This document shows positions 1 to 64,000 of a stretch of DNA of 64,000 nt, one piece after another. The stretch comes from Lysobacter sp. K5869. Lineage in GTDB: Bacteria > Pseudomonadota > Gammaproteobacteria > Xanthomonadales > Xanthomonadaceae. The notes under the pieces were generated by a model that was given only the letters and a program-made list of their open reading frames with translations, did not search any database and was not told the origin of the DNA. Both the position numbers and the translations under genes were made by a program. Location of the stretch: positions 3,139,001-3,203,000 of the forward strand of contig NZ_CP072597.1 of NCBI RefSeq assembly GCF_018847975.1, given 5' to 3'. Each line of letters opens with the position of its first letter. Positions within the stretch are counted from its first letter, which is position 1.

Positions 1-2
1 AG

Positions 3-1124
3 CCGGCCGAAACCTCGGTGGTGCGTCGGATCCTGGTCCGCGACGGCGAACAGGTGAAGCAAGGCCAGTTGCTGATCGAACTCGACGCCACCGCGACCGC
101 GGCCGATTACGAAAAAGCCGGGGAAACCTTGGTCAACGCGCGTTTGGCGGAGCTGCGGCTGAGCGCGTTGGCCGCGGCATTGGACGGGCGCGGCGAGCCG
201 ACGCTGTCGGCCGATGCTTCCTTGCCGCCGGTGCGGTTCCGATCCGAGCAGCAATTGGCGACCAGCGAATTCCAGGCCTTCACCGCCAAGCGCAGCAACC
301 TGGAGGCGGCGGTCGGCCAGCGCCAGGCCGAGCTGCAAACGGTGCGCTCGATGATCGGCCCGCTGGAGCAGAACGCGATCATCGCCAAGGGCCGCGCGGA
401 GGATTACGGGCGGCTGGTCGAGGGGAAATACGTCGGCCGCCACGAATACTTGCTGCGCGAGCAGGAGCGCATCGCCGCCGAGCGCGATCTTGCCGCGCAG
501 CGCAGCCGCTTGCACGAAACCCAGTCGGCGTTGGCCGGCGCGCAGGAGCAGCTCAAAGTGCTGATCGCAGACACGCGCCAGCAGACGCTCGACGAATTGC
601 GCAAGGCGCGCGAACAGGTGCAGCAGTTCGCGCCGGAAGTCGCCAAGACCGGCCAGCGCGACCGGCTCATGCAACTGCGCGCGCCGGTGTCCGGCACCGT
701 GCAGCAGTTGGCCGTGCATACCGTTGGCGGCGTGGTCACGCCGGCGCAACCGCTGTTGGCGGTGGTGCCGTCGGAAGAAGCGCTGGAAGTCGAGGCGACC
801 GTGCTCAACAAGGACATCGGCTTCGTGCGCCCCGGCCAGACCGCGACGGTGAAGATCGAAAGCTTCCCCTACACCCGCTACGGCTACCTGACCGGCACCG
901 TCGAAAGCGTCTCCCACGACGCCGCCCAGGACGAAAAGCTCGGTCTGGTGTTTCCAGCGCGGGTGCGGCTGTCGAAGGCCTCGTTGAACATCGACGGCGT
1001 CGAGGTGCGGCTGACGCCGGGCATGGCCCTGAGCGTGGAGATCGGCACGGGAAAGCGGCGGGTGATCGATTACGTGCTTAGTCCGCTGCGGCAGCATACG
1101 GGCGAAGCGTTGCGGGAGCGGTGA
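3..1124 (+). CDS. Type I secretion periplasmic adaptor, HlyD family (5' end outside window)
   Basis: Membrane fusion protein that would link an inner-membrane ABC exporter to a TolC-like outer membrane channel. The reading frame is open to the left edge and already sits in the biotinyl-lipoyl-like region (VRRILVRDGEQVKQGQLL), so the GTG at 18 is not the start and the membrane anchor is missing. A long coiled-coil hairpin rich in Glu, Gln, Ala and Arg follows (about residues 25-215 of what is visible). Next come the second lipoyl half (LMQLRAPVSGTVQQL) and the beta-barrel ending in GMALSVEIGTGKRRVIDYVLSPL, the usual end of T1SS adaptors as opposed to EmrA-type ones. It lies just upstream of a giant RTX protein on the same strand, the expected cargo. 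The ABC transporter is probably the gene to the left; that is inference. Confidence 0.93.
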   Translation, partial: PAETSVVRRILVRDGEQVKQGQLLIELDATATAADYEKAGETLVNARLAELRLSALAAALDGRGEPTLSADASLPPVRFRSEQQLATSEFQAFTAKRSNLEAAVGQRQAELQTVRSMIGPLEQNAIIAKGRAEDYGRLVEGKYVGRHEYLLREQERIAAERDLAAQRSRLHETQSALAGAQEQLKVLIADTRQQTLDELRKAREQVQQFAPEVAKTGQRDRLMQLRAPVSGTVQQLAVHTVGGVVTPAQPLLAVVPSEEALEVEATVLNKDIGFVRPGQTATVKIESFPYTRYGYLTGTVESVSHDAAQDEKLGLVFPARVRLSKASLNIDGVEVRLTPGMALSVEIGTGKRRVIDYVLSPLRQHTGEALRER

Positions 1125-1173
1125 GGCGGGACAAGGATGCTGCGAAGCGCGAAGCCGGCCAAAGAGAAGGGCT

Positions 1174-1950
1174 ATGTCCAGCAACGTTGTATTTAGAGCT
1201 TCAATAGGGATGGGCCTTTTGTCGTTGTTTTGCGCATGTAGTGACGTGCAGCGCGAACGCGATATCGCCGACGAAGAAAAGGTCGCGCCGGTGCATATGC
1301 CGAAGGTCGCTTGCCCACGGGGACGCGATGAGTCCTGGGCCTACGTAACGGTGGGCAAGACACTGTTCAAGCTTCCTCGGGCACCGGCCGCCCGTGTACA
1401 TGTATCCGGCGATGTGCGGGCAGCGACCGAACAAGAAGACGACCTGGGGAAATGCGTCGAGAAGCCCCGACCCGTCCAGAATTTAGGGTTGACCGAACTT
1501 TTGACTGCGGCAAGTAGCGAACCTCATTTTCCCGAGGTGAGGCGTGTCCAGGATCTGGCGTTGGTGGGAATCGCGGACGGCGCGCCTGCGCTGCAAGATT
1601 CATTTCTTTATCTGGTGCGCAACCAATCCCCTGGGGAGCGCTGCTTGACGGTGCCGGGTGGGTTCGAGACATGCGGACAGCCCCAGTTGCTCGCACAACA
1701 AGAACGGCCGACGGCCTACCGCGCACGATTGGATGTCTATACGGCCCCGGAGGGGCGAATTTATGTCGTTCTTTGCGGCTTCGGTCCGAGCATTTCTTCG
1801 GACGACTGTAGGGTTAACTATAGATTGGGGGCGAGCGTAAGTCTGGAATATCGTTTCAACAGAAAAGAGTTGCCGCTCGACAAGCTTATTGGCGTTGATC
1901 GGGTTTTGAGGGGAAAAGTGGATGCGCTACGCGTCGGCGAATACCGCTGA
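1174..1950 (+). CDS. Probable exported lipoprotein of unknown function
   Basis: 258 residues with no family that I recognise. The N-terminus (MSSNVVFRASIGMGLLSLFCACSDVQ) is a short positive segment, a hydrophobic core and a Cys at about residue 22, which suggests a lipoprotein signal, although the residues before the Cys (FCA) are a poor lipobox. The purine-rich AAAGAGAAGG before ATG 1174 is a good ribosome binding site; an alternative start is Met13. Several Cys pairs in the rest of the chain fit an exported, disulfide-bonded protein. It sits between the secretion adaptor and the RTX gene, with 42 bp to the latter, so it may be co-expressed and could help secretion or give self-protection; that is a guess from position. 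Base composition is clearly less GC-rich than most of the window. Confidence 0.72.
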   Translation: MSSNVVFRASIGMGLLSLFCACSDVQRERDIADEEKVAPVHMPKVACPRGRDESWAYVTVGKTLFKLPRAPAARVHVSGDVRAATEQEDDLGKCVEKPRPVQNLGLTELLTAASSEPHFPEVRRVQDLALVGIADGAPALQDSFLYLVRNQSPGERCLTVPGGFETCGQPQLLAQQERPTAYRARLDVYTAPEGRIYVVLCGFGPSISSDDCRVNYRLGASVSLEYRFNRKELPLDKLIGVDRVLRGKVDALRVGEYR

Positions 1951-1992
1951 TCACTGTATCCATATATTTTTTACTTACCAAGGACAAGGAAA

Positions 1993-4900
1993 GTGACTCT
2001 TAACGTTACCTATGATCGTGGCTATGGCGGATTTTCGCTCAGTGCGGATCAGCTGAATCAGCTTGGCCAGCTGTATCAGGTCCAGCAGAAAAGATTTGAA
2101 GATAAAGTGGATGAGTTGGGTCTGGGGACTCCGATGTATCAGATGATACTCGGATTCATAAGCGATACCGTGACTACGACGACGTATGGTCCGGCCGGAT
2201 CGCTCATAACCAAAACAGAGTTGGTCCGGAAGGACGGTGTCGACGAGTCCGTGTGGCAATGGATCGCAGGCGCTGTGGATATCAATCGCGCAGAAGGCTT
2301 CTACGCGGACTTCATTCGCGATTACACCAAGATTCAATACAAAATGCGGATTGGGCCGCCGAGCGGCAAGGAAGGCGACACCGAGGCGGATCAGAGCGCT
2401 AAGGCGGAGGAGTTAAACCAAAAAGCGTCGAACATGATCGCGCTTAATCTTGTCTCCGACCTGATTAATTACAATGGACGACTGCCTGATCTCAAAGGTC
2501 TGGGGGCCATTGATGCCGGTGCGGCCGCGTCCTCAGTGTTCGAGAAGCTCGGCCCCATAGTCGGTGGCGATTACGCCCCTTGGGCCGGCACATTGCTGTT
2601 CCCGTTCCTCGGTGGCGATAATTTCTATCGTGATCTTTTGCTGTCTCGCGAACGAGTCGAGGCGGATATCCAGTCCGGCGTGGACGAGAACGGGAATCCG
2701 ATTTATAAGAAAACGGTCGTAAAGCAGCTTGAGGGGACTTACGACCTCATCGCCGCTATGTCGGCATCGCGCGCGGCGGCGCAGAGTTCGGCGCGGGGGA
2801 ATCTGCGGGATGCCATAATGAGTCTGTTCGCAAAGCTTCCGGGTGGAGATCAGAAAGACCTTATTAAGGAAACAACCGAGTTTTTCAACAAGTACTACGG
2901 TCTCGGCGAAAACGATTACAAGATCGGCGAGCAATTGCTGTTCGATCACTATAATTTCTTCGAAGCCACCTTTACCGGGCAAAACTTTATCGCGGGAAGC
3001 TACCAGGACGACAAGACGCTCGCCGGAACCTTCAGCGACGACATTATTAACGCAGGGCTAGGCGATGACACCATTCTCGCCTCGCATGGGCGCGACCTGA
3101 TCGACGGCGGCGACGGCATCGACACAGTCGATTATCGCTCGCTGTTCGCGGATCAGCGCGTGGTCCTGGATGCCGGTCTGGCTGGCGACGCGGCCTACAA
3201 GTACAAGTTCAAAATCGAGCAGAGCGGTTTCGAAAGCGACCCGGACGGCAATCTGCAGTCCATGGCGGTGCCTAACGCGCAGGTGTTCGGCGTCGAGCGC
3301 TTGACGCTCGGCGGCGGCAGCGACACGCTGAAGATCGACAGCCTAGACGCGAGCAAGCTGCAAGGCCTGGAATGGATTGACATGGGCGGCAACTCCAGCC
3401 GCACCGGCGACGTGCTGGATCTGCGAGGAATGTCCGAGGCCGTCGATATCGGCCGCGACGGCGATGGCGCCGCCGTGCTCAAAAGCGCTTCTTCCAGCGC
3501 TAATGGTCTGCTGGTGAAAGGCGTGGAGACCATTCGCGCCACCGCCTACGCCGACCGGATCGAAGGTGGCGGGCGCGCCGATATCATCTATGCCGGCGAC
3601 GGCGACGACGAGATCGTCGGCGGCGGCGGCGCGGATCGTCTGTACGGACAGGGCGGTTCCGACAGCCTGCGCGGCGGCGAAGGCGCGGACTATCTCGAAG
3701 GCGGCGCGGGCAACGACAGCTATTACTTCTCGTCCGCGGATTCGAGCGCGACCGACACGATCGTCGACTCCGACGGTGCCGGCCGCGTCATCGTGGACGG
3801 CGAGGCGCTGTCGAGCGATGGCTTCGAGCGCGTCTCCGACGCATCCTGGAAGCGCGCCGACGGTAAGTTCCGAGTGACCAAGGTCGAGAACGACGGGCGC
3901 ACGTTCCTGGTGATCTCGGTGGTGGCCACCGGCGCGAACATCGTCATCAACGACTGGGTCGACGGCGCGCTGGGCTTGAGTTTCGCCGCCAATCCGACCA
4001 ACCCCGGCGACGGCTGGATCGAGAAGACCGGCGGCAGCGGCGCGGACGCGCTGGACACCCACGCGATCGACGAATCGCAGTGGGTCAACCACTTCGACCG
4101 GCGCCATCGGATCGGCGGCGGCGGCGGTAACGACAGCATCTCCGGCGGCTATCTCAACGATGAGCTCGACGGCGGCGACGGCGCGGACTACATCACCGGC
4201 GGCGCCGGCGCCGACATCATCCACGGCGGCGACGGCAACGACTTCATCAGCGAATCCGACATGAGCGTCAACTGGGCGCCGACGGTTCGGGTCCAGCGCG
4301 AATGGGGCTATGAGGACGTGCCCACGGCCGACTATCTCGCCGAAATGGCTGCGCAGTACCCGGACAGCTTCGTCGCTCGAGGGGCGGCCTGGATGTTGCG
4401 CAGCAACGGCGCCGACAAGAACGATGCTACCTCGCTTTATCGCAGCGCCTTGCTCGAGGGCTTTGCCCAGAACTATTACTACAACCCGGATCAGCGTCGC
4501 GACGAAGGCGATTACATCGACGCTGGCGCCGGTTCGGACATCGTCGAGGCCGGCGGCGGCGCCGACGTGGTCAAGGGCGGCACCGGCAACGATGTGCTGG
4601 CCGGCGGCAGCGACGGCGACCACATCAGCGGCGACGAGGGCGACGATGTCATCTTCGGCGACCGCATCCGCGGCAGCCTCGACAGCTATGCGCCCGAGAT
4701 CGAAGTGACCGGAAACGATCTGTTGTTCGGCGGCGCGGGCAACGACAAGGTGTACGGGCAGGGCGGCAGCGACATCATCTCGGGCGGGGAGGGCGACGAC
4801 GAACTGTACGGCGATCGCTACGACAATGATCCCAACGCCACCGACGCGGTTCGCGAAGCGCCGGGCGACGATGTCATCGACGGCGGCGACGGCGACGATA

Positions 4901-7900
4901 AGATCTTCGGCAATGCCGGCGGCGATACCTTGCGCGGCGGCAACGGCAACGACTACATCGAGGGCGACGATCGCGTGACCGCCGGTGCGCAGCACGGCGA
5001 CGACGACATCGACGGCGGCGCCGGCAACGATCGGATCTGGGGTTGGGGCGGGTCCGACACTATCGTCGGCGGCGACGGCGACGACATTCTGGTCGGCGAT
5101 GCCGCGACCGAAGACCTGGCCTTGACCTTCCACGGCGACGACCGCCTCAGCGGCGGAGCCGGCCGCGACCAACTCATGGGCGGCGGCGGCAACGATTCGC
5201 TCGATGGCGGCGAGGACGACGATCTTCTGGCCGGCGACCAAGGCAACGACACCCTGCTCGGCGGCGCCGGCAACGATAAGCTGCAGGGCGGCGAGGGCAA
5301 CGACTCGCTCGACGGCGGTACCGGCAACGATCTGCTGGCGGGCCAGGCCGGCGACGACATCCTCTTCGGCGGAGCCGGGGACGACGAACTGCAAGGCGGC
5401 GACGGAGCGGATGCGCTCTACGGCGGCGACGGTGCCGATCGCTTGTTCGGCGAAGCCGGTAACGACCTCATGGACGGGGGAATCGGTAAGGACGAGTTGT
5501 TCGCGGGCGCGGGTGCGGACACCGTGCTCGGCGGCGAGGGCGACGACAAGCTGTTCGGCGAGGCGGGCGACGACGTGCTCGCCGGCGGCGGCGGCAACGA
5601 CACGATCGAGGGCGGGGAAGGCCGCGACACCATCGACGGCGGCAGCGGCAACGATTCGGCCTGGGGCGATGCGGGCGACGACCAACTGCTCGGCGGCGAC
5701 GGCGACGATCTGCTCGTCGGCGACGATACCGGTTTGGCGGCCGCGCAACACGGCAAGGATTATCTCGACGGCGGCGCGGGTCACGACCGACTGTACGGCC
5801 TGGGCGGCGACGATACCTTGAACGGCGGCGCCGGCGACGATGTGCTGTTCGGCGACGATTTCGAGCGTGCCTTCAGCGGCAACGACCGCCTGTCCGGCGG
5901 CGATGGCGCGGACTATGTCGATGGCGGCGCCGGCAACGACGTGCTCTCCGGCGATGTCGGCAACGACACGCTCGAAGGCGGGGACGGCGACGACCTGCTG
6001 ATCGGCGGCGCGGGCGACGATCAACTCAACGGCGGCCGCGGTAACGACCGCTATTCGCTCGAGTCCGGCTTCGGTCACGACCGCATCGTGATCGGCGGCA
6101 ATCAGCCGGGCAGCGACCGGATCGAGTTCGGCAGCGGCATTTCGGCGTCGGATCTGTACTACCAGAACGTCGGCGCCGACTTGGTCATCACCGTCACGAC
6201 GACCGGCGATACCGTCGCCATCGTCGGTTTCTTCGGTCCGGACGCCGACATCAGTCTGAACTTCCTCGACGGCACGTCGCTGAGCTACCAGCAACTGCGC
6301 GATCAGCTCAATGTCGCCGCGCCGGTGATCGGACAGGATACCGACGACGTCATCTACGGAACCGAAGGCGCCGACAATATTTACGGCCAGGGCGGCAACG
6401 ACACGCTGTACGGATCGGGCGGCAACGATTTCCTCAGCGGCGGCAGCGGCAACGACACGCTCACCGGTGGACAGGGCGACGATACCCTGGACGGCGGCGC
6501 TGGCAACGATGCCTATGTGTTCCACGCCGGCTTCGGTACCGACGCGGTTTTGGGCCTCGAGGATTCGGACTCGGGCGCGGACACCATCCGGTTCGAGTTC
6601 CCCTATAAGGGTTCGAATCTGCGCTTCGGCGTCGGCGGGCCGCAGGACTTGGTGCTGCTGTTCGATAGTTTCGGCGGAACCGATCGGCTGCTGTTGTCCG
6701 GCTTCATGGCCGCCGGAAGTCGCCATGTCGTCGAGTTCAGCGACGGGGTGCAGTTGTCGTTCGACGGTACCGAGCTGGTGTACGGCTACAACGGTTCGCT
6801 CGGCGGCGACGACTATCGAGGCACGTACCGCAACGACCGTATGAACGGCGGTGCCGGCAACGACACGATGTATGGCTGGTACGGCGACGACACCCTAGAC
6901 GGCGGCGACGACAACGACGACGTCAACGGCGGCGAGGGCGACGATACCTTGCTCGGCGGTGCCGGCAACGATCTTCTGCGGGGAGAGGGCGGCAACGACA
7001 TCCTCATCGGCGGCGCCGGCGACGACGCGATGATCGGAAACCGGGGGAGCGACACTTATCGTTTCGAACGCGGCTTCGGCAACGACAGCATCTCGAATGT
7101 CGACGTCAACGGAGACAACGGCGGCGGTTACGACGTAGTGCAGTTCGGTCAAGGCATCGCGCCCTCCGAAGTGCTGCTGCGCCGCGTGGTGGAAGAGGGC
7201 AACGGCGACAATCTGGTGCTGTCCCTCGCCGACGGCAGCGGCACCGTGACCATCAAGAACTACTTCGCCGACGACGGGCGTTCGGCCTACGCGGTCGACG
7301 AGATCCGCTTCGCCGATGGAACGTCCTGGGACATGGATGCGGTCAAGGCCGCGGTCCTGCGCTCCAGCGACGGCGACGATACCCTCGTCGCTTTCTCTAG
7401 CGACGATGTGGTTGCCGGTGGCAACGGCAACGATACTCTCGACGGAGCGGCCGGCAACGATGTGCTCGACGGTGGCGCCGGCGACGATGTGCTGATCGGT
7501 GGCCGTGGTCACGACGTGTACCGTTTCGGCCGAGGTTCCGGCCAGGATTCCTTGGTCCGCGTGCTGCCCGCTTCGCACGGCGAGTGGGGCCAAGAGCATT
7601 ACATCGCAGTGCTGAATGAGCTGTCGGAGGGCATCGACGTGGTCGAGTTCGGCGCGGGCGTGGCCGAATCCGACATCGCTTTGCGCCGCGAGAACAACGA
7701 CTTGGTGCTGTCCATCGTCGGTACGGACGATGTCCTGCGCATTCCGCACTACTTCGGTTGGAGCGACGACGGCAACGGCGGCGGCGACGATGGCGGCGGT
7801 CCGCCGGCATTGGCGGCGGCGCGTTCCATGCAGGATGCGGACGGCGCGCTTGCGAACGGTTACCAGGATCTGACTGTGGAGTTCTTCCGTTTCGCCGACG

Positions 7901-10900
7901 GTACGGTCTGGGACCGCGAGCGGGTCGCCTCGTTCCTCAGCGCCAACGGCAAGTTGGCGACCGAAGGCGACGACATCCTGTACGGCGACGACGGCGACGC
8001 GGATCCGGGCGTGCTGTCCGGCCGTGGCGGCAACGACGTGCTGTACGGCACCGAAGGCGACGATGTGATCGACGGCGGCGCCGGCGACGACATCCTGGAA
8101 GGCGGCCAATTCCGCAGCGGCGCCGATGTCTACGGCAACGACGTCATGCGCGGCGGCACCGGCAACGACACCTACCGCTACGACCGCGGCAACGACGTGA
8201 TCGACAACTCGGTCGAGGCGGGCCAGGAGAGCGGTTACGACGTCGTCGAACTCGACGCCTACTCCGACGAAGTCGAACTGGAACGCGTCGGCGGCGATCT
8301 GCTCGTGCGCAACGTTTACGACAGTTCGGTGCTGACCGTACGCGACTACTTTTCGCGTCCGGAGCAGGCTATCGCCGAGATCCGCTTCGCCGACGGAACG
8401 GCGTGGACCGGCGCGGACATCGCCGAGCGGGCCGCAGGTCCCGGCTTGGTCCTGCAGGGGAGCGACAACGGCGAATCGCTGTCCGGCTATGCGGGCGCCG
8501 ACGTGATCCATGGCGGCGGCGGTCGCGATACGCTGCGCGGGCAGGTCGGCGACGATCGCTTGTTCGGCGAAGCCGGCGACGACGAGTTGTTCGGCGGCCG
8601 CGGCGACGACGTCCTCGACGGCGGTGCCGGCGACGACAGTCTGGATGGCGGCGAGGGCCGCAATACCTACCGTTTCGGCATCGGCTACGGCAACGACTAT
8701 GCGACCGACGCCGGCGACGGCGCGGTGATCGAGTTCGCCGAAGGCGTGACCCTGTCGAACCTGATCCTGCAGGGCTTGAGTTACGACCAGCCCGGCGTAT
8801 CGGTGCGGCTGCGCGGCGGCTCCGACAGCCTGACCCTGAACGGGTCGATGCCGGTACAGCTGCGTTTCGCCGATGGCAGCGTCTACGGCGCCGAAAAGAT
8901 CGCCGAGCTGATGCGCACGTCGGCGACCGAAGACAACGATACGCTGATCGGGGGAGCCGGCGACGACGTCTTGTCCAGCGGACTGGGGAGAGACTATCTC
9001 TATGGCGCGGGCGGCAACGACAGGCTCGACGGCGGCGCGGGCGACGACACCCTGCTCGGCGGCGACGGTACCGACACCTATGTGTTCGGCCGCGGCTACG
9101 GCATGGACCAGATCCGAGACCAAGACGACGATTCGATCCTGCAGCTCGGACCCGACATCGCTCCCGATCAGATCGCACTGGTCTCCAAGTACTACAGCGA
9201 CGGTCACGCACTGCGCATTCTGGGCACGGACGATGTGCTGCAGCTCGATGGGCAGCGTCTCGCGCAGATCCGCTTCGCCGACGGCACGGTCTGGAACCGG
9301 GAACAGATCCGCTCGGCGTTCTTGGCCACCGGCTCGGGCAACGACGACGTGCTCGGTTTCGACACCGACGACACGCTGCTCGGTCAGGCGGGCGACGACC
9401 GCCTGTACGGCGGCGCCGGCGACGATGTGCTGGAGGGCGGCGCGGGCCGCGACTTCGCCTACGGCGGCGCGGGACGCGACGTCTACCGGTTCGGGCGCGG
9501 CTCCGGCGAAGACAACATCGGCGACAGCGGTCCGGGCGAGCTCAGTGTGATCGAACTCGGTTCGGGCATTTCGGCCCAGGACCTGGCATTCGAAACCGAC
9601 GGCTGGGGGTTGAAGGTCAGCATCGTCGGCACTGAGGACGTGTTGTACGTTGGCGATTTCGCCTTCGTCGACGATGCCGCGTCGGGGTCGACCTATGAGT
9701 TCGCATTCGCCGACGGCACCCGCTGGACCGCGGCCGACGTGCGGGCGCGGTTGCTGGCCGGCAGCGCGGGCGACGATAGGATCGTCGGCTTCGAGTCGGG
9801 CGACCGCATCGATGGCGGCGGTGGCGACGACGTCATCGAAGGCCGCAACGGCAACGATCGCCTGTACGGAGACGCGGGCGCGGATCGCCTGCTCGGCGGC
9901 GACGGCGACGACACGTTGACCGGCGGCGACGGCAACGACGCGCTGAGCGGAGAAAGCGGCAACGACGTCCTCGACGGCGGCAGCGGCAACGATGAACTCT
10001 ACGGCGGCTACGGCAACGATACCTACCGCTTCGGCCGGGGCGACGGCCGCGACACCGTCGTCTACGAGTGGGGCTACTACCGCGCGTTGGACGACGTCGA
10101 TACGCTCCAGCTCAAGGACGGCATCGCTCCCGCGGACATCGTCGTCTCGCGCAGCGGCTACGATCTGATCGTGGCCATTTCCGGCGGCGAGGACAGCGTC
10201 ACGATCAAGGATCATTTCTTGGCCGACGGCGAAACCGCGATGGCGCTGGACGCGATCCGCTTCGCCGACGGAACAGTGTGGACGACCGCGCAGATCGCTA
10301 ACCGGCTGGCTTCGTCCACCGAAGCGCCCGATCCGGACCCCGAGGAAGACGCCAACGGCTTCGACATCCGTTACAACGATCATCGCTTCTATACCGATCT
10401 GGGCTCGTCGGAAGACGACGAGATGACGACCGATGCGCGCTTTAAGGGCGTTTCCGGCGGCGCGGGCAACGACAGGCTCTTCAGCGGCACCTACGACGAC
10501 GGTCTGTTCGGCGGCGCTGGCGACGATTACCTGCAAGCGGGGTTGTACGGCAGCCAGCTCTACGGCGGCTCGGGCTGGGACAGCCTGTACGGAAGCATCG
10601 CGACGGACTACTTGTACGGAGGCTCGGGCAACGATTTCCTCGACGGCAAGGGAGGCGACGATGAGTTGGGCGGCGGCCGCGGCCACGACACCTTGTTCGG
10701 CGGCTTCGGCGACGACGGACTCTCCGGCGGCGAGGGCAACGATAAGCTGTGGGGCGATGAGGGCAACGATGAGCTCGAGGGCGGAGAGGGCAACGACTAC
10801 CTGGCGGGCGATGAAGGCGACGACACTCTGCTGGGCGGTAGCGGCAGCGATACCTTCTACTTCGGCGTCGGTTTCGGCCGCGATCGCATCCTGTCGGAAG

Positions 10901-11949
10901 GCCGTTGGCGCCAAAGCGAAGAACGCCGCGGCGAAGCCACCACCGACACGGTCAGCTTCGGCGTCGGCATCGCCCAAGACGACATCGCGCTGCGCCGCGA
11001 CGGCCGCGACTTGATCCTCAGTCGCCGTAACAGCTCCGATCAGCTGATCATCGAGGAGTATTTCGATGCCAGCGGCGCGCACGACACCTTCGCGATCGAC
11101 GTGTTCCGTTTCGACGACGGCAGCCAGTGGGGCTATGAGCAGGTCCGCCAGCGTCTGTCCACCGGCGGCAGCGGCAACGACACCATCGCCGGATTCGCCG
11201 TCGACGATGTCCTGTCCGGGCTCGGCGGCAACGACGTGCTGTCGGGTCTGGACGGCAACGACCGCCTGGAGGGCGGCGATGGCGACGACCTGCTGTCGGG
11301 CGATGCCGGCAACGACGCGCTGGTGGGCGGTTCCGGCAACGACGCGCTGTTCGGCGGCGCCGGCAGCGATTCCTACCTGTTCGATCGCGGCTTCGGCCAC
11401 GACCGGATCTCGGACTATGTCGATGCCGGCGCTGCGGGCGATATCGACGAGATCGTGTTCGGGGCCGGCATCTCGGCGACGGAATTGCAGTTGTCCCGGA
11501 TCGGCGACGATCTGCGGGTGGCCTTGGGCGACGGCACGGACGCGGTCACCGTCGCGTCCTACTTCGTCTCGCACAGCCAAGGCAGCTTGCCCAACGCCAT
11601 CGAACGCATCCGCTTCGCCGACGGCACCGTCTGGAACCAGGACGATGTCGCCGCCGCGGTCGGCGGGACCCCGGCAAATGCCGCGCCGCCCGCGCAGGCC
11701 GCTTCCGCCGCGTACGCGCCGGAGGCGGACAAGCCGATGTCGTGGCGCGAATGGAGCGCGCATCAGCCCAGCGAAACGGTGGTGCGACGCGAGTTGCAGT
11801 CGCTGATCGTGGCGATGGGGCAGCCGTTGGCGGTCGCGCCGGCGACGCGCGACGCACAAGCCGATTCGACCGCCGGGTTGTTGGGTGTCGCGTCTGGCTT
11901 CGCGGAGTTCGAGCATACCCAGCGCTCGGCGGGTGGCCTGGTCTTGTAA
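1993..11949 (+). CDS. Giant RTX calcium-binding protein, probable type I secretion cargo
   Basis: 3318 residues. GTG start chosen because AAGGACAAGGA precedes it and the next in-frame residues read well. Residues 1 to about 335 form a non-repetitive domain with no motif that I recognise. From there to about residue 3230 the chain is RTX nonapeptides (GGxGxDxLx), probably a hundred or more, not counted exactly. Eleven insertions of the haemolysin-type calcium-binding-related module interrupt them, each ending in a variant of IRFADGTxW (near 6260, 6740, 7310, 7890, 8390, 8870, 9280, 9710, 10260, 11110 and 11610). The final 90 residues lack repeats and would hold the uncleaved C-terminal secretion signal. 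RTX repeats fold into calcium-loaded beta-rolls outside the cell. No protease, lipase or pore-forming domain is visible, so adhesin, surface-layer or contact toxin roles all remain open. The upstream HlyD-type adaptor supports type I export. Confidence 0.93.
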   Translation: MTLNVTYDRGYGGFSLSADQLNQLGQLYQVQQKRFEDKVDELGLGTPMYQMILGFISDTVTTTTYGPAGSLITKTELVRKDGVDESVWQWIAGAVDINRAEGFYADFIRDYTKIQYKMRIGPPSGKEGDTEADQSAKAEELNQKASNMIALNLVSDLINYNGRLPDLKGLGAIDAGAAASSVFEKLGPIVGGDYAPWAGTLLFPFLGGDNFYRDLLLSRERVEADIQSGVDENGNPIYKKTVVKQLEGTYDLIAAMSASRAAAQSSARGNLRDAIMSLFAKLPGGDQKDLIKETTEFFNKYYGLGENDYKIGEQLLFDHYNFFEATFTGQNFIAGSYQDDKTLAGTFSDDIINAGLGDDTILASHGRDLIDGGDGIDTVDYRSLFADQRVVLDAGLAGDAAYKYKFKIEQSGFESDPDGNLQSMAVPNAQVFGVERLTLGGGSDTLKIDSLDASKLQGLEWIDMGGNSSRTGDVLDLRGMSEAVDIGRDGDGAAVLKSASSSANGLLVKGVETIRATAYADRIEGGGRADIIYAGDGDDEIVGGGGADRLYGQGGSDSLRGGEGADYLEGGAGNDSYYFSSADSSATDTIVDSDGAGRVIVDGEALSSDGFERVSDASWKRADGKFRVTKVENDGRTFLVISVVATGANIVINDWVDGALGLSFAANPTNPGDGWIEKTGGSGADALDTHAIDESQWVNHFDRRHRIGGGGGNDSISGGYLNDELDGGDGADYITGGAGADIIHGGDGNDFISESDMSVNWAPTVRVQREWGYEDVPTADYLAEMAAQYPDSFVARGAAWMLRSNGADKNDATSLYRSALLEGFAQNYYYNPDQRRDEGDYIDAGAGSDIVEAGGGADVVKGGTGNDVLAGGSDGDHISGDEGDDVIFGDRIRGSLDSYAPEIEVTGNDLLFGGAGNDKVYGQGGSDIISGGEGDDELYGDRYDNDPNATDAVREAPGDDVIDGGDGDDKIFGNAGGDTLRGGNGNDYIEGDDRVTAGAQHGDDDIDGGAGNDRIWGWGGSDTIVGGDGDDILVGDAATEDLALTFHGDDRLSGGAGRDQLMGGGGNDSLDGGEDDDLLAGDQGNDTLLGGAGNDKLQGGEGNDSLDGGTGNDLLAGQAGDDILFGGAGDDELQGGDGADALYGGDGADRLFGEAGNDLMDGGIGKDELFAGAGADTVLGGEGDDKLFGEAGDDVLAGGGGNDTIEGGEGRDTIDGGSGNDSAWGDAGDDQLLGGDGDDLLVGDDTGLAAAQHGKDYLDGGAGHDRLYGLGGDDTLNGGAGDDVLFGDDFERAFSGNDRLSGGDGADYVDGGAGNDVLSGDVGNDTLEGGDGDDLLIGGAGDDQLNGGRGNDRYSLESGFGHDRIVIGGNQPGSDRIEFGSGISASDLYYQNVGADLVITVTTTGDTVAIVGFFGPDADISLNFLDGTSLSYQQLRDQLNVAAPVIGQDTDDVIYGTEGADNIYGQGGNDTLYGSGGNDFLSGGSGNDTLTGGQGDDTLDGGAGNDAYVFHAGFGTDAVLGLEDSDSGADTIRFEFPYKGSNLRFGVGGPQDLVLLFDSFGGTDRLLLSGFMAAGSRHVVEFSDGVQLSFDGTELVYGYNGSLGGDDYRGTYRNDRMNGGAGNDTMYGWYGDDTLDGGDDNDDVNGGEGDDTLLGGAGNDLLRGEGGNDILIGGAGDDAMIGNRGSDTYRFERGFGNDSISNVDVNGDNGGGYDVVQFGQGIAPSEVLLRRVVEEGNGDNLVLSLADGSGTVTIKNYFADDGRSAYAVDEIRFADGTSWDMDAVKAAVLRSSDGDDTLVAFSSDDVVAGGNGNDTLDGAAGNDVLDGGAGDDVLIGGRGHDVYRFGRGSGQDSLVRVLPASHGEWGQEHYIAVLNELSEGIDVVEFGAGVAESDIALRRENNDLVLSIVGTDDVLRIPHYFGWSDDGNGGGDDGGGPPALAAARSMQDADGALANGYQDLTVEFFRFADGTVWDRERVASFLSANGKLATEGDDILYGDDGDADPGVLSGRGGNDVLYGTEGDDVIDGGAGDDILEGGQFRSGADVYGNDVMRGGTGNDTYRYDRGNDVIDNSVEAGQESGYDVVELDAYSDEVELERVGGDLLVRNVYDSSVLTVRDYFSRPEQAIAEIRFADGTAWTGADIAERAAGPGLVLQGSDNGESLSGYAGADVIHGGGGRDTLRGQVGDDRLFGEAGDDELFGGRGDDVLDGGAGDDSLDGGEGRNTYRFGIGYGNDYATDAGDGAVIEFAEGVTLSNLILQGLSYDQPGVSVRLRGGSDSLTLNGSMPVQLRFADGSVYGAEKIAELMRTSATEDNDTLIGGAGDDVLSSGLGRDYLYGAGGNDRLDGGAGDDTLLGGDGTDTYVFGRGYGMDQIRDQDDDSILQLGPDIAPDQIALVSKYYSDGHALRILGTDDVLQLDGQRLAQIRFADGTVWNREQIRSAFLATGSGNDDVLGFDTDDTLLGQAGDDRLYGGAGDDVLEGGAGRDFAYGGAGRDVYRFGRGSGEDNIGDSGPGELSVIELGSGISAQDLAFETDGWGLKVSIVGTEDVLYVGDFAFVDDAASGSTYEFAFADGTRWTAADVRARLLAGSAGDDRIVGFESGDRIDGGGGDDVIEGRNGNDRLYGDAGADRLLGGDGDDTLTGGDGNDALSGESGNDVLDGGSGNDELYGGYGNDTYRFGRGDGRDTVVYEWGYYRALDDVDTLQLKDGIAPADIVVSRSGYDLIVAISGGEDSVTIKDHFLADGETAMALDAIRFADGTVWTTAQIANRLASSTEAPDPDPEEDANGFDIRYNDHRFYTDLGSSEDDEMTTDARFKGVSGGAGNDRLFSGTYDDGLFGGAGDDYLQAGLYGSQLYGGSGWDSLYGSIATDYLYGGSGNDFLDGKGGDDELGGGRGHDTLFGGFGDDGLSGGEGNDKLWGDEGNDELEGGEGNDYLAGDEGDDTLLGGSGSDTFYFGVGFGRDRILSEGRWRQSEERRGEATTDTVSFGVGIAQDDIALRRDGRDLILSRRNSSDQLIIEEYFDASGAHDTFAIDVFRFDDGSQWGYEQVRQRLSTGGSGNDTIAGFAVDDVLSGLGGNDVLSGLDGNDRLEGGDGDDLLSGDAGNDALVGGSGNDALFGGAGSDSYLFDRGFGHDRISDYVDAGAAGDIDEIVFGAGISATELQLSRIGDDLRVALGDGTDAVTVASYFVSHSQGSLPNAIERIRFADGTVWNQDDVAAAVGGTPANAAPPAQAASAAYAPEADKPMSWREWSAHQPSETVVRRELQSLIVAMGQPLAVAPATRDAQADSTAGLLGVASGFAEFEHTQRSAGGLVL

Positions 11950-12024
11950 CGCCGGCTGAGGCATCGGCCGCCGGGGCGTCAGATGCGCCCCGGCGGCGGA
12001 ACGCCCTCGCGTAAGTTTTCATTG

Positions 12025-12049
12025 AGCCCCGCTTCGGCGGGGCTTTTTT
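12025..12049 (+). terminator. Rho-independent terminator of the RTX gene
   Basis: Perfect 8 bp stem AGCCCCGC / GCGGGGCT closed by a TTCG tetraloop and followed by a run of T, about 75 bp after the RTX stop codon. Confidence 0.92.
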
Positions 12050-12271
12050 GTGGCTCGACGGTATCGGCGGCGATGTCTCGAGCCGCCGCCGGTTGCGGGT
12101 CCTGCGACCGCCGCAGCGCAAACTGCGCCGCCCCGACCGCTTGCCATCGCGGCGCATAGAAGGAGAACTCGAACTAGGCGGCGGATCGGCCTTCACCGAT
12201 TCGCCATTGCGGTTTCACTTTTTTTGCTTCGATGGGGGCCATGCGCCGCCCGCGACACAGGCAATGACGAA

Positions 12272-12550
12272 ATGCGCATAGACGTATTCGCGGCAGGCGA
12301 CAGCGCGGCGTATGTGGTTGCGCCGTCCGACAGTTGGCTGCCCCTGGACGGAATGAAAGCGCTAGGCACGCCGCGTTTCGGCTGGGCCATCGACAGCACG
12401 ATAGGGCGGCCGATGCTGGACTGGCGCGTGATCGGCAACGATATCGACGCGCGCGGCTACAGCATCGCCGCGTCCACCGGCTCTAAGGCTTACTGGCGCT
12501 GCCGCAGCAGCATCTGCGCGCGATTTGTCGCGAGCCCGAGCACGACTTGA
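12272..12550 (+). pseudogene. Degenerate copy of the small gene at 17.8 kb
   Basis: From ATG 12272 the product starts MRIDVFAAGD and stays closely similar to the intact paralogue at 17799-18137 through VVAPSDSWLPLDGMKALG and IGNDIDARGYSIAAST. Around 12480 one base is missing relative to the paralogue; the frame then shifts and the conserved tail LLALPQQHLRAI is found only in another frame. The alternative start one frame over (ATG 12264), matching the paralogue's MTKMR, hits a stop after five codons because one A of the AAAA run is lost. I read it as a decaying duplicate, although a 92-residue product with an altered tail could still be made. Confidence 0.6.
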
Positions 12551-12603
12551 GCGGCGGTGCGGCGTCTTCGTCTGGTGACGCGACGCAGTAGGTGTTGTGA
12601 CGT

Positions 12604-12677
12604 GGTCGCGGCGTGCGCCGCTCCTACAGGCGGCTCAGATCGATCCGCAGCCCCTAGGAGCGGCGCAAGCCGCGAGC
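12604..12677. repeat. REP-like doublet with GATCGATCC core
   Basis: Two inverted copies of the TAGGAGCGGCGCAAGCCGCG palindrome facing each other across GATCGATCC. The same arrangement occurs at 18189-18264 and 46938-47013. Such doublets lie between genes and can form cruciforms or mRNA hairpins. Confidence 0.8.
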
Positions 12678-12969
12678 GCGAACCTGCCGCCGCGGCGAAA
12701 CCCACCCGCGCCTCCATCCCGTCCGGGTGCAAGAATCCGCCGCGTCCCGTCTCGCACGCCAAAGCCTCCCGCCAAGCCATCGCGTTCAAGGCACGCATCA
12801 CCACGCCCGAAAGGATCAGCTGCGAGTACAGCCCGCGGAGCAGGAAGGAGTTCGGTCGTCCATCAGCCCGATTCCAGGACGATTGCGCCACTGCCGCCGT
12901 GAGGCCGCCAGTGTTGCGGCGCGCGAAACAAAAGCAGATGCGCGAGCCCCGGATTTCGGTGCCACGCCA

Positions 12970-13000
12970 CCGCGCCCGCGCCGGGTAGGCGCGGGCGCGG
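12970..13000 (-). terminator. Hairpin after the kelch/Ig-like gene
   Basis: Perfect 13 bp GC-rich inverted repeat (CCGCGCCCGCGCC / GGCGCGGGCGCGG, 5 nt loop) a few bases past the stop of the minus-strand gene. There is no T run behind it on that strand, so it may act as an mRNA-stabilising hairpin or need Rho. Confidence 0.5.
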
Positions 13001-13005
13001 ATCGA

Positions 13006-16000
13006 TCAAGGCGCCGGATCCAAACGCAGCAAAGTCTGCACGGCGACGCCCGGCGCGGCTGTGACTTCCACCGTGTAATCGCCATCCGCCGGCAACGGCG
13101 GCAGCGTCTTGGCGAAACTCGCATCGCTGGTTTGCGCGGCGTCGAGCACGGCGCCGTTGGGGCCGCGCACGCGGTAGGACACCACCGCCGCGGCCGGCGT
13201 GGTGACTTGATCGCTGGCCGACAGGATCCAGCGCTGCCCCGCGTTGCCGGGCAGGCGCAGCCGCGCCGGTTGGCCGCTGCGCAGTTGCAGCGGGTACGGC
13301 TCGCTCGGCGTCAAGTCGCCGACGCGCACCGTGCTCAGCGTGGCGTCGATGGCGAAGGGTTGCGGCGAGGTCTGGGTCGTGTCGATCAAGCTCGCTTGGT
13401 AGCGTCCGGGCGGCAACGCGTTCAACGGCAGGGTGCAGCCCAGCGCGTTTTCGCCGCAGGGTATTTCGAGCGCCGGGTCGTTGCCGCGCACCACGCGAAA
13501 TTCGAAGCCGCTCGAGGCGACCGGCGCGACCGCGGCCACGTCCAGCGACAGCGCGCTGTCGGCGGCGACGTCGAAGCCGAAACGCAGCGCTTGGCCCGCG
13601 TGATCGGCGGCCATGCGCAGCGGCGCGCCGTCGGTTTCGAGCAGGCCGAAGTCCGGGTTGAGGTCGAGCCGGACTTGCGCGCTCATCGGATCACCTTGCA
13701 AAGGATCGACCCGCACGTAATGCGCGCCGCTGGCGGCGAGCGGGCCGAAGCGCAGGAACGCATCGCCTTCGCTTTCGCCGCGCATCACCTGTGCGCCGTC
13801 CGGGCCGTAGACCGTGTAGGCGAAGCGGTGCGCGGGCAGCGGGCCGGGCGGCTGTCCGCCGTGGCTGTGGCCGCTGACGGCGAAGGTCAGGTACTGGCCG
13901 GCTTCGCCCTGGAACCACAGGCGCGCGTTCTGGCCCCAGCGTTCGATGTTCAGCGCCAGCGGTTGGGCCAGGGTCAGCGTGTGTTCCTGATCCGAACTCA
14001 GGCTGACGCGCGCGCCGTACGGCGCCTGGCCGGGCGCCGGTTCGAGTTCGGCGACGTAGGAACCCGCGTCCAATCCGTCGAGGTCGAGCGCGCAGCTGCC
14101 GGTCAGCGCGTCGCAGGTGGTCGATGCGATCGCCGCGCCGGCGGCGTTGCGCACGCGCACCCACAACGGGATCGACACGCCGTCCAGCGCGTCCACGCCC
14201 AAGCCCAGCCGCGCGCCTTGCGCGGCTTGGAAATTCAGGCGCAGCGTTTGCCCGGTCAGCTGCGAGCGCAGGCTCAACGGATCGGCGTTGGCGACGAGGT
14301 CGGCGCTGAAATCGTCGACGATCGCCAACTGCGCCGACAGCCTCGCGGCTTGTCCGGGATCGACGAACACTTGGTAATCGCCGTCGCTGGGCAAGTCGCG
14401 CACGCTGACGCCGCCGCTGCCGTTGGCGCCGACCGAGTTCTGCGCCAGCACGCGGCCGTCCGGCGCGCGCACGGTGTAGGCGACCAGCGCGCCGGCCGGT
14501 TCGGTGACTTGCGAGCTCACGCTCAGGTTGAGCGTGGCGCCGGCGCGTCCGGCGACGGCGACGCGCGCGTTTTGGCCCCAGCGCGCGATCTGCAGGTTCA
14601 GTGGCTGGGTCGGCGCAAGCGTGGCGGTCGCGTCGCGGCTGAGGGTCGCGAGCACGCGCATCGCGGTCGCGCTGGCCGGCGGCGTGGCGCGCAGCGTGTA
14701 GCGGCCGGCGGCGAGCGCGGGCAGGTCCATCTCGCAATCGGTCAGGTAAGGCGTCGGCGTGCAATCCTGCGCGGCGACCGTTCGGCCTTGCGCGTCGGCG
14801 ACCGCGAAGCGGATCGGTCCGTCGGCGCCGAGCAACGCGATGCCGCTGAGGCCGAGGCCGATGTCGGCCGTGGAGGGATTGGCGAAGTTCAGGGTCGTGG
14901 CGCCGTTGGCGCCTTGCGTGCGCAGTTCGACCGAGCCCGAATCGATCGGCGTGGCCGCATACGGATCTTCCAGGCTCGCCTGCGCGCTCCAGGTTTCGCC
15001 GCGCGGCGCGTCCATCACCAGCGTGTAGCGGCCGGCCGCGGCGTTTTCGACGCTGAAGCTGCGCGCGCCGGAGCCGAGGCTGCTCTGCAGCGCCGCGCCG
15101 GTGGGCGAGAGCAGCAAATAGTTCAGCCCCGCCTGCGCGGGCACGGTGACGGGCGCGGCGATGTTGACTTGCGCGTTCTGTCCGGCGGCGAGGTCGAACT
15201 CCAGGCGCGCGATCTGGCCCGGGCGGTCGACGACGACGTCGGTGGCTTGGCTCGCGCTCAGCGGCACGGTCTTGGGCCGGCTCAGCGTCGCGCGGTAGCT
15301 CACCGCGGCGTTGGCGCTGCCGGAAGGCCGCACTTCGGCGACGTACACGCCGGCCGGGTGCGCGGGCAGGCTCAGGTCGCAGCGGCCGTAAGCGACGTCG
15401 CACTGGGTGCTGACGCCGAACACGCTCAAGCTCAGCGTGCTGCCGTTGGCCACGCTCAGGCCGGTGAGGCCGAGGCCGACGTGGTTGCCGCCTTCGCTTT
15501 CGAAGGTGATCGGCGAGGGCGCGGCGGCGTTGGCGCGCACCAGCGCGTCGCCGTCGAGTTCGACCATGTTGCTGGGACCCAGCGACACCTGCGCGCTGAC
15601 CTGTTCGCCGTAACGCGGATCGATCAGCACGGTGTAGCGGCCGGTCGTGGGCAAGGTCTGCTTCGCCAGCCCGTCGCGCAGGCTCACGGTCTTTTGCAGC
15701 AGCACGCTGCCGTTGGGCGCGAGCAGGCTGTAGTTGACCGCGCGCCCGGCCGGTACGGTGGTTTGCGAGATCACGCGCAGGCCGAGCACGTAGCCCGCGG
15801 TGCCGTCGAAGGCGATGCGCGCGTTCTGGCCGCGGCGCAGGCCCGAGACGCTGGTGGCGCTGGGCAGTTGGACGTTGTAGAGCGCGTCGCGGTAAAGGCC
15901 GGCCTTGAAGCTCAAGGTCGCGCCGGCCGGCGGCTGCACGGCGACGCTGTAGCCGCCGCGCGGCAGTCCCGGCAAGTCGATGCCGCAGCCGTTGTTGGCG

Positions 16001-17430
16001 GCGGCGCAGGCGAGGCTGACCGGCGGGCGGCCGGGCAGCGTGTAGGTGACGGTGGCCGGCTCGCTGGAACCGCTGACGACCAGATCGCTGAGGCCGAGGC
16101 CGTAATCGACCGGCGTGGCGCTGGAGGAACCGAAGTTCAACTTCACCGTTTGATCGGCGAGGGTGGTGGCGATGGTTTGCGCGGTTTCGGGCGCGAGCGT
16201 CACCGACAACGGCGTCGGCGCGACGGCGGTCGCGGTGGGCTGCGCTTTCGCGGCGGTGGCGGCGCTGCGCGGCGCGGCGACTTGCGCAGGAGCGGCGACG
16301 ATGCCCGCGGATGCCGCCTTAGCCGTCGCCGTTTTCGCCGGCGCCTCGTTCGCCGCGCGCGCCGGCGCGCGCTCGCCGGCGTCGGCGCCGGTCGCGAAGT
16401 CGATCAGCGTCGGCGCCAGCGGCTGGCCGTTGCGCGCGTGCGCGCCGTCGACCAGCAGCGAGTACTCGGCATTCGGCTGCAAGCGCCGGTGCGGCGTGAC
16501 GAACAGCAGCCGTCCGGCTTCGGCCGGCGTGACCCGCACCGCGGCGAACCCGTTGGGGCCGAGCAGGGTGACGTTGGCGGCGTTGAGTTCGTTCGCGCGC
16601 AGCGGTTCGCTGAAGCGCAGCGACAGGCGCGCGTCGGCGGCGACGTCGCGGGCGCGGTCGCGCGGGGTCGAGCCGCTGAGTCGCGGCGCGGCCGCGGACG
16701 CGCTGGCGTCTTGCGAGGCATCGGTGGCGGCGAACGCGCGCTGCGCGGGGTCGTAAAGCTGGTCGCGCGATTGCGCGCGGCCATGCGCGTCGACGCCCTC
16801 GGACAAGCGCACGCGCCCGTCGGCCTCGACCCGGCTGCGATGCCCCAGCCGCGCCGGCGCCTGCGCGTCCGGCGCGGCGGCGCCGCCGCGTTCGTCCCAC
16901 AGTTCCGAACGCGCCCCGGCCTCGGCCGATGCGGTCCAGCCGCCGGTCAACAGCAGGCGGCCGTCGCTGAGCACGCTGGCGGCGTGGCCGGCGCGCGGCG
17001 ACAGCGGTACCTCGTAGGCGGTGGTCAGCGTGCGCGCGGCCGGGTCGAACCACAGGCCGCCGGCTTGCAGGCGGTTGTTCGCGTCCACGCCGCCCCACAG
17101 CAGCGCGCGGCCGCTGGGCAGCAGGCTCAGGCTGGCGTAACGGCGCGCCGACGCCAGCGGCCAGCGCCGCAGCGTGCGGCCGTCGATCCGGTCCTCGACC
17201 TGCCTGAGCGCGCCGCCGTCGCGTTCGAGCACCAGCCAGGTGCCGTCGGGCAACTGCGTGCGCGCCTCGCGCGGGTGGGCGGCGAGGCCGCGCGCCAGTT
17301 CGGGCGGCAGCGCGGGGGCGGCGGCATCGGCGGCGCCGTGCGACAGCGCGGCGGCGATGCCCAGGGCGAGCGTCGCGATCGCGCCGCCGCCGATCCAGGG
17401 GCGGGACAGTCCTTGCGCGGAAAACTCCAT
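13006..17430 (-). CDS. Large exported kelch/Ig-like repeat protein
   Basis: 1474 residues starting MEFSAQGLSRPWIGG, with a Sec-type signal (hydrophobic stretch about 14-30, likely cut near ADA-AAP at 36). Residues about 90-210 hold kelch/galactose-oxidase-like strands (LLPSGRALLWGG, LLSDGRLLLTGG). Residues about 250-350 resemble a bacterial Ig-like Big_5/SbsA domain (LSLRFSEPLRANELNAANV, then LQPNAEYSLLVDG). After an Ala/Pro-rich linker come five tandem units of about 205 residues; each pairs a LNF...GLGL block with a GQNARxxFxGxAG block and has spaced Cys pairs (CxxxxxxCxxxLP). This is a beta-rich secreted or surface protein. Kelch plus Big_5 headers also occur at the front of RHS-type surface proteins in relatives, but no RHS core is present here. 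Function unknown. It is enclosed by the direct duplication at 12.1 and 17.7 kb. Confidence 0.85.
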   Translation of the reverse strand: MEFSAQGLSRPWIGGGAIATLALGIAAALSHGAADAAAPALPPELARGLAAHPREARTQLPDGTWLVLERDGGALRQVEDRIDGRTLRRWPLASARRYASLSLLPSGRALLWGGVDANNRLQAGGLWFDPAARTLTTAYEVPLSPRAGHAASVLSDGRLLLTGGWTASAEAGARSELWDERGGAAAPDAQAPARLGHRSRVEADGRVRLSEGVDAHGRAQSRDQLYDPAQRAFAATDASQDASASAAAPRLSGSTPRDRARDVAADARLSLRFSEPLRANELNAANVTLLGPNGFAAVRVTPAEAGRLLFVTPHRRLQPNAEYSLLVDGAHARNGQPLAPTLIDFATGADAGERAPARAANEAPAKTATAKAASAGIVAAPAQVAAPRSAATAAKAQPTATAVAPTPLSVTLAPETAQTIATTLADQTVKLNFGSSSATPVDYGLGLSDLVVSGSSEPATVTYTLPGRPPVSLACAAANNGCGIDLPGLPRGGYSVAVQPPAGATLSFKAGLYRDALYNVQLPSATSVSGLRRGQNARIAFDGTAGYVLGLRVISQTTVPAGRAVNYSLLAPNGSVLLQKTVSLRDGLAKQTLPTTGRYTVLIDPRYGEQVSAQVSLGPSNMVELDGDALVRANAAAPSPITFESEGGNHVGLGLTGLSVANGSTLSLSVFGVSTQCDVAYGRCDLSLPAHPAGVYVAEVRPSGSANAAVSYRATLSRPKTVPLSASQATDVVVDRPGQIARLEFDLAAGQNAQVNIAAPVTVPAQAGLNYLLLSPTGAALQSSLGSGARSFSVENAAAGRYTLVMDAPRGETWSAQASLEDPYAATPIDSGSVELRTQGANGATTLNFANPSTADIGLGLSGIALLGADGPIRFAVADAQGRTVAAQDCTPTPYLTDCEMDLPALAAGRYTLRATPPASATAMRVLATLSRDATATLAPTQPLNLQIARWGQNARVAVAGRAGATLNLSVSSQVTEPAGALVAYTVRAPDGRVLAQNSVGANGSGGVSVRDLPSDGDYQVFVDPGQAARLSAQLAIVDDFSADLVANADPLSLRSQLTGQTLRLNFQAAQGARLGLGVDALDGVSIPLWVRVRNAAGAAIASTTCDALTGSCALDLDGLDAGSYVAELEPAPGQAPYGARVSLSSDQEHTLTLAQPLALNIERWGQNARLWFQGEAGQYLTFAVSGHSHGGQPPGPLPAHRFAYTVYGPDGAQVMRGESEGDAFLRFGPLAASGAHYVRVDPLQGDPMSAQVRLDLNPDFGLLETDGAPLRMAADHAGQALRFGFDVAADSALSLDVAAVAPVASSGFEFRVVRGNDPALEIPCGENALGCTLPLNALPPGRYQASLIDTTQTSPQPFAIDATLSTVRVGDLTPSEPYPLQLRSGQPARLRLPGNAGQRWILSASDQVTTPAAAVVSYRVRGPNGAVLDAAQTSDASFAKTLPPLPADGDYTVEVTAAPGVAVQTLLRLDPAP

Positions 17431-17798
17431 GTCGGATTCCTTGGTGAACGCCGCCGGACGGCAGCGGGTGCCGCGGCCCGGGTCGCGGGCCGTGGAGGTC
17501 GGGTCGGGTGGGTCGGGCGAAACGGTCGGGCCGCGGACCGCGCGCTCCCCTGCGCGGCCGCTGCCCCGGCGCGAACGATGCGCCTCTCGTGCGCATTTAA
17601 ACGCAGTCGTATCTCACTTGTTGAGTGCCTTCGCGCTCGTCGGCGACGGACGCGCGTCGCGGCCGTTGCGACCGTTGCCGTTCAGGCTGCGCCGCCCCGC
17701 CGGTTGTCATCGCCGTGCATAGAAGGTGAACTCAAACTAGGCGCCGAATCGGTCTTCACCAATTCGCTATTCCTTCTTCACTCTTTTTTATCGCTTCG

Positions 17799-18137
17799 AT
17801 GGACACCATGCGCCGGCCCGCGACACAGGCGACACAGGCAATGACGAAAATGCGCGTAGACGTATTCGTGGTAGGCGACAACGAGGGGTATGTGGTCGCG
17901 CCGTCCGACAGTTGGCTGCCCCTGGACGAAATGAAGGCGCTAGGCGCGCTGCGCTTCGGCTGGACCATCGACACCGCGATGGCGCGGCCGATGCTGGACT
18001 GGCGCGCGATCGGCAACGACATCGACGCGCGCGGCTACAGCATCGTCGCGTCCACCGACGTCAGCGGTTTGCTGGCGGTGCCGCAGCAGCATTTGCGCGC
18101 GATTTATCCGGAGCAGCATCGGCCGATCGCGGCTTGA
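17799..18137 (+). CDS. Conserved small protein of unknown function
   Basis: Up to 112 residues from ATG 17799. The conserved part begins at MTKMRVDVF (ATG 17841 or ATG 17850), and comparison with the degenerate copy at 12.27 kb supports one of these inner starts, giving about 95-98 residues. No strong ribosome binding site is visible for any of them. There is no signal peptide, membrane segment or Cys. The sequence is acidic and aromatic (APSDSWLPLDEMKALG, RFGWTIDTA, GNDIDARGYSI), which looks like a small folded cytoplasmic domain. I do not recognise the family. It is followed by a REP doublet and then radA 268 bp away. Confidence 0.6.
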   Translation: MDTMRRPATQATQAMTKMRVDVFVVGDNEGYVVAPSDSWLPLDEMKALGALRFGWTIDTAMARPMLDWRAIGNDIDARGYSIVASTDVSGLLAVPQQHLRAIYPEQHRPIAA

Positions 18138-18188
18138 GCGGCGGGGGCGTTTTCGTCCGGCGAGGCGACGTCGTAAGCGCGGTGGCGC

Positions 18189-18264
18189 GGTCGCGGCTTG
18201 CGCCGCTCCTACAGGGGCTGCGGATCGATCCGGGCTACCTGTAGGAGCGGCGCAAGCCGCGACC
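18189..18264. repeat. REP-like doublet with GATCGATCC core
   Basis: Inverted pair GGTCGCGGCTTGCGCCGCTC / GAGCGGCGCAAGCCGCGACC around GATCGATCC, inside the right copy of the direct duplication and upstream of radA. Confidence 0.85.
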
Positions 18265-18405
18265 ACGAACCGTCCCCTGCGACGAAACCCACCCGCACCC
18301 CCTCCCGCCCCGGCGTAGGAATCCGCCGCGCCGCCGCGTCCCGTCTCGCACGCTGCGACGATCAGCGGCTAAAGTGCCGCTTTACCCGCGCAGCCGCCGT
18401 CCGCC

Positions 18406-19818
<1,413 letters not shown>

Positions 19819-19901
19819 GCGGGCTCGCGCGGATAGCGCGATCGGGCCGCGCCGGCTGAACCGGTCTGCTCCATCGGCCTGCTCCGGCGACAAGGACGCG
19901 C

Positions 19902-19972
19902 CGCACCGATCCGGCCTGCGCCGGCGCACGAACGTTTCGCACCGACCGGTCTGCGCCGGTGTACGAACGCTC
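19902..19972. repeat. Two tandem ~35 bp repeats upstream of the beta-propeller gene
   Basis: Units 19902-19937 and 19938-19972 share CGCACCGA and CTGCGCCGG blocks and ACGAACG, with a further partial copy at 19973-19990. They lie in the 346 bp between radA and the secreted protein gene, which otherwise shows no gene. Confidence 0.7.
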
Positions 19973-20164
19973 CGCATCGGTTCGCTCCGTGCCAGCGAAC
20001 CACGTCGCGAGCGTCCGGCGCGATGAGCCGCGAACGCATCGTGCGTCCGCGTTCGCGCCAAGCCTGGGTTTCGCGTCCGCGTTCGCAGTCTGCGCAAACG
20101 GCGTGGCGATACTGGTGCGGCGACGCCAATGTCGCTTCGACACCTCATCGCAAAGGACGCACGC

Positions 20165-21535
20165 ATGAACTCCCGCATCATCTTGTCCGCCGCGCTCATG
20201 GCCATCGCCAGCGCGGCTCAGGCGCAATCCCCGGTCGTGGAATGGACTTCGCCGCGCCTGGACGGCAGCACCAGCCATTACGGCTCGTGCTGCGATCCGG
20301 TCGAAGAGAACGCGATGGCCACCGACGCCGCCGGCAACGTCTACCTGGTCGGCTACCGCCCGCTCGGCCCCGCCACGGTGTGGACGGTCAGCAAACTGTC
20401 CGCCTCCGGCGAACTGTTGTGGCAGGCCAGCAACAACGGCCCGGAGCGGCGCTTCGACTACGCCTACGCGGTGGCGGTCGACCCCAACGGCGATCCGGTG
20501 GTCACCGGCGCGTCCTCGCAAGGCGGCTGGCCCACCTTCCTCACCATCAAGTTTTCCGGCGCCGACGGCCGCCAGTTGTGGGAGCGGCGCTGGCGCGACG
20601 TGGAAGGCGGTTACGGCGCCGCCCTGGCGATCGACGCGGCCGGCGATGTGGTGGTGATCGGCACGGCGCGCAATCGGCAGATCGGCACGGACTACGCCAC
20701 GGTCAAGTACCGCGGCAGCGACGGCGAGCAGTTGTGGGCCAGCACCTACGGGCGGGTCACCAACGAAGGCGACGCGCCGGCCGCCGTGGCCCTGGACCGC
20801 AACGGCAACGTCTTCGTCACCGGCGCCTCCGGCAGTTCGCAGTTCAGCAACGTTGCCACGATCAAGTACGACGGCGCCACCGGCGCGCAGTTGTGGGTCG
20901 CGCTGTACGCGCCGAAATTGTGGGGCACTTCGGTGGCGCACTTCGGCATGGACATCGCCGTGGACAGCCAGGGCGATCCGGTGGTGACCGGCGATTCCTT
21001 CGGCGAGCGGTTCCGCGACTTCGCCACGATCAAGTACGACGGCGCCACCGGTGCGCAGCGCTGGGTCGCGCGCTTCGACGCGGGCATTTCGCGCGACGAT
21101 CAACCCAAGGCCGTGGCGATCGACGCCAACGACGACGTCTACGTCGCCGGCGCGAGCTGGTGGAACGCGCCCGAGTCGAACTGGCGGATGGCGACGGTCA
21201 AGTACTCCGGAGTCAACGGCGGCGAAGTGTGGCGCGCGATCAGCCAGTCGCCGTGGGCGAGCAAGGAAAGCGCCTACGCTCTGGCCGTGGACGCGACCGG
21301 CGTGCAGGTCGCGGGTTGGGCGACCGGCGCCGACGGCAAGTACTTCCCCGCGGCGATCGGCTACTCGCCGACGACCGGCGCGCAATGGTGGGCCGCGCCG
21401 TTCGCGCAGTCGAGTTCGGACAACACCGCGACGGTCGCGCTCAAGCCGGCCGGCGACGGCGCGCTTTACCTCGGCGTCAAGCACTACTACACGACCGACG
21501 CGCTCTTCATCAAACGCTTGCGGACGACGCCCTGA
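20165..21535 (+). CDS. Secreted beta-propeller (SBBP-like) protein
   Basis: 456 residues from ATG 20165, preceded by AAAGGA at good spacing; an upstream ATG at 20129 would put 12 residues before the signal peptide and is unlikely. The signal peptide MNSRIILSAALMAIASAAQA is clear. The mature part is a series of about seven repeats of roughly 55 residues with the pattern VTGxS...ATIKYDGATGAQLWVA, alternating with VAVDxxGNVxVTG. That is the seven-bladed SBBP/PQQ-like propeller pattern found in exported bacterial proteins. No catalytic residues are evident; a binding or structural role outside the cytoplasm is likely. A hairpin terminator follows. Confidence 0.85.
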   Translation: MNSRIILSAALMAIASAAQAQSPVVEWTSPRLDGSTSHYGSCCDPVEENAMATDAAGNVYLVGYRPLGPATVWTVSKLSASGELLWQASNNGPERRFDYAYAVAVDPNGDPVVTGASSQGGWPTFLTIKFSGADGRQLWERRWRDVEGGYGAALAIDAAGDVVVIGTARNRQIGTDYATVKYRGSDGEQLWASTYGRVTNEGDAPAAVALDRNGNVFVTGASGSSQFSNVATIKYDGATGAQLWVALYAPKLWGTSVAHFGMDIAVDSQGDPVVTGDSFGERFRDFATIKYDGATGAQRWVARFDAGISRDDQPKAVAIDANDDVYVAGASWWNAPESNWRMATVKYSGVNGGEVWRAISQSPWASKESAYALAVDATGVQVAGWATGADGKYFPAAIGYSPTTGAQWWAAPFAQSSSDNTATVALKPAGDGALYLGVKHYYTTDALFIKRLRTTP

Positions 21536-21565
21536 GCCGTCGGCCCGCGCGTTTCGTTCGCAGCG

Positions 21566-21594
21566 CCGGCAGCGGCCATCGCCGCTGCCGGTTT
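21566..21594 (+). terminator. Terminator after the beta-propeller gene
   Basis: Perfect 11 bp stem CCGGCAGCGGC / GCCGCTGCCGG with a 4 nt loop, followed by TTT, 30 bp past the stop codon. Confidence 0.75.
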
Positions 21595-21617
21595 CGGGCT
21601 TCCCGAATCGGGCCCCC

Positions 21618-21662
21618 TTGAATCAAACCTTCTCGAATCAAACCTGCTCGAATCAGGCCTTC
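21618..21662. repeat. Three tandem 15 bp repeats at the 3' end of the glutaredoxin gene
   Basis: TTGAATCAAACCTTC, TCGAATCAAACCTGC and TCGAATCAGGCCTTC follow each other directly. The last one spans the TGA stop of the minus-strand glutaredoxin gene, so the array grew out of, or into, the coding end. Confidence 0.7.
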
Positions 21663-22072
21663 TTGGCCTCGGTCTTGCCGTGCTTCTGCAGCAACTCGAC
21701 CAGCTTGGCCTCATCGAACCCACGCATGCTCTGATCGCCGATATAGATCACCGGCACGCTCTTGATCTTGAGCCCGTCGGCTTCCTTGCGCGCGACCTCG
21801 TCCTTGTCGATCACCCGCTCGACGTAGCGCACGTTGCGCTTGTCCAGCAGGTCCTTGGCCTTGTGGCAGAACGGGCAGGTCGACAAGGTGTAGAGCACGA
21901 TGTCGCCGCCGGCCTTGGCGTAGACGGCCGAATAGTCGCCCTGTTCGACGTCCACGCCGCCACCGCCGCCGCCGATCAGGCCGCTGTTGCGCACCAGATA
22001 GCCGGCGCCTACGCCCAGGCCCAAGGCCAGGGCCACGACCAGGATGGTGGTCAGGATCGACTTGAAGTTCAT
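21653..22072 (-). CDS. Membrane-anchored glutaredoxin-like protein
   Basis: 139 residues. Residues 6-27 form one transmembrane or uncleaved signal segment (ILTTILVVALALGLGVGAGY). A Gly-rich linker (GLIGGGGGG) comes next, then a glutaredoxin fold with the dithiol site C66-P-F-C69, the cis-proline loop VPVIYIG and the C-terminal GFDEAKLVELL helix. A Grx with an export or anchor sequence would face the periplasm, where it could act on disulfides of exported proteins; classical Grx are cytoplasmic and glutathione-linked. It is the nearest neighbour of a cluster of small exported Cys-rich peptides on the same strand (first one 76 bp away), so a redox link is plausible but not shown. The three 15 bp tandem repeats overlap its stop. 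Confidence 0.88.
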   Translation of the reverse strand: MNFKSILTTILVVALALGLGVGAGYLVRNSGLIGGGGGGVDVEQGDYSAVYAKAGGDIVLYTLSTCPFCHKAKDLLDKRNVRYVERVIDKDEVARKEADGLKIKSVPVIYIGDQSMRGFDEAKLVELLQKHGKTEAKKA

Positions 22073-22148
22073 TCCTTGTCCTCGGTGGATCGCAGATGGA
22101 AAAAGCCGGCGTCGGCGACGCCGGCGGTGATGAAGGCGCGGGCGGCGC

Positions 22149-22370
22149 TCAGCCGCGGCAGCCGCAGGCGTTGACGCAGGTCTGGCGCAAGCGGAAGCAG
22201 GCGGTGCCGCCGCCGTCGGCGCGGCATTGCTCGAAGCGGGCGATGCAGTCCTGCCAGCACAGCGAGCATTCTTCGGGCGTGCGGGCGGCGAAGGCGCTCA
22301 GCGAGAGCGCGAGGCCGAAGCAGAAGCCGGCCAGTGCGGCGGCATGGGCGCGGCGCGTAGCGGTCAACAT
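22149..22370 (-). CDS. Small exported cysteine-rich peptide (family member 1)
   Basis: 73 residues from ATG 22370, with GGAGG eight bases upstream; a GTG one codon earlier is possible. The signal peptide is LTATRRAHAAALAGFCFG then ALSLSAFAA, with a likely cut after AFA or AFAA. The mature part has eight Cys spaced C-x2-C-x3-C-x6-C-x8-C-x6-C-x3-C-x1-C. Cys spaced 3 and 6 apart on both sides of a short loop fit a disulfide-stapled pair of antiparallel helices. Members 2, 3, 4 and 5 in this window share the same spacing and similar signal peptides. Function unknown. It is the closest member to the membrane glutaredoxin. Confidence 0.83.
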   Translation of the reverse strand: MLTATRRAHAAALAGFCFGLALSLSAFAARTPEECSLCWQDCIARFEQCRADGGGTACFRLRQTCVNACGCRG

Positions 22371-22637
22371 CACTGTTCCTCCCTGTGCCCGTCTGTGGGC
22401 GCTGTGCGGTTATATCACCGCGCCGCGCGCGTTCCATGTCCCGTCGGCACGGCGGATGTGATGCGCGTTGCGGAATGCGGGCGCGTCGCGGGGCGCGGCG
22501 GCGTGCGTCGCCGGCGCGTCCCGCGCGCGGCCCCGGCTTACGCTGCGTTGCGGCACGGCTTTGCGCGAACGCCGCCGCGCCGCGCGACGGCCGGGGCGAA
22601 CGCGAACGCTCGCCCCGGCCGGCGTCGCGCGGTCGGA

Positions 22638-22841
22638 TCAGACCGTGCAGCCGCAGGCGCGGATGCACGCGCGCAGGTTGGTCTTGCAGAACGGATAACC
22701 GTCGGAGTTGCACTGCTCGTACTGGACGTAGCACTCGTCCGTGCACGCCTGGCAATCCTCCGCCTGAGCGAAGGCGCCGAACGAGAACGCGAGACCGAAG
22801 CCGAACGCGGCGACGGCGAAGACGCGGGTGCGCTTGAACAT
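22638..22841 (-). CDS. Small exported cysteine-rich peptide (family member 2)
   Basis: 67 residues with a strong AGGAGA site before the ATG. The signal peptide reads MFKRTRVFAVAAFGFG then LAFSFGAFAQA. The mature chain has eight Cys with spacing C-x2-C-x3-C-x6-C-x7-C-x6-C-x3-C-x1-C and the family words YEQC and ACGC. The loop between the two Cys halves is the shortest of the set. It is separated from member 1 by about 265 bp that hold no other gene that I can see, so it probably has its own promoter. Confidence 0.85.
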   Translation of the reverse strand: MFKRTRVFAVAAFGFGLAFSFGAFAQAEDCQACTDECYVQYEQCNSDGYPFCKTNLRACIRACGCTV

Positions 22842-22871
22842 GATCGAAGTCTCCTGGGATGGCGGGTCGGA

Positions 22872-23081
22872 TCAGGGCAGTCGGCAGTTGCACAGACGGC
22901 GGCATTCCGCGTACGCCGCGAGGCATTGCTCCGACGGCGTGCCGGCGGCGCGGCACGCCGAACGCTCGACCAGACAATTGCGGTAGCAGTCTTCGCAAGC
23001 GGTGGCGACGGCGCTCAGCGAAAACGCCAGCCCGAAACAGAACGCGGTGGCCGCGAGGACGCGGCGGGTGGGTTTGAACAT
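22872..23081 (-). CDS. Small exported cysteine-rich peptide (family member 3)
   Basis: 69 residues preceded by AAGGAGAGA. The signal peptide (MFKPTRRVLAATAFCFG then LAFSLSAVATA) is nearly the same as in member 2, which suggests tandem duplication. The eight mature Cys are spaced C-x2-C-x3-C-x6-C-x9-C-x6-C-x3-C-x1-C. It starts 30 bp upstream of member 2 on the same strand, so these two are likely co-transcribed, and it is divergent from the hypX-like gene. Confidence 0.85.
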   Translation of the reverse strand: MFKPTRRVLAATAFCFGLAFSLSAVATACEDCYRNCLVERSACRAAGTPSEQCLAAYAECRRLCNCRLP

Positions 23082-23301
23082 CGATCTCTCCTTGTGCGAT
23101 GGGACGAACGCTCATCGTGAGCGGGTGACGGCGGCGCCCGGCGCCGCGGGTCGCGCGCGGCGCGACGGCTCGGACCAACGCGGTGCGACGAGAGGGGCGG
23201 CCACCGCACGGCACTTTCGCGACGACTTTCTTGTGGAACGGCGATGGACGTCGAAGAAACGCAAGGCCAGCGCGAGGCGACAAGGTTTTGTGATGACCGC
23301 T

Positions 23302-23317
23302 CATGTTTATGAACATG
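23302..23317. promoter_or_regulatory. Palindrome between cysteine-rich peptide genes and hypX-like gene
   Basis: CATGTT-TATG-AACATG is a perfect 6 bp inverted repeat in an AT-richer patch, about 50 bp before the hypX-like start and 220 bp from the divergent peptide gene. It looks like an operator for a dimeric regulator; the regulator is unknown. Confidence 0.4.
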
Positions 23318-23364
23318 CATTGGCACACATTCGAGACTTCGTAGGTGGCAGGGGGGATGGATCC

Positions 23365-25104
23365 ATGTCGCTGCGCATCTTGTTTTTATGCACTGCGTTC
23401 AATGGGCTGGCTCAGCGCGCCTGGGCCGAACTCACCGAGTCGGGCCACGAGGTCGCCGTGCAGATGGCCGCCGATGCGGACACCATGCGCGCGGCGGTCG
23501 CGCGCGAACGTCCGCAACTGATCGTCGCGCCGATGCTCAAGTCGGCGATCCCCGAAGACCTCTGGACGCGCCACACCTGTTTGATCGTGCACCCGGGCAT
23601 CGTCGGCGACCGCGGGCCGTCGTCGTTGGACTGGGCGATCCTGGAAGGCGCGCCGCAATGGGGCGTCACCGTGCTGCAGGCCGCGGCCGAGATGGACGCG
23701 GGCGATATCTGGGCCAGCGCCGGTTTCGCCGTGCGCGGCGCGTCCAAGAGCGAGCTGTACCGGCACGAAGTCACCGACGCGGCGGTGCGCGCCTTGCTGC
23801 AGGCGGTGGAGCGGTTCGAGACCGGCGGCTTCGCGCCGCAGCCGCTGGATTACGCCGATCCCGACGTGCGCGGCCGCTTGCGCCCGGGCATGCGCCCGGC
23901 CGACCGCGCGCTGGACTGGGAGATGGACAACGCCGCGCTGCTGGCGCGGATCCGCTGCGGCGACAGCGCGCCGGGCGCGCGCGGCGAGATCGCCGGGCTG
24001 CGTTGTCAGGTGTTCGGCGCGCACGTCGAACCCTCGCTGCGCGGCCGTCCGGGCGAACTGCTCGGCCGCCGCGAAGGCGCGGTGTGCGTGGCCACGGGCG
24101 ACGGCGCGCTGTGGCTGAGCCATTTGCGCGACAAGGACGGGATCAAGCTGCCGGCGACCCAGACGCTGGGCGAGGCGCGCCTGCGCGGCGTGGCCGCGCG
24201 CGCGCTCAAGCCGGCGACCTCGGTGGCCGGGCGGCGCGATCACGGCTACCGTCAGATCCGCTACCGCGAAGTCGGCGCGGTCGGCTACCTGCATTTCGAT
24301 TTCTACAACGGCGCGATGTCGACCTTGCAGTGCGACCGCCTGCGCACCGCGTTCCTGCACGCGCGCCAGCGTCCGACCCGCGCCATCGCGCTGCTCGGCG
24401 GCGGCGATATCTGGTCCAACGGCATCCACCTCAACACCATCGAGGCCGCCGCCGATCCGGCGTTGGAATCGTGGCGCAACATCCTGGCGATGAACGCGTT
24501 GGTGCGCGAAATCGTGCTGACCGATTCGCATCTGGTGGTTGCGGCGATGCAGGGCAACGCCGGCGCCGGCGGCGCGATCCTGGCGCTGGCGGCCGATCAC
24601 GTCTGGGCGCGGCGCGGCGTGGTGCTCAATCCGCATTACAAGGCGATGGGCGGCTTGTACGGTTCGGAGTACTGGACCTATCTGCTGCCGCGCCGGGTCG
24701 GCGAGACCGTCGCGCAGGAACTGACCGAAGGGCTGCGTCCGATCGGCGCGCCCGCGGCCGAGCGCATCGGCCTGATTGACGCGGCCTTCGGTGCCAGCGG
24801 CGCGGATTTCCTCGCCCATGTCGAGCAGCGCGCCGAGCGTCTGGCCGAACCGGGCGCTTGCCGCAAGGCGCTGACCCTCAAGCGCCGCCGCCGCGCCGAG
24901 GACGAACGGCGCAAGCCGCTGGAAAGCTACGGCGCCGAGGAACTGGCGCATATGTACCGCAACTTCTTCGGTCCCGACCGCGCTTATCACGACGCGCGCC
25001 GCCGCTTCGTGCGCAAGCAAGCGGTGTCGCCGTGCGAGGCGGGCGAGAGCTTCGCCGCCGAACGCAGCGAAGCCAGGCCCAAGTCGGTGCGCGCGAACGC
25101 CTGA
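23365..25104 (+). CDS. hypX: HypX/HoxX-like protein (formyltransferase-crotonase fusion)
   Basis: 579 residues from ATG 23365, with a G-rich site just before; longer in-frame starts run through non-coding-looking sequence. The N-terminal half is a formyl-tetrahydrofolate-dependent transferase-like domain with the hallmark HPGIVGDRGPSSLDWAI near residues 75-91. The C-terminal half is an enoyl-CoA hydratase/crotonase domain (YLHFDFYNGAM, LLGGGDIWSNG, GNAGAGGAILALAADHVW). In NiFe-hydrogenase organisms, HypX/HoxX converts formyl-THF through formyl-CoA to the CO ligand of the active site under aerobic conditions. No hydrogenase or other hyp gene lies in the window, so either those genes are elsewhere or this orphan serves another formyl transfer. 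It is flanked on both sides by cysteine-rich peptide genes on the opposite strand. Confidence 0.88.
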   Translation: MSLRILFLCTAFNGLAQRAWAELTESGHEVAVQMAADADTMRAAVARERPQLIVAPMLKSAIPEDLWTRHTCLIVHPGIVGDRGPSSLDWAILEGAPQWGVTVLQAAAEMDAGDIWASAGFAVRGASKSELYRHEVTDAAVRALLQAVERFETGGFAPQPLDYADPDVRGRLRPGMRPADRALDWEMDNAALLARIRCGDSAPGARGEIAGLRCQVFGAHVEPSLRGRPGELLGRREGAVCVATGDGALWLSHLRDKDGIKLPATQTLGEARLRGVAARALKPATSVAGRRDHGYRQIRYREVGAVGYLHFDFYNGAMSTLQCDRLRTAFLHARQRPTRAIALLGGGDIWSNGIHLNTIEAAADPALESWRNILAMNALVREIVLTDSHLVVAAMQGNAGAGGAILALAADHVWARRGVVLNPHYKAMGGLYGSEYWTYLLPRRVGETVAQELTEGLRPIGAPAAERIGLIDAAFGASGADFLAHVEQRAERLAEPGACRKALTLKRRRRAEDERRKPLESYGAEELAHMYRNFFGPDRAYHDARRRFVRKQAVSPCEAGESFAAERSEARPKSVRANA

Positions 25105-25207
25105 GCGGACGCGCGGGCGAGGGCGTGCGCATGCGCGCGCGAGGCGGGCGGGATCATCGGAACGAAAGCGCGGCAGGCCGCAGGGCCCGGCCTGCCGCGC
25201 GCCCGGC

Positions 25208-25423
25208 TCAGGGCATCATGCAGCCGCAATCGCGGCCGCACTGGGTGAACTGCGAGGAGCAGGCCCAGCCGTCGCCGTACTGCTGCTTGCAGTCTTCGTA
25301 TTGGGCGATGCAGCGGTTCCAGCAGGTGTTGCACACGCCGGCCACCGCGCTCATCGAGAACGCGAAACCGAAAGCCATGGCGGCGAAGGCGAGCAATCCG
25401 AGCTTGCGCGAGCGGGTCTTCAT
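25208..25423 (-). CDS. Small exported cysteine-rich peptide (family member 4)
   Basis: 71 residues, with AAGGAGAGA before the ATG. The signal peptide is MKTRSRKLGLLAFAAMAFG then FAFSMSAVAG. Eight mature Cys have spacing C-x2-C-x3-C-x6-C-x9-C-x6-C-x3-C-x1-C, and the helix-like segment IAQYEDC matches YVQYEQC of member 2. It lies just past the hypX-like gene and points towards it, so it is not in an operon with members 1-3. A single REP half-unit (25523-25550) lies upstream. Confidence 0.85.
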   Translation of the reverse strand: MKTRSRKLGLLAFAAMAFGFAFSMSAVAGVCNTCWNRCIAQYEDCKQQYGDGWACSSQFTQCGRDCGCMMP

Positions 25424-25629
25424 GAAGCTCTCTCCTTAGGGCGTTCGCGCGTCCCGGAAGTGGGCGCGCGGTCGGCGGCGGCCGCCGCGAAACCGGGCGA
25501 CGCCGTGGGAGCGGGTTCGCGGTCGCGGCTTGCGCCGTTCCTACACTCGCAACGCGGCGGGAAAAAGGATCACGCGCCGGCGATGCGCCGGCGATGCGCC
25601 GGCGGCCGGCCCGAACGAAGTCCCGAAAA

Positions 25630-25659
25630 GCGAACGGGCCGGAAGTCCGGCCCGTTCGC
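25630..25659 (-). terminator. Terminator of the emr operon
   Basis: Perfect 13 bp stem GCGAACGGGCCGG / CCGGCCCGTTCGC with a 4 nt loop and TTTT behind it on the minus strand, 24 bp past the emrB stop. Confidence 0.88.
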
Positions 25660-25682
25660 ATGCTTGGATGGCGCGGCGCGGC

Positions 25683-27263
25683 TCAGTGCCCGCCGGCCGC
25701 CGCGGCGCCGCCGCCAGCCTTGGCGGTGAACGGCGGCTTGGCCAGCCACACGAACGCGGTCACCACGACGAACAGGATGCCGATCAGGTACAGCATCTCG
25801 TTGAAGCCGATCTGCGCGGCCTGCTGCGAGATCATCTGGTTCAGCGCCAGCGCGCCGCGGGTCGGATCGCCGCGGCCGAGTTGGTCGACGGTCTGCTGGA
25901 TCTGCGGATCGTAGGCGCCGATGTGCTCGGTCAGCTGCGCGTGGTGGATGGTGCTGCGCTGGTTCCAGGCCCAGGTGGTCAGCGAGGCGGCGAAGCTGCC
26001 GCCGAGCGTTCGCACGAACGTCGCCAAGCCCGAGCCCGCGGCGATCTCATGCGGCTCCAGGTCCGACAGCAGGATCGTCAGCACCGGCATGAAGAACAGC
26101 GCCACGCCCAGGCCTTGCCACAGCTGCACCAGGGCGACGTGCTGGAAGTCCACGTCGAGGTTGAAGCCCGAGCGCACGAAGCTGGTCGCCGCCATGACGA
26201 TGAACGCGCCGGTGGCGACCATGCGCAAATCGAAGCGCGCCGCGTACAGGCCCACGAACGGCGTCAGCAACACCGGCAGGATGCCGATCGGCGCGGTCGC
26301 CAAGCCCGCCCAGATCGAGGTGTAGCCCAAATTCCGCTGCAGCCACAGCGGCACCAGCAGGCCGATGGCGAAGAACGCGGAGTAGGCCACCACCATCGCC
26401 GCGGTGCCGCTGGCGAAGTTGCGGTGGCGGAACAGGCGCAGGTTGACGATCGGATCGCGCTCGGTGAGTTCCCAGATCACGAACACCGCCAGCGCGACCA
26501 CGGCGACGATGGTCAGCGCGACGATGGTGGTGGAGTTGAACCAATCCTCGTCGTTGCCCAGGTCGAGCATGATCTGCAGCGCGGCCACGCCGATCACCAG
26601 CATCGCCAGACCCATGTAGTCCATCTTCGGGTTGTCCAGCCGCTCCGGGCGGCCGCGCAACTGATTGCCGACCACGAGGCTGGCGAAGATGCCGATGGGC
26701 ACGTTGATGAAGAAGATCCACTCCCAACTGTAGTTGTCGGTGATCCAGCCGCCGAGGATCGGGCCGGCGATCGGCGCGACCACGGTCACCATCGCCAGCA
26801 GCGCGATGGCTTGCCCGCGTTTGTGCGGTGGATAGATCGAGATCAGCAGCGCCTGGGTGACCGGATACATCGGCCCGGCGACGAAGCCTTGCAGCGCGCG
26901 CGCGGCGACCAGCAGGCCCATGCTGTTGGCCAGGCCGCACAGGAAGGACGCGATCACGAACAGCATCGTCGCCCACATGAACAGCTTGCGTTCGCCGAAC
27001 TTGCGGGTGAAGAAACCGGTCAGCGGCAGCGCGATGGCGTTGCTGACGGCGAAAGAGGTGATGACCCAGGTGGCCTGATTGGCGCTGCCGCCGAGGTTGC
27101 CGGAGATGGTCGGCAGCGACACGTTGGCGATGGTGGTGTCGAGCACCTGCATGAACGAGGCCAGGGCCAGGCCCAGCGTCGTCAGCGCCATGTTCGGCGG
27201 CTTGAAAGCGGCTTGCGGCGCCGGCGGCGCGGCGGGACCGGCATTAGCGGTGGTGGCGGACAT
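25683..27263 (-). CDS. emrB: DHA2-family MFS drug efflux pump, EmrB type
   Basis: 526 residues with about 14 hydrophobic segments. It has the DHA2 marks LDTTIANVSLPTISGNLGGS in helix 1, the motif A-like FTRKFGERKLF loop and GPILGGWITDNYSWEWIFF around helices 5-6. It is a proton-driven exporter of hydrophobic compounds in the inner membrane, working with an EmrA-type adaptor and an outer membrane channel; both are encoded upstream on the same strand. The last 20 residues are Gly/Ala-rich. It is separated from emrA by 638 bp of repeated sequence, unusually far for this operon type. Confidence 0.93.
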   Translation of the reverse strand: MSATTANAGPAAPPAPQAAFKPPNMALTTLGLALASFMQVLDTTIANVSLPTISGNLGGSANQATWVITSFAVSNAIALPLTGFFTRKFGERKLFMWATMLFVIASFLCGLANSMGLLVAARALQGFVAGPMYPVTQALLISIYPPHKRGQAIALLAMVTVVAPIAGPILGGWITDNYSWEWIFFINVPIGIFASLVVGNQLRGRPERLDNPKMDYMGLAMLVIGVAALQIMLDLGNDEDWFNSTTIVALTIVAVVALAVFVIWELTERDPIVNLRLFRHRNFASGTAAMVVAYSAFFAIGLLVPLWLQRNLGYTSIWAGLATAPIGILPVLLTPFVGLYAARFDLRMVATGAFIVMAATSFVRSGFNLDVDFQHVALVQLWQGLGVALFFMPVLTILLSDLEPHEIAAGSGLATFVRTLGGSFAASLTTWAWNQRSTIHHAQLTEHIGAYDPQIQQTVDQLGRGDPTRGALALNQMISQQAAQIGFNEMLYLIGILFVVVTAFVWLAKPPFTAKAGGGAAAAGGH

Positions 27264-27414
27264 GGAACGTGCCTGTGGGTTCGGATGCCTGAAGCTTCAG
27301 GACGGGCCGCGCGGGGGCGCGGGGCCGCGAATCGCGGTGGTGCGGTGACGCGGTGGCTTGGCGGTGCGGTGGCGTGGAGGGATGGGAGCTCGGACCTGAC
27401 GGACTCTTCCTATC

Positions 27415-27717
27415 CCGTCGTTCCGGCGAAAACCGGAACCCATGCGGATGGGAACTCGAACCTGTGGGAACTCGAACCTGACGGATCTCCCTATTCCGTC
27501 ATTCCGGCGAAAGCCGGAATCCATTTTGCTGTTGCCTCTGAAGCTCGGTGGGGAAAATCAAAATGGGTTCCGGCTTTCGCCGGAATGACGGTCTTGGAGC
27601 GATGCGGCTTCGGTTGGGGCCGGGGTTGCGTCGCTTCGGTGGGTTCCGGCTTTCGCCGGAATGACGGTCTGGGCGCGATGCGGCTTCGGTTGGAGCCCGA
27701 GGTTGCGTCGCTTCGGT
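27415..27717. repeat. Repeat island between emrA and emrB
   Basis: Four copies of the palindrome with core ATTCCGGCGAAAGCCGGAAT or a close variant: 27415-27442 and 27496-27528 in one orientation, and 27560-27592 and 27640-27668 in the other. The last two belong to a tandem duplication of about 76 bp (27565-27640 and 27641-27717). The rest of 27264-27901 shows no gene. Confidence 0.85.
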
Positions 27718-27901
27718 CATCGACAAATAGAACGGAAGCGCAGGCGAGAACGACGTGGGGGAGGTGCTCGCCTGCGCCTTGCGGCGGCGGAACGCGCTGG
27801 CTTCGATCCCGATGCGGGGGAGGGGACATCGGCCGATGCGAACGCGGCCCGCGCCGCAATGCGGGCGGACGCGCAGCGCGCGCGTCCGTCCGCTTCCATG
27901 C

Positions 27902-29095
27902 TCAGCCGTGCTGCACGCCCGGCAGGTTCTCGCGCACGATCTTGTCGATCATCGCGTCGGCGTCGTGCAACTGCTTGGCGTAGGCGTCGGTGCTCAGCAC
28001 CGGCTTCGCCGGCGGCGCGGCGGCCAACACCGCGCCGTTCTGGTCGCGGATGCTGACGTCGACGTGCATGCTCAGACCCAGGCGCAGCGGGTGCTCGGCC
28101 AACTGCTTGGGATCGACCTCGATGCGCACCGGCACGCGCTGGATGATCTTGATCCAGTTGCCGCTGGCGTTCTGCGCCGGCAACAGCGAGAACGCGCTGC
28201 CGGTGCCCAGGCCCAGGCTCACCACCTTGCCGTCGAAGCGCACCTTGCTGCCGTACAGATCCGAGTGCAGATCCACCGGCTGGCCGATGCGCATGTTGGC
28301 GAGCTGGGTTTCCTTGAAGTTGGCGTCCACCCACACTTCGCTGAGCGGGATGATCGTCATCAGCGCGGTGCCCGGCGCGACGCGCTGGCCCAGCTGCACG
28401 TTGCGCTTGCCGACGTAGCCGCCGACCGGCGCGACGATGGCCGAACGCTGCAGGTTCAGATAGGCCTGACGCAGCTGCGCGGCGGCCGCGGCGACCTGCG
28501 GCTGACGCGCGACGGTGGTCGCATCGACCAGCGCGCGGTTGCGCGCCAAGCTGCCGCGCGAGGACGACAACGCCGCTTCGGCCGAGGCCAGTTCGTCGCG
28601 GGCGTGGGCCAGTTCCTCGGCCGACACCGCGCCGCCGGCGACCAAACCTTCGCGCCGCTTCACGTCGGCGCGGGCCTTCTGCACCGCGACTTCGCGCGCC
28701 GACAGATCGGCCTGACCGGCGTCGACCGCGCTGAACAAGCCGCGCACCTGACGCACGGTGTTGGCGAGGTTGGCGACCGACTGGTCGTAAGCGACCTGCG
28801 CGTCGTTGGGATCGAGCTGCACCAGCACCTGCCCGGCGGCGACCTTCATGCCGTCGTCGGCGCCGATGCTGACCACGGTGCCTTGCACCTGCGGGGTGAT
28901 GTTGACGACGTTGCCCTGCACGTAGGCATCGTCGGTGTCCTGATGCCAGCGCAGCACCAGCATGTAGTAGAGCGTCCAGGCCACCGCGGCGATCACCACC
29001 ACGGTGAGCAGGATCAGCAGCGCCTTGCGGCGCTTGCCGTTCTTCGGCGCGGCGGGCGCGGCCGCGCCGGCATTGGGATTGACTTCGGTCGTCAT
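27902..29095 (-). CDS. emrA: EmrA-type membrane fusion protein of a drug efflux pump
   Basis: 397 residues. A Pro/Ala-rich cytoplasmic tail precedes one membrane helix at about 27-47 (LLILLTVVVIAAVAWTLYYM). The EmrA signature DTDDAYVQGNVVNITPQVQGTV, the first lipoyl half, a coiled-coil hairpin, the second lipoyl half (SAIVAPVGGYVGKRNVQLGQ) and the beta-barrel follow. It joins the EmrB-like pump to an outer membrane factor. Its start overlaps the stop of the upstream OprM-type gene by 4 bp, typical of translational coupling. Confidence 0.94.
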   Translation of the reverse strand: MTTEVNPNAGAAAPAAPKNGKRRKALLILLTVVVIAAVAWTLYYMLVLRWHQDTDDAYVQGNVVNITPQVQGTVVSIGADDGMKVAAGQVLVQLDPNDAQVAYDQSVANLANTVRQVRGLFSAVDAGQADLSAREVAVQKARADVKRREGLVAGGAVSAEELAHARDELASAEAALSSSRGSLARNRALVDATTVARQPQVAAAAAQLRQAYLNLQRSAIVAPVGGYVGKRNVQLGQRVAPGTALMTIIPLSEVWVDANFKETQLANMRIGQPVDLHSDLYGSKVRFDGKVVSLGLGTGSAFSLLPAQNASGNWIKIIQRVPVRIEVDPKQLAEHPLRLGLSMHVDVSIRDQNGAVLAAAPPAKPVLSTDAYAKQLHDADAMIDKIVRENLPGVQHG

Positions 29096-30612
29096 GGCGT
29101 GGGGGCCTTGGCAATAGCGTTGTTATCGGAAGAAGCGTCGGGGACGGTCGCGGCGACCGGATCGGGCGGGCTCAGCTGCAAGCCGCCGCCGAGGGCGCGG
29201 TCCAGGTCGATTTGCGCGGCCAGCCGCTGCGCGCGCAGCGAGGCGAGTTGCTGATCGAGCTGCAACAGCGGGCGCTGCGCGCTGAGCACGTCGATCTGGG
29301 TGCCCAGGCCGGCGCGGTAGCGCGTGGCGGCGATCTGCCAGGCCTGCTGCGCGGCGTCGCGCGCCTGCTGCGCCGAGACCAACTGGCCGTCGAGCGAGCG
29401 CGAGGACTGCACCGCGTCGGCGACTTCGCGCAGCGCGCCGATCAGGTTCTGGTTGTAGTTGGCGACCGCGAGGTCGTAGTCGGCGTCGCTGCCGGCCAGT
29501 TCGTTGCGCAGCCGGCCGCCGTCGAAGATCGGCATGCTGATCGCCGGGCCGCCTTGGTACAGGCGCGCCTGGGCGGTGAACAGGTCCGACAGGTGCGCGG
29601 TGGCGAGGCCGACGATCGCGCTGAGGTTCACCGTGGGATAGAAGTCGGCCTTGGCCGCCTTGATCCCGTGCGAGGACGCTTCCACGCGCCAGCGCGCGGC
29701 GACCACGTCCGGGCGATGGCCGAGCAGTTCGCTCGGCAGCACGTCGGGCACGCCGGCGGCGGTCTTGGCGAGCAAGCTCGGGCGGGCGATGTCGAGGCCG
29801 CGGTCCGGGCCCTTGCCGAGCAGCGCGGCGAGCGCGTTGCGGGCGGCGTCGATCTGCTGCTGCGCGGCCTGGATCTGCTGGTCGGCGCTGGCGCTGGCGC
29901 TCTGCGCGTTGCGGATCTGCAGTTGATTGTCGAGACCGGCCTTGACCCGCTGCTGGCCGAGGCCGAGCAGCTTGTCCGAGCGCAGCTTCTCGGCCTTGGC
30001 CACGTCCTGCGCCTCGAACGCCTGCGCCAGCGAGACGTAGGCGCGGGCGATGTTCGACGACAAGGTCAGGCGCGCGGCCTGCGCTTCGACCTCGGCCGCG
30101 CGCGACTGGCCCAGCGCGGCTTGCCAGCGCGCGCGCTTGCCGCCCCACAAATCGGGCGAGTACTTGAAGCTCAGCATCAGCACGTCGGCGCCGAGGTACT
30201 TGCCGCCGATGGGCTCCGGCGCGAGCGTCTCGGGCAGGTGCGCGCCGGAGTACTGCGCGCTGGCGCCGAGCGTCGGCTTGCGCGCCGCGTCGGCGAGGCC
30301 GGCCTGGGCCACCGCCTGGCGCACGCGCGCGTCGGCCGCGTCCAGGCTCGGCGAACCGGCCAGGGCTTCGTCGATCAGGCTGTTGAGCTGCGCGTCGCCG
30401 AACGCGGTCCACCAGTCGCGCTTCGGGAACGCGGCGGCGGACAGATCGGCGGCGGCGAGGCTGCGCTTGGCCTGCAGGCTGTCGGCGTCGAGCGCGCGGC
30501 CCGACGGCTCCAGGCCGCGGGTGCTGGCGCAACCGGCGAGGATCAGCGCCGCGGCCAGCGGCGTGAGCACGTAAAGCAGCCCGCGGCGCGGGCGAGTGTC
30601 GTGGACGGACAT
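29092..30612 (-). CDS. Outer membrane efflux lipoprotein, NodT/OprM type
   Basis: 506 residues. The lipoprotein signal LLYVLTPLAAALILAGCAS puts the lipid Cys at about residue 28. Two outer-membrane-efflux repeats follow, with WWTAFGDAQLNSLIDEAL, the long helical hairpins with Ala/Gln-rich coils, and PDLWGG-like strand turns. It is the trimeric TolC-like channel of the tripartite pump. It overlaps emrA by 4 bp and begins 3 bp after the marR-type gene, so all are one transcript. Confidence 0.94.
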   Translation of the reverse strand: MSVHDTRPRRGLLYVLTPLAAALILAGCASTRGLEPSGRALDADSLQAKRSLAAADLSAAAFPKRDWWTAFGDAQLNSLIDEALAGSPSLDAADARVRQAVAQAGLADAARKPTLGASAQYSGAHLPETLAPEPIGGKYLGADVLMLSFKYSPDLWGGKRARWQAALGQSRAAEVEAQAARLTLSSNIARAYVSLAQAFEAQDVAKAEKLRSDKLLGLGQQRVKAGLDNQLQIRNAQSASASADQQIQAAQQQIDAARNALAALLGKGPDRGLDIARPSLLAKTAAGVPDVLPSELLGHRPDVVAARWRVEASSHGIKAAKADFYPTVNLSAIVGLATAHLSDLFTAQARLYQGGPAISMPIFDGGRLRNELAGSDADYDLAVANYNQNLIGALREVADAVQSSRSLDGQLVSAQQARDAAQQAWQIAATRYRAGLGTQIDVLSAQRPLLQLDQQLASLRAQRLAAQIDLDRALGGGLQLSPPDPVAATVPDASSDNNAIAKAPTP

Positions 30613-30615
30613 GGC

Positions 30616-31074
30616 TCAGGAACCGGAAAGGGAGAGGTTGTCGCGGACCTGTTCGAGCAAGCGGTAGAGCTGTTCGCGGTCGGCGTCGCTGAGGCCGGAC
30701 ATCGCGCGCTCGCGCACGCGCCGGCCGCACTGGTCGATGTCGGCCCAGATCGCGGCGCCGGCTTCGGTCAGGTGGATGTTCAGCGCCCGGCGGTCGTCCG
30801 GGTCGGCGACGCGCGCGACCAGGCCGCGGCTTTCGAGCTTGTCGAGCAGGCGGGTCATGGCGCCCGGATTGAGTTGGGCCGCCCGCGCCAGTTCGGTGAC
30901 CCCGGCGGTGCCGATGGCCAACTCCTTGAGGGTGATGAACTGGCTGAAGGTCAGATCGTGGCCTGCCTGGGCCAGCTCGCGCTCCATCTGCGCCCACATC
31001 GCGTCGCGCACTTGGCGGAACAGCAGGCCGAGGTTGGAGGTGGAGCAGGGCTGGGTGGGGGTCGGGGTCGTCAT
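30616..31074 (-). CDS. MarR-family repressor of the emr operon
   Basis: 152 residues from ATG 31074 (MTTPTPTQPC); an ATG at 31101 would add nine residues that overlap the promoter-like region. It is a winged-helix MarR protein: LTFSQFITLKELAIG, the recognition region TELARAAQLNPGAMTRLLDKLESRGLV, the wing DPDDRRALNIHLTEAG, and a dimerising C-terminal helix. MarR proteins usually repress their own pump operon and release DNA on binding aromatic compounds. First gene of the marR-oprM-emrA-emrB unit, as seen for many Emr systems. Confidence 0.93.
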   Translation of the reverse strand: MTTPTPTQPCSTSNLGLLFRQVRDAMWAQMERELAQAGHDLTFSQFITLKELAIGTAGVTELARAAQLNPGAMTRLLDKLESRGLVARVADPDDRRALNIHLTEAGAAIWADIDQCGRRVRERAMSGLSDADREQLYRLLEQVRDNLSLSGS

Positions 31075-31099
31075 GGCGCGGCATGGTGCTCGCCCGCGC

Positions 31100-31136
31100 A
31101 ATAGTTGTCAATGCAAATATTGAGCTAGCAATATCC
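31100..31136 (-). promoter_or_regulatory. Probable promoter/operator of the emr operon
   Basis: An AT-rich island in GC-rich surroundings, directly upstream of the marR-type start. On the minus strand it contains TATTG-CTAGCT-CAATA (matching ends), then CAATATTTGCATTG and a TTGACA hexamer. Dyads of this size are typical MarR binding sites. The exact -10 is not clear. Confidence 0.5.
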
Positions 31137-31358
31137 CCATTCAGCAAGTATCGAACGGGCGTGCGCAAGGGCGCCCAGACCGTTCGCTTCGGCCAAGCGA
31201 TTGATTTAGAAGACGATTAGGTCGGGTCGTGAAGTTGTGACCGAAGCGGTCGAATACTGACCGTTGCGCCGCCGGCACGATTTGTTGCGCCGCAACAGGC
31301 CAAGAACGGTCAAGCGCCGCCGACGAGCGGGAGCCCGCGGGCGACCGGCGCGCGGGGC

Positions 31359-32030
31359 TCAGGCCGCGCTCAAGGCCCACACGTCGAGCGCGGCGTGGGC
31401 CAGCACCAGCGGCCACAGCCGGCCGGTGACCGCGTACAGCCAGGCGTAGGCCAACCCCATCGGCACGATGCTGATGACCCCGACCTCGCCTTGATAGAGG
31501 TGGTAGGCCACGCGGATCGCGGTGCTGAGGTGGATGGCCGTCCACATCGAGCGCTTGTCGCGCATCGCGCTGATCAGATAGCCGCAGACCAAGGCTTCCT
31601 CGTAGAAGCCGTTCACCGCCGAGGCCGCCAGCACCAGCCCCCAGCTCATGCCCGCTTGCACCGGCAAGGCCTCCGCGGGCGGCGGGGTGGGCAGGCCGAC
31701 GCTGGCGGCGACCGCCTGCAGCACCCAGAACAGCAGCGCCGTGCCCAGCGTCAGCGACAGGCCCGGCAGCACGTCGCGCCACGACGGCGGCGGGCCGAGC
31801 CGGTCCCAGGTCCAGCCGCGTTCGCGCAGGAACAGCCCGATCATCGCCAGGATCGGAATTTCCATGCACAGCACGCCGGCCAGCCAGTTCGGATCGACCG
31901 GCTGCGGGCCGCCGGCCGGTTGCGGCGAGAACGCCGCGCTCAGGCTCGACAGCACCGGCAGGCCGAAGGCCAGCACCAGCACGCCGACGAATTCGCTGCG
32001 GTCCGACAGCGATTTGATCCAGTTGCCCAT
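31359..32030 (-). CDS. CPBP-family intramembrane glutamic protease
   Basis: 223 residues with about six hydrophobic segments. CPBP (Rce1/Abi-type) motifs are present in altered form: the double Glu of motif 1 in FYEEALVCGYL, where the usual Arg of EExxxR is Cys, a His in AYHLYQG for motif 2, and HAALD for motif 3. The catalytic Glu and His residues are kept. Such proteases cleave membrane substrates; in bacteria many act in bacteriocin self-immunity or peptide maturation, but no such genes are adjacent. It lies 52 bp after the ypjD-type gene on the same strand and may be co-transcribed. The 220 bp between its end and the emr promoter hold no gene that I can see. Confidence 0.85.
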   Translation of the reverse strand: MGNWIKSLSDRSEFVGVLVLAFGLPVLSSLSAAFSPQPAGGPQPVDPNWLAGVLCMEIPILAMIGLFLRERGWTWDRLGPPPSWRDVLPGLSLTLGTALLFWVLQAVAASVGLPTPPPAEALPVQAGMSWGLVLAASAVNGFYEEALVCGYLISAMRDKRSMWTAIHLSTAIRVAYHLYQGEVGVISIVPMGLAYAWLYAVTGRLWPLVLAHAALDVWALSAA

Positions 32031-32082
32031 GCCGCTTTCCTTGCGCCGGCCGTGCCGGCTGCCGTGCTCGAATCCGCGGCGG

Positions 32083-32874
32083 TCAAACCCGCCGCAACAC
32101 CAGTTCCAGCACGAACTTGCTGCCGAAGAACGCCAGCACCAGCAGCGCCATCGCCGCCAAGGTCCAGCGCACCGCGATCACCCCGCGCCAGCCGTAGCGC
32201 CAGCGCCCCAGCAGCAAGCCGCCGAAGGCCAGCCACGACAGCACGCTGAGCACGGTCTTGTGCACCAGATGCTGGGCCAGCAGGTTCTCCACGAACAAAA
32301 CGCCGGTCAGCAAGGTCGCGGTGAGCAGGGCGAAGCCGACCGCGATGGTGCGGAACAGCAGGCTCTCCAGTTCCACCAGCGGCGGCAGCGCGCGCAGCCA
32401 GCCGTGGAATTCGCGCCGGCGCAGCGCGCGTTCCTGCAGCCACAGCATCATCGCCAGCAGCGCCGCGACCGCCAGGGTGGCGTAGGCCAGCAGCGCCATC
32501 CACGCGTGCAACTGCAGGCGCCAGTCCAGCGGCTCGGGGTGCAGGACGTGGCCGTAGAGTTGATAGAGCAGCAGCATCAGCGCCGACAGCGGGAACACCA
32601 CCACGCCCAGCGCCGCCATGCGCCCGGTCGCGCCGACGATCGCGGTCAGCACCGACATGCCCAGCCCGACCAGCGACAGCGCGGCGAAGAAATGCAGGTC
32701 GGCGCCGCCGGCGCCGCGCCAGGCCATCAGATGGGCCAAGCCGTGCAGCAGCACCGCCAGATTGGCCGGCAGCAGCCACCCGCGCGCGCCGCGGCCGCCG
32801 TCGCGGCGCACCGCCGAGATCAGCAGGCCGGTCGCGGTCAGGTACAGGGCGATGGCGATGAGAACGATTGTCAT
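32083..32874 (-). CDS. ypjD: YpjD-type inner membrane protein, CcsA/cytochrome c assembly family
   Basis: 263 residues, eight or so membrane helices, with the conserved LLYQLYGH, LDWRLQLHAWMALLAYATL and LVHKTVLSVLSWLAFGGLLLGR segments. It belongs to the family of CcsA/CcmC-like membrane proteins that carry haem-binding His residues. Its exact role is not established in Enterobacteria or Xanthomonads. It is divergent from ffh, the gene order typical of gammaproteobacteria. Confidence 0.88.
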   Translation of the reverse strand: MTIVLIAIALYLTATGLLISAVRRDGGRGARGWLLPANLAVLLHGLAHLMAWRGAGGADLHFFAALSLVGLGMSVLTAIVGATGRMAALGVVVFPLSALMLLLYQLYGHVLHPEPLDWRLQLHAWMALLAYATLAVAALLAMMLWLQERALRRREFHGWLRALPPLVELESLLFRTIAVGFALLTATLLTGVLFVENLLAQHLVHKTVLSVLSWLAFGGLLLGRWRYGWRGVIAVRWTLAAMALLVLAFFGSKFVLELVLRRV

Positions 32875-32892
32875 CGGGGGAGTTTGGCATAA

Positions 32893-32976
32893 GGGCAGGA
32901 GATAGCGGATAGGAGGTAGGAGGTAGTGGGGGCCGGCTTTCGCTGCCCCCTACCTCCTATCCGCTATCTCCTGCCC
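32893..32976. repeat. Perfect 26 bp inverted repeat before ffh
   Basis: Arms 32893-32918 and 32951-32976 are exact reverse complements with a 32 nt spacer; core AGGAGATAGCGGATAGGAG. A near-identical element sits between rimM and trmD at 37035-37118. On RNA it would form a very stable hairpin. It lies between the divergent ypjD and ffh genes, just before the likely ffh -10 box. Confidence 0.93.
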
Positions 32977-32979
32977 CGC

Positions 32980-32985
32980 TATACT
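32980..32985 (+). promoter_or_regulatory. Likely -10 box of ffh
   Basis: TATACT, 35 bp before the ffh ATG and directly after the inverted repeat. No good -35 hexamer is visible; the expected position falls inside the right arm of the repeat. Confidence 0.45.
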
Positions 32986-33019
32986 GCCCGCCCGTCGTTG
33001 CAGCCCCCGGCCCCCAGCC

Positions 33020-34387
33020 ATGTTCGAATCCCTGACCCAACGCCTCTCCGGCACCATCGAGCGCCTGCGCGGCCGCGGCCGCCTGACCGAAGAGAACATC
33101 CGCGAAGCCACCCGCGAGGTGCGCATCGCTCTGCTCGAGGCCGACGTCGCCCTGCCGGTGGTGCAGGCGCTGATCGAGCGCATCAAGGTGCGCGCGGTCG
33201 GCCAGGAAGTGCTCAAGTCGCTGACTCCGGGCCAGGCGCTGATCAAGGTCGTGCGCGACGAGTTGACCGCGGTGATGGGCTCGCAGGCCGCCGACCTCAA
33301 CCTCAACGTGCCGGCGCCGGCGGTGATCCTGATGGCCGGCCTGCAGGGCGCGGGCAAGACCACCACCGTGGGCAAGCTCGCCAAGCACCTGAAGGAACGG
33401 CGCAAGAAGAAGGTGATGGTGGTCTCCGCCGACATCTACCGTCCGGCCGCGATCGAGCAGCTCAAGCAGCTCGCCGAACAGGTCGACGTGCTGTTCTTCC
33501 CGTCGGCCGCGTCGCAGAAGCCGGAAGAGATCGTGCGCGCCGCCATCGCGGATGCGCGCAAGTCCTTCGTCGACGTGCTGCTGGTCGACACCGCCGGCCG
33601 CCTCGCCATCGACGAGGCGATGATGAGCGAGATCAAGGCGCTGCACGCCGCGGTCTCGCCGGTGGAAACCCTGTTCGTGGTCGACTCGATGACCGGCCAG
33701 GACGCCGCGACCACGGCCAAGGCCTTCAGCGAAGCGCTGCCGCTGACCGGCGTGGTGCTGACCAAGACCGACGGCGACGCCCGCGGCGGCGCCGCGCTGT
33801 CGGTGCGCTACATCACCGGCAAGCCGATCAAGTTCATCGGCGTCGGCGAGAAGCCCGACGGCCTGGACGTGTTCCACCCCGACCGCGTCGCCAGCCGCAT
33901 CCTCGACATGGGCGACGTGCTGTCGCTGGTCGAGCAGGTCGAGCAGCAGGTCGACAAGGACAAGGCGCAAAAGCTCGCCGAGAAGGTCGCCAAGGGCAAG
34001 AAGTTCGACCTCAACGACATGAAGGACCAGCTCGAGCAGATGCAGAACATGGGCGGCCTGAGCGGGCTCATGGACAAGCTGCCGGGCATGGGCCAGATCC
34101 CGGATTCGGTGAAGAGCCAGATCACCGGCAAGGAAGTGCCGCGCATGGTCGCGATCATCAACTCGATGACCAAGAAGGAACGGCGCAACCCGACCTTGCT
34201 CAACGGCTCGCGCCGCGCGCGCATCGCCAAGGGCGCGGGCTTGACCCCGGCCGACGTCAACAAGCTGATGAAGCAGTATCAGCAGATGGAAAAGATGATG
34301 AGCAAGCTCTCCGGCGGCGGCATGAAGGGCCTGATGCGCGGCATGCGCGGGATGATGGGCGGCCGCGGCGGTATGCCGTTCCGCTGA
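33020..34387 (+). CDS. ffh: Signal recognition particle protein Ffh
   Basis: 455 residues, normal length. It has an N domain (MFESLTQRLSGTIERLRGRG), a G domain with Walker A GLQGAGKTT near residue 107, DTAGRL, and TKTDGDARGG, and a Met-rich M domain that binds 4.5S RNA and signal peptides (MGGLSGLMDKLPGMGQ, then MMSKLSGGGMKGLMRGMRGMMGG). It targets nascent membrane proteins to FtsY and SecYEG. No 4.5S RNA gene is seen in the window. A strong terminator follows. Confidence 0.98.
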   Translation: MFESLTQRLSGTIERLRGRGRLTEENIREATREVRIALLEADVALPVVQALIERIKVRAVGQEVLKSLTPGQALIKVVRDELTAVMGSQAADLNLNVPAPAVILMAGLQGAGKTTTVGKLAKHLKERRKKKVMVVSADIYRPAAIEQLKQLAEQVDVLFFPSAASQKPEEIVRAAIADARKSFVDVLLVDTAGRLAIDEAMMSEIKALHAAVSPVETLFVVDSMTGQDAATTAKAFSEALPLTGVVLTKTDGDARGGAALSVRYITGKPIKFIGVGEKPDGLDVFHPDRVASRILDMGDVLSLVEQVEQQVDKDKAQKLAEKVAKGKKFDLNDMKDQLEQMQNMGGLSGLMDKLPGMGQIPDSVKSQITGKEVPRMVAIINSMTKKERRNPTLLNGSRRARIAKGAGLTPADVNKLMKQYQQMEKMMSKLSGGGMKGLMRGMRGMMGGRGGMPFR

Positions 34388-34413
34388 TCGCGAGCGGCTC
34401 GGCGCGAACCACG

Positions 34414-34438
34414 ACGGCGGCCCTCGGGCCGCCGTTTT
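34414..34438 (+). terminator. Terminator of ffh
   Basis: Perfect 10 bp stem ACGGCGGCCC / GGGCCGCCGT with a tight loop and TTTT, 27 bp past the ffh stop. Confidence 0.9.
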
Positions 34439-34472
34439 CGTTTCCGCCGCCGCATAGTCCACCCGCTTCGCG

Positions 34473-34640
34473 TAGGAGCGGCGTAAGCCGCGACCGCGCC
34501 ACTGCGCTCACGACGCAACCCCCGATTCCTCCGCCGCCAACACGACGACCGCACAATCCCATCGTCGCCCTGTAGGAGCGACGCAGTCGCGACCGCGCCA
34601 CCGCGCCCACGACGCAACCGCCGATTCCGTCGCCACCACA
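34473..34640. repeat. Tandem REP-containing repeat, period 100 bp
   Basis: TAGGAGCGGCGTAAGCCGCG at 34473 and its variant TAGGAGCGACGCAGTCGCG at 34573 each start a unit. The following GACCGCGCCAC, ACGACGCAACC and CCGATTCC blocks repeat in the same order. The rest of the gap (34641-34989) is GC-rich, low in A/T and holds no gene that I trust. Confidence 0.8.
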
Positions 34641-34989
34641 ACCCGCACGAAAAACGCCGTTTTCCCCACGCGCGCACCGCCACCGCGAACCCGTATCGCG
34701 CCAACATCCCCGTCGCGCGCACCGCGACCCCACGCTCCCACGCATCGCCGACCAACGGCCCGCGCCGTTCTCTTCGTGCGAGATGCCCGCGCGTCAAACT
34801 TCTCTCCGCAGCACGGCAAGCGCATCACCCGGCACGCAACGCAACACGCACCGCGAAAGCGCAGCGACACCCGCGCACCACGCCCGCGCCGACCTCCGCC
34901 GCGGGCCGTCCTCGGCCTCACCCCGCACCACCACCGCAAGGACCGGCCGCGCATCCGCACGGCCGCAAACAGATCATGGAGATCGCTCA

Positions 34990-35892
34990 ATGCCCCGACT
35001 CTCGACGATGTGCGGCGCGCTCGCGCTCGCCGTCGCCAGCCTCGCCGCCGCGCCCGCGGCCTGGGCCGAAACCTCGTACTCCTTCGTCAGCGACACCGGC
35101 GACTACATCGGCCAGGGCCAGACCCGCGCCTACGCCAGCGCCGACGCGAACATCGCCGTCAGCGGCAACGCGCAAGCGCTGCAAATGAACGTGACCAAGG
35201 GCAGCGACAACTGGTCGATCGAACTGAGCGCGCCGCGCGGCCAGCGCCTGCAGCCCGGCCGCTATTTCCTCGGCGAACGTTCCGCGTTCCGCACCGGCCG
35301 TTCGCCGGGTCTGGACATCGGCGGCAACGGCCGCGGCTGCAACAGCGTGTGGGGTTCGGTCTACATCCAGCAGATCGAATACGGCGCCAACGACGCGATC
35401 GCCGCGCTGGAAGCCACCGCCTTGCAGCGTTGCGAACGCGACAACGCGCCGCAGCTGACCGCGAAGCTGCGCTACAACGCGCAGCCGCTGAGCCTGTCGC
35501 TCAACAGCGATGTCGGCGATTACGTCGGCCAGGGCGTGCGCAAGGACTACGCCGGCGACACCAGCACCTTCGCCGTGTCCGGCAACGACGGCTATCTGAT
35601 CTACACCGCCTCGGGCCAGCGCGATTCGTGGATGGCGATCCTGCGCCCGCCGACCGGGCAGACGCTGCGTCCGGGCACGTACCCGATCAGCCGCTTCGGC
35701 GACGCCAACACCTTCGGCTTCGACTTCGGCGGCAATGGCCGCGGCTGCAACCGGGTGTCGGGCACGGTGACGATCAACGCCGTCGACGTGGATCCGGCCA
35801 CGCGCCTGGTCGCCGGCCTGTCGGCGGACTTCGAGCAGCACTGCGAGGCCGGTTCGACCGCCTTGCGCGGCGGCATCCGCTACAAGCGCTGA
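34990..35892 (+). CDS. Secreted protein with two duplicated domains, function unknown
   Basis: 300 residues from ATG 34990. The frame is open further upstream, but MPRLSTMCGALALAVASLAAAPAAWA is a clear signal peptide that fixes the start. The mature part is two copies of about 135 residues. Each begins DxGDYIGQGxxxxYA, has a W in the middle (DNWSIEL / DSWMAIL), then LRPGxYxxxRF, then GxNGRGCNxVxGxVxI, and ends with a Cys-Glu pair (QRCE / QHCE). Conserved Cys at GRGCN and near the end of each copy probably form one disulfide per domain. I do not recognise a named family; two beta-sandwich-like binding domains are a reasonable picture. The gene stands alone between the ffh terminator and the rpsP operon. 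Confidence 0.78.
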   Translation: MPRLSTMCGALALAVASLAAAPAAWAETSYSFVSDTGDYIGQGQTRAYASADANIAVSGNAQALQMNVTKGSDNWSIELSAPRGQRLQPGRYFLGERSAFRTGRSPGLDIGGNGRGCNSVWGSVYIQQIEYGANDAIAALEATALQRCERDNAPQLTAKLRYNAQPLSLSLNSDVGDYVGQGVRKDYAGDTSTFAVSGNDGYLIYTASGQRDSWMAILRPPTGQTLRPGTYPISRFGDANTFGFDFGGNGRGCNRVSGTVTINAVDVDPATRLVAGLSADFEQHCEAGSTALRGGIRYKR

Positions 35893-36137
35893 GGCCGCCG
35901 ATGAGGTGAGCGCGGCCGGCGTCGGGGGCGATCCGGCCGCGGCGGGCGGCGCCAGGAGGGCGCCGTCCGCGCCGCGATCCCGCCGGAAGCGGGTCGCGGC
36001 GAGGCGAGGGCAGGGAAGCCCGGCGATGCCGGGCCGGAGCCGGGCGGCGCGCAGGCCGTTCGGGGACGGCCCGGGTCGATTCCGGGCGGAGTGGGGCCAG
36101 ATCGGCGGGGTTTTCGGGGCCGCCTGAACCGCCCGGG

Positions 36138-36166
36138 TTGGCCTGACTGGCGCGATGGGCTAGAAT
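36138..36166 (+). promoter_or_regulatory. Promoter of the rpsP operon
   Basis: TTGGCC, 17 bp spacer, TAGAAT, 54 bp before the rpsP ATG; close to the sigma-70 consensus. The 245 bp before it (35893-36137) hold only GC-rich spacer. Confidence 0.7.
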
Positions 36167-36219
36167 CGCCGGCTTACCCCGTCATTCCGACGGCTGGGCA
36201 ACACAGGAAAGCAACCCTC

Positions 36220-36477
36220 ATGGTCAAGATTCGCCTGACCCGTGGCGGCGCCAAGAAGCGTCCGTTCTACCACATCATCGTCACCGACAGCCGCAGCGCC
36301 CGCGACGGCCGCAACATCGAGCGCGTCGGTTTCTACAACCCGGTCGCCGCCGGCAACGAGAAGCGCGTCGAGCTCGACCTCGAGCGCGTCAAGCACTGGA
36401 TCGGCAACGGCGCCCAGCTGACCGACAAGGTCGCCGACCTGTACAAGCAGGCCGTCAAGGCCGCTCCGGCCGCCTGA
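36220..36477 (+). CDS. rpsP: 30S ribosomal protein S16
   Basis: 85 residues from ATG 36220 ([23 protein letters not shown]). It has the conserved [14 protein letters not shown] segment and the [20 protein letters not shown] helix. It is a small-subunit protein needed for 30S assembly and the first gene of the classic rpsP-rimM-trmD-rplS operon. A longer frame to 36091 exists but is not supported. Confidence 0.98.
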
Positions 36478-36520
36478 GCCGGCGGGCCGCGCGCCTCGCG
36501 CGCGGCCCTCTTCGCATCTT

Positions 36521-37036
36521 ATGAGCGAATCCTCGCGCCGCATCCTGTTGGGCAGGGTGCTTGGCGCGTTCGGCATTCGCGGCGAAGCCAAGCTCGAGTC
36601 CTGGACCGAGCCGCGCGCCGCGATCTTCCGCTACCAGCCCTGGATCGTGCGCGATCCGCAAGGCGGCGAGCGCGAATTGTCGGGCGTGCGCGGCCGCGAA
36701 AGCGGCAAGTACCTGGTCGCCAATCTGCCGGGCGTGACCGACCGCGACGCGGTCGAAGCGCTGCACGGCACCGAAATCTACGTCCCGCGCTCGGCCCTGC
36801 CGCCGCCGCGCGAAGGCGAGTTCTACTGGGTCGATCTGGAAGGCCTGGACGTCGTCACCACCGAAGGCGTCGCCCTGGGCCGCGTGTCGCATCTGTTCGC
36901 GACCGGCGCCAACGACGTACTGGTGGCGCGCGACGACGAACGCGAGCGGATGATCCCGTTCGTGATTCCGCAGTATGTTCTGTCGGTGGATTTCGAGGCC
37001 CGGCGGGTGACCGTCGATTGGGATCCCGATTTCTAG
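36521..37036 (+). CDS. rimM: 16S rRNA processing protein RimM
   Basis: 171 residues with [24 protein letters not shown] at the N-terminus, the PRC-barrel [19 protein letters not shown], and the ending [28 protein letters not shown]. It binds S19 and helps maturation of the 30S head. Its TAG stop overlaps the first bases of the inverted repeat that fills the gap to trmD. Confidence 0.97.
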
Positions 37037-37118
37037 GAGATGGCGGATAGGAGTTAGGAGATAGCGAACGCTAGGCTCTGGGCTCTTGCTGTCTCCTAAC
37101 TCCTATCCGCTATCTCCT
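37035..37118. repeat. 27 bp inverted repeat filling the rimM-trmD gap
   Basis: Arms 37035-37061 and 37092-37118 are reverse complements with one mismatch; the core GCGGATAGGAGTTAGGAGA is almost that of the element before ffh. It starts on the rimM stop codon and ends 5 bp before the trmD ATG, so it occupies the whole intergenic space and would place a large hairpin next to the trmD ribosome binding site. Confidence 0.93.
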
Positions 37119-37123
37119 GGCCC

Positions 37124-37939
37124 ATGCGCATCGACGTCATCAGCCTGTTCCCCGACTTCGTCGCGCAATGCGCGGCGTTCGGCGTGGTCGGCCGCGCCGG
37201 CGAGCGCGGCTTGCTGACGATGCACGGCTGGAATCCGCGCGATTACGCCGAAGGCAATTACCGCCGCGTGGACGAGCGTCCGTTCGGCGGCGGGCCGGGC
37301 ATGGTGATGCTGATCGACCCGCTGCGCGCCGCCATCGGCGCCGCGCGCGCGGCCGATCCGACGCCCGCGCGAGTGATCTACCTGAGCCCGCAGGGCGCGC
37401 GCCTGGACCAAGCCAAGGTGCGCGAACTGGCCGGGCACGAGCGGCTGATTCTGTTGTGCGGCCGCTACGAAGGCGTCGACGAACGGCTGATCCGCGCCGA
37501 GGTCGACGAGGAGCTGTCGATCGGCGATTACGTGCTGTCCGGCGGCGAGTTGGCCGCGGCGGTGGTGGTCGACGCGGTCGCGCGCCTGCAGGACGGCGCG
37601 CTCGGCGACGCCGAGTCGGCGGTGCAGGACAGTTTCGAGGACGGGCTGCTGGATTGCCCGCACTACACCCGCCCGGTCGAGCACGAACTGGGCGCGGTGC
37701 CGGAGGTGCTGATGTCGGGCAACCACGCCCGCATCGCCCAATGGCGCCGGCAGCAATCGCTGGGCCGGACCTGGCAGCGCCGCCCGGATTTGCTGAACGA
37801 GGCGGCCCTGTCCAAGGCCGACCGCAAGCTGCTGGAGGCCTATCGGGTCGAACTGGCGGCGGCCCGCAAGGCCAAGGAAACCGGTTCCAGCCCCGATTCA
37901 GCCGGCGCCGGCGCCGCCGAACCCGGCCAGGACGCCTGA
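37124..37939 (+). CDS. trmD: tRNA (guanine-37-N1)-methyltransferase TrmD
   Basis: 271 residues. It has the SPOUT knot fold with [47 protein letters not shown] and [11 protein letters not shown], which bind SAM and G37. The C-terminal [17 protein letters not shown] motif contacts the tRNA. It methylates G37 of tRNAs reading CCN/CGG/CUN codons and prevents +1 frameshifts. The last 25 residues are a disordered Ala/Gly-rich tail. Confidence 0.97.
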
Positions 37940-37967
37940 GCCCTAGCCACGGCCGAAAAAATCCCGT

Positions 37968-37973
37968 TATAAT
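37968..37973 (+). promoter_or_regulatory. Possible internal -10 box for rplS
   Basis: Perfect TATAAT in an AT-rich patch between trmD and rplS, 77 bp before the rplS ATG. The -35 at the right distance (AGCCAC) is poor, so activity is uncertain. Confidence 0.4.
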
Positions 37974-38050
37974 TAGCCGCTTAGCTGTATCCATGCCATG
38001 ACGCGGGTCCACGTGCACTCGCGCAACAACTAATCCAACAGGCCATAGCC

Positions 38051-38449
38051 ATGAACAAGCCCTCCATCCACACGCTGGTCCAGAATTTCGAAGCCGAGCA
38101 GATTGCGCGCAAGCTGCCCGACTTCAGCCCGGGCGACACCGTCGTCGTCAACGTCAAGGTCAAGGAAGGCAACCGCGAGCGCGTCCAGGCCTATGAAGGC
38201 GTGGTCATCGGCAAGAAGAACGCCGGCCTCAACTCGTCCTTCACCGTGCGCAAGATCTCGCACGGCTACGGCGTCGAGCGCGTGTTCCAGACCCACAGCG
38301 CCGTGATCGACTCGGTCGAAGTCAAGCGCCGCGGCAAGGTCCGCGCCGGCAAGCTGTACTACCTGCGCGGCCTGGAAGGCAAGAAGGCCCGCATCAAGGA
38401 AGACCTGGCCGCTTACGCGCGCGCCAAGAACGCGCCGGCCGCCGAGTAA
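38051..38449 (+). CDS. rplS: 50S ribosomal protein L19
   Basis: 132 residues ([25 protein letters not shown]). It has the SH3-like core [26 protein letters not shown] and [27 protein letters not shown], and a basic C-terminal region. It sits at the 30S-50S interface. It is the last gene of the rpsP operon and is followed by a strong terminator. The C-terminal tail [10 protein letters not shown] is slightly longer than in E. coli. Confidence 0.98.
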
Positions 38450-38473
38450 TCCGGCTCGCCGAGCAGCGTCGCG

Positions 38474-38500
38474 AACGGCCGCCGAAAGGCGGCCGTTTGC
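38474..38500 (+). terminator. Terminator of the rpsP-rplS operon
   Basis: Perfect 10 bp stem AACGGCCGCC / GGCGGCCGTT with a GAAA tetraloop, followed by a short T-rich stretch. Confidence 0.85.
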
Positions 38501-38548
38501 ATTTGCGGCAGGCGCGGCCGGATTCGCGCGCTTCAGGAGAGCACTGCA

Positions 38549-38962
38549 TTGCGCGATCGTTTTCGATTCGACTCGTTGCGCCGCGACGAAGACGGCGCGC
38601 CCTTATCCGATGAAGCCGCCGGCGCGATCTTCTTCCGCATGCTCGCGGCGCTCGAGTGCGGCGCTCCGATCCGGCGGCTGGAAACGGTCGCGGCGCTCGC
38701 CGCGGCGATTGCCGAGGGCCGCTATCGCGTGGCGCACAAGCGGGTGTCGGTCAAAGGCAAGGCCCGTCGTTTCGTCGGCGCCTTCGCGATCGCGCGCAAG
38801 CGCGAGCTGATCGAGTATCTGGCGGCCGCGATGGCCGAGGGCGACCTGCGCGAACTGCTGATCGCCCCCGAGCCGTCCCAGGACGCGGCCGCGGACTGGG
38901 TGCTGCACGTCGACGAGGATGCGCAGTTGCTTTTCTACGCGGCGCTCCCGTGCGATGCCTAG
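38549..38962 (+). CDS. Small cytoplasmic protein of unknown function
   Basis: 137 residues. TTG start at 38549, chosen because AGGAGA lies eight bases upstream. There is no signal or membrane segment. It is mostly alpha-helical by composition, with a basic central stretch (AHKRVSVKGKARRFVGAFAIARKREL) and an acidic C-terminal end. I do not recognise the family. It could be a nucleic-acid or protein-binding adaptor. It stands alone after the rplS terminator. Confidence 0.7.
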   Translation: MRDRFRFDSLRRDEDGAPLSDEAAGAIFFRMLAALECGAPIRRLETVAALAAAIAEGRYRVAHKRVSVKGKARRFVGAFAIARKRELIEYLAAAMAEGDLRELLIAPEPSQDAAADWVLHVDEDAQLLFYAALPCDA

Positions 38963-39104
38963 CGCGACCGCGCCGCTTGGCCGCGCAGGGCCGGTTCCCT
39001 GGCCGCGCGCGCCGCTGTGCGCTGCGCGCGAATCGCGCTAGATTCGCCTCGCGGCACCGCCCGCCGCGTTCTCCAATCGCGCCGCCCCCGCGGCGGGAGC
39101 GTCC

Positions 39105-39470
39105 ATGAATCCTGGCCTGTCCGAAGGCGACATCTGCACCTATCCGCGCAGCGACGGCACCTGGGGCTTTTTCTGGGTGCAGCGCATCGATGCCTTGCCG
39201 GACGGGCGCGACGCGTTCTCGCTGCGCAAGTTCGACACCCACACCGCCGAGGAAGTGCGGCGCGACGACCGCGACGACGTCGCCGAACTCAAGACCGTGC
39301 GCCTGCTCGGCCATTTTCCCATCGTCGGCACGCGCGTGGCCGAGGCGCGGCCGCGCGCGATCGGGCGCATGCCGGTGCGCGAGGAGGATCTGGAAGGCTA
39401 TCGGATCTGGCGCGCGGCTTTCGATCAGGGCGAAGCCGGGGTGTTCACTCTGGCGTTGGAAGAGATCTGA
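39105..39470 (+). CDS. Small protein of unknown function
   Basis: 121 residues from ATG 39105 (MNPGLSEGDICTYPRSDGTWGFFWVQRID). Short beta-strand-like segments with many aromatic residues in the first 40, then an acidic helical middle and REEDLEGYRIWRAAFDQGEAGVF near the end. There is no signal peptide. Unrecognised. GGGAG lies shortly before the start. The preceding unknown gene is on the same strand 142 bp away. Confidence 0.7.
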   Translation: MNPGLSEGDICTYPRSDGTWGFFWVQRIDALPDGRDAFSLRKFDTHTAEEVRRDDRDDVAELKTVRLLGHFPIVGTRVAEARPRAIGRMPVREEDLEGYRIWRAAFDQGEAGVFTLALEEI

Positions 39471-39636
39471 CGGCGAGTCGCTCGAACCGATCTGGCTTCC
39501 GACCTGAGGGCGACGCGGCGAACGACCGCGCTCGACCAGTGTCGCGGCGATCCGCCGATCCACCGAAAACCTTCGCGAGCGGGCGATACGAACCCGCGCG
39601 CAGCGCCTTCGTGCGCGGCGAACGCGCGAGCCGCGC

Positions 39637-41136
39637 TCAGCGCGCCGACGGCTCCGCCTCCGGCGCGGCATCGGCCACCGGTGCCGGCGGCGAGGCCGGC
39701 ACTTCCGCCGGCGCGGCGATGGTCTGCGTCGCCACCGGCGCGGCCACGCGCTCGGGCGGCGCCATCATCCGCGCCTTGCGCCAGCCGCCCCAGCGGTAAT
39801 ACGCCATCGCCATCAGCATCGAGCACAGCGCGCTGACCGGAAAGCTCCACCACAGCGCGTCCATGCCCAGCACCGGCTGCAGGAACGTCGCGAACGGCAC
39901 GCGGATGCCCCACAGCGCCGAGCCCAGGATCAGCAGCGGCGGAATCACCGCGCCGGTGGCGCGGACCACGCCGGACAGCACGAAGGTCACGCCGAAGAAC
40001 AGGAACGAGAACACCGCGATGTGGTTGAGGTGGCGCGCGATCTCGAACGAGGCGCTGCCGTCGGGCAGGAACAGCGCCAGGGTGTAGCGGTCGAACAGGA
40101 TCAGCGGCGCGATCAGCGCGCCGGTCATCAGGAAATTGAACAAGGTGCCGGTGCGCGCGGCCGCGTCGACCCGGTCCCAGCGCCCCGCGCCGACGCTCTG
40201 CGCGGCGATCGACGAACACGCCGCGCCGATCGCCATCGCCGGCATCTGCACGTAGGTCCACAGCTGCAGCGCGGCGCCGTAGCCCGCGGCGATGGCGGTG
40301 CCGTGGGCGTTGACCAAGCGGATCATCGCGATCATCGCCAGCGAGATCAGCACCATCTGCAGGCCCATCGGCACGCCCTTGACGATCAGCGCGCGCAGCA
40401 CCGCCGGATCGATCTTGAGCAGATGCGCGTCGCCGCGGCCCAGCCACAGCACGTGGCGCTTGCGCCGCAGGTGGATCAGCAGCGCGGCGAGGCTGAGGCC
40501 TTGGCCGATGAAGGTCGACAGCGCCGAACCGGCGATGCCCAGCGCGGGCACCGGCCCCCAGCCGAAGATCAGCAGCGGGTTGAGCACGATGTCGAGCGCG
40601 ACCGACATCAACAGGAAGCGGAACGGCGTGCGCGAATCGCCGAGGCCGCGCAGCGCCGAGGACAGGAACGCGAACGCGTAGATGAAGGGGATCGAGAGGA
40701 AGATCACCCGCAGGTAGCGTTCGGCCAGCGGCAGCGCGGCGGGCGGCGTGCCCATGCCGCGCAGGATCGCGTCGGCGAAGAACCAGCCGATCGCCGCGAT
40801 CGCCACCGACAAGCCGAGGAAGAAGCTCGCGCTGGTGCCCATGATCCGGCGCGCCCTGGCCGTGTCCTGCGCGCCGGTCGCTTGGCCGATCAAGATCGTC
40901 GCCGCCATGCCGATGCCGAACATCGAGCCGATCAGGAAGAACATGATGTTGTTGGCGTTGGCCGTCGCGGTCAGCGCGGCCTCGCCGAGGTAGCGGCCGA
41001 CCCAGATCGAATTGATCGAGCCGTTGAGCGATTGCGCGGCGTTGCCGGCCATGATCGGCAGCGCGAAGGAAATCATGGTGCGGCCGATCGGGCCTTCGGT
41101 CAGCAGGTGGCTGCCGCGGGGAGCGCTGGGGGCCAT
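39637..41136 (-). CDS. MATE-family multidrug efflux transporter
   Basis: 499 residues, 12 hydrophobic segments in two related halves. MATE features: LLTEGPIGRTMISFALPIMAGNAAQSL at the start, GMAATILIGQATGAQDTARAR, and the second-half equivalent AIGAACSSIAAQSVGAGRWDRVDAAARTG. It exports cationic compounds by Na+ or H+ antiport in the inner membrane. The C-terminal 40 residues are a Pro/Ala-rich tail. It is divergent from hslR across 180 bp. Confidence 0.93.
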   Translation of the reverse strand: MAPSAPRGSHLLTEGPIGRTMISFALPIMAGNAAQSLNGSINSIWVGRYLGEAALTATANANNIMFFLIGSMFGIGMAATILIGQATGAQDTARARRIMGTSASFFLGLSVAIAAIGWFFADAILRGMGTPPAALPLAERYLRVIFLSIPFIYAFAFLSSALRGLGDSRTPFRFLLMSVALDIVLNPLLIFGWGPVPALGIAGSALSTFIGQGLSLAALLIHLRRKRHVLWLGRGDAHLLKIDPAVLRALIVKGVPMGLQMVLISLAMIAMIRLVNAHGTAIAAGYGAALQLWTYVQMPAMAIGAACSSIAAQSVGAGRWDRVDAAARTGTLFNFLMTGALIAPLILFDRYTLALFLPDGSASFEIARHLNHIAVFSFLFFGVTFVLSGVVRATGAVIPPLLILGSALWGIRVPFATFLQPVLGMDALWWSFPVSALCSMLMAMAYYRWGGWRKARMMAPPERVAAPVATQTIAAPAEVPASPPAPVADAAPEAEPSAR

Positions 41137-41318
41137 GTCGGTTCCGGGGCGGGGCGGGCGAGGGCGGCAGTATGACGCGCGCCGGGGTTAGCGCGTCGTC
41201 GGCGAATGCGCGAAGCGTGGCGCGATCGGTCGATATCTGCACGCGCCTGCGCCGCGCGGCGGCGACGGACGGCGCCGTCGCATCGGCGCAACGCGCGCGG
41301 TGGTATCGTTGAAGCAGA

Positions 41319-41741
41319 ATGAGCAAGCAAGACGAAACGACGAATTCGCCGGTGCAGGCGACGGTGCGGCTGGACCTGTGGCTGTGGGCCGCGCGCTTCT
41401 TCAAGACCCGCGCGCTGGCGCGGCAGGCGGTGGAGACCGGCAAGGTCGAGGTCGGCGGCCAACGCGCCAAGGCCTCGCGCGCGGTGCGCCTGGGCGATGC
41501 GCTGAAAGTGGCGCGCGGCGAGGAACACTTCGAGATCGCGGTGACCGGTCTGAGCGACACGCGCGGATCGGCCAGCGTGGCGCAGACGCTTTATGCCGAG
41601 ACCGAGGCCTCGCGCTTGGCGCGCGAGCAGGCGAGGGCGCTGCGCGCGGCCGAGCGCAACGGGTATCGGGCGCCGGAGACCAAGCCGGATAAGCGGGCGC
41701 GGCGGTTGATCAAGGCGTTGGGGGATATCGACGCGTTGTAG
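41319..41741 (+). CDS. hslR: Heat shock protein 15, S4 RNA-binding protein
   Basis: 140 residues. The S4 domain lies at about 17-80: VRLDLWLWAARFFKTRALARQAVETGKVEVGGQRAKASRAVRLGD. A helical basic C-terminal extension contains EQARALRAAERNGYRAPE and ends RRLIKALGDIDAL. Hsp15 binds free 50S subunits that carry stalled nascent chains and helps recycle them after heat shock. There are no neighbours in an operon. Confidence 0.94.
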   Translation: MSKQDETTNSPVQATVRLDLWLWAARFFKTRALARQAVETGKVEVGGQRAKASRAVRLGDALKVARGEEHFEIAVTGLSDTRGSASVAQTLYAETEASRLAREQARALRAAERNGYRAPETKPDKRARRLIKALGDIDAL

Positions 41742-41823
41742 CGGGTGAGGGGCGTTGCGACGAAGCGCCGGGTTCTCTCGCTTGGGAACGATGGCGGTAG
41801 TTTTCGCGGCGTCTCTTTCCGTT

Positions 41824-41908
41824 CGTCATTTCCGCGAAAGCGGGGAGCCAGAGACTTCAGAGCCGTGCCCCGATAACGCCCTGGGTTCCCGCGTTCGCGG
41901 GAACGACG
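41824..41908. repeat. Dispersed composite repeat, copy 1
   Basis: CGTCATTTCCGCGAAAGCGG, then CCAGAGACTTCAG, GTGCCCCG and TTCCCGCGTTCGCGGGAACG in this order; the same order recurs at 50643-50715. It lies in the gap between hslR and the DUF937 gene, which has no gene of its own. Confidence 0.75.
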
Positions 41909-42006
41909 ACAGGTGGATTCGTGGCATCTTTTTCCGCGTGTCATCCCGGCGCGAGCGTGGCCGAAGATTTTAGCGCCCAGCCGCGATACCCCTCGACGCA
42001 GACACA

Positions 42007-42033
42007 CGAACGGCCGCGCAAGGCGGCCGTTCG
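42007..42033 (-). terminator. Hairpin after the DUF937 gene
   Basis: Perfect 11 bp stem CGAACGGCCGC / GCGGCCGTTCG with a 5 nt loop, 35 bp past the stop. The T run is weak. Confidence 0.65.
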
Positions 42034-42067
42034 GCGAATCCCGGTGCGCGCGCCGGGCGAAAGAAAC

Positions 42068-42706
42068 TCAGCGCTTGCCGCCGAGCAGGCTGCCGCCGAT
42101 CTTGAGAAGGTCGCCCAGGCCGAGCTGGCCGTCGCCGTCCTGATCCAGCACCGCGCCGAGCAGGCCGCCGGCGCCGCCTTGCTGCTGGATGCGCTGATGT
42201 TCCTGGCCGAGCGCGTCGCCGAGCTGCTGCGGACTGGCCGCAGCCTGATTGCCGCCGGAGAACATGCGCTGGGCGAGGTAGGACAGCACGATCGGGGCGA
42301 GGATCTTCAGCAGCGTGTTGGCTTGGCCGCCGCCGAGGCCGGTGCTCTGGCCCAGGCCCTGCGCCGCGGTGTCCTCGCGGCCGCCGAAGATGTGGCCGAG
42401 GATGCCGGCGCCGTCGGTCTGGCGACCGCCGCCGCCGCCGAGCACTGCGCCGAGCACGCTGCCCAGGTCGAGCCCCGCGGCGCCGCCGCCGGCCGCGTCG
42501 GCATGGTCGCGCTGCAGCGCGCCGAACAGCGCTTGCGCGCCTTCGGGCTGGCTGGCGTTGCGGCCCAGCGCGCCGAGCAGCAGCGGCAGCGCCTGGCTCA
42601 CGGCGCCCTGGGTTTGCGATTCGGACAGGCCGAGTTGGCTGCCTATTTGCGCCAGCGGCTGGCCTTGGAGCTGGTTGAGGAGGTCGTCGGTCAGCGAGGC
42701 GCTCAT
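42068..42706 (-). CDS. DUF937 (YidB-like) protein
   Basis: 212 residues. The N-terminal LTDDLLNQLQGQPLAQIGSQLGLSESQTQGAVSQALPLLLGALGRNA is typical of DUF937. A Gly-rich middle (GAVLGGGGGRQ, GLGQSTGLGGGQ) is followed by the second conserved helix LLKILAPIVLSYLAQRM. The C-terminus has a dockerin or EF-hand-like loop, DQDGDGQLGLGDLLK. There is no signal peptide. Function is not known for the family. Confidence 0.9.
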   Translation of the reverse strand: MSASLTDDLLNQLQGQPLAQIGSQLGLSESQTQGAVSQALPLLLGALGRNASQPEGAQALFGALQRDHADAAGGGAAGLDLGSVLGAVLGGGGGRQTDGAGILGHIFGGREDTAAQGLGQSTGLGGGQANTLLKILAPIVLSYLAQRMFSGGNQAAASPQQLGDALGQEHQRIQQQGGAGGLLGAVLDQDGDGQLGLGDLLKIGGSLLGGKR

Positions 42707-42992
42707 CGTTAGTGTCCGGTGTACGGGGAGTGCAGATGCTAGCGCTGGGTTGTTAGTGCGGAGTGATGCTTGGGGGCGGGGTGGAGCGGGTGGGCGGAAG
42801 GGGAGTGCTTGGGGGTGTTTGAGGGGCGGAGGAAGTGTGAGCTTGTTTGAAGGCGGTATTGGGTTTGGGGGTTAAAGCACGCGGACTGGGTGTTTGCGGA
42901 TGCGTTGTTCCGAGTGCTCGTTCGGCGCTGCCGGGAGATCGAGGAGAGATCGAAAAACGGGTGCGGCTTTCGTTGGAATGGCGAGGGCTCCC

Positions 42993-43796
42993 CCGTCATT
43001 CCGGCGAAAGCCGGAATCCATTTTGCCGTTGCTTTTGCCTTTGCCTTTGCCTTTGGCTGGGACGTATCTCCGCCCGAGATCATCGTTTCGCAGCCCCGGA
43101 GGGCGCGCGCATGGATGCGCGCGCGCGCCATGGGTCAGGATGACCCTTATGGCGCGGCCCCGCGCCGGGTGCTGGACCTAGTGGCTCTTGATTCGAAAAC
43201 AGGGAAAGCGCCTTTCTTTGGTTACTTTCTTTGGCAAGACAAAGAAAGTGACTCGGCCGCTTGCGGACGAAAGCTCTTAGCGTTTGATCTTCGCTTGTCG
43301 TCGTGCGCCTCTTGCCAGAGAAAGCGTAAGCAACATCAAAATGGATTCCGGCTTTCGCCGGAATGACGGCGTGCGAGCTGCGTTTCTCGCGCGTGGCGGA
43401 ACACCCCACCCACCGTCATTCCGGCGAAAGCCGGAATCCATTTTGACTTTGCCGTCGGTTTTGCCTTCAACGCAGCAACGAGTGACGACAAGCGACAATC
43501 CAAAGCGTTCCGTCCGCAAGCGGCCGGGTCACTTTCTTTGTCTTGCCAAAGAAAGTAACCAAAGAAAGGCGCTTTCCTTGTTTTCGAATCAAGAGCCACT
43601 AGGGCTCGCAGTTGCGCGGGGCCGCGCCATAAGGGTCATCCTGACCCATGGCGCGCGTGCGCATCCATGCGCACGCCCTCCGGGGCTGCGGGGCGTGGGC
43701 TTTGGTCGCAGATGCGTCAAAGCGAAGAGCGACAGCAATGGCAACAGCAACAACAACAACGACAGCTAGTGGATTCCGGCTTTCGCCGGAATGACG
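42993..43796. repeat. Nested repeat island between the DUF937 gene and katG
   Basis: Four copies of the ATTCCGGCGAAAGCCGGAAT palindrome (42993-43025, 43337-43369, 43413-43445, 43770-43796) in alternating orientation, plus the large inverted repeat listed separately. Short slip-type arrays border it: four TTTGCC units near 43030-43056 and CAA runs near 43740-43765. All open frames here are translations of repeats. The remaining parts of 42707-43988 show no gene. Confidence 0.85.
43089..43690. repeat. Long inverted repeat (~210 bp arms)
   Basis: Arm 43089-43302 is nearly the reverse complement of 43484-43690, including CCATGGGTCAGGATGACCC, AGTGGCTCTTGATTCGAAAA, CTTTCTTTGGTTACTTTCTT and CCGCTTGCGGACG. 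The 181 bp between them hold two facing copies of the CCGGCGAAAGCCGG palindrome, so the whole locus is a nested palindrome. Confidence 0.9.
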
Positions 43797-43907
43797 AGTT
43801 GAGGGTTGCGGGCTTCGGGAGAGAGCGGCGGGGCTGCGTCGCTGCGGTTGGTCGCAGCTTGCACAGCTCCTACAGGGAGTTGGCCAAGTTGCGGGCGATT
43901 TGAAAGA

Positions 43908-43936
43908 AAAAGCCCGGCGGGTACCGCCGGGCTTTT
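43908..43936. terminator. Terminator downstream of katG
   Basis: Perfect 13 bp stem AAAAGCCCGGCGG / CCGCCGGGCTTTT with a 3 nt loop; T runs on both strands, so it works for katG on the minus strand and for any read-through on the plus strand. Confidence 0.9.
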
Positions 43937-43988
43937 GTGCTGCGCAAGTTGTGTTACTGCGGCCGCCGCGCGATGCGGCGGTCGTGGC

Positions 43989-46661
<2,673 letters not shown>

Positions 46662-46685
46662 TCACCGGTCCAGGGAGGCAAGGCG

Positions 46686-46895
46686 ATGAAGCGGATGCAG
46701 ATGCGTTGGGCGGCGGTGGCCGCATTGGCGTTCGGGTTGGGGTTCGGCGCGACGACGGCGTCGGCCGCGGACCCGGATTGCTACAGCGCGTGCCAGGAAC
46801 AGTTGAACGATTGCATCGCCCAGGCCGGGAACGGCAGCACCCGGCATTGCGGGCGCATGTATCGGGAATGCACTACGGCTTGTTCGTTGGAGTGA
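46686..46895 (+). CDS. Small exported cysteine-rich peptide (family member 5)
   Basis: 69 residues with GGGAGGCAAGGCG before the ATG. The signal peptide is MKRMQMRWAAVAALAFG then LGFGATTASA. Six mature Cys are spaced C-x3-C-x6-C-x11-C-x6-C-x3-C: the same mirror-symmetric core as members 1-4 (21.7 kb or more away), but without the extra Cys at each end and with the longest central loop. This supports the core hairpin as the conserved unit. It is followed by a REP doublet. Confidence 0.85.
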   Translation: MKRMQMRWAAVAALAFGLGFGATTASAADPDCYSACQEQLNDCIAQAGNGSTRHCGRMYRECTTACSLE

Positions 46896-46937
46896 GCTTG
46901 CGCCGATCGCGGCGCGCGCCGGCGAGGGCGAGGGCGC

Positions 46938-47013
46938 GGTCGCGGCTTACGCCGCTCCTACAGGTAGCCGGGATCGATCCGAAGCACCTGTAGGAGCGGC
47001 GTAAGCCGCGACC
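46938..47013. repeat. REP-like doublet with GATCGATCC core
   Basis: Third copy of the arrangement seen at 12604 and 18189: GGTCGCGGCTTACGCCGCTC and its inverse around GATCGATCC, placed between two convergent genes, where it may end transcription from both sides. Confidence 0.85.
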
Positions 47014-47081
47014 GCGCCCCTTCGCTTACGACGAACGCAACGCGATCCGATCAAGCCGCCCCAGCGTCGCCACGAGCAGCC

Positions 47082-50000
47082 TCAATCCTCGCCCATCGCA
47101 TCGAATTCGCCCGCCATCACCCGATCGAAGCGCCCGCTGCGCCAGCCGCGCACGCCGTCGCGCACCAGCGGCGCGGGCGCCTGCCGATAACGCCGGGCGA
47201 TGCGGCGTTCGCCGTCGGGCGCGTGCTGCGCTTGCCGCGCGCGGCCGGGCAGGTCGGGCGCGACCTGCACCAGCACCGACAGCCGCTGCGTCGCTTCTTC
47301 GGCTTTGTCTTCGTACACGTGCAGGCCGGCTTCGTGCTGCAGCAGATCGAACGCGCCGAAGCCGCTGACCGCGAGCCACGCGCTGCAACGTTCGCGATCC
47401 TCGCGCAGCACTTGCACGCGCATGTTGCGGCGCTGCGCCCAAGCTTGGTACATCGCCAGCACGCGTTGCCACCATTGGCGCAGATCCTCGTTCTGGCGCT
47501 GCTGCGCCGATTCGCTGAGGTCGATTTCGACCAGCGCGTCCTGCGGCCGGCCGGCGCGCAGCGCATCGACCGCCAAACCGAGCAGGAACAGCAACTGCGC
47601 CAGCGACTGGGCGAAGCTGGCGTTGCCGCCGTCGCGGCTGAGCCGCTGCTGCAGGCGCACCGCGGTGTCGAGCGCGCTTTCGATGCGGTCGCGGCGTTCG
47701 ATCCGGTCGAGCGTGGCGTGGCGTTCGGGCGATTCCCAGAAACCGGCCGCGGCCATGCGCGCGTAATCGGCGTCGCGCTCGCCGCGCCAGGGTGCGCCGA
47801 GCACGGTTTCCTCCAGCGCCGCCAATCGCGCGTCGAGCCGGGCGACGGCGCCGGCGTCGGCCGCGGGCGCGTAGACCAGATCGCGCAGATCGTCCTCGCC
47901 GTGCGCGGGCGCGGGTTCGCCCGCGGGCGCCGGCCTGCGCGCGGGCGCGGCCGGCGCGGGGTCGATGAACTCGACTTCGAGCTTGTCGCCGGCGCTGCGC
48001 ACGAACAGGAACTGATCGCCCTGCGGCGCGCGGTGTTCGACGATGCTGCGCGCCAGCGGCGCCAGCAGGTAATGCTCGATGGCGCGGCGCAGCGGGCGCG
48101 CGCCCAGGTCGGGCGTAAAGCCGCGGTCGAGCAGGAACTCGATCGCCGAGGGCTCCCATTCCACCGCCCAATCGCGGTTGCGCAGGCCGCGGCGGGTCAG
48201 CACGCGGCCGAGTTCCTTGTGCAGGATCTCGCGCATCAGCGCGCGGTCGAGCGGGCTGAACAGCACCACGCGGTCGAGGCGGTTGATGAATTCGCGGCGG
48301 AAGGTCTCGAACAGCGCCTTCTCCACCGCGCTGCGCGAATAGCCGCCGCGCACCGAGGTGAAGCCCGGGCCGGCGTTGCGCGAAATGGTCGAGCCGACGT
48401 TGCTGGTGAGGATGATGATGCTGTGGCGGAAGTCGACGGTGTGGCCGCTGCTGTCGCTCAGGCGCGCGTCGTCGAACACTTGCAGGAACACGTCCCAGAC
48501 CTTCGGATGGGCCTTCTCGAATTCGTCCAGCAGCACCACCGAGAACGGTTGCTCGCGGATGCGCGAGGTCAGCGAGCGCACGCCGCCGGCGCCGCCTTGG
48601 TCGGCGGTCAGGCGCCAGGCCGAGTCCTCGGACTGGAACTCGCTCATGTCCAGGCGCAGCAGGCGTTCGTCGCTGCCGAACAGCAACTCGCCCAAGGCCT
48701 TGGCGAGTTCGGTCTTGCCGGTGCCGGTGGGGCCGGCGAACAGGAACACGCCGATCGGGCGGCCGTTGTCGGTGAGTCCGGCCTTGAGCATGGCGATGCG
48801 GTCGAGCAGCGCGTCGACCGCTTCGTCCTGGCCGAGCACGCGGCGGCGGAAGAATGCGCGCAGGCGTTCCAGGTCCAGGCTCTGGCGGTCGTCGATGACT
48901 TCCAGCGGCAGGCCGCTGCGCTGGGCGATGGTGGACAGCAGGCGCTCGCCGTCGATCGGCAGCGCGGGCGGCTGTTGCGCCTGCGCGCCGCGCAGCGCGT
49001 CGTCGAGCAGGCGCAGCAGGCGGCCGGGTTCGTGCTGTTCGGGGAAGTACTGCGCGGCCATGCGCGCGGCTTCGGCCAGGGTGCGCGCGTCGGCGACTTC
49101 GCGGCCGGCGCGCTCGCTTTCCTGCCGCGCCCATTCGGCCGCGAGCGGCGCCAGCGCGAGCGGGTCGAGCGGGGCGACGGTGAGGATGTCGAAGTGGTGC
49201 TTGACGACGGGGCGCGCCACTTGCAACTGCGCCAGCTGGCGCGGGGTGATTTCGCCGATCACCCGCAGCTGGCCGCGTTCGATCGCCGGCAGGACCAGAT
49301 CGAGCACGCCGGTCGGGTCTTGCTTGTACGCGCCCTTGGACAGCAGTTCGAAGAACTCCGGCGCGCGCCACAGCGCTTTGTCGCGGTTGAGCACGGACAG
49401 CATTTCGCGCACGCGCTCTTCCAACTCGCCGATGTAGGACTGGCCGGACAGGATTTCCGCGCCGCTGGCCTCGAACACCAGCCAGCCTTGCGCCTGCAGG
49501 CGCTGGCACAGCAGATCGATCAGCACGCTCTTGCCGACGCCGTGTTCGCCGCTGACCAACAGCGAGGCCGAATCCTTCCCGCCCAACGATTCCTGCAACC
49601 GGTCCAGTTGCTCGCGCAGCGCATCGTGCAGGATCGGCGCGGCCGTCTTCGGCGCCGGATTGACCCGGCCGAACGCGCCGAGCACGCGGCTTTCGCGGCG
49701 CGCGTTGGCCGAGCGCTCGACTTCCTCCAGCAAGGGCCGCAGCAGCGGCGAGTCGAAGCGCTTGAGGGTTTCGCCGAGTTGCTTGGCCTGATTCTCGTCG
49801 AGATCATCGAGCTTCGGCGCGGGCGGCGCGTGGCCGTAATCGCCGGCCCAGCGCAGGTAATCGCGCAGCTGCTGGCGCATCGGCGCGAATTCCCACCACC
49901 ACGGCTGGGCGTGGCGCATCAGCTGCGGCAGCAGTTCGGCGCCGTCGAGGGTTTGCAGGTGTTCGATCAGGAAGTGCAGCGGATAGCCGCCGTATTGGCC

Positions 50001-50450
50001 GGCGGGTTCGATCAGCGCGTCGGCGAGGATGTCGCCGCGGCGCGAGGCGGCCTTGACGATCATCGACTGCAGCACGTAGCCGGTGCCGTTGAGTTGGCGG
50101 AGCAGGTCTTCGTGGCCGAAGGCGTCGCTGGCGAGCAGTTCGATGCCTTGGTGGAACTCGGGCAGGGCCAGCAGGTCCTGCGGGCGCTGGATGCGCTCGT
50201 CGACCGCGTCGATGCGGCGGATCAGCGCGAACAGGCGTTCTTGCGGGGTGTCCTGAGGAGCGTCCTGAGCGGGCGGTACCGGCTCGGCTACGGATTCTTC
50301 GGCGCTCTTGGCGTCGTCGTCGCTCGCGGCCGCGGGTTCGGGCGGGTTCGCGAGCGCCGCCGGCGCGGCTTGCGGCGCGGCGGCGGGCCGATAGAGGCGG
50401 GCGAGAATCAGGCCGGCGACGATGCCGACCAGGAATAACAAGGCTTCCAC
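47082..50450 (-). CDS. Membrane-tethered Clp-like AAA+ ATPase with release-factor-like C-terminus
   Basis: 1122 residues. GTG start at 50450 with GGAG just before. Residues 3-22 form a membrane anchor (ALLFLVGIVAGLILARLY), followed by an acidic, Pro-rich linker. The first ATPase domain has Walker A GEHGVGKS near 307, but no acidic Walker B is seen where ClpA/B has one (LWRAPEFF). The second domain is complete: GPTGTGKT near 572, VVLLDEFEKAHP near 640, TSNVGS, and GARPLRRAIEHYL near 787. The last ~115 residues (RMRVQVLRED, VSGFGAFDLLQHEAGLHVYE, then LVRDGVRGWRSGRFDRVMAGEFDA) resemble the PCRF part and tail of class I peptide chain release factors, without the GGQ domain. This suggests an unfoldase anchored in the inner membrane that may recognise ribosome- or RNA-like partners; that is inference. 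Confidence 0.85.
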   Translation of the reverse strand: MEALLFLVGIVAGLILARLYRPAAAPQAAPAALANPPEPAAASDDDAKSAEESVAEPVPPAQDAPQDTPQERLFALIRRIDAVDERIQRPQDLLALPEFHQGIELLASDAFGHEDLLRQLNGTGYVLQSMIVKAASRRGDILADALIEPAGQYGGYPLHFLIEHLQTLDGAELLPQLMRHAQPWWWEFAPMRQQLRDYLRWAGDYGHAPPAPKLDDLDENQAKQLGETLKRFDSPLLRPLLEEVERSANARRESRVLGAFGRVNPAPKTAAPILHDALREQLDRLQESLGGKDSASLLVSGEHGVGKSVLIDLLCQRLQAQGWLVFEASGAEILSGQSYIGELEERVREMLSVLNRDKALWRAPEFFELLSKGAYKQDPTGVLDLVLPAIERGQLRVIGEITPRQLAQLQVARPVVKHHFDILTVAPLDPLALAPLAAEWARQESERAGREVADARTLAEAARMAAQYFPEQHEPGRLLRLLDDALRGAQAQQPPALPIDGERLLSTIAQRSGLPLEVIDDRQSLDLERLRAFFRRRVLGQDEAVDALLDRIAMLKAGLTDNGRPIGVFLFAGPTGTGKTELAKALGELLFGSDERLLRLDMSEFQSEDSAWRLTADQGGAGGVRSLTSRIREQPFSVVLLDEFEKAHPKVWDVFLQVFDDARLSDSSGHTVDFRHSIIILTSNVGSTISRNAGPGFTSVRGGYSRSAVEKALFETFRREFINRLDRVVLFSPLDRALMREILHKELGRVLTRRGLRNRDWAVEWEPSAIEFLLDRGFTPDLGARPLRRAIEHYLLAPLARSIVEHRAPQGDQFLFVRSAGDKLEVEFIDPAPAAPARRPAPAGEPAPAHGEDDLRDLVYAPAADAGAVARLDARLAALEETVLGAPWRGERDADYARMAAAGFWESPERHATLDRIERRDRIESALDTAVRLQQRLSRDGGNASFAQSLAQLLFLLGLAVDALRAGRPQDALVEIDLSESAQQRQNEDLRQWWQRVLAMYQAWAQRRNMRVQVLREDRERCSAWLAVSGFGAFDLLQHEAGLHVYEDKAEEATQRLSVLVQVAPDLPGRARQAQHAPDGERRIARRYRQAPAPLVRDGVRGWRSGRFDRVMAGEFDAMGED

Positions 50451-50583
50451 ATGCGCTCCGGTGTCCGTTCCGTAGCGAAGTTTAACGGCTGGGCGGCGTG
50501 GGGTTCGCGACGCAGGCTGCAGCGTGGGAGGGCGTTCGGCGCGGTAGCCGGCGGCGGCTTCGCGGTCGTGTCGCGATGCAGCC

Positions 50584-50715
50584 CTGGATGCCCGCGTTCG
50601 CGGGCATGACGGTGGGTGGGTTGCGCAGCGAGCGCTCTCAAGCCGTCATCCCCGCGAACACGGGGATCCAGAGGCTTCAGCGCGTGCCCCGCGTTCCCGC
50701 GTTCGCGGGAACGAC
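50584..50715. repeat. Dispersed composite repeat, copy 2
   Basis: Palindrome GCCCGCGTTCGCGGGC at 50590 and then 50643-50715, which repeats the block order of 41824-41908 (CGTCATCCCCGCGAACACGG, CCAGAGGCTTCAG, GTGCCCCG, TTCCCGCGTTCGCGGGAACG). It fills most of the gap between mutS and the Clp-like gene. Confidence 0.75.
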
Positions 50716-50753
50716 GCAACGGCGCATCCGCCGCCGGGCTCGGCCCGCAACGC

Positions 50754-53363
50754 TCAGCTCAACGCCTTGATCCGATACAGCGCCTCCAACGCCTGCTTCG
50801 GCGTCAGTTCGTCCGGCTCGATCTCCGCCAGCGCGTCCAACGCCGCCGAGGACTGCGGCGCGAACAGGCCGAACTGCTGCGGCGCGTCCAGCGCGGCCTT
50901 GGCGAACGACGGCTTGGGCGTGTCGCGGCCCTGGTTTTCCAGCTCGATCAGGCGGCCGCGCGCTTGCTTGACCACCGACTTGGGCAGGCCGGCGAGCGCG
51001 GCCACCTGCAAGCCGAAGCTGCGGTCGGCCGGGCCGTCCTTGACCGCGTGCATGAACACCAGTTGCTCGCCGTGCTCGACCGCGTCGAGGTGCACGTTGG
51101 CGATGCCGTTGCCCGGTTCGGCCAGCGCGGTGAGCTCGAAGTAGTGCGTCGCGAACAAGGTGTAAGCGCGGTTGTGGTGAGCCAGATGGCGCGCGCAAGC
51201 TTCGGCGAGCGCGAGGCCGTCGTAAGTCGAGGTGCCGCGGCCGATTTCGTCCATCAGCACCAGCGAGCAGTCGGTGGCGTGGTGGAGGATGTAGCTGGTC
51301 TCGCTCATCTCGACCATGAAGGTCGATTGGCCGCGGGCGAGATCGTCGCCGGCGCCGATGCGGGTGAGGATGCGGTCGACCGGACCGAGCACCGCGCGCG
51401 AAGCCGGCACGAAGCTGCCGATGTGCGCGAGCAGCACGATCAGCGCGTTCTGGCGCATGTAGGTCGACTTACCGCCCATGTTCGGGCCGGTGATGACCAG
51501 CATGCGGCGGCCGTTGCTGTCGTCGAGCACCAGATCGTTGGGCTCGAACGGATCGTTGCGCACCGCCTCGACCACCGGGTGGCGGCCGCGCAGGATGCAC
51601 AGGCCCGGTGCGTCGCTGAGCTCGGGCTGCGACCAGTCCAGGCTGGACGCGCGTTCGGCGAACGCGCACAGCACGTCGAGTTCCGACAGCGCCGCGGCGC
51701 AGCGCTTGAGCGGTTCCAGGCGCTCGTTGAGCGCGTCGAGCAACTGTTCGTACAGCAGCCGCTCGCGCGACAAAGCGCGTTCGCGCGCCGACAGCACTTT
51801 GTCCTCGAACTGCTTGAGCTCTTCGGTGATGTAGCGCTCGGCGTTGCTGAGCGTCTGCCGGCGGGTGTAGTGGGTCGGCGCCTTCTCGGCCTGGGCCTTG
51901 CTGATTTCCAGGTAATAGCCGTGGACGCGGTTGTAGCCGACCTTGAGCGTGGGAATGCCGCTGGCGGCGCGCTCGCGCGCTTCCAGGTCGATCAGGAACT
52001 GGTCGGCGTTGGTCGAGAGCGTGCGCAGTTCGTCGAGTTCGGCGTCGAAGCCGGGCGCGAACACGCCGCCGTCGCGCGCCAGCACCGGCGGCTGCGGCAC
52101 GATCGCTTCGGCGAGCAGATGCGCGTGGGCGTCGTGTTCGCCGAGTTCGTCGGCCAGCGCGGTCAGGCGCGGCGCGTCGAGCGGACGCAGCACGCCGCGC
52201 ACGTCCGGCAGCAGGCCCAGGCCGTCGCGCAGCGTGGACAGGTCGCGCGGGCGCGCGCTGCGCAGGGCGATGCGCGAGAGGATGCGTTCGAGATCGCCGA
52301 GCGCGCGGAAGCGTTCGCGCACGTCGTCGCCGGCGCGGCTTTCGATCAGCGTGGCCACGGCCTGATGGCGGTGGCGCAGCGCTTCGCGGTCGCGCAGCGG
52401 ACGGTGCAGCCAGCGCCGCAGCAAGCGCCCGCCCATCGGCGTGACCGTGCTGTCGAGCACGCCGAGCAGCGTCGTGCGGCTGTCGCCGTCGATGCGGCTG
52501 TCCAGTTCCAGATGGCGGCGGGTGGCCGCGTTCATGGCGATGGCGCCGTCGCCGGACTCCACCGCGATCGAAGTCAGATGCGGCAGGCGCTGCTTCTGGG
52601 TTTCTTCCACATAGCCCAGCAGCGCGGCCGCGGCGGCGACCGCCAGCGGTTTGTCTTCCAGGCCGAAGCCGGACAGATCGTGCAGGCCGAAGAAGCGCAG
52701 CAACTGGCGGCGGCCGCTGTCGACGTCGAACAGCCACGGCGCGCGCCGGCGCACGCCGCTGCGCTGCGCCACGAACGGCGCCCAGCCGTCTTCGTCGGGC
52801 ATCAGGGTTTCGGCGGGTTCCAAGCGCGCCAGTTCGGCTTCCAGCGCATCCTCGGTCGCCACTTCGTTGACCAGGAAACGGCCGGCGGCCAGATCGGCCC
52901 AGGCCAGGCCCCAACCGTGCTTGCCGCGCGACACCGCGAGCAGCAAGGTGTCGCGGCGCTCGTTCAGCAGCGCCTCGTCGGTGACCGTGCCGGGGGTGAT
53001 GATGCGCACCACCTTGCGTTCGACGATGCCCTTGGCCAGGGCCGGATCGCCGATCTGCTCGCAGATCGCCACCGATTCGCCCAGCGCGACCAGACGCGCC
53101 AGATAGCCTTCGGCCGAATGGTGCGGCACGCCCGCCATCGGGATCGGCTGCCCGGCCGAGGCGCCGCGTTGGGTCAGGGTGATGTCGAGCAGGCGCGCGG
53201 CCTTGCGCGCGTCGTCGTAGAACAGTTCGTAGAAATCGCCCATGCGGAAGAACAGCAGCACGTCGGGGTGCTCGCTCTTGGCGGCGAAGAACTGCTTCAT
53301 CAGCGGGGTGTGTTCGGCCGAGCCGTTGGCGGCAGGGCGCGGCGTTGCGGAAGAGTCGGACAT
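50754..53363 (-). CDS. mutS: DNA mismatch repair protein MutS
   Basis: 869 residues from ATG 53363 ([14 protein letters not shown]); a longer frame extends upstream but shows no MutS similarity. The mismatch-binding Phe-x-Glu is in [12 protein letters not shown]. The connector, lever and clamp regions follow, and the ATPase has Walker [10 protein letters not shown] near residue 628 and the Walker [20 protein letters not shown]. MutS scans DNA for mismatches and recruits MutL. It ends just inside the repeat-bearing gap before the Clp-like gene. Confidence 0.98.
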
Positions 53364-54074
53364 TGAGCGATTCGGTGTAGCGATGGGGGCGGGGGGCGCG
53401 GATGCGGCCAGCCGGCCCGACATGGTAGCCGAGGCGGGGACACGGGGCGCGTCGGCGCGGCGCGCGGGGCGTGCGGGTGTTGGCGGGAAAGGCCGGAGAG
53501 GGCCGGCGCGCAGGGGGGGCGCTCGATTTCGGGAGGCGAACGCGCCCGCGTGGGGCGATCGGCCGACGCCGCCGTTCGCGGGCATCGCGCGGACGACTTG
53601 CGTCGATGGAGGCGCCGTCCGAGGCGGCGGGCGCGGTCGCGCGGCGGCAGGGGCGCCGCGTCGCCGGCGCCGGAGATTGCGATGCCGCTCTTGCAACGTC
53701 ACGCGCTCGGCGCAGCGCGACACCCCAGTCGAGGCGACCCACACAACGACGCGGCACGCATCCCAACGCAGCGGCGCACGAATCCGCGCGACCGCTGCGA
53801 ACCGTGTCGCCGCACACCGCCGTTTACGCTCTTCATCCACCGCAAGTACGAAAACGTGATGCAGCCCAACGCGGCTGTTGCAGCGCACATTGCGTGCCCT
53901 CGAAACCGTACGCTAGCGTCCGGGGGCGATGGCAGGGGGGCAATCCGCGCAGTTCCCAACACCCTTGTCGCGAGCCGGTTCGCGCCGGTCGCGGCCGTCG
54001 TGAAGAACTTCGCGTTTTCTCATCGGACGCCCGCGGGCGTCCGCGGCGAACATCACCTTGAAGGGGAATTAAGG

Positions 54075-55163
54075 ATGAAGACTCTGTTCCGCTCCAACGC
54101 GGGGCGGCTGCTCCCGGCTGCGGCGCTGTTGGCGCTGTCGGTCCCGGCCATGGCCAACACCCTGAATCAGAACGTGTCGTGGACCATCGATCGGGCCGGC
54201 ACCAGCACCACCTATCGCAGCGTGGCCTACGGCGATTCGATCTTCGCCGGTTACAACGGTTCGATCAGCAACGCGGCCAAGTATTCGGCGCCGACGGTCG
54301 ACGCCGAATACCTGTCGGCGCGCTGGAACGCCGACATCGAGAACATCCGCCGGGCCAAGTCCGGCGCGGTGGCGCGCGATGTCTACGAGAACAAGATCGT
54401 GGCCGAGCGCTCCTACATGCAGGCCGCCTCGACCCGCGTGGTCAGCTTCGAGATGTGCGGCAACGACGGCCTGCAGGCGCGCACCGCGTTCAAGTCGCAG
54501 ACCGGCACCTGCGATTACAGCGTGCTGGATTCGGCGGTGGCCTCGTGCAAGACCTACGTGGCCGCGGCGATGGACTACATCAACGCCAACGCGCACGCCA
54601 ACACCAAGCTCAAGATCGTCTCCAACCTGTACTACCCCGGCTACGCCGCCGACAACGTGCAGAGCTCGTGCACCGACGCCGCCACCGGCCAGACGGTGAG
54701 CCTGCGCGACCGTTTCCTGCCGGCGATCGCCAAGATGAACTACTGGATGTGCGAGTACGCGCGCCAGAAGGGCTTCCAGTGCGCGGACAGCTTCGCCCAG
54801 TACATGGGCGCGGACTACGACAGCAACGGCGACGGCCAGATCGATGCCGACGCGCTGCGCTACGTGTCCGGCGAAAGCGAATCCAGCTACATCACCCGCA
54901 CCTCGGTGACGCTCCGCGCGACCTTGCGCGACGCCAACACCAAGTTCGTGTCGTCCGCCAGCTCCTACGACTACATCCAGTCCGACGACACCCATCCGAC
55001 CTACACCGGCGGCACCGTGTCGGCCGGCCTGTGGGGCGGGACGACCGGCAGCGGCGCGGCGCGCAATGCGAGCTACACCAACGGCCGCAGCCCGATCTGG
55101 AACCAGTACGGCCACGAGCGCATGGGCTGGGCGTTGTCGGTCTACCAGCCGGCGAACCCGTGA
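54075..55163 (+). CDS. Secreted SGNH/GDSL hydrolase
   Basis: 362 residues from ATG 54075 with AAGG just before; the open frame further upstream is not coding-like. The signal peptide is MKTLFRSNAGRLLPAAALLA then LSVPAMA. Catalytic blocks: S55 in YGDSIFAG (block I), N130 in MCGNDG (block III) and D304/H307 in SDDTHP (block V). An EF-hand-like loop DSNGDGQIDADA spans 249-260. Several Cys suggest disulfides. SGNH enzymes are esterases, lipases or carbohydrate deacetylases; the substrate is not evident. It heads a tight group with a small membrane protein (25 bp gap) and an Lnt-like acyltransferase. The 711 bp before it (53364-54074) hold no gene that I can see. Confidence 0.9.
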   Translation: MKTLFRSNAGRLLPAAALLALSVPAMANTLNQNVSWTIDRAGTSTTYRSVAYGDSIFAGYNGSISNAAKYSAPTVDAEYLSARWNADIENIRRAKSGAVARDVYENKIVAERSYMQAASTRVVSFEMCGNDGLQARTAFKSQTGTCDYSVLDSAVASCKTYVAAAMDYINANAHANTKLKIVSNLYYPGYAADNVQSSCTDAATGQTVSLRDRFLPAIAKMNYWMCEYARQKGFQCADSFAQYMGADYDSNGDGQIDADALRYVSGESESSYITRTSVTLRATLRDANTKFVSSASSYDYIQSDDTHPTYTGGTVSAGLWGGTTGSGAARNASYTNGRSPIWNQYGHERMGWALSVYQPANP

Positions 55164-55188
55164 CGTACGCGCGGCGGAGCATCGCGTC

Positions 55189-55851
55189 GTGACCGCACGC
55201 CGCCCTGAGCAGACCCCGCCGTCCCGCGCGGACGGCGAGGGTCAGCGCGTGATCGCCAAAGCGCCGCCCGCCCAGAGCGGGCGGCGCACGGCGGTTTGGA
55301 TCGCCGCCGCCATGGCGGTGACCGTGGCCGGGTGGTGGTGGCAGCCCGCGTCGGTGCGCAGCGCGCGCGCCGCGGAGTTGCCGGCGCAGACGCTGGATCG
55401 CGGCATCGCCTCCGCGCCGGCCGTGGGCCGCGCGCCGTCGCGTCCGCACGCGACGCCGCAGGAGCCCGCCGTGCCGAGCAACGATCCCGACGATCTCGCC
55501 GCGTATTTCAAGCCCGGCGACCCCGAACCCAGCGGCGCGCAAGTCATTCAAGCCTTGCAGCAGGCCGGCGTGCGCACCGGTATCGGCGCGTTCAATCCGC
55601 CAGGCACCAGCCCGCCATTGATGGGGCTCGCGGTGCCCGCGGATTACCCATTGCCCGAAGGCTACGTCCGCCATCATCAGGTCACCGACGAAGGCGTGCC
55701 GATCGAGCCGGTGCTGATGTTCGCGCCGGGCTTCGCCTTGCGCGACGCCAAGGGCCGGCCCGTCGCGATGCCGGAAGACCGCATCGTGCCGCCCGAACTC
55801 GCGCCGCCCGGGCTGCCGCTGCGGCCGATCCGGATTCCGACCCAGCACTGA
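55189..55851 (+). CDS. Membrane-anchored periplasmic protein of unknown function
   Basis: 220 residues from GTG 55189, with GGAG about seven bases before and 25 bp after the SGNH stop. A positively charged cytoplasmic start is followed by one membrane helix at about 34-52 (TAVWIAAAMAVTVAGWWW), then a Pro-rich periplasmic region with PDDLAAYFKPGDPEPSGAQVIQALQQAG and many GxxPP turns. There are no catalytic motifs that I recognise. By position and topology it could be a helper, anchor or folding factor for the SGNH hydrolase, in the way lipase foldases serve secreted lipases, although it shows no lipase-chaperone motif. Confidence 0.75.
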   Translation: MTARRPEQTPPSRADGEGQRVIAKAPPAQSGRRTAVWIAAAMAVTVAGWWWQPASVRSARAAELPAQTLDRGIASAPAVGRAPSRPHATPQEPAVPSNDPDDLAAYFKPGDPEPSGAQVIQALQQAGVRTGIGAFNPPGTSPPLMGLAVPADYPLPEGYVRHHQVTDEGVPIEPVLMFAPGFALRDAKGRPVAMPEDRIVPPELAPPGLPLRPIRIPTQH

Positions 55852-55876
55852 CCACCGCGACACGGAGCGTTTCGAC

Positions 55877-58342
55877 TTGATCCTGGAGCGGTTGTCTTCG
55901 TCCCGCTGGCGCGGATTCGCCGGCTTGCTCGCCACCGCTGTCTTGCTCGGCCTGTACGCCCGCGGCGGCTACGCCTGGGTCTTGGGCTTCGTCGCGCTGG
56001 TGCCGTGGTTGCTGACCTTGGACCGCGACACGACGTGGCCGCGCGCGCTGGCGAACGGCGCGCTGATGAGCGTGGCCTTCGTCGCGGCGGTGTTCTATTG
56101 GTTCGGCGCGGCCATCGGCGCTTACACCGGCATGGGCGCGACGACCGCAACGGTGGCGTTGCTGCTGCTCGCGCCCTTGGCGCAGCCGCAGTTCCTCGCG
56201 TTCGTGTTGGTGCGGCGGTGGGCCGGGCGCCGCCACGGGCCGGCGGTGCGCGCCTTGGCCGCGGCATCGGCGTGGGTGGCCTGCGAATGGCTGGTGCCCA
56301 AGGTGTTGGGCGACACGCTGGGGCACGGCCTGTTTCCGTCCGCGCTGTTGCGGCAGGGCGCCGACCTTGGCGGCGCCGCGGGCCTGACCCTGCTGCTGCT
56401 GTTGGTCAACGAAGCGGTAGCGTTCGCCGTCGCGCAGCGCGGGCGCGGCCTGCGCGCGACGCTGCGGCCGCTGGCGCTGGGCGCGCTGATCGTCGCCGGC
56501 CTGAGCGGTTACGGCGCGGTGCGGCGCGCGGACCTGCAAGCGCCGCCCGCCGACGACGCGGCGACGCTGCGCGTGGCGATGATCCAGGCCAGCATCGTCG
56601 ATTACGAGCGGCTGCGTAAGGAGATCGGCGCCTACGCGGTGGTGCGCAAGGTGCTCGACACGCATTACACCTTGTCGTGGTCGGCGATCCGCGACCACGG
56701 CGCCGACGTGCTGCTGTGGTCGGAGACGGTGTATCCGACCAGCTTCGGCCATCCGCGCAGCGAAGACGGCGCGGCGCTGGATCGCGAAATCCAAGGTTTC
56801 GTCGACGCCGCCGGGGTGCCGCTGGTGTTCGGCACCTACGACCGCGATGCGCAGGGCGAGTACAACGCGGCCGCGTTCCTGGAACCCGGCAAGGGGCTGC
56901 TCGGCGTTTATCGCAAGACCTATCCGTTCCTGCTGACCGAATACGTGCCGCCGTGGCTGGACGGCGCGTGGCTGCGGCGCGCGCTGCCGTGGACCGGCGG
57001 CTGGCGTCCGGGCGACGGCGCGCGCGTGCTGCCGCTGCGCAGCGCGGACGGGCGCGAGGTCAACGTGGTGCCGCTGATCTGCCTGGACGATGTGCATCCC
57101 GACCTGGCCCTCGACGGCGCGCGGCTCGGTGCGCAGGCCATCCTCGGCATTTCCAACGATTCCTGGTTCACCGATTATCCCGCCGGCGCGCGCCTGCATC
57201 TGGCGGTGGCGGCGTTCCGCAGCATCGAAACGCGGCTGCCGCAGGCGCGCCTGACCAGCAACGGGCTCAGCGCGATCATCGACGACACCGGCGAGGTGTT
57301 GGCGAACACGTCGATGGGCGATCAAGCGGTGCTGACGGCGTTCGTCAGCGCGCGCGATCCGGCGCCGACGCTGATGGTGCGCTGGGGCGATTGGGTCGGG
57401 CGCGCGGGCGCGGCGTTCTTGTTGGCCTTGGCCGCGCTGGCGGCGTGGCGCGCCTCGCGTCGCCGCGCCGGCGCGGCGGCGCGAGACGACACGGTGGTCG
57501 ACGTGGTGGCGCTCACGCCCGGGTGGCGCGCGCTGGTCGGCGCGCTGCGCGTGGGCGCGGGCCTGGGGCTGGCGTGGCTGGCCTTCGACATGCTGACCCG
57601 CACCGGCTTGCAGATTCAATCGGTGAAGCAACTGCGCTGGTTCGCCGCGGGCGTGCTCGCGCCGATGCTGGCCGCGTGGGCGATCGGGCGCGCGTTCGCG
57701 GCGAAGGCGCGGGTCGAAGGCGGGGTGTGGATCTTGGAGCAGCGCCGGCAACGCATCGAACTGCCGGTGTCCTCGCTCGCCGCGTTGCGTCCGTGGCGCG
57801 TGCCGCTGCCCGGCAGCGGCGTCGATGTGCGGCTGGCCGCGGGGCCGTGGTGGACGCGCAGTCTGGCGCTGACCCGCCCGCAGTCCTTGCTGCGCCTGCT
57901 CGCCGCGACCGGCGTGCCGATCCGCTGGGAAGGCCGCCACGCCGCGGCCTGGGCCGAGTTGATCCAGGCCCGCGCCGATGCGCGCCGCCGCCGGCTCGAT
58001 CACCCGCTGGCGAAATTCGCGCTGTTCCCGTTGCTGCTGGCGCTGGTCGCGTTCCGCCTGCATCAGGTGATCGCCTTCGGCGGCGCGTTCGGCGAGTACT
58101 ACAGCTACGGGCTCGGGGCGTACCTCACCGGCTTGCTGATCTGGTGGGCGTCGTGGTCGATCGGACTGATGCTGTTCGCGGCGGTGTTGCGGGTCGTCAT
58201 CGAGGCGACGGTTCTGCTGACCGCCGCGGTGCGCGCCCGACACGCGGCCGACGTGCGCGACGCGATGGAATGGCTGGGGCGCGCGGCGTTCTACCTCGGC
58301 GTGCCGGTGTGGCTGGCGATGCGTTTGCTCGCGGCAGGGTAA
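55877..58342 (+). CDS. Apolipoprotein N-acyltransferase-like protein with extra C-terminal membrane domain
   Basis: 821 residues. TTG start at 55877 with CACGGAGCG before it. Residues 1-235 contain about six membrane helices as in Lnt. Residues about 245-510 are a nitrilase-type domain with the Lnt triad: E283 in LWSETVYP, K347 in YRKTYPFLLTEYVP and C402 in VPLICLDDVHP. Lnt transfers an acyl chain to the N-terminus of lipoproteins on the periplasmic face. Unlike Lnt (about 500-550 residues), this protein continues for about 300 more residues with at least five further helices and a soluble insert (LEQRRQRIELPVSSLAALRPW). Its operon partners are an SGNH hydrolase and a small membrane protein, so it may acylate another exported substrate. 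The housekeeping lnt is expected elsewhere. Confidence 0.85.
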   Translation: MILERLSSSRWRGFAGLLATAVLLGLYARGGYAWVLGFVALVPWLLTLDRDTTWPRALANGALMSVAFVAAVFYWFGAAIGAYTGMGATTATVALLLLAPLAQPQFLAFVLVRRWAGRRHGPAVRALAAASAWVACEWLVPKVLGDTLGHGLFPSALLRQGADLGGAAGLTLLLLLVNEAVAFAVAQRGRGLRATLRPLALGALIVAGLSGYGAVRRADLQAPPADDAATLRVAMIQASIVDYERLRKEIGAYAVVRKVLDTHYTLSWSAIRDHGADVLLWSETVYPTSFGHPRSEDGAALDREIQGFVDAAGVPLVFGTYDRDAQGEYNAAAFLEPGKGLLGVYRKTYPFLLTEYVPPWLDGAWLRRALPWTGGWRPGDGARVLPLRSADGREVNVVPLICLDDVHPDLALDGARLGAQAILGISNDSWFTDYPAGARLHLAVAAFRSIETRLPQARLTSNGLSAIIDDTGEVLANTSMGDQAVLTAFVSARDPAPTLMVRWGDWVGRAGAAFLLALAALAAWRASRRRAGAAARDDTVVDVVALTPGWRALVGALRVGAGLGLAWLAFDMLTRTGLQIQSVKQLRWFAAGVLAPMLAAWAIGRAFAAKARVEGGVWILEQRRQRIELPVSSLAALRPWRVPLPGSGVDVRLAAGPWWTRSLALTRPQSLLRLLAATGVPIRWEGRHAAAWAELIQARADARRRRLDHPLAKFALFPLLLALVAFRLHQVIAFGGAFGEYYSYGLGAYLTGLLIWWASWSIGLMLFAAVLRVVIEATVLLTAAVRARHAADVRDAMEWLGRAAFYLGVPVWLAMRLLAAG

Positions 58343-58495
58343 GCGCCGGGCGCGCGCGGTCGGCGCGACAACGGACTGAACGGGCAGAGCCGCCCCGTTT
58401 GTGCGGACTTCCGCATTCCAGCCGCGCAAGCGCGACTAGTCCGGCGCGCGCCGCGGGTGCGAGCATCGCTCGGACCTGTCGCCGCTGGAGCTTCG

Positions 58496-59911
58496 ATGAG
58501 CCTCGCCGCCCGCATGCTGCGCCGCAAGTCGGTCGAACAGTTGCAACGTCAGGCGCAGGTGCGCGGCGAGCTCAGGCGGGTGCTGGGCCTGTGGCATCTC
58601 ACCGCGATCGGCCTGGGCGGCATCATCGGCGTCGGCATCTTCGTGCTGACCGGCACCGTCGCCGCCGGACACGCGGGGCCGGCGGTGGTGCTGTCGTTCC
58701 TGATCGCGGGCGTCGCCAGCGCCGCGGCGGCCTTGTGCTACGCCGAATTCGCTGGGCTGATTCCGGTGTCGGGCAGCGCCTACACCTACGGCTACGCGGT
58801 GCTCGGCGAGTTCGCCGGTTGGTTGATCGGCTGGGATTTGCTGCTCGAATTCGCGCTGATCGCATCCGTCGTGGCGGTGGGCTGGTCGGGTTACGTGCAG
58901 GCGCTGTTGGCCGCGGCCGGGCTGGAACTGCCGCTGTGGGCGCAGGGCGCGTACTTCGGCGACAAGCCGGGGCAGGTGTTGAACGTGCCCGCGGTGTTCG
59001 TGGCGGTGGCGATCACCGCCTTGCTCGCGTTCGGCACCGAAGCCGGCGCGCGCTTCAACACCGTGGTGGTGGCGATCAAGATCGCCGCGGCCGCGCTGGT
59101 GATCGCCGCGGGCGTGGCCTTCGTCGATCCGGCGCGCTGGCAGCCGTTCATGCCGTTCGGCTTCGGCGGCGTGGTGACCGGCGCTTCGATCGTGTTCTTC
59201 GCCGTGTTCGGTTACGAAATGATGACCACCGCGGCCGAGGAGGCGATCGACCCGCAGCGCGATCTGCCGCGCGCGGTGGTGTTGTCGCTGGCCATCGCGA
59301 TGACGCTGTATGTCGGCATCTGTCTGGTGCTGACCGGGATCGTGCCGTACGCGACGCTCGGCAACGATGCGCCGGTCGCCAACGCCTTCGCCGCGATCGG
59401 CTTGCCCAAGGTGATGGTGGCGATCTCGCTGGCCTCGGTGTGTGGGATCACCAGCGTGATCTTCGCCAACTTGATGGCCGGCGCGCGGATCTGGTTCGCG
59501 CTGGCGCGCGACGGCTTGCTGCCGGGCTGGTTCGGCCAGACCCATCCGCGCTGGCGCACGCCGTGGCGCACCACGTGGCTGATCGGCGCGGTGGCGGCGC
59601 TGGCGGCGGGGCTGTTCACGCTGGAAGAGTTGGCCAAGCTGGTCAACATCGGCGTGCTGTGCGCGTTCGTGGTGATCTGCAGCGCGGTGCTGGTGCTGCG
59701 CCGGACTCGGCCGGATCTGGAGCGGCCGTTCCGCACGCCGTTCGCGCCGTGGGTGCCGCTGATCGGCATCGGCTTTTCGCTGTGGCTGATCTCGGGCTTG
59801 CCGTGGGTCACCTACGAGCGTTTCGCGGCGTGGCTGCTGATCGGGTGTGCGGTGTATTTCGGATACGGTATCCGCCACAGCCGTTTGGCGCGCGCGGCCG
59901 AGGCCGCGTAG
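58496..59911 (+). CDS. APC-family amino acid permease
   Basis: 471 residues from ATG 58496 with GGAG before it. Twelve hydrophobic segments; LWHLTAIGLGGIIGVGIFVLTG in helix 1 and YAEFAGLIPVSGSAYTYGYAVLGEFAGWLIGWDLLLEF are typical of the cationic amino acid transporter (CAT/YfnA) branch. FFAVFGYEMMTTAAEEAIDPQRDLPRA is the helix 6 signature. It imports or exchanges amino acids at the inner membrane. It begins 153 bp after the Lnt-like gene and is probably a separate unit. Confidence 0.93.
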   Translation: MSLAARMLRRKSVEQLQRQAQVRGELRRVLGLWHLTAIGLGGIIGVGIFVLTGTVAAGHAGPAVVLSFLIAGVASAAAALCYAEFAGLIPVSGSAYTYGYAVLGEFAGWLIGWDLLLEFALIASVVAVGWSGYVQALLAAAGLELPLWAQGAYFGDKPGQVLNVPAVFVAVAITALLAFGTEAGARFNTVVVAIKIAAAALVIAAGVAFVDPARWQPFMPFGFGGVVTGASIVFFAVFGYEMMTTAAEEAIDPQRDLPRAVVLSLAIAMTLYVGICLVLTGIVPYATLGNDAPVANAFAAIGLPKVMVAISLASVCGITSVIFANLMAGARIWFALARDGLLPGWFGQTHPRWRTPWRTTWLIGAVAALAAGLFTLEELAKLVNIGVLCAFVVICSAVLVLRRTRPDLERPFRTPFAPWVPLIGIGFSLWLISGLPWVTYERFAAWLLIGCAVYFGYGIRHSRLARAAEAA

Positions 59912-59939
59912 GCGCGCGGCCTCGACGCGAACGCGGCGC

Positions 59940-60227
59940 TCAGGGTTGGCCGCTGGCGGCGTGGCCGGCGTCGACCACGGCCGCGGCGACCGGCGCGCCG
60001 TGCGCGGCTTGCGCCGCTTCGTAGGCTTCGTCGAGCGGATCGATCAAGGGTTCGCGCTTCGGCGCCGGCTTCGGCGGGCACGCCGAAGCCGGCGCGAGCG
60101 CGATCGGCAGCAAGCGCTTGTCGCGAGCGTGGCAGGACGGCAGGAACGCGGCCGCGAGCAAGCAGGCGCCGGCGATCAGCGCGGCCGCGGTGGGAGGCGT
60201 AAGCGCTACGCCGAGGGTCGTTTTCAT
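59940..60227 (-). CDS. Small membrane or exported protein, unknown
   Basis: 95 residues from ATG 60227 (MKTTLGVALTPPTAAALIAGACLLAAAFLPSC), which begins with a hydrophobic segment at about 11-32. The rest is Pro/Ala-rich with KREPLIDPLDEAYEAAQAAHG. The ribosome binding site is weak and a longer in-frame GTG start lies at 60383, so the start is uncertain. No family recognised. A bipartite promoter-like motif shared with the M15 peptidase gene lies 150-195 bp upstream. Confidence 0.5.
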   Translation of the reverse strand: MKTTLGVALTPPTAAALIAGACLLAAAFLPSCHARDKRLLPIALAPASACPPKPAPKREPLIDPLDEAYEAAQAAHGAPVAAAVVDAGHAASGQP

Positions 60228-60375
60228 GCGATACCGAAAAGTATGACGGGGCGGCCGGTGCGGCCGCGGTGCGCGTTCGAGCGCGCTTATGCGTCTATGT
60301 TCGTGGCGTGGTGCGATGCGTGCATGTGCGAAACGTCCCCCCCGGACCGCGGCGAGGATCGCACGCGAAGCGCGG

Positions 60376-60422
60376 CATTGCACGCGAACGGCGCGAGCGG
60401 CGCCAGCTAGGAACGACCCTAG
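60376..60422 (-). promoter_or_regulatory. Shared bipartite promoter-like motif, copy 1
   Basis: Read on the minus strand: CTAGGGTCGTTCCTAGCTG (60404-60422), 21 nt, then TGCAATG (60376-60382). The 19 bp block, the 21 nt spacing and the 7 bp block all recur exactly at 62388-62434, while the spacer sequence differs. It lies upstream of the small minus-strand gene. Confidence 0.65.
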
Positions 60423-60476
60423 TCGGCGCGTCGCTCGCGCGAGCGCCGCGCGATGGCGGCACGATCGATGGGCGCG

Positions 60477-61175
60477 TCAGCGCGAGTCGCCGTCGGCGTC
60501 GGCCGCGCGCGTGCGCTCCAACCGGCGTTCGCCGCCGCGCTCGACCACGCGCCAGCGGCCGTCGCGCGATACCGCGACGGTGCCGTCGGCGGCCGCGCGC
60601 GCGGCGCCGCGCAAGGCGGCGTCGCGGCGGTCGCCGGGCGCGGGCGCCTCGCCCGGATCGGCGGCGCTGTCGTCCACGCCCGGCGGCAGCGGCGCGAGAC
60701 TGTCGCGGCGCACGCGGCATCGCGGGTCGAACCAGTATTGATGGCGGATCGGTCCTTGGCCGTCGGCGTAGCCGTAGCTGGCCATGCGCATGCCGTCGCG
60801 GTCGGCGCCGAACGCGCGGCTGAGGTCGGCGCCGTCGCCGCGGCAAAGGCGCCGCCCCGGCTGCCAGCGTTCCGGCGCGCCGGCGGCGAGCCAGAGCGCG
60901 CCGTCGTCGGCGTACGCCAGATCGGCGATGTCGGCCTGCGCGCGCAGGCGTTCGCGGCGGCCGTCGGCCAAATTCAGGCGGTAGGCGTCCCGGCCCTGCG
61001 CCCACGCCAGTTCGTCGCGGTGCGGATGGAACGCGAGCGGGCCTTGCGCCGGCAAGCGCGGCGCGGCGATTTGCGTAGCGTGCGCGGGTGGCGCGGCGCG
61101 GACGAGCGCGGCGGCCGGCGCGACGGCGATCAGCGCGGCGAGGCAGAGCGCGCGGCGCGGCGATGGCGAAGTCAT
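60477..61175 (-). CDS. Exported protein with propeller-like strands, unknown
   Basis: 232 residues. The signal peptide is TSPSPRRALCLAALIAVAPA then AALVRA. The mature part has WD40/TolB-like repeated strands (PLAFHPHRDELAWAQGRDAYRLNL, IADLAYADDGALWLAAGA, GTVAVSRDGRWRVVERGG), suggesting a small beta-propeller or part of one. Two Cys pairs (RLCRGDG, PRCRV) may form a disulfide. Function unknown. It lies on the same strand as the M15-type gene, 121 bp downstream of it. Confidence 0.7.
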   Translation of the reverse strand: MTSPSPRRALCLAALIAVAPAAALVRAAPPAHATQIAAPRLPAQGPLAFHPHRDELAWAQGRDAYRLNLADGRRERLRAQADIADLAYADDGALWLAAGAPERWQPGRRLCRGDGADLSRAFGADRDGMRMASYGYADGQGPIRHQYWFDPRCRVRRDSLAPLPPGVDDSAADPGEAPAPGDRRDAALRGAARAAADGTVAVSRDGRWRVVERGGERRLERTRAADADGDSR

Positions 61176-61296
61176 GGCGGTGCATTCCTCCCGCGCGACC
61201 GGTGCGGCGGCCGCGCGCCGTGCGCCGGCGCGAGCGCCGCAAGCGCGTTGCGCCGACGCTCGCGCGATGCCGCGCGCCGATACCGCGGCGACCGGT

Positions 61297-62322
61297 TCAA
61301 GGTCCGCCGAGGCCGAGGTTGTTCCAGACTTGCGGCAATCCGCCCTGGCGATAGGCCGGCAGCATCGTGCGCGCCTCGCCGGCGCCGAGCCCGGGGTGAT
61401 ATTCGATATGCGGCCGGTCGGTGATGCCGCGCCAGTTGCCGCCCCATTCCAGACTGCGCGCCACGGCGAGCTCGCCGTAGCGGTCCCAGTGGGCGTTGTC
61501 GGGCCAACTGGGCTGGCCGTTGGCGTTGTTGAACGCCACGTCCACCGCCAGCCCGTAGTTGTGCCAGGAACTGCCGCCGGTGGCGTTGGTGACGATGCGC
61601 CCCGGCGCGGTCCGGCCTTGCGCGTACAGCGCGTTTTGTTCCTCGACGCTGCGGAAGTCGCTGACCACGCGCATGTCCATCGCCTCGCGGCGCGCGCGGG
61701 AAATCGTTTCGGTGGCCAGCCGCGCCATCTCGCGGTTGATGCTGGGGTTGTCGAGGCGGCCGTTGGGATCGGCGGCGTGCAGGTTGACCAGATCGTGCAT
61801 CTGCTGATCCGGACCGAGCTCGCGCATCTGCACGCGGGTGTTGATGTCGTCGTAGACGCTGCGCGGCGCGGTGTCGCTGTTGAGCTGGACCTGACCGTCG
61901 TTGCGGATGCTGCCGGCGACCTGGCCGTCGGCGCCGATCAACTCGCCGTTGCGGATGCTGTAGGTCTGCCCGTCCAAGGTCAGCGTGCCGGCGTCGGGCG
62001 TCAACGCGCTCGGCGTGGCCTGAGGATCGAGCGTCTGTTCGGCCGCGCCTTGCAGATAGGTCGCCGTGGCCAGATTGGGCGCGGCGTTGAACGCGTCGAG
62101 CGCTGCGACTTGCTGCTCGACGCTGAGCTGGGCGTAGCTGGGGTTGGCGGTGAGCGCGCCGAGCGCGGCGACGGCGTCGGGGTTGTTCTCCAACTCGTCG
62201 CTCAGTTCCTGTTCGCGGGTGTCCGCGGCGGTCGGCGCGGACTGCGCGCCGAGCGATGCGGATTGGCTGTCGTGGGCGCTGGAACTGCCCGAAGTGCCGG
62301 ATGTGCCGTTGACGCTGTCCAT
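61297..62322 (-). CDS. M15-type (VanY/endolysin-like) zinc peptidase
   Basis: 341 residues. The first ~190 residues are polar, Ser/Gln/Ala-rich and likely flexible, with no signal peptide. The C-terminal ~140 residues match the peptidase M15 fold: VVSDFRSVEEQNALYAQGR, the zinc ligands His and Asp in GSSWHNYGLAVDVAF, and the third ligand in ITDRPHIEYH. Such enzymes cut peptide cross-links or stems of peptidoglycan (D,D- or L-Ala-D-Glu peptidase). Absence of a signal peptide fits a phage-endolysin-like origin or export by a non-Sec route. Its upstream region contains the bipartite motif at 62388-62434. Confidence 0.88.
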   Translation of the reverse strand: MDSVNGTSGTSGSSSAHDSQSASLGAQSAPTAADTREQELSDELENNPDAVAALGALTANPSYAQLSVEQQVAALDAFNAAPNLATATYLQGAAEQTLDPQATPSALTPDAGTLTLDGQTYSIRNGELIGADGQVAGSIRNDGQVQLNSDTAPRSVYDDINTRVQMRELGPDQQMHDLVNLHAADPNGRLDNPSINREMARLATETISRARREAMDMRVVSDFRSVEEQNALYAQGRTAPGRIVTNATGGSSWHNYGLAVDVAFNNANGQPSWPDNAHWDRYGELAVARSLEWGGNWRGITDRPHIEYHPGLGAGEARTMLPAYRQGGLPQVWNNLGLGGP

Positions 62323-62387
62323 GAGGCGGTCTCCTGGTCGTGCGCCGGCGCGGCGTGGGGGAACGCGCGCGGCGCGGGGCTCGCAGC

Positions 62388-62434
62388 CATTGCAGTGGCC
62401 GCGGCCGCGCGGGGACAGCTAGGAACGACCCTAG
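62388..62434 (-). promoter_or_regulatory. Shared bipartite promoter-like motif, copy 2
   Basis: CTAGGGTCGTTCCTAGCTG (62416-62434, minus strand), 21 nt, TGCAATG (62388-62394), 66 bp upstream of the M15-type start. Identical in both blocks and spacing to 60376-60422. Confidence 0.7.
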
Positions 62435-62470
62435 GAAACGGTTGCGGTCGCGTTGCGGGCGTGCACTGCG

Positions 62471-63955
62471 TCACGAACCGGACGCGCTTTCGGCCAATTC
62501 GGCGGGCGAGGCGTCGCGCGGCCGGATCCAGGCGTAGCACAGCAGGGACAAGGCGATGCCCGCGGCCGCGGCGAAGAATAGTTCGGCGAAGGCGCCGCGC
62601 AGCAGCGCGCGCGTCGTCGCCGGCAGCGCGCGCGCGACCGCGCCTTCGGCGCCGAGCGCGCCCATCAGCGCGCCGCCGCCGTGTCGCACGCGCGCGACGA
62701 TCATCGCCGAGGCGGCGGCGACCACGACTGCGGTGCCGAGCGTGCGGCTCAGCGCCATCGCTCCGGTCAACGCGCCGAGCTGGCGCGCCGGCGCGGCGTT
62801 CTGCGCCACTGCGTTGATCGTCGCCATGCACGGGCCGAGCCCGAACGCGACCAAGGCCAGCAGCGCGCTGGCCATCCACGCGCTCAACTGCGTCGCCAGC
62901 GCGCCCATCGCGGCGAAGGCCAGCGCCGCGACCGCGAGGCCCGGCAGCACCGGCCGCTTGTAGTCGCCGCTGCGCGCGACGCTGCGGCCGCCGAGCAGCG
63001 CGCCGATCGCGCCGGTGAGCAGCGCCGGCACCAGCAGCGCGCCGGACAGCGCCGGGCGCAGGCCGTGGCCGAGCTGCCAGTACGCCGGCATCAACACCGC
63101 CACCGCGATGTAGAAACCGTACAACAGCAGGCTCGCGGCCAGCGCCGGGCCGATGGCCGGATCGCGCAGCCACGCCGGCGCCAGCAGCGGATCGGCGCTG
63201 CCGCGCTGACGGGCGAAGAAGGCCGCGCCGGCGATCAGCGCGACGGCGAGGCTCGACAGCACCGGCATCGACGTCCACGGATGGCGCGCGCCGCCCCACG
63301 ACAGCGCCAGCAAGAACGCGCTGGTGGCGGTGGCGAACAGCGCGGTGGCGGCCGGGTCGATGCGGCCCGCGCCGTCGCCGCGGCCGAGCGCGCGCAGGCC
63401 GGGCGCGCCGATCCACAGCACCAGCGCGCCCAGCGGCAGGTTGATCCAGAAGATCGCGCGCCAGTGCAGCCAATCGCTGAGCGCGCCGCCGAGCAGCGGG
63501 CCGATCAAACCGGCCGCCGCCCACACCAGGGCGAAGTAGCCGGCGTAGCGGCTGCGCTGCGCCGGCCCCGCGAGCTGAGCGACCGCCGCCTGCGCGACTA
63601 CGATCAATCCGGCGCCGCCGACGCCCTGGATCGCGCGGCCGGCGATCAGCGTGCGCATGTCCGGGGCCAGCGCGCAGACGGTCGAGCCGAGCGCGAACAG
63701 CGCCATGCATGCGCGCAGCAGCGCGCGGCGGCCGTGCAGGTCGCTGAGCTTGCCGATCACCGGCGTGGCCGCGGCGGTGGCGAGCAGATACGCCGACAAA
63801 GCCCAGCCGAGCAGGTCGAAGCCGGCCAGATCGCGCACGATCGCCGGCAGCGCGGTGGCGACGATGGTCTGCTCCAGCGCGCCGAGGAACAGCGCGAGCA
63901 GCAGGCCGGTCAGCAGGCGCGAATGGCCGGCGGGGGCGGGCGGGGCGGAAGTCAT
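62471..63955 (-). CDS. DHA2-type MFS transporter
   Basis: 494 residues, about 14 hydrophobic segments. Motif A GKLSDLHGRRALL between helices 2 and 3, LEQTIVATALPAIVRDLAG in helix 1, GAGLIVVAQAAVAQLAG, and GPLLGGALSDWLHWRAIFWINLPLG around helices 5-6 mark the DHA2 drug-exporter family. Substrate unknown. No adaptor or outer membrane gene is adjacent, unlike the emr operon at 25-31 kb. Its start MTSAPPAPAGHSR lies 45 bp from the right edge. Confidence 0.93.
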   Translation of the reverse strand: MTSAPPAPAGHSRLLTGLLLALFLGALEQTIVATALPAIVRDLAGFDLLGWALSAYLLATAAATPVIGKLSDLHGRRALLRACMALFALGSTVCALAPDMRTLIAGRAIQGVGGAGLIVVAQAAVAQLAGPAQRSRYAGYFALVWAAAGLIGPLLGGALSDWLHWRAIFWINLPLGALVLWIGAPGLRALGRGDGAGRIDPAATALFATATSAFLLALSWGGARHPWTSMPVLSSLAVALIAGAAFFARQRGSADPLLAPAWLRDPAIGPALAASLLLYGFYIAVAVLMPAYWQLGHGLRPALSGALLVPALLTGAIGALLGGRSVARSGDYKRPVLPGLAVAALAFAAMGALATQLSAWMASALLALVAFGLGPCMATINAVAQNAAPARQLGALTGAMALSRTLGTAVVVAAASAMIVARVRHGGGALMGALGAEGAVARALPATTRALLRGAFAELFFAAAAGIALSLLCYAWIRPRDASPAELAESASGS

Positions 63956-64000
63956 GGCCGGTCCTGGCGGTGATGCGGGAAGGAGAGACGAAAGGACGAT

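Follow-up and report, generated by a model that had tools for sequence, protein, structure and literature searches.

A large, seemingly undescribed Lysobacter family of small, predicted exported peptides with a mirrored cysteine frame

Lysobacter apparently carries a large and seemingly undescribed family of small peptides that are predicted to be exported, five of which are encoded in the 64-kb stretch of DNA analyzed here (the window). We put the chance at roughly 40% that these are a multigene family of exported miniproteins that block partners outside the cytoplasm, acting as secreted antagonist peptides. The five reading frames had been proposed in a first-pass annotation, and all are present and fall into one alignment. 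Peptide 1 (22149-22370, minus strand), which may start at a GTG at 22373 or an ATG at 22370, has eight cysteines spaced 2-3-6-8-6-3-1. Peptides 2 to 5, each recognized by open reading frame, alignment and profile match, are at 22638-22841 (minus strand; 2-3-6-7-6-3-1), 22872-23081 (minus strand; 2-3-6-9-6-3-1), 25208-25423 (minus strand; 2-3-6-9-6-3-1) and 46686-46895 (plus strand, adjoining katG; six cysteines spaced 3-6-11-6-3). A MAFFT alignment of the five gave six invariant cysteines and a common signal-peptide motif, and the additional Cys claimed for either side of the four clustered peptides was seen in all four and is absent on both sides from peptide 5.

The cysteine pattern sets the five peptides apart from their surroundings. 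In a six-frame scan, C-x3-C-x6-C-x(7-11)-C-x6-C-x3-C occurred exactly five times in the window, once in each peptide, and was absent from 20 order-2 Markov sequences, each 64 kb long. When the pattern was relaxed to the core C-x6-C-x(5-13)-C-x6-C, the window gave 10 matches, whereas the same Markov set averaged 0.75 and never exceeded 3; five of the 10 fall in the peptides, and the rest resemble chance frames. Profile search found no sixth member in the window. Elsewhere in the genome the picture is different, as the search of the peptides' own genome returned 17 matches, 16 with the core and one signal-only, with E values of 3.2e-25 for peptide 1 and 1.0e-30 for peptide 4. Thus, the first-pass "family of five" was right in seeing one family and wrong about its size, since eleven more core-bearing members lie outside the window.

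The proposal had been staked on conservation in close relatives, and it survives, since profile search found matches in 18 of 20 Lysobacter genomes, with as many as 37 per genome. Lysobacter enzymogenes ATCC 29487 is among these relatives, and its counterpart of peptide 4 is 90% identical; the species has been described as nonpathogenic and is employed in biocontrol. Peptide 1 has relatives in the HypX arrays. Relatives of peptide 5 occupy the matching place in one peptide-poor congener and in another genus, and peptide 5 is 58% identical over 38 amino acids to a copy beside katG (L036) and 51% identical over 67 amino acids to a copy beside an AAA protein (L050). Copies outside the genus are few and, among the genomes drawn, confined to the same order. 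Two C-x6-C motifs around a short loop frame 124 of 131 distinct genus sequences, and in 122 of 124 distinct genus peptides the outer cysteines are equal in number on both sides of the core C-x6-C-x(n)-C-x6-C. The commonest frame has six cysteines, C-x2-C-x6-C-x(7-12)-C-x6-C-x5-C, and the eight-Cys type of the window is a variant of it with one added helix turn.

Signal-peptide-like N-termini are general in the family. By a permissive rule, an A-x-A-like cleavage site was found in 125 of 125 distinct members, in keeping with the common signal peptide type claimed earlier. A lipobox at the first Cys was found in only 2 of the 125, and we reject the reading of the peptides as lipoproteins. Strong ribosome binding sites had also been claimed, and 62 of 85 non-redundant family upstreams matched AGGAGA at 5 or 6 of its 6 positions, against 7 of 81 neighboring genes; the comparison is biased, as the ribosome binding site was used to pick the family start codons and a heuristic caller supplied those of the neighbors.

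The mature peptide is predicted to be a disulfide-stapled two-helix hairpin. AlphaFold returned a two-helix hairpin in two models, one of the mature part of peptide 4 (pLDDT, 81.9) and one with a pLDDT of 90. The two antiparallel helices foreseen by the first-pass annotation are thus predicted, and the mirrored outer cysteines fit a hairpin stapled by disulfides. The best structural neighbor of the eight-Cys model is acrorhagin I, which is absent from the structural matches listed for the six-Cys model. Sequence variation spans both helices and is more than a loop. Charge gives no support for reading the peptides as cationic antimicrobials.

Peptide arrays sit at fixed chromosomal loci across genomes. 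Orthologs are conserved with dN/dS below 1, and paralogs retain the signal and the cysteines while the remainder has diverged. When 262 neighbor proteins from 40 regions were clustered, no partner gene family was common to all locus types. Two neighbor families each occurred at two locus types: F6, whose AAA proteins at the clpA locus are unlike those at the katG locus, and F15, LysR-type regulators by the look of their sequences. The plus-strand gene between the clustered window peptides has the domains expected for HypX, a formyl-transferase and an enoyl-CoA hydratase. A terminator-like hairpin with a 13-pair stem lies directly 3' of peptide 4 (25168-25200, minus strand), and another, with a 9-pair stem, a 3-base loop and a T tail, lies between peptide 1 and the glutaredoxin gene (22105-22125, minus strand); both are only suggestive, as the region holds 5 such sites against 3.0 (standard deviation, 2.0) in shuffles. 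A consensus promoter scan over the window array gave 0 sites, and Rfam gave no matches in 21000-27500. Part of the family has a 5' leader hairpin, GCCAGANGGACTGGC, that resembles a CsrA/RsmA site, a likeness we take from general knowledge. Such a hairpin was not detected 5' of any of the five peptides in the window. Allowing up to one mismatch, the leader pattern matched 2 to 8 times per genome, against 15 to 31 times for a reversed control; thus, the pattern is not enriched genome-wide, and the evidence for it is the positions of its exact copies. A paper on CsrA (PMC4066749) contained neither "ANGGA" nor "hairpin loop" in the part available.

The neighboring same-strand glutaredoxin noted in the first pass is real. 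The gene (21653-22072, minus strand) encodes a glutaredoxin-like protein with a CPFC motif (PF00462; E 5e-17) and, on our reading of the N-terminus, a membrane anchor; of the five peptides, peptide 1 is nearest to it. Close orthologs occur in 15 of 20 genus genomes, and all 15 have an eight-Cys peptide gene upstream of the glutaredoxin gene and in the same orientation. The other five genomes, poor in the peptides or devoid of them, gave no close ortholog, only a 31% match in one (G010). An unrelated DUF4190 gene, however, has the identical 15-of-20 distribution. Co-occurrence of the glutaredoxin with the eight-Cys array may be a clade effect, and, given the DUF4190 control and the terminator-like hairpin between the genes, we do not accept it as proof of function.

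No Pfam or NCBIfam family convincingly matched the peptides, and the literature matches listed contained no description of the family. The first-pass statement that no named bacterial family has this spacing holds for curated families and fails for the inner frame, which has a precedent in glycocins. The glycocin F family (glycocin F, sublancin and thermoglycocin) has the same inner spacing, C-x6-C-x(about 8)-C-x6-C; its disulfides are nested, and a short loop links its two helices (PMC12457901, in part). In contrast to glycocins, the Lysobacter peptides have a signal-peptide-like N-terminus in place of a PCAT leader of the kind removed by a C39 peptidase, an additional outer Cys on each side and arrays of many paralogs. 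A SunS-type glycosyltransferase (TIGR04195) was found above the curated cut-off in 0 of 6 genomes, each of which gave one weak partial match, and none was recognized in the part of the array neighbor families scanned. The NCBIfam glycocin F model matched 1 of 100 members (E 0.053). With no such glycosyltransferase above the cut-off in the six genomes and no glycocin-type leader, we reject membership in the glycocin family.

Eukaryotic hairpins offer further comparisons. Twin CX3C and CX9C (CHCH) mitochondrial proteins have antiparallel helices with facing cysteines. Their Cys spacing differs, and the CX9C and COX6B profiles matched 1 of 100 members each (E 0.06 and 0.07) and COA6 gave E 0.7 with the A4 profile, such that the twin-Cx3C likeness is an analogy only. 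Plant alpha-hairpinins carry a twin C-x3-C motif with two disulfides, whereas the peptides have a C-x6-C twin core with three or four possible pairs (a tally of 116 mature parts). Both are small helical hairpins stapled by disulfides, predicted ones in our case, and alpha-hairpinins are mostly antimicrobial (PMC11722136, in part). In acrorhagin I and the CS-alpha/alpha toxins, as many as four disulfides tie two helices together, an arrangement that the Lysobacter peptides may share, but they are of animal origin, and no sequence relation to the peptides was found. The toxicity of acrorhagin I has been suggested to depend on several His residues (PMC11722136, in part), whereas His is scarce in the Lysobacter peptides. 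Remaining profile matches were weak: CBM_14 (3 of 100 members; best E 0.004) and tachystatin B (2 of 100; best E 0.017) in Pfam are taken as chance, and two PHROGs families matched 1 of 100 members each (E 0.004 and 0.007). Bufferins, presumably DUF2282, and Cys-rich copper proteins, which we take to be DUF326, gave no Pfam matches to the five full peptides (E up to 10) or to 100 mature parts (E up to 0.1).

How the peptides might act can be outlined from what was computed, namely, the family, its frame, the signal-like N-termini, the predicted fold, the fixed loci and the divergence pattern. Each gene would be a small cassette for a precursor with a signal peptide followed by some 40 to 50 residues of mature peptide. 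In the oxidizing periplasm, the mature peptide would form a pair of antiparallel helices held together by nested disulfides, with the two C-x6-C motifs paired to each other on the inside and one or two further pairs outside them. The bonds would then be C1-C8, C2-C7, C3-C6 and C4-C5 in the eight-Cys peptides and C1-C6, C2-C5 and C3-C4 in the six-Cys ones. The scaffold stays fixed while the other residues vary strongly among array neighbors and are kept between species, a pattern which suggests that each paralog has its own conserved partner in or beyond the envelope. The likeliest job would be to bind and block extracytoplasmic partners, as alpha-hairpinins, CS-alpha/alpha toxins and glycocins do. 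The actual disulfides, passage through the outer membrane, the targets and the antagonism are what we infer. We speculate further, and with considerable doubt, that there may be a conotoxin-like arsenal of dozens of exported hairpin effectors per genome, expanded by tandem duplication at fixed loci and each fitted to a target of its own, part of it under the CsrA/RsmA-like leader hairpin and with a private membrane glutaredoxin helping to set the eight-Cys disulfides.

Alternatively, the peptides could be periplasmic inhibitors or chaperone-like binders of the cell's own secreted proteases or lytic enzymes, each paralog guarding one enzyme until its exit. We consider this unlikely, though it deserves weight: it requires periplasmic export only, with no immunity or neighbor gene, and accounts for purifying selection on orthologs together with diversity among paralogs. 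Some plant alpha-hairpinins, moreover, are trypsin inhibitors. Peptidase genes are numerous in Lysobacter genomes, and outer membrane vesicles export several of their products (PMC4657364, in part). No secreted serine protease was recognized beside the fetched arrays, however, the M20 peptidase pair that recurs at one locus type is another kind of peptidase, no inhibitor family matched among Pfam profiles, and the variable positions extend beyond a loop. A role in recognition or signaling as diffusible peptides, comparable to pheromones of the helical-hairpin type in other organisms, seems improbable. It would suit a big set of paralogs on one scaffold with conserved orthologs, and the sole PDB sequence-profile match of A3 is the pheromone attractin, at a nonsignificant E of 0.28. 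A TonB-dependent receptor gene (F21) lies near arrays in 5 of 7 fetched regions (L076, L079, L095, L098 and L101), but these are of one locus type, to which F21 is limited, and a two-component pair lies near peptides, with one gene between, at the L074/L089 locus type only.

The adjoining glutaredoxin gene, and its absence as a close ortholog from the peptide-poor and peptide-free genomes, would fit a periplasmic redox or metal buffer whose disulfides the membrane glutaredoxin reduces or shuffles. We do not favor this role, which the first-pass annotation had raised, and think it decidedly improbable: His content is 1.2%, the Cys count is nearly always balanced, and dozens of diversified versions would be superfluous for a buffer. 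Moreover, this glutaredoxin family is absent from every other fetched locus type, the terminator-like hairpin separates its gene from peptide 1 in the window, and the DUF4190 distribution indicates that clade alone may suffice. Finally, small open reading frames abound in GC-rich DNA, but that the peptides are chance frames is scarcely credible given the five pattern matches against none in the Markov sequences, the conservation, the synteny and the ortholog dN/dS.

Lysobacter species draw attention for antagonizing fungi, oomycetes and bacteria, an ability usually ascribed to lytic enzymes and small molecules (general knowledge and PMC4657364, in part). The word "cysteine" is absent from the available main text of that source. 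Up to about 37 disulfide miniproteins per genome, predicted to be exported, would be a layer missed by family-based annotation, the genes being short and without a family match. Built on a single robust scaffold, the set would moreover amount to a natural library from which stable binders could be engineered. By analogy, the family appears to be a bacterial counterpart of the arsenals of disulfide-hairpin peptides in plants and venomous animals, and it would be an unusual bacterial case of evolution with a fixed frame and a variable surface, as in venoms and plant defense peptides.

All five peptide genes proposed in the first-pass annotation are present, with the limits it gave: peptides 1 to 4 on the minus strand (22149-22370, 22638-22841, 22872-23081, and 25208-25423) and peptide 5 on the plus strand (46686-46895). 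The proposed spacing, C-x3-C-x6-C-x(7-11)-C-x6-C-x3-C, matched exactly these five in the six frames of the window and had no match in 20 order-2 Markov sequences of equal length. When aligned, all five keep the same six cysteines, and their signal sequences are similar, with few invariant residues, e.g., F18 and G19. Peptides 1 to 4 (C-x2-C-x3-C-x6-C-x(7-9)-C-x6-C-x3-C-x-C) flank the plus-strand hypX-like gene on both sides, and peptide 5 (C-x3-C-x6-C-x11-C-x6-C-x3-C) adjoins katG. The peptides do form one family, as proposed, but it is not a family of five, as profile searches found many more members beyond the window. A profile of the five found 11 that carry the core C-x6-C-x(n)-C-x6-C elsewhere in the same 5.97-Mb chromosome: two at 4.728 Mb, three at 4.926 Mb, one at 5.105 Mb, three in tandem at 0.998 Mb, and two at 4.314 Mb.

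Matches to a 14-member profile (A2; E <= 0.001) were present in 18 of the 20 Lysobacter genomes searched, among the best 150 candidates per genome, a limit that applies to all counts from this survey. The own genome had 17 matches, namely the 11 elsewhere, the 5 in the window, and 1 in the signal part only; counts in the other genomes may likewise include signal-only matches. Seven genomes (G003-G006, G011, G017, and G019) had 27 to 37 matches each, seven (G001, G002, G007-G009, G015, and G016) had 6 to 11, three (G010, G012, and G014) had 1 to 2, and G013 and G018 had none at that threshold. With the best 18 to 30 candidates per genome, at least 28 of 198 genomes drawn from the taxonomic family matched, 8 of these in the genus, covering at least 9 of 54 genera. 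At the same depth, a mature-part profile (E <= 1e-4) matched at least 16 of 299 genomes of the order, four of them outside the taxonomic family, and at least 4 of 398 genomes of the phylum, all within it. A relative of peptide 4 in L. enzymogenes ATCC 29487 is 90% identical.

No Pfam or NCBIfam model matched the five peptides at its cutoff, the best being DUF5637 (E = 0.01; 16.3 bits versus a cutoff of 31.3). A set of 100 mature parts yielded scattered weak matches only (best CBM_14, 3 of 100, E = 0.004). Glycocin F-type bacteriocins have an inner frame equal to that of the family. In thermoglycocin, the Cys7-Cys30 and Cys14-Cys23 pairs nest around a loop of eight residues that lies between a pair of helices (PMC12457901). 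However, no SunS-type glycosyltransferase scored above the cutoff in 6 genomes, and the N terminus of the family resembles a signal peptide. Similar hairpins are toxins in animals and defense peptides in plants, according to another source (PMC11722136), and no description of the present family was found in the literature searched. We conclude that the peptide family is real, large, and apparently undescribed.

We note that the own genome also encodes a second small cysteine-rich type (L016; 3552410-3552565, plus strand), with an end like RPCCSSCDESQPDSRCWAICTPGC, the same signal style, and a different cysteine frame; its relatives occur in two genomes of another genus, g28 (L063 and L068). 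Short cysteine-rich open reading frames at 5946231 (L015) and 2001604 (L017), both on the minus strand, have the same signal style yet other frames and were weak profile matches. Several families of peptides may have this signal in common as a module.

From 40 fetched regions, 134 members were extracted, and after a regular expression removed 16 with a differing core and duplicates were merged, 116 distinct mature parts were left. The six-cysteine frame 2-6-(7 to 12)-6-5, written as spacings between cysteines, was found in 78, the eight-cysteine frame 2-3-6-(7 to 9)-6-3-1 in 25, and varied frames in the remaining 13. Under a looser definition, the core was kept by 124 distinct genus sequences and not by 7, of which four have C-x7-C in the first arm and three are truncated, decayed, or carry a deletion. 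Outer cysteines come in mirrored sets, because their counts per side are nearly always equal: among the 124, 94 had one on each side, 28 had two, and 2 were unequal. Outside this main set, 29 distinct sequences bore the core (26 from other genera and 3 from peptide-poor congeners), of which 27 had one outer cysteine per side, one had two, and one had none; 3 more such sequences were without the core. Mirrored outer cysteines are what a stapled hairpin predicts, and they support the pairing indirectly, short of proof; many of the sequences are closely related.

Neighbors were predicted with a heuristic gene caller and compared by all-against-all BLAST of 262 proteins, names without a Pfam scan being read from sequence. 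Within any one locus type, the neighbors are largely unchanged between species. From one locus type to another the neighbors differ, and most are ordinary: hypX, a transporter, and radA; aldehyde dehydrogenase, pyrD, and murB; clpA, aat, and infA; aldo-keto reductase, M20 peptidases, and often a TonB-dependent receptor; or katG. AAA proteins (F6) and LysR-like regulators (F15) each occurred at two locus types, and no neighbor family among the 262 was common to all. Within the fetched regions, every mature part compared (127 of 127) had its closest relative in another genome at the same locus type, and for 105 of 121 the closest paralog in the same genome belonged to the same array. The peptide beside katG may be the oldest; relatives of peptide 5 adjoin katG in G014, a peptide-poor congener (58% over 38 amino acids), and an AAA protein in another genus (L050; 51% over 67 amino acids).

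Some neighbors recur within a locus type. A TonB-dependent receptor gene (F21) lies near aldo-keto reductase-type arrays in 5 of 7 fetched regions (L076, L079, L095, L098, and L101). A small secreted-looking protein (F10), with a weak, below-cutoff match to DUF6491, is encoded within or beside clpA-locus arrays in 7 of 7 (L084, L088, L105, and orthologs), and a DUF4190 membrane protein sits among the peptides of 10 of 10 fetched pyrD-locus arrays (e.g., L099:5498-5785).

Orthologs were taken from twelve genome comparisons (2 to 16 pairs each) as reciprocal best matches over a score limit, which favors similar pairs, and their dN/dS by Nei-Gojobori counts was 0.09 to 0.66 for mature parts and 0.18 to 0.76 for signals. 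For paralogs within twelve arrays, dN/dS was 0.77 to 1.16 (mature) and 0.22 to 1.04 (signal). The ortholog and paralog values alike are rough for such short, diverged, GC-rich sequences, and a dN/dS near 1 does not tell relaxed from diversifying selection. Identity between these paralogs was 0.47 to 0.73 in signals and 0.18 to 0.40 at non-cysteine mature positions. Our reading is that, within a fixed frame, tandem copies would diverge fast and later be held in place. Decayed or truncated members inside arrays (L088:6041, L096:4452, and L101:4870) suggest ongoing birth and death of copies. The structure and evolution of the family are fairly clear.

The 5' leader of many array genes at the pyrD locus contains GCCAG-ANGGA-CTGGC. 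Of 127 family genes, 20 had an upstream hairpin with ANGGA as its loop, versus 2.4 expected from the same loci. Eighteen of the 20 were this hairpin, and each of these lay at the pyrD locus. Eight further loop patterns occurred 0 to 8 times each, without excess. Across nine genomes, the exact sequence had 19 copies (N being A, T, or C), all within pyrD-locus arrays of seven genomes and none in either peptide-free genome, and one mismatch added 18 matches, two at the pyrD locus. With up to one mismatch, a reversed control pattern was commoner (15 to 31 per genome versus 2 to 8), so the hairpin pattern is not frequent across whole genomes, and the case for it rests on where it lies. We take the hairpin to resemble CsrA/RsmA sites, and each of the 6 genomes searched for csrA carries the gene. 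The hairpin is absent upstream of the window's own five peptides. Exact GCCAGANGGACTGGC hairpins with the ANGGA loop were seen in array-gene leaders of pyrD-locus arrays such as L073, L075, and L099 and at 4926490 and 4927671 in the own genome, often with an upstream CTAGC(A/G)T box, which in some cases reads as a TTGACC-N17-TAGC(A/G)T promoter.

An A-x-A-like site lies close to the first core cysteine in 125 of 125 distinct members (permissive rule), and a lipobox lies at that cysteine in 2 of 125. Mature parts (n = 116) are acidic on average (net -2.5), with 1.0% Lys and 1.2% His. Strong ribosome binding sites, also proposed earlier, were found for 62 of 85 family genes versus 7 of 81 neighbor genes, but the comparison is biased, as the sites helped pick family starts and neighbor starts are heuristic. 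Minus-strand terminator-like hairpins 3' of peptide 4 (25200-25168) and of peptide 1 (22125-22105, between peptide 1 and the glutaredoxin gene) are only suggestive, because the scan gave 5 sites versus 3.0 (SD, 2.0) in shuffles.

The adjacent same-strand glutaredoxin gene (21653-22072, minus strand) held up as an arrangement. Fifteen of the 20 genus genomes encode orthologs of this putatively membrane-anchored protein, 73 to 100% identical, and in all 15 an eight-cysteine peptide gene lies 76 to 490 bases upstream on the same strand; no close ortholog was found in the five genomes with 0 to 2 peptides, the match in G010 being only 31%. The DUF4190 gene inside pyrD arrays has an identical 15-of-20 distribution, however, so clade may explain both patterns. 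This control and the terminator-like hairpin between peptide 1 and the glutaredoxin gene weaken the claim of a functional link, and redox or metal buffering is the least probable role we consider. Signaling is scarcely more probable, and periplasmic inhibition of the producer's own enzymes, while better placed than either, is still unlikely. We tentatively favor, with a probability of roughly 0.4, that the family may comprise exported antagonist or binding peptides.
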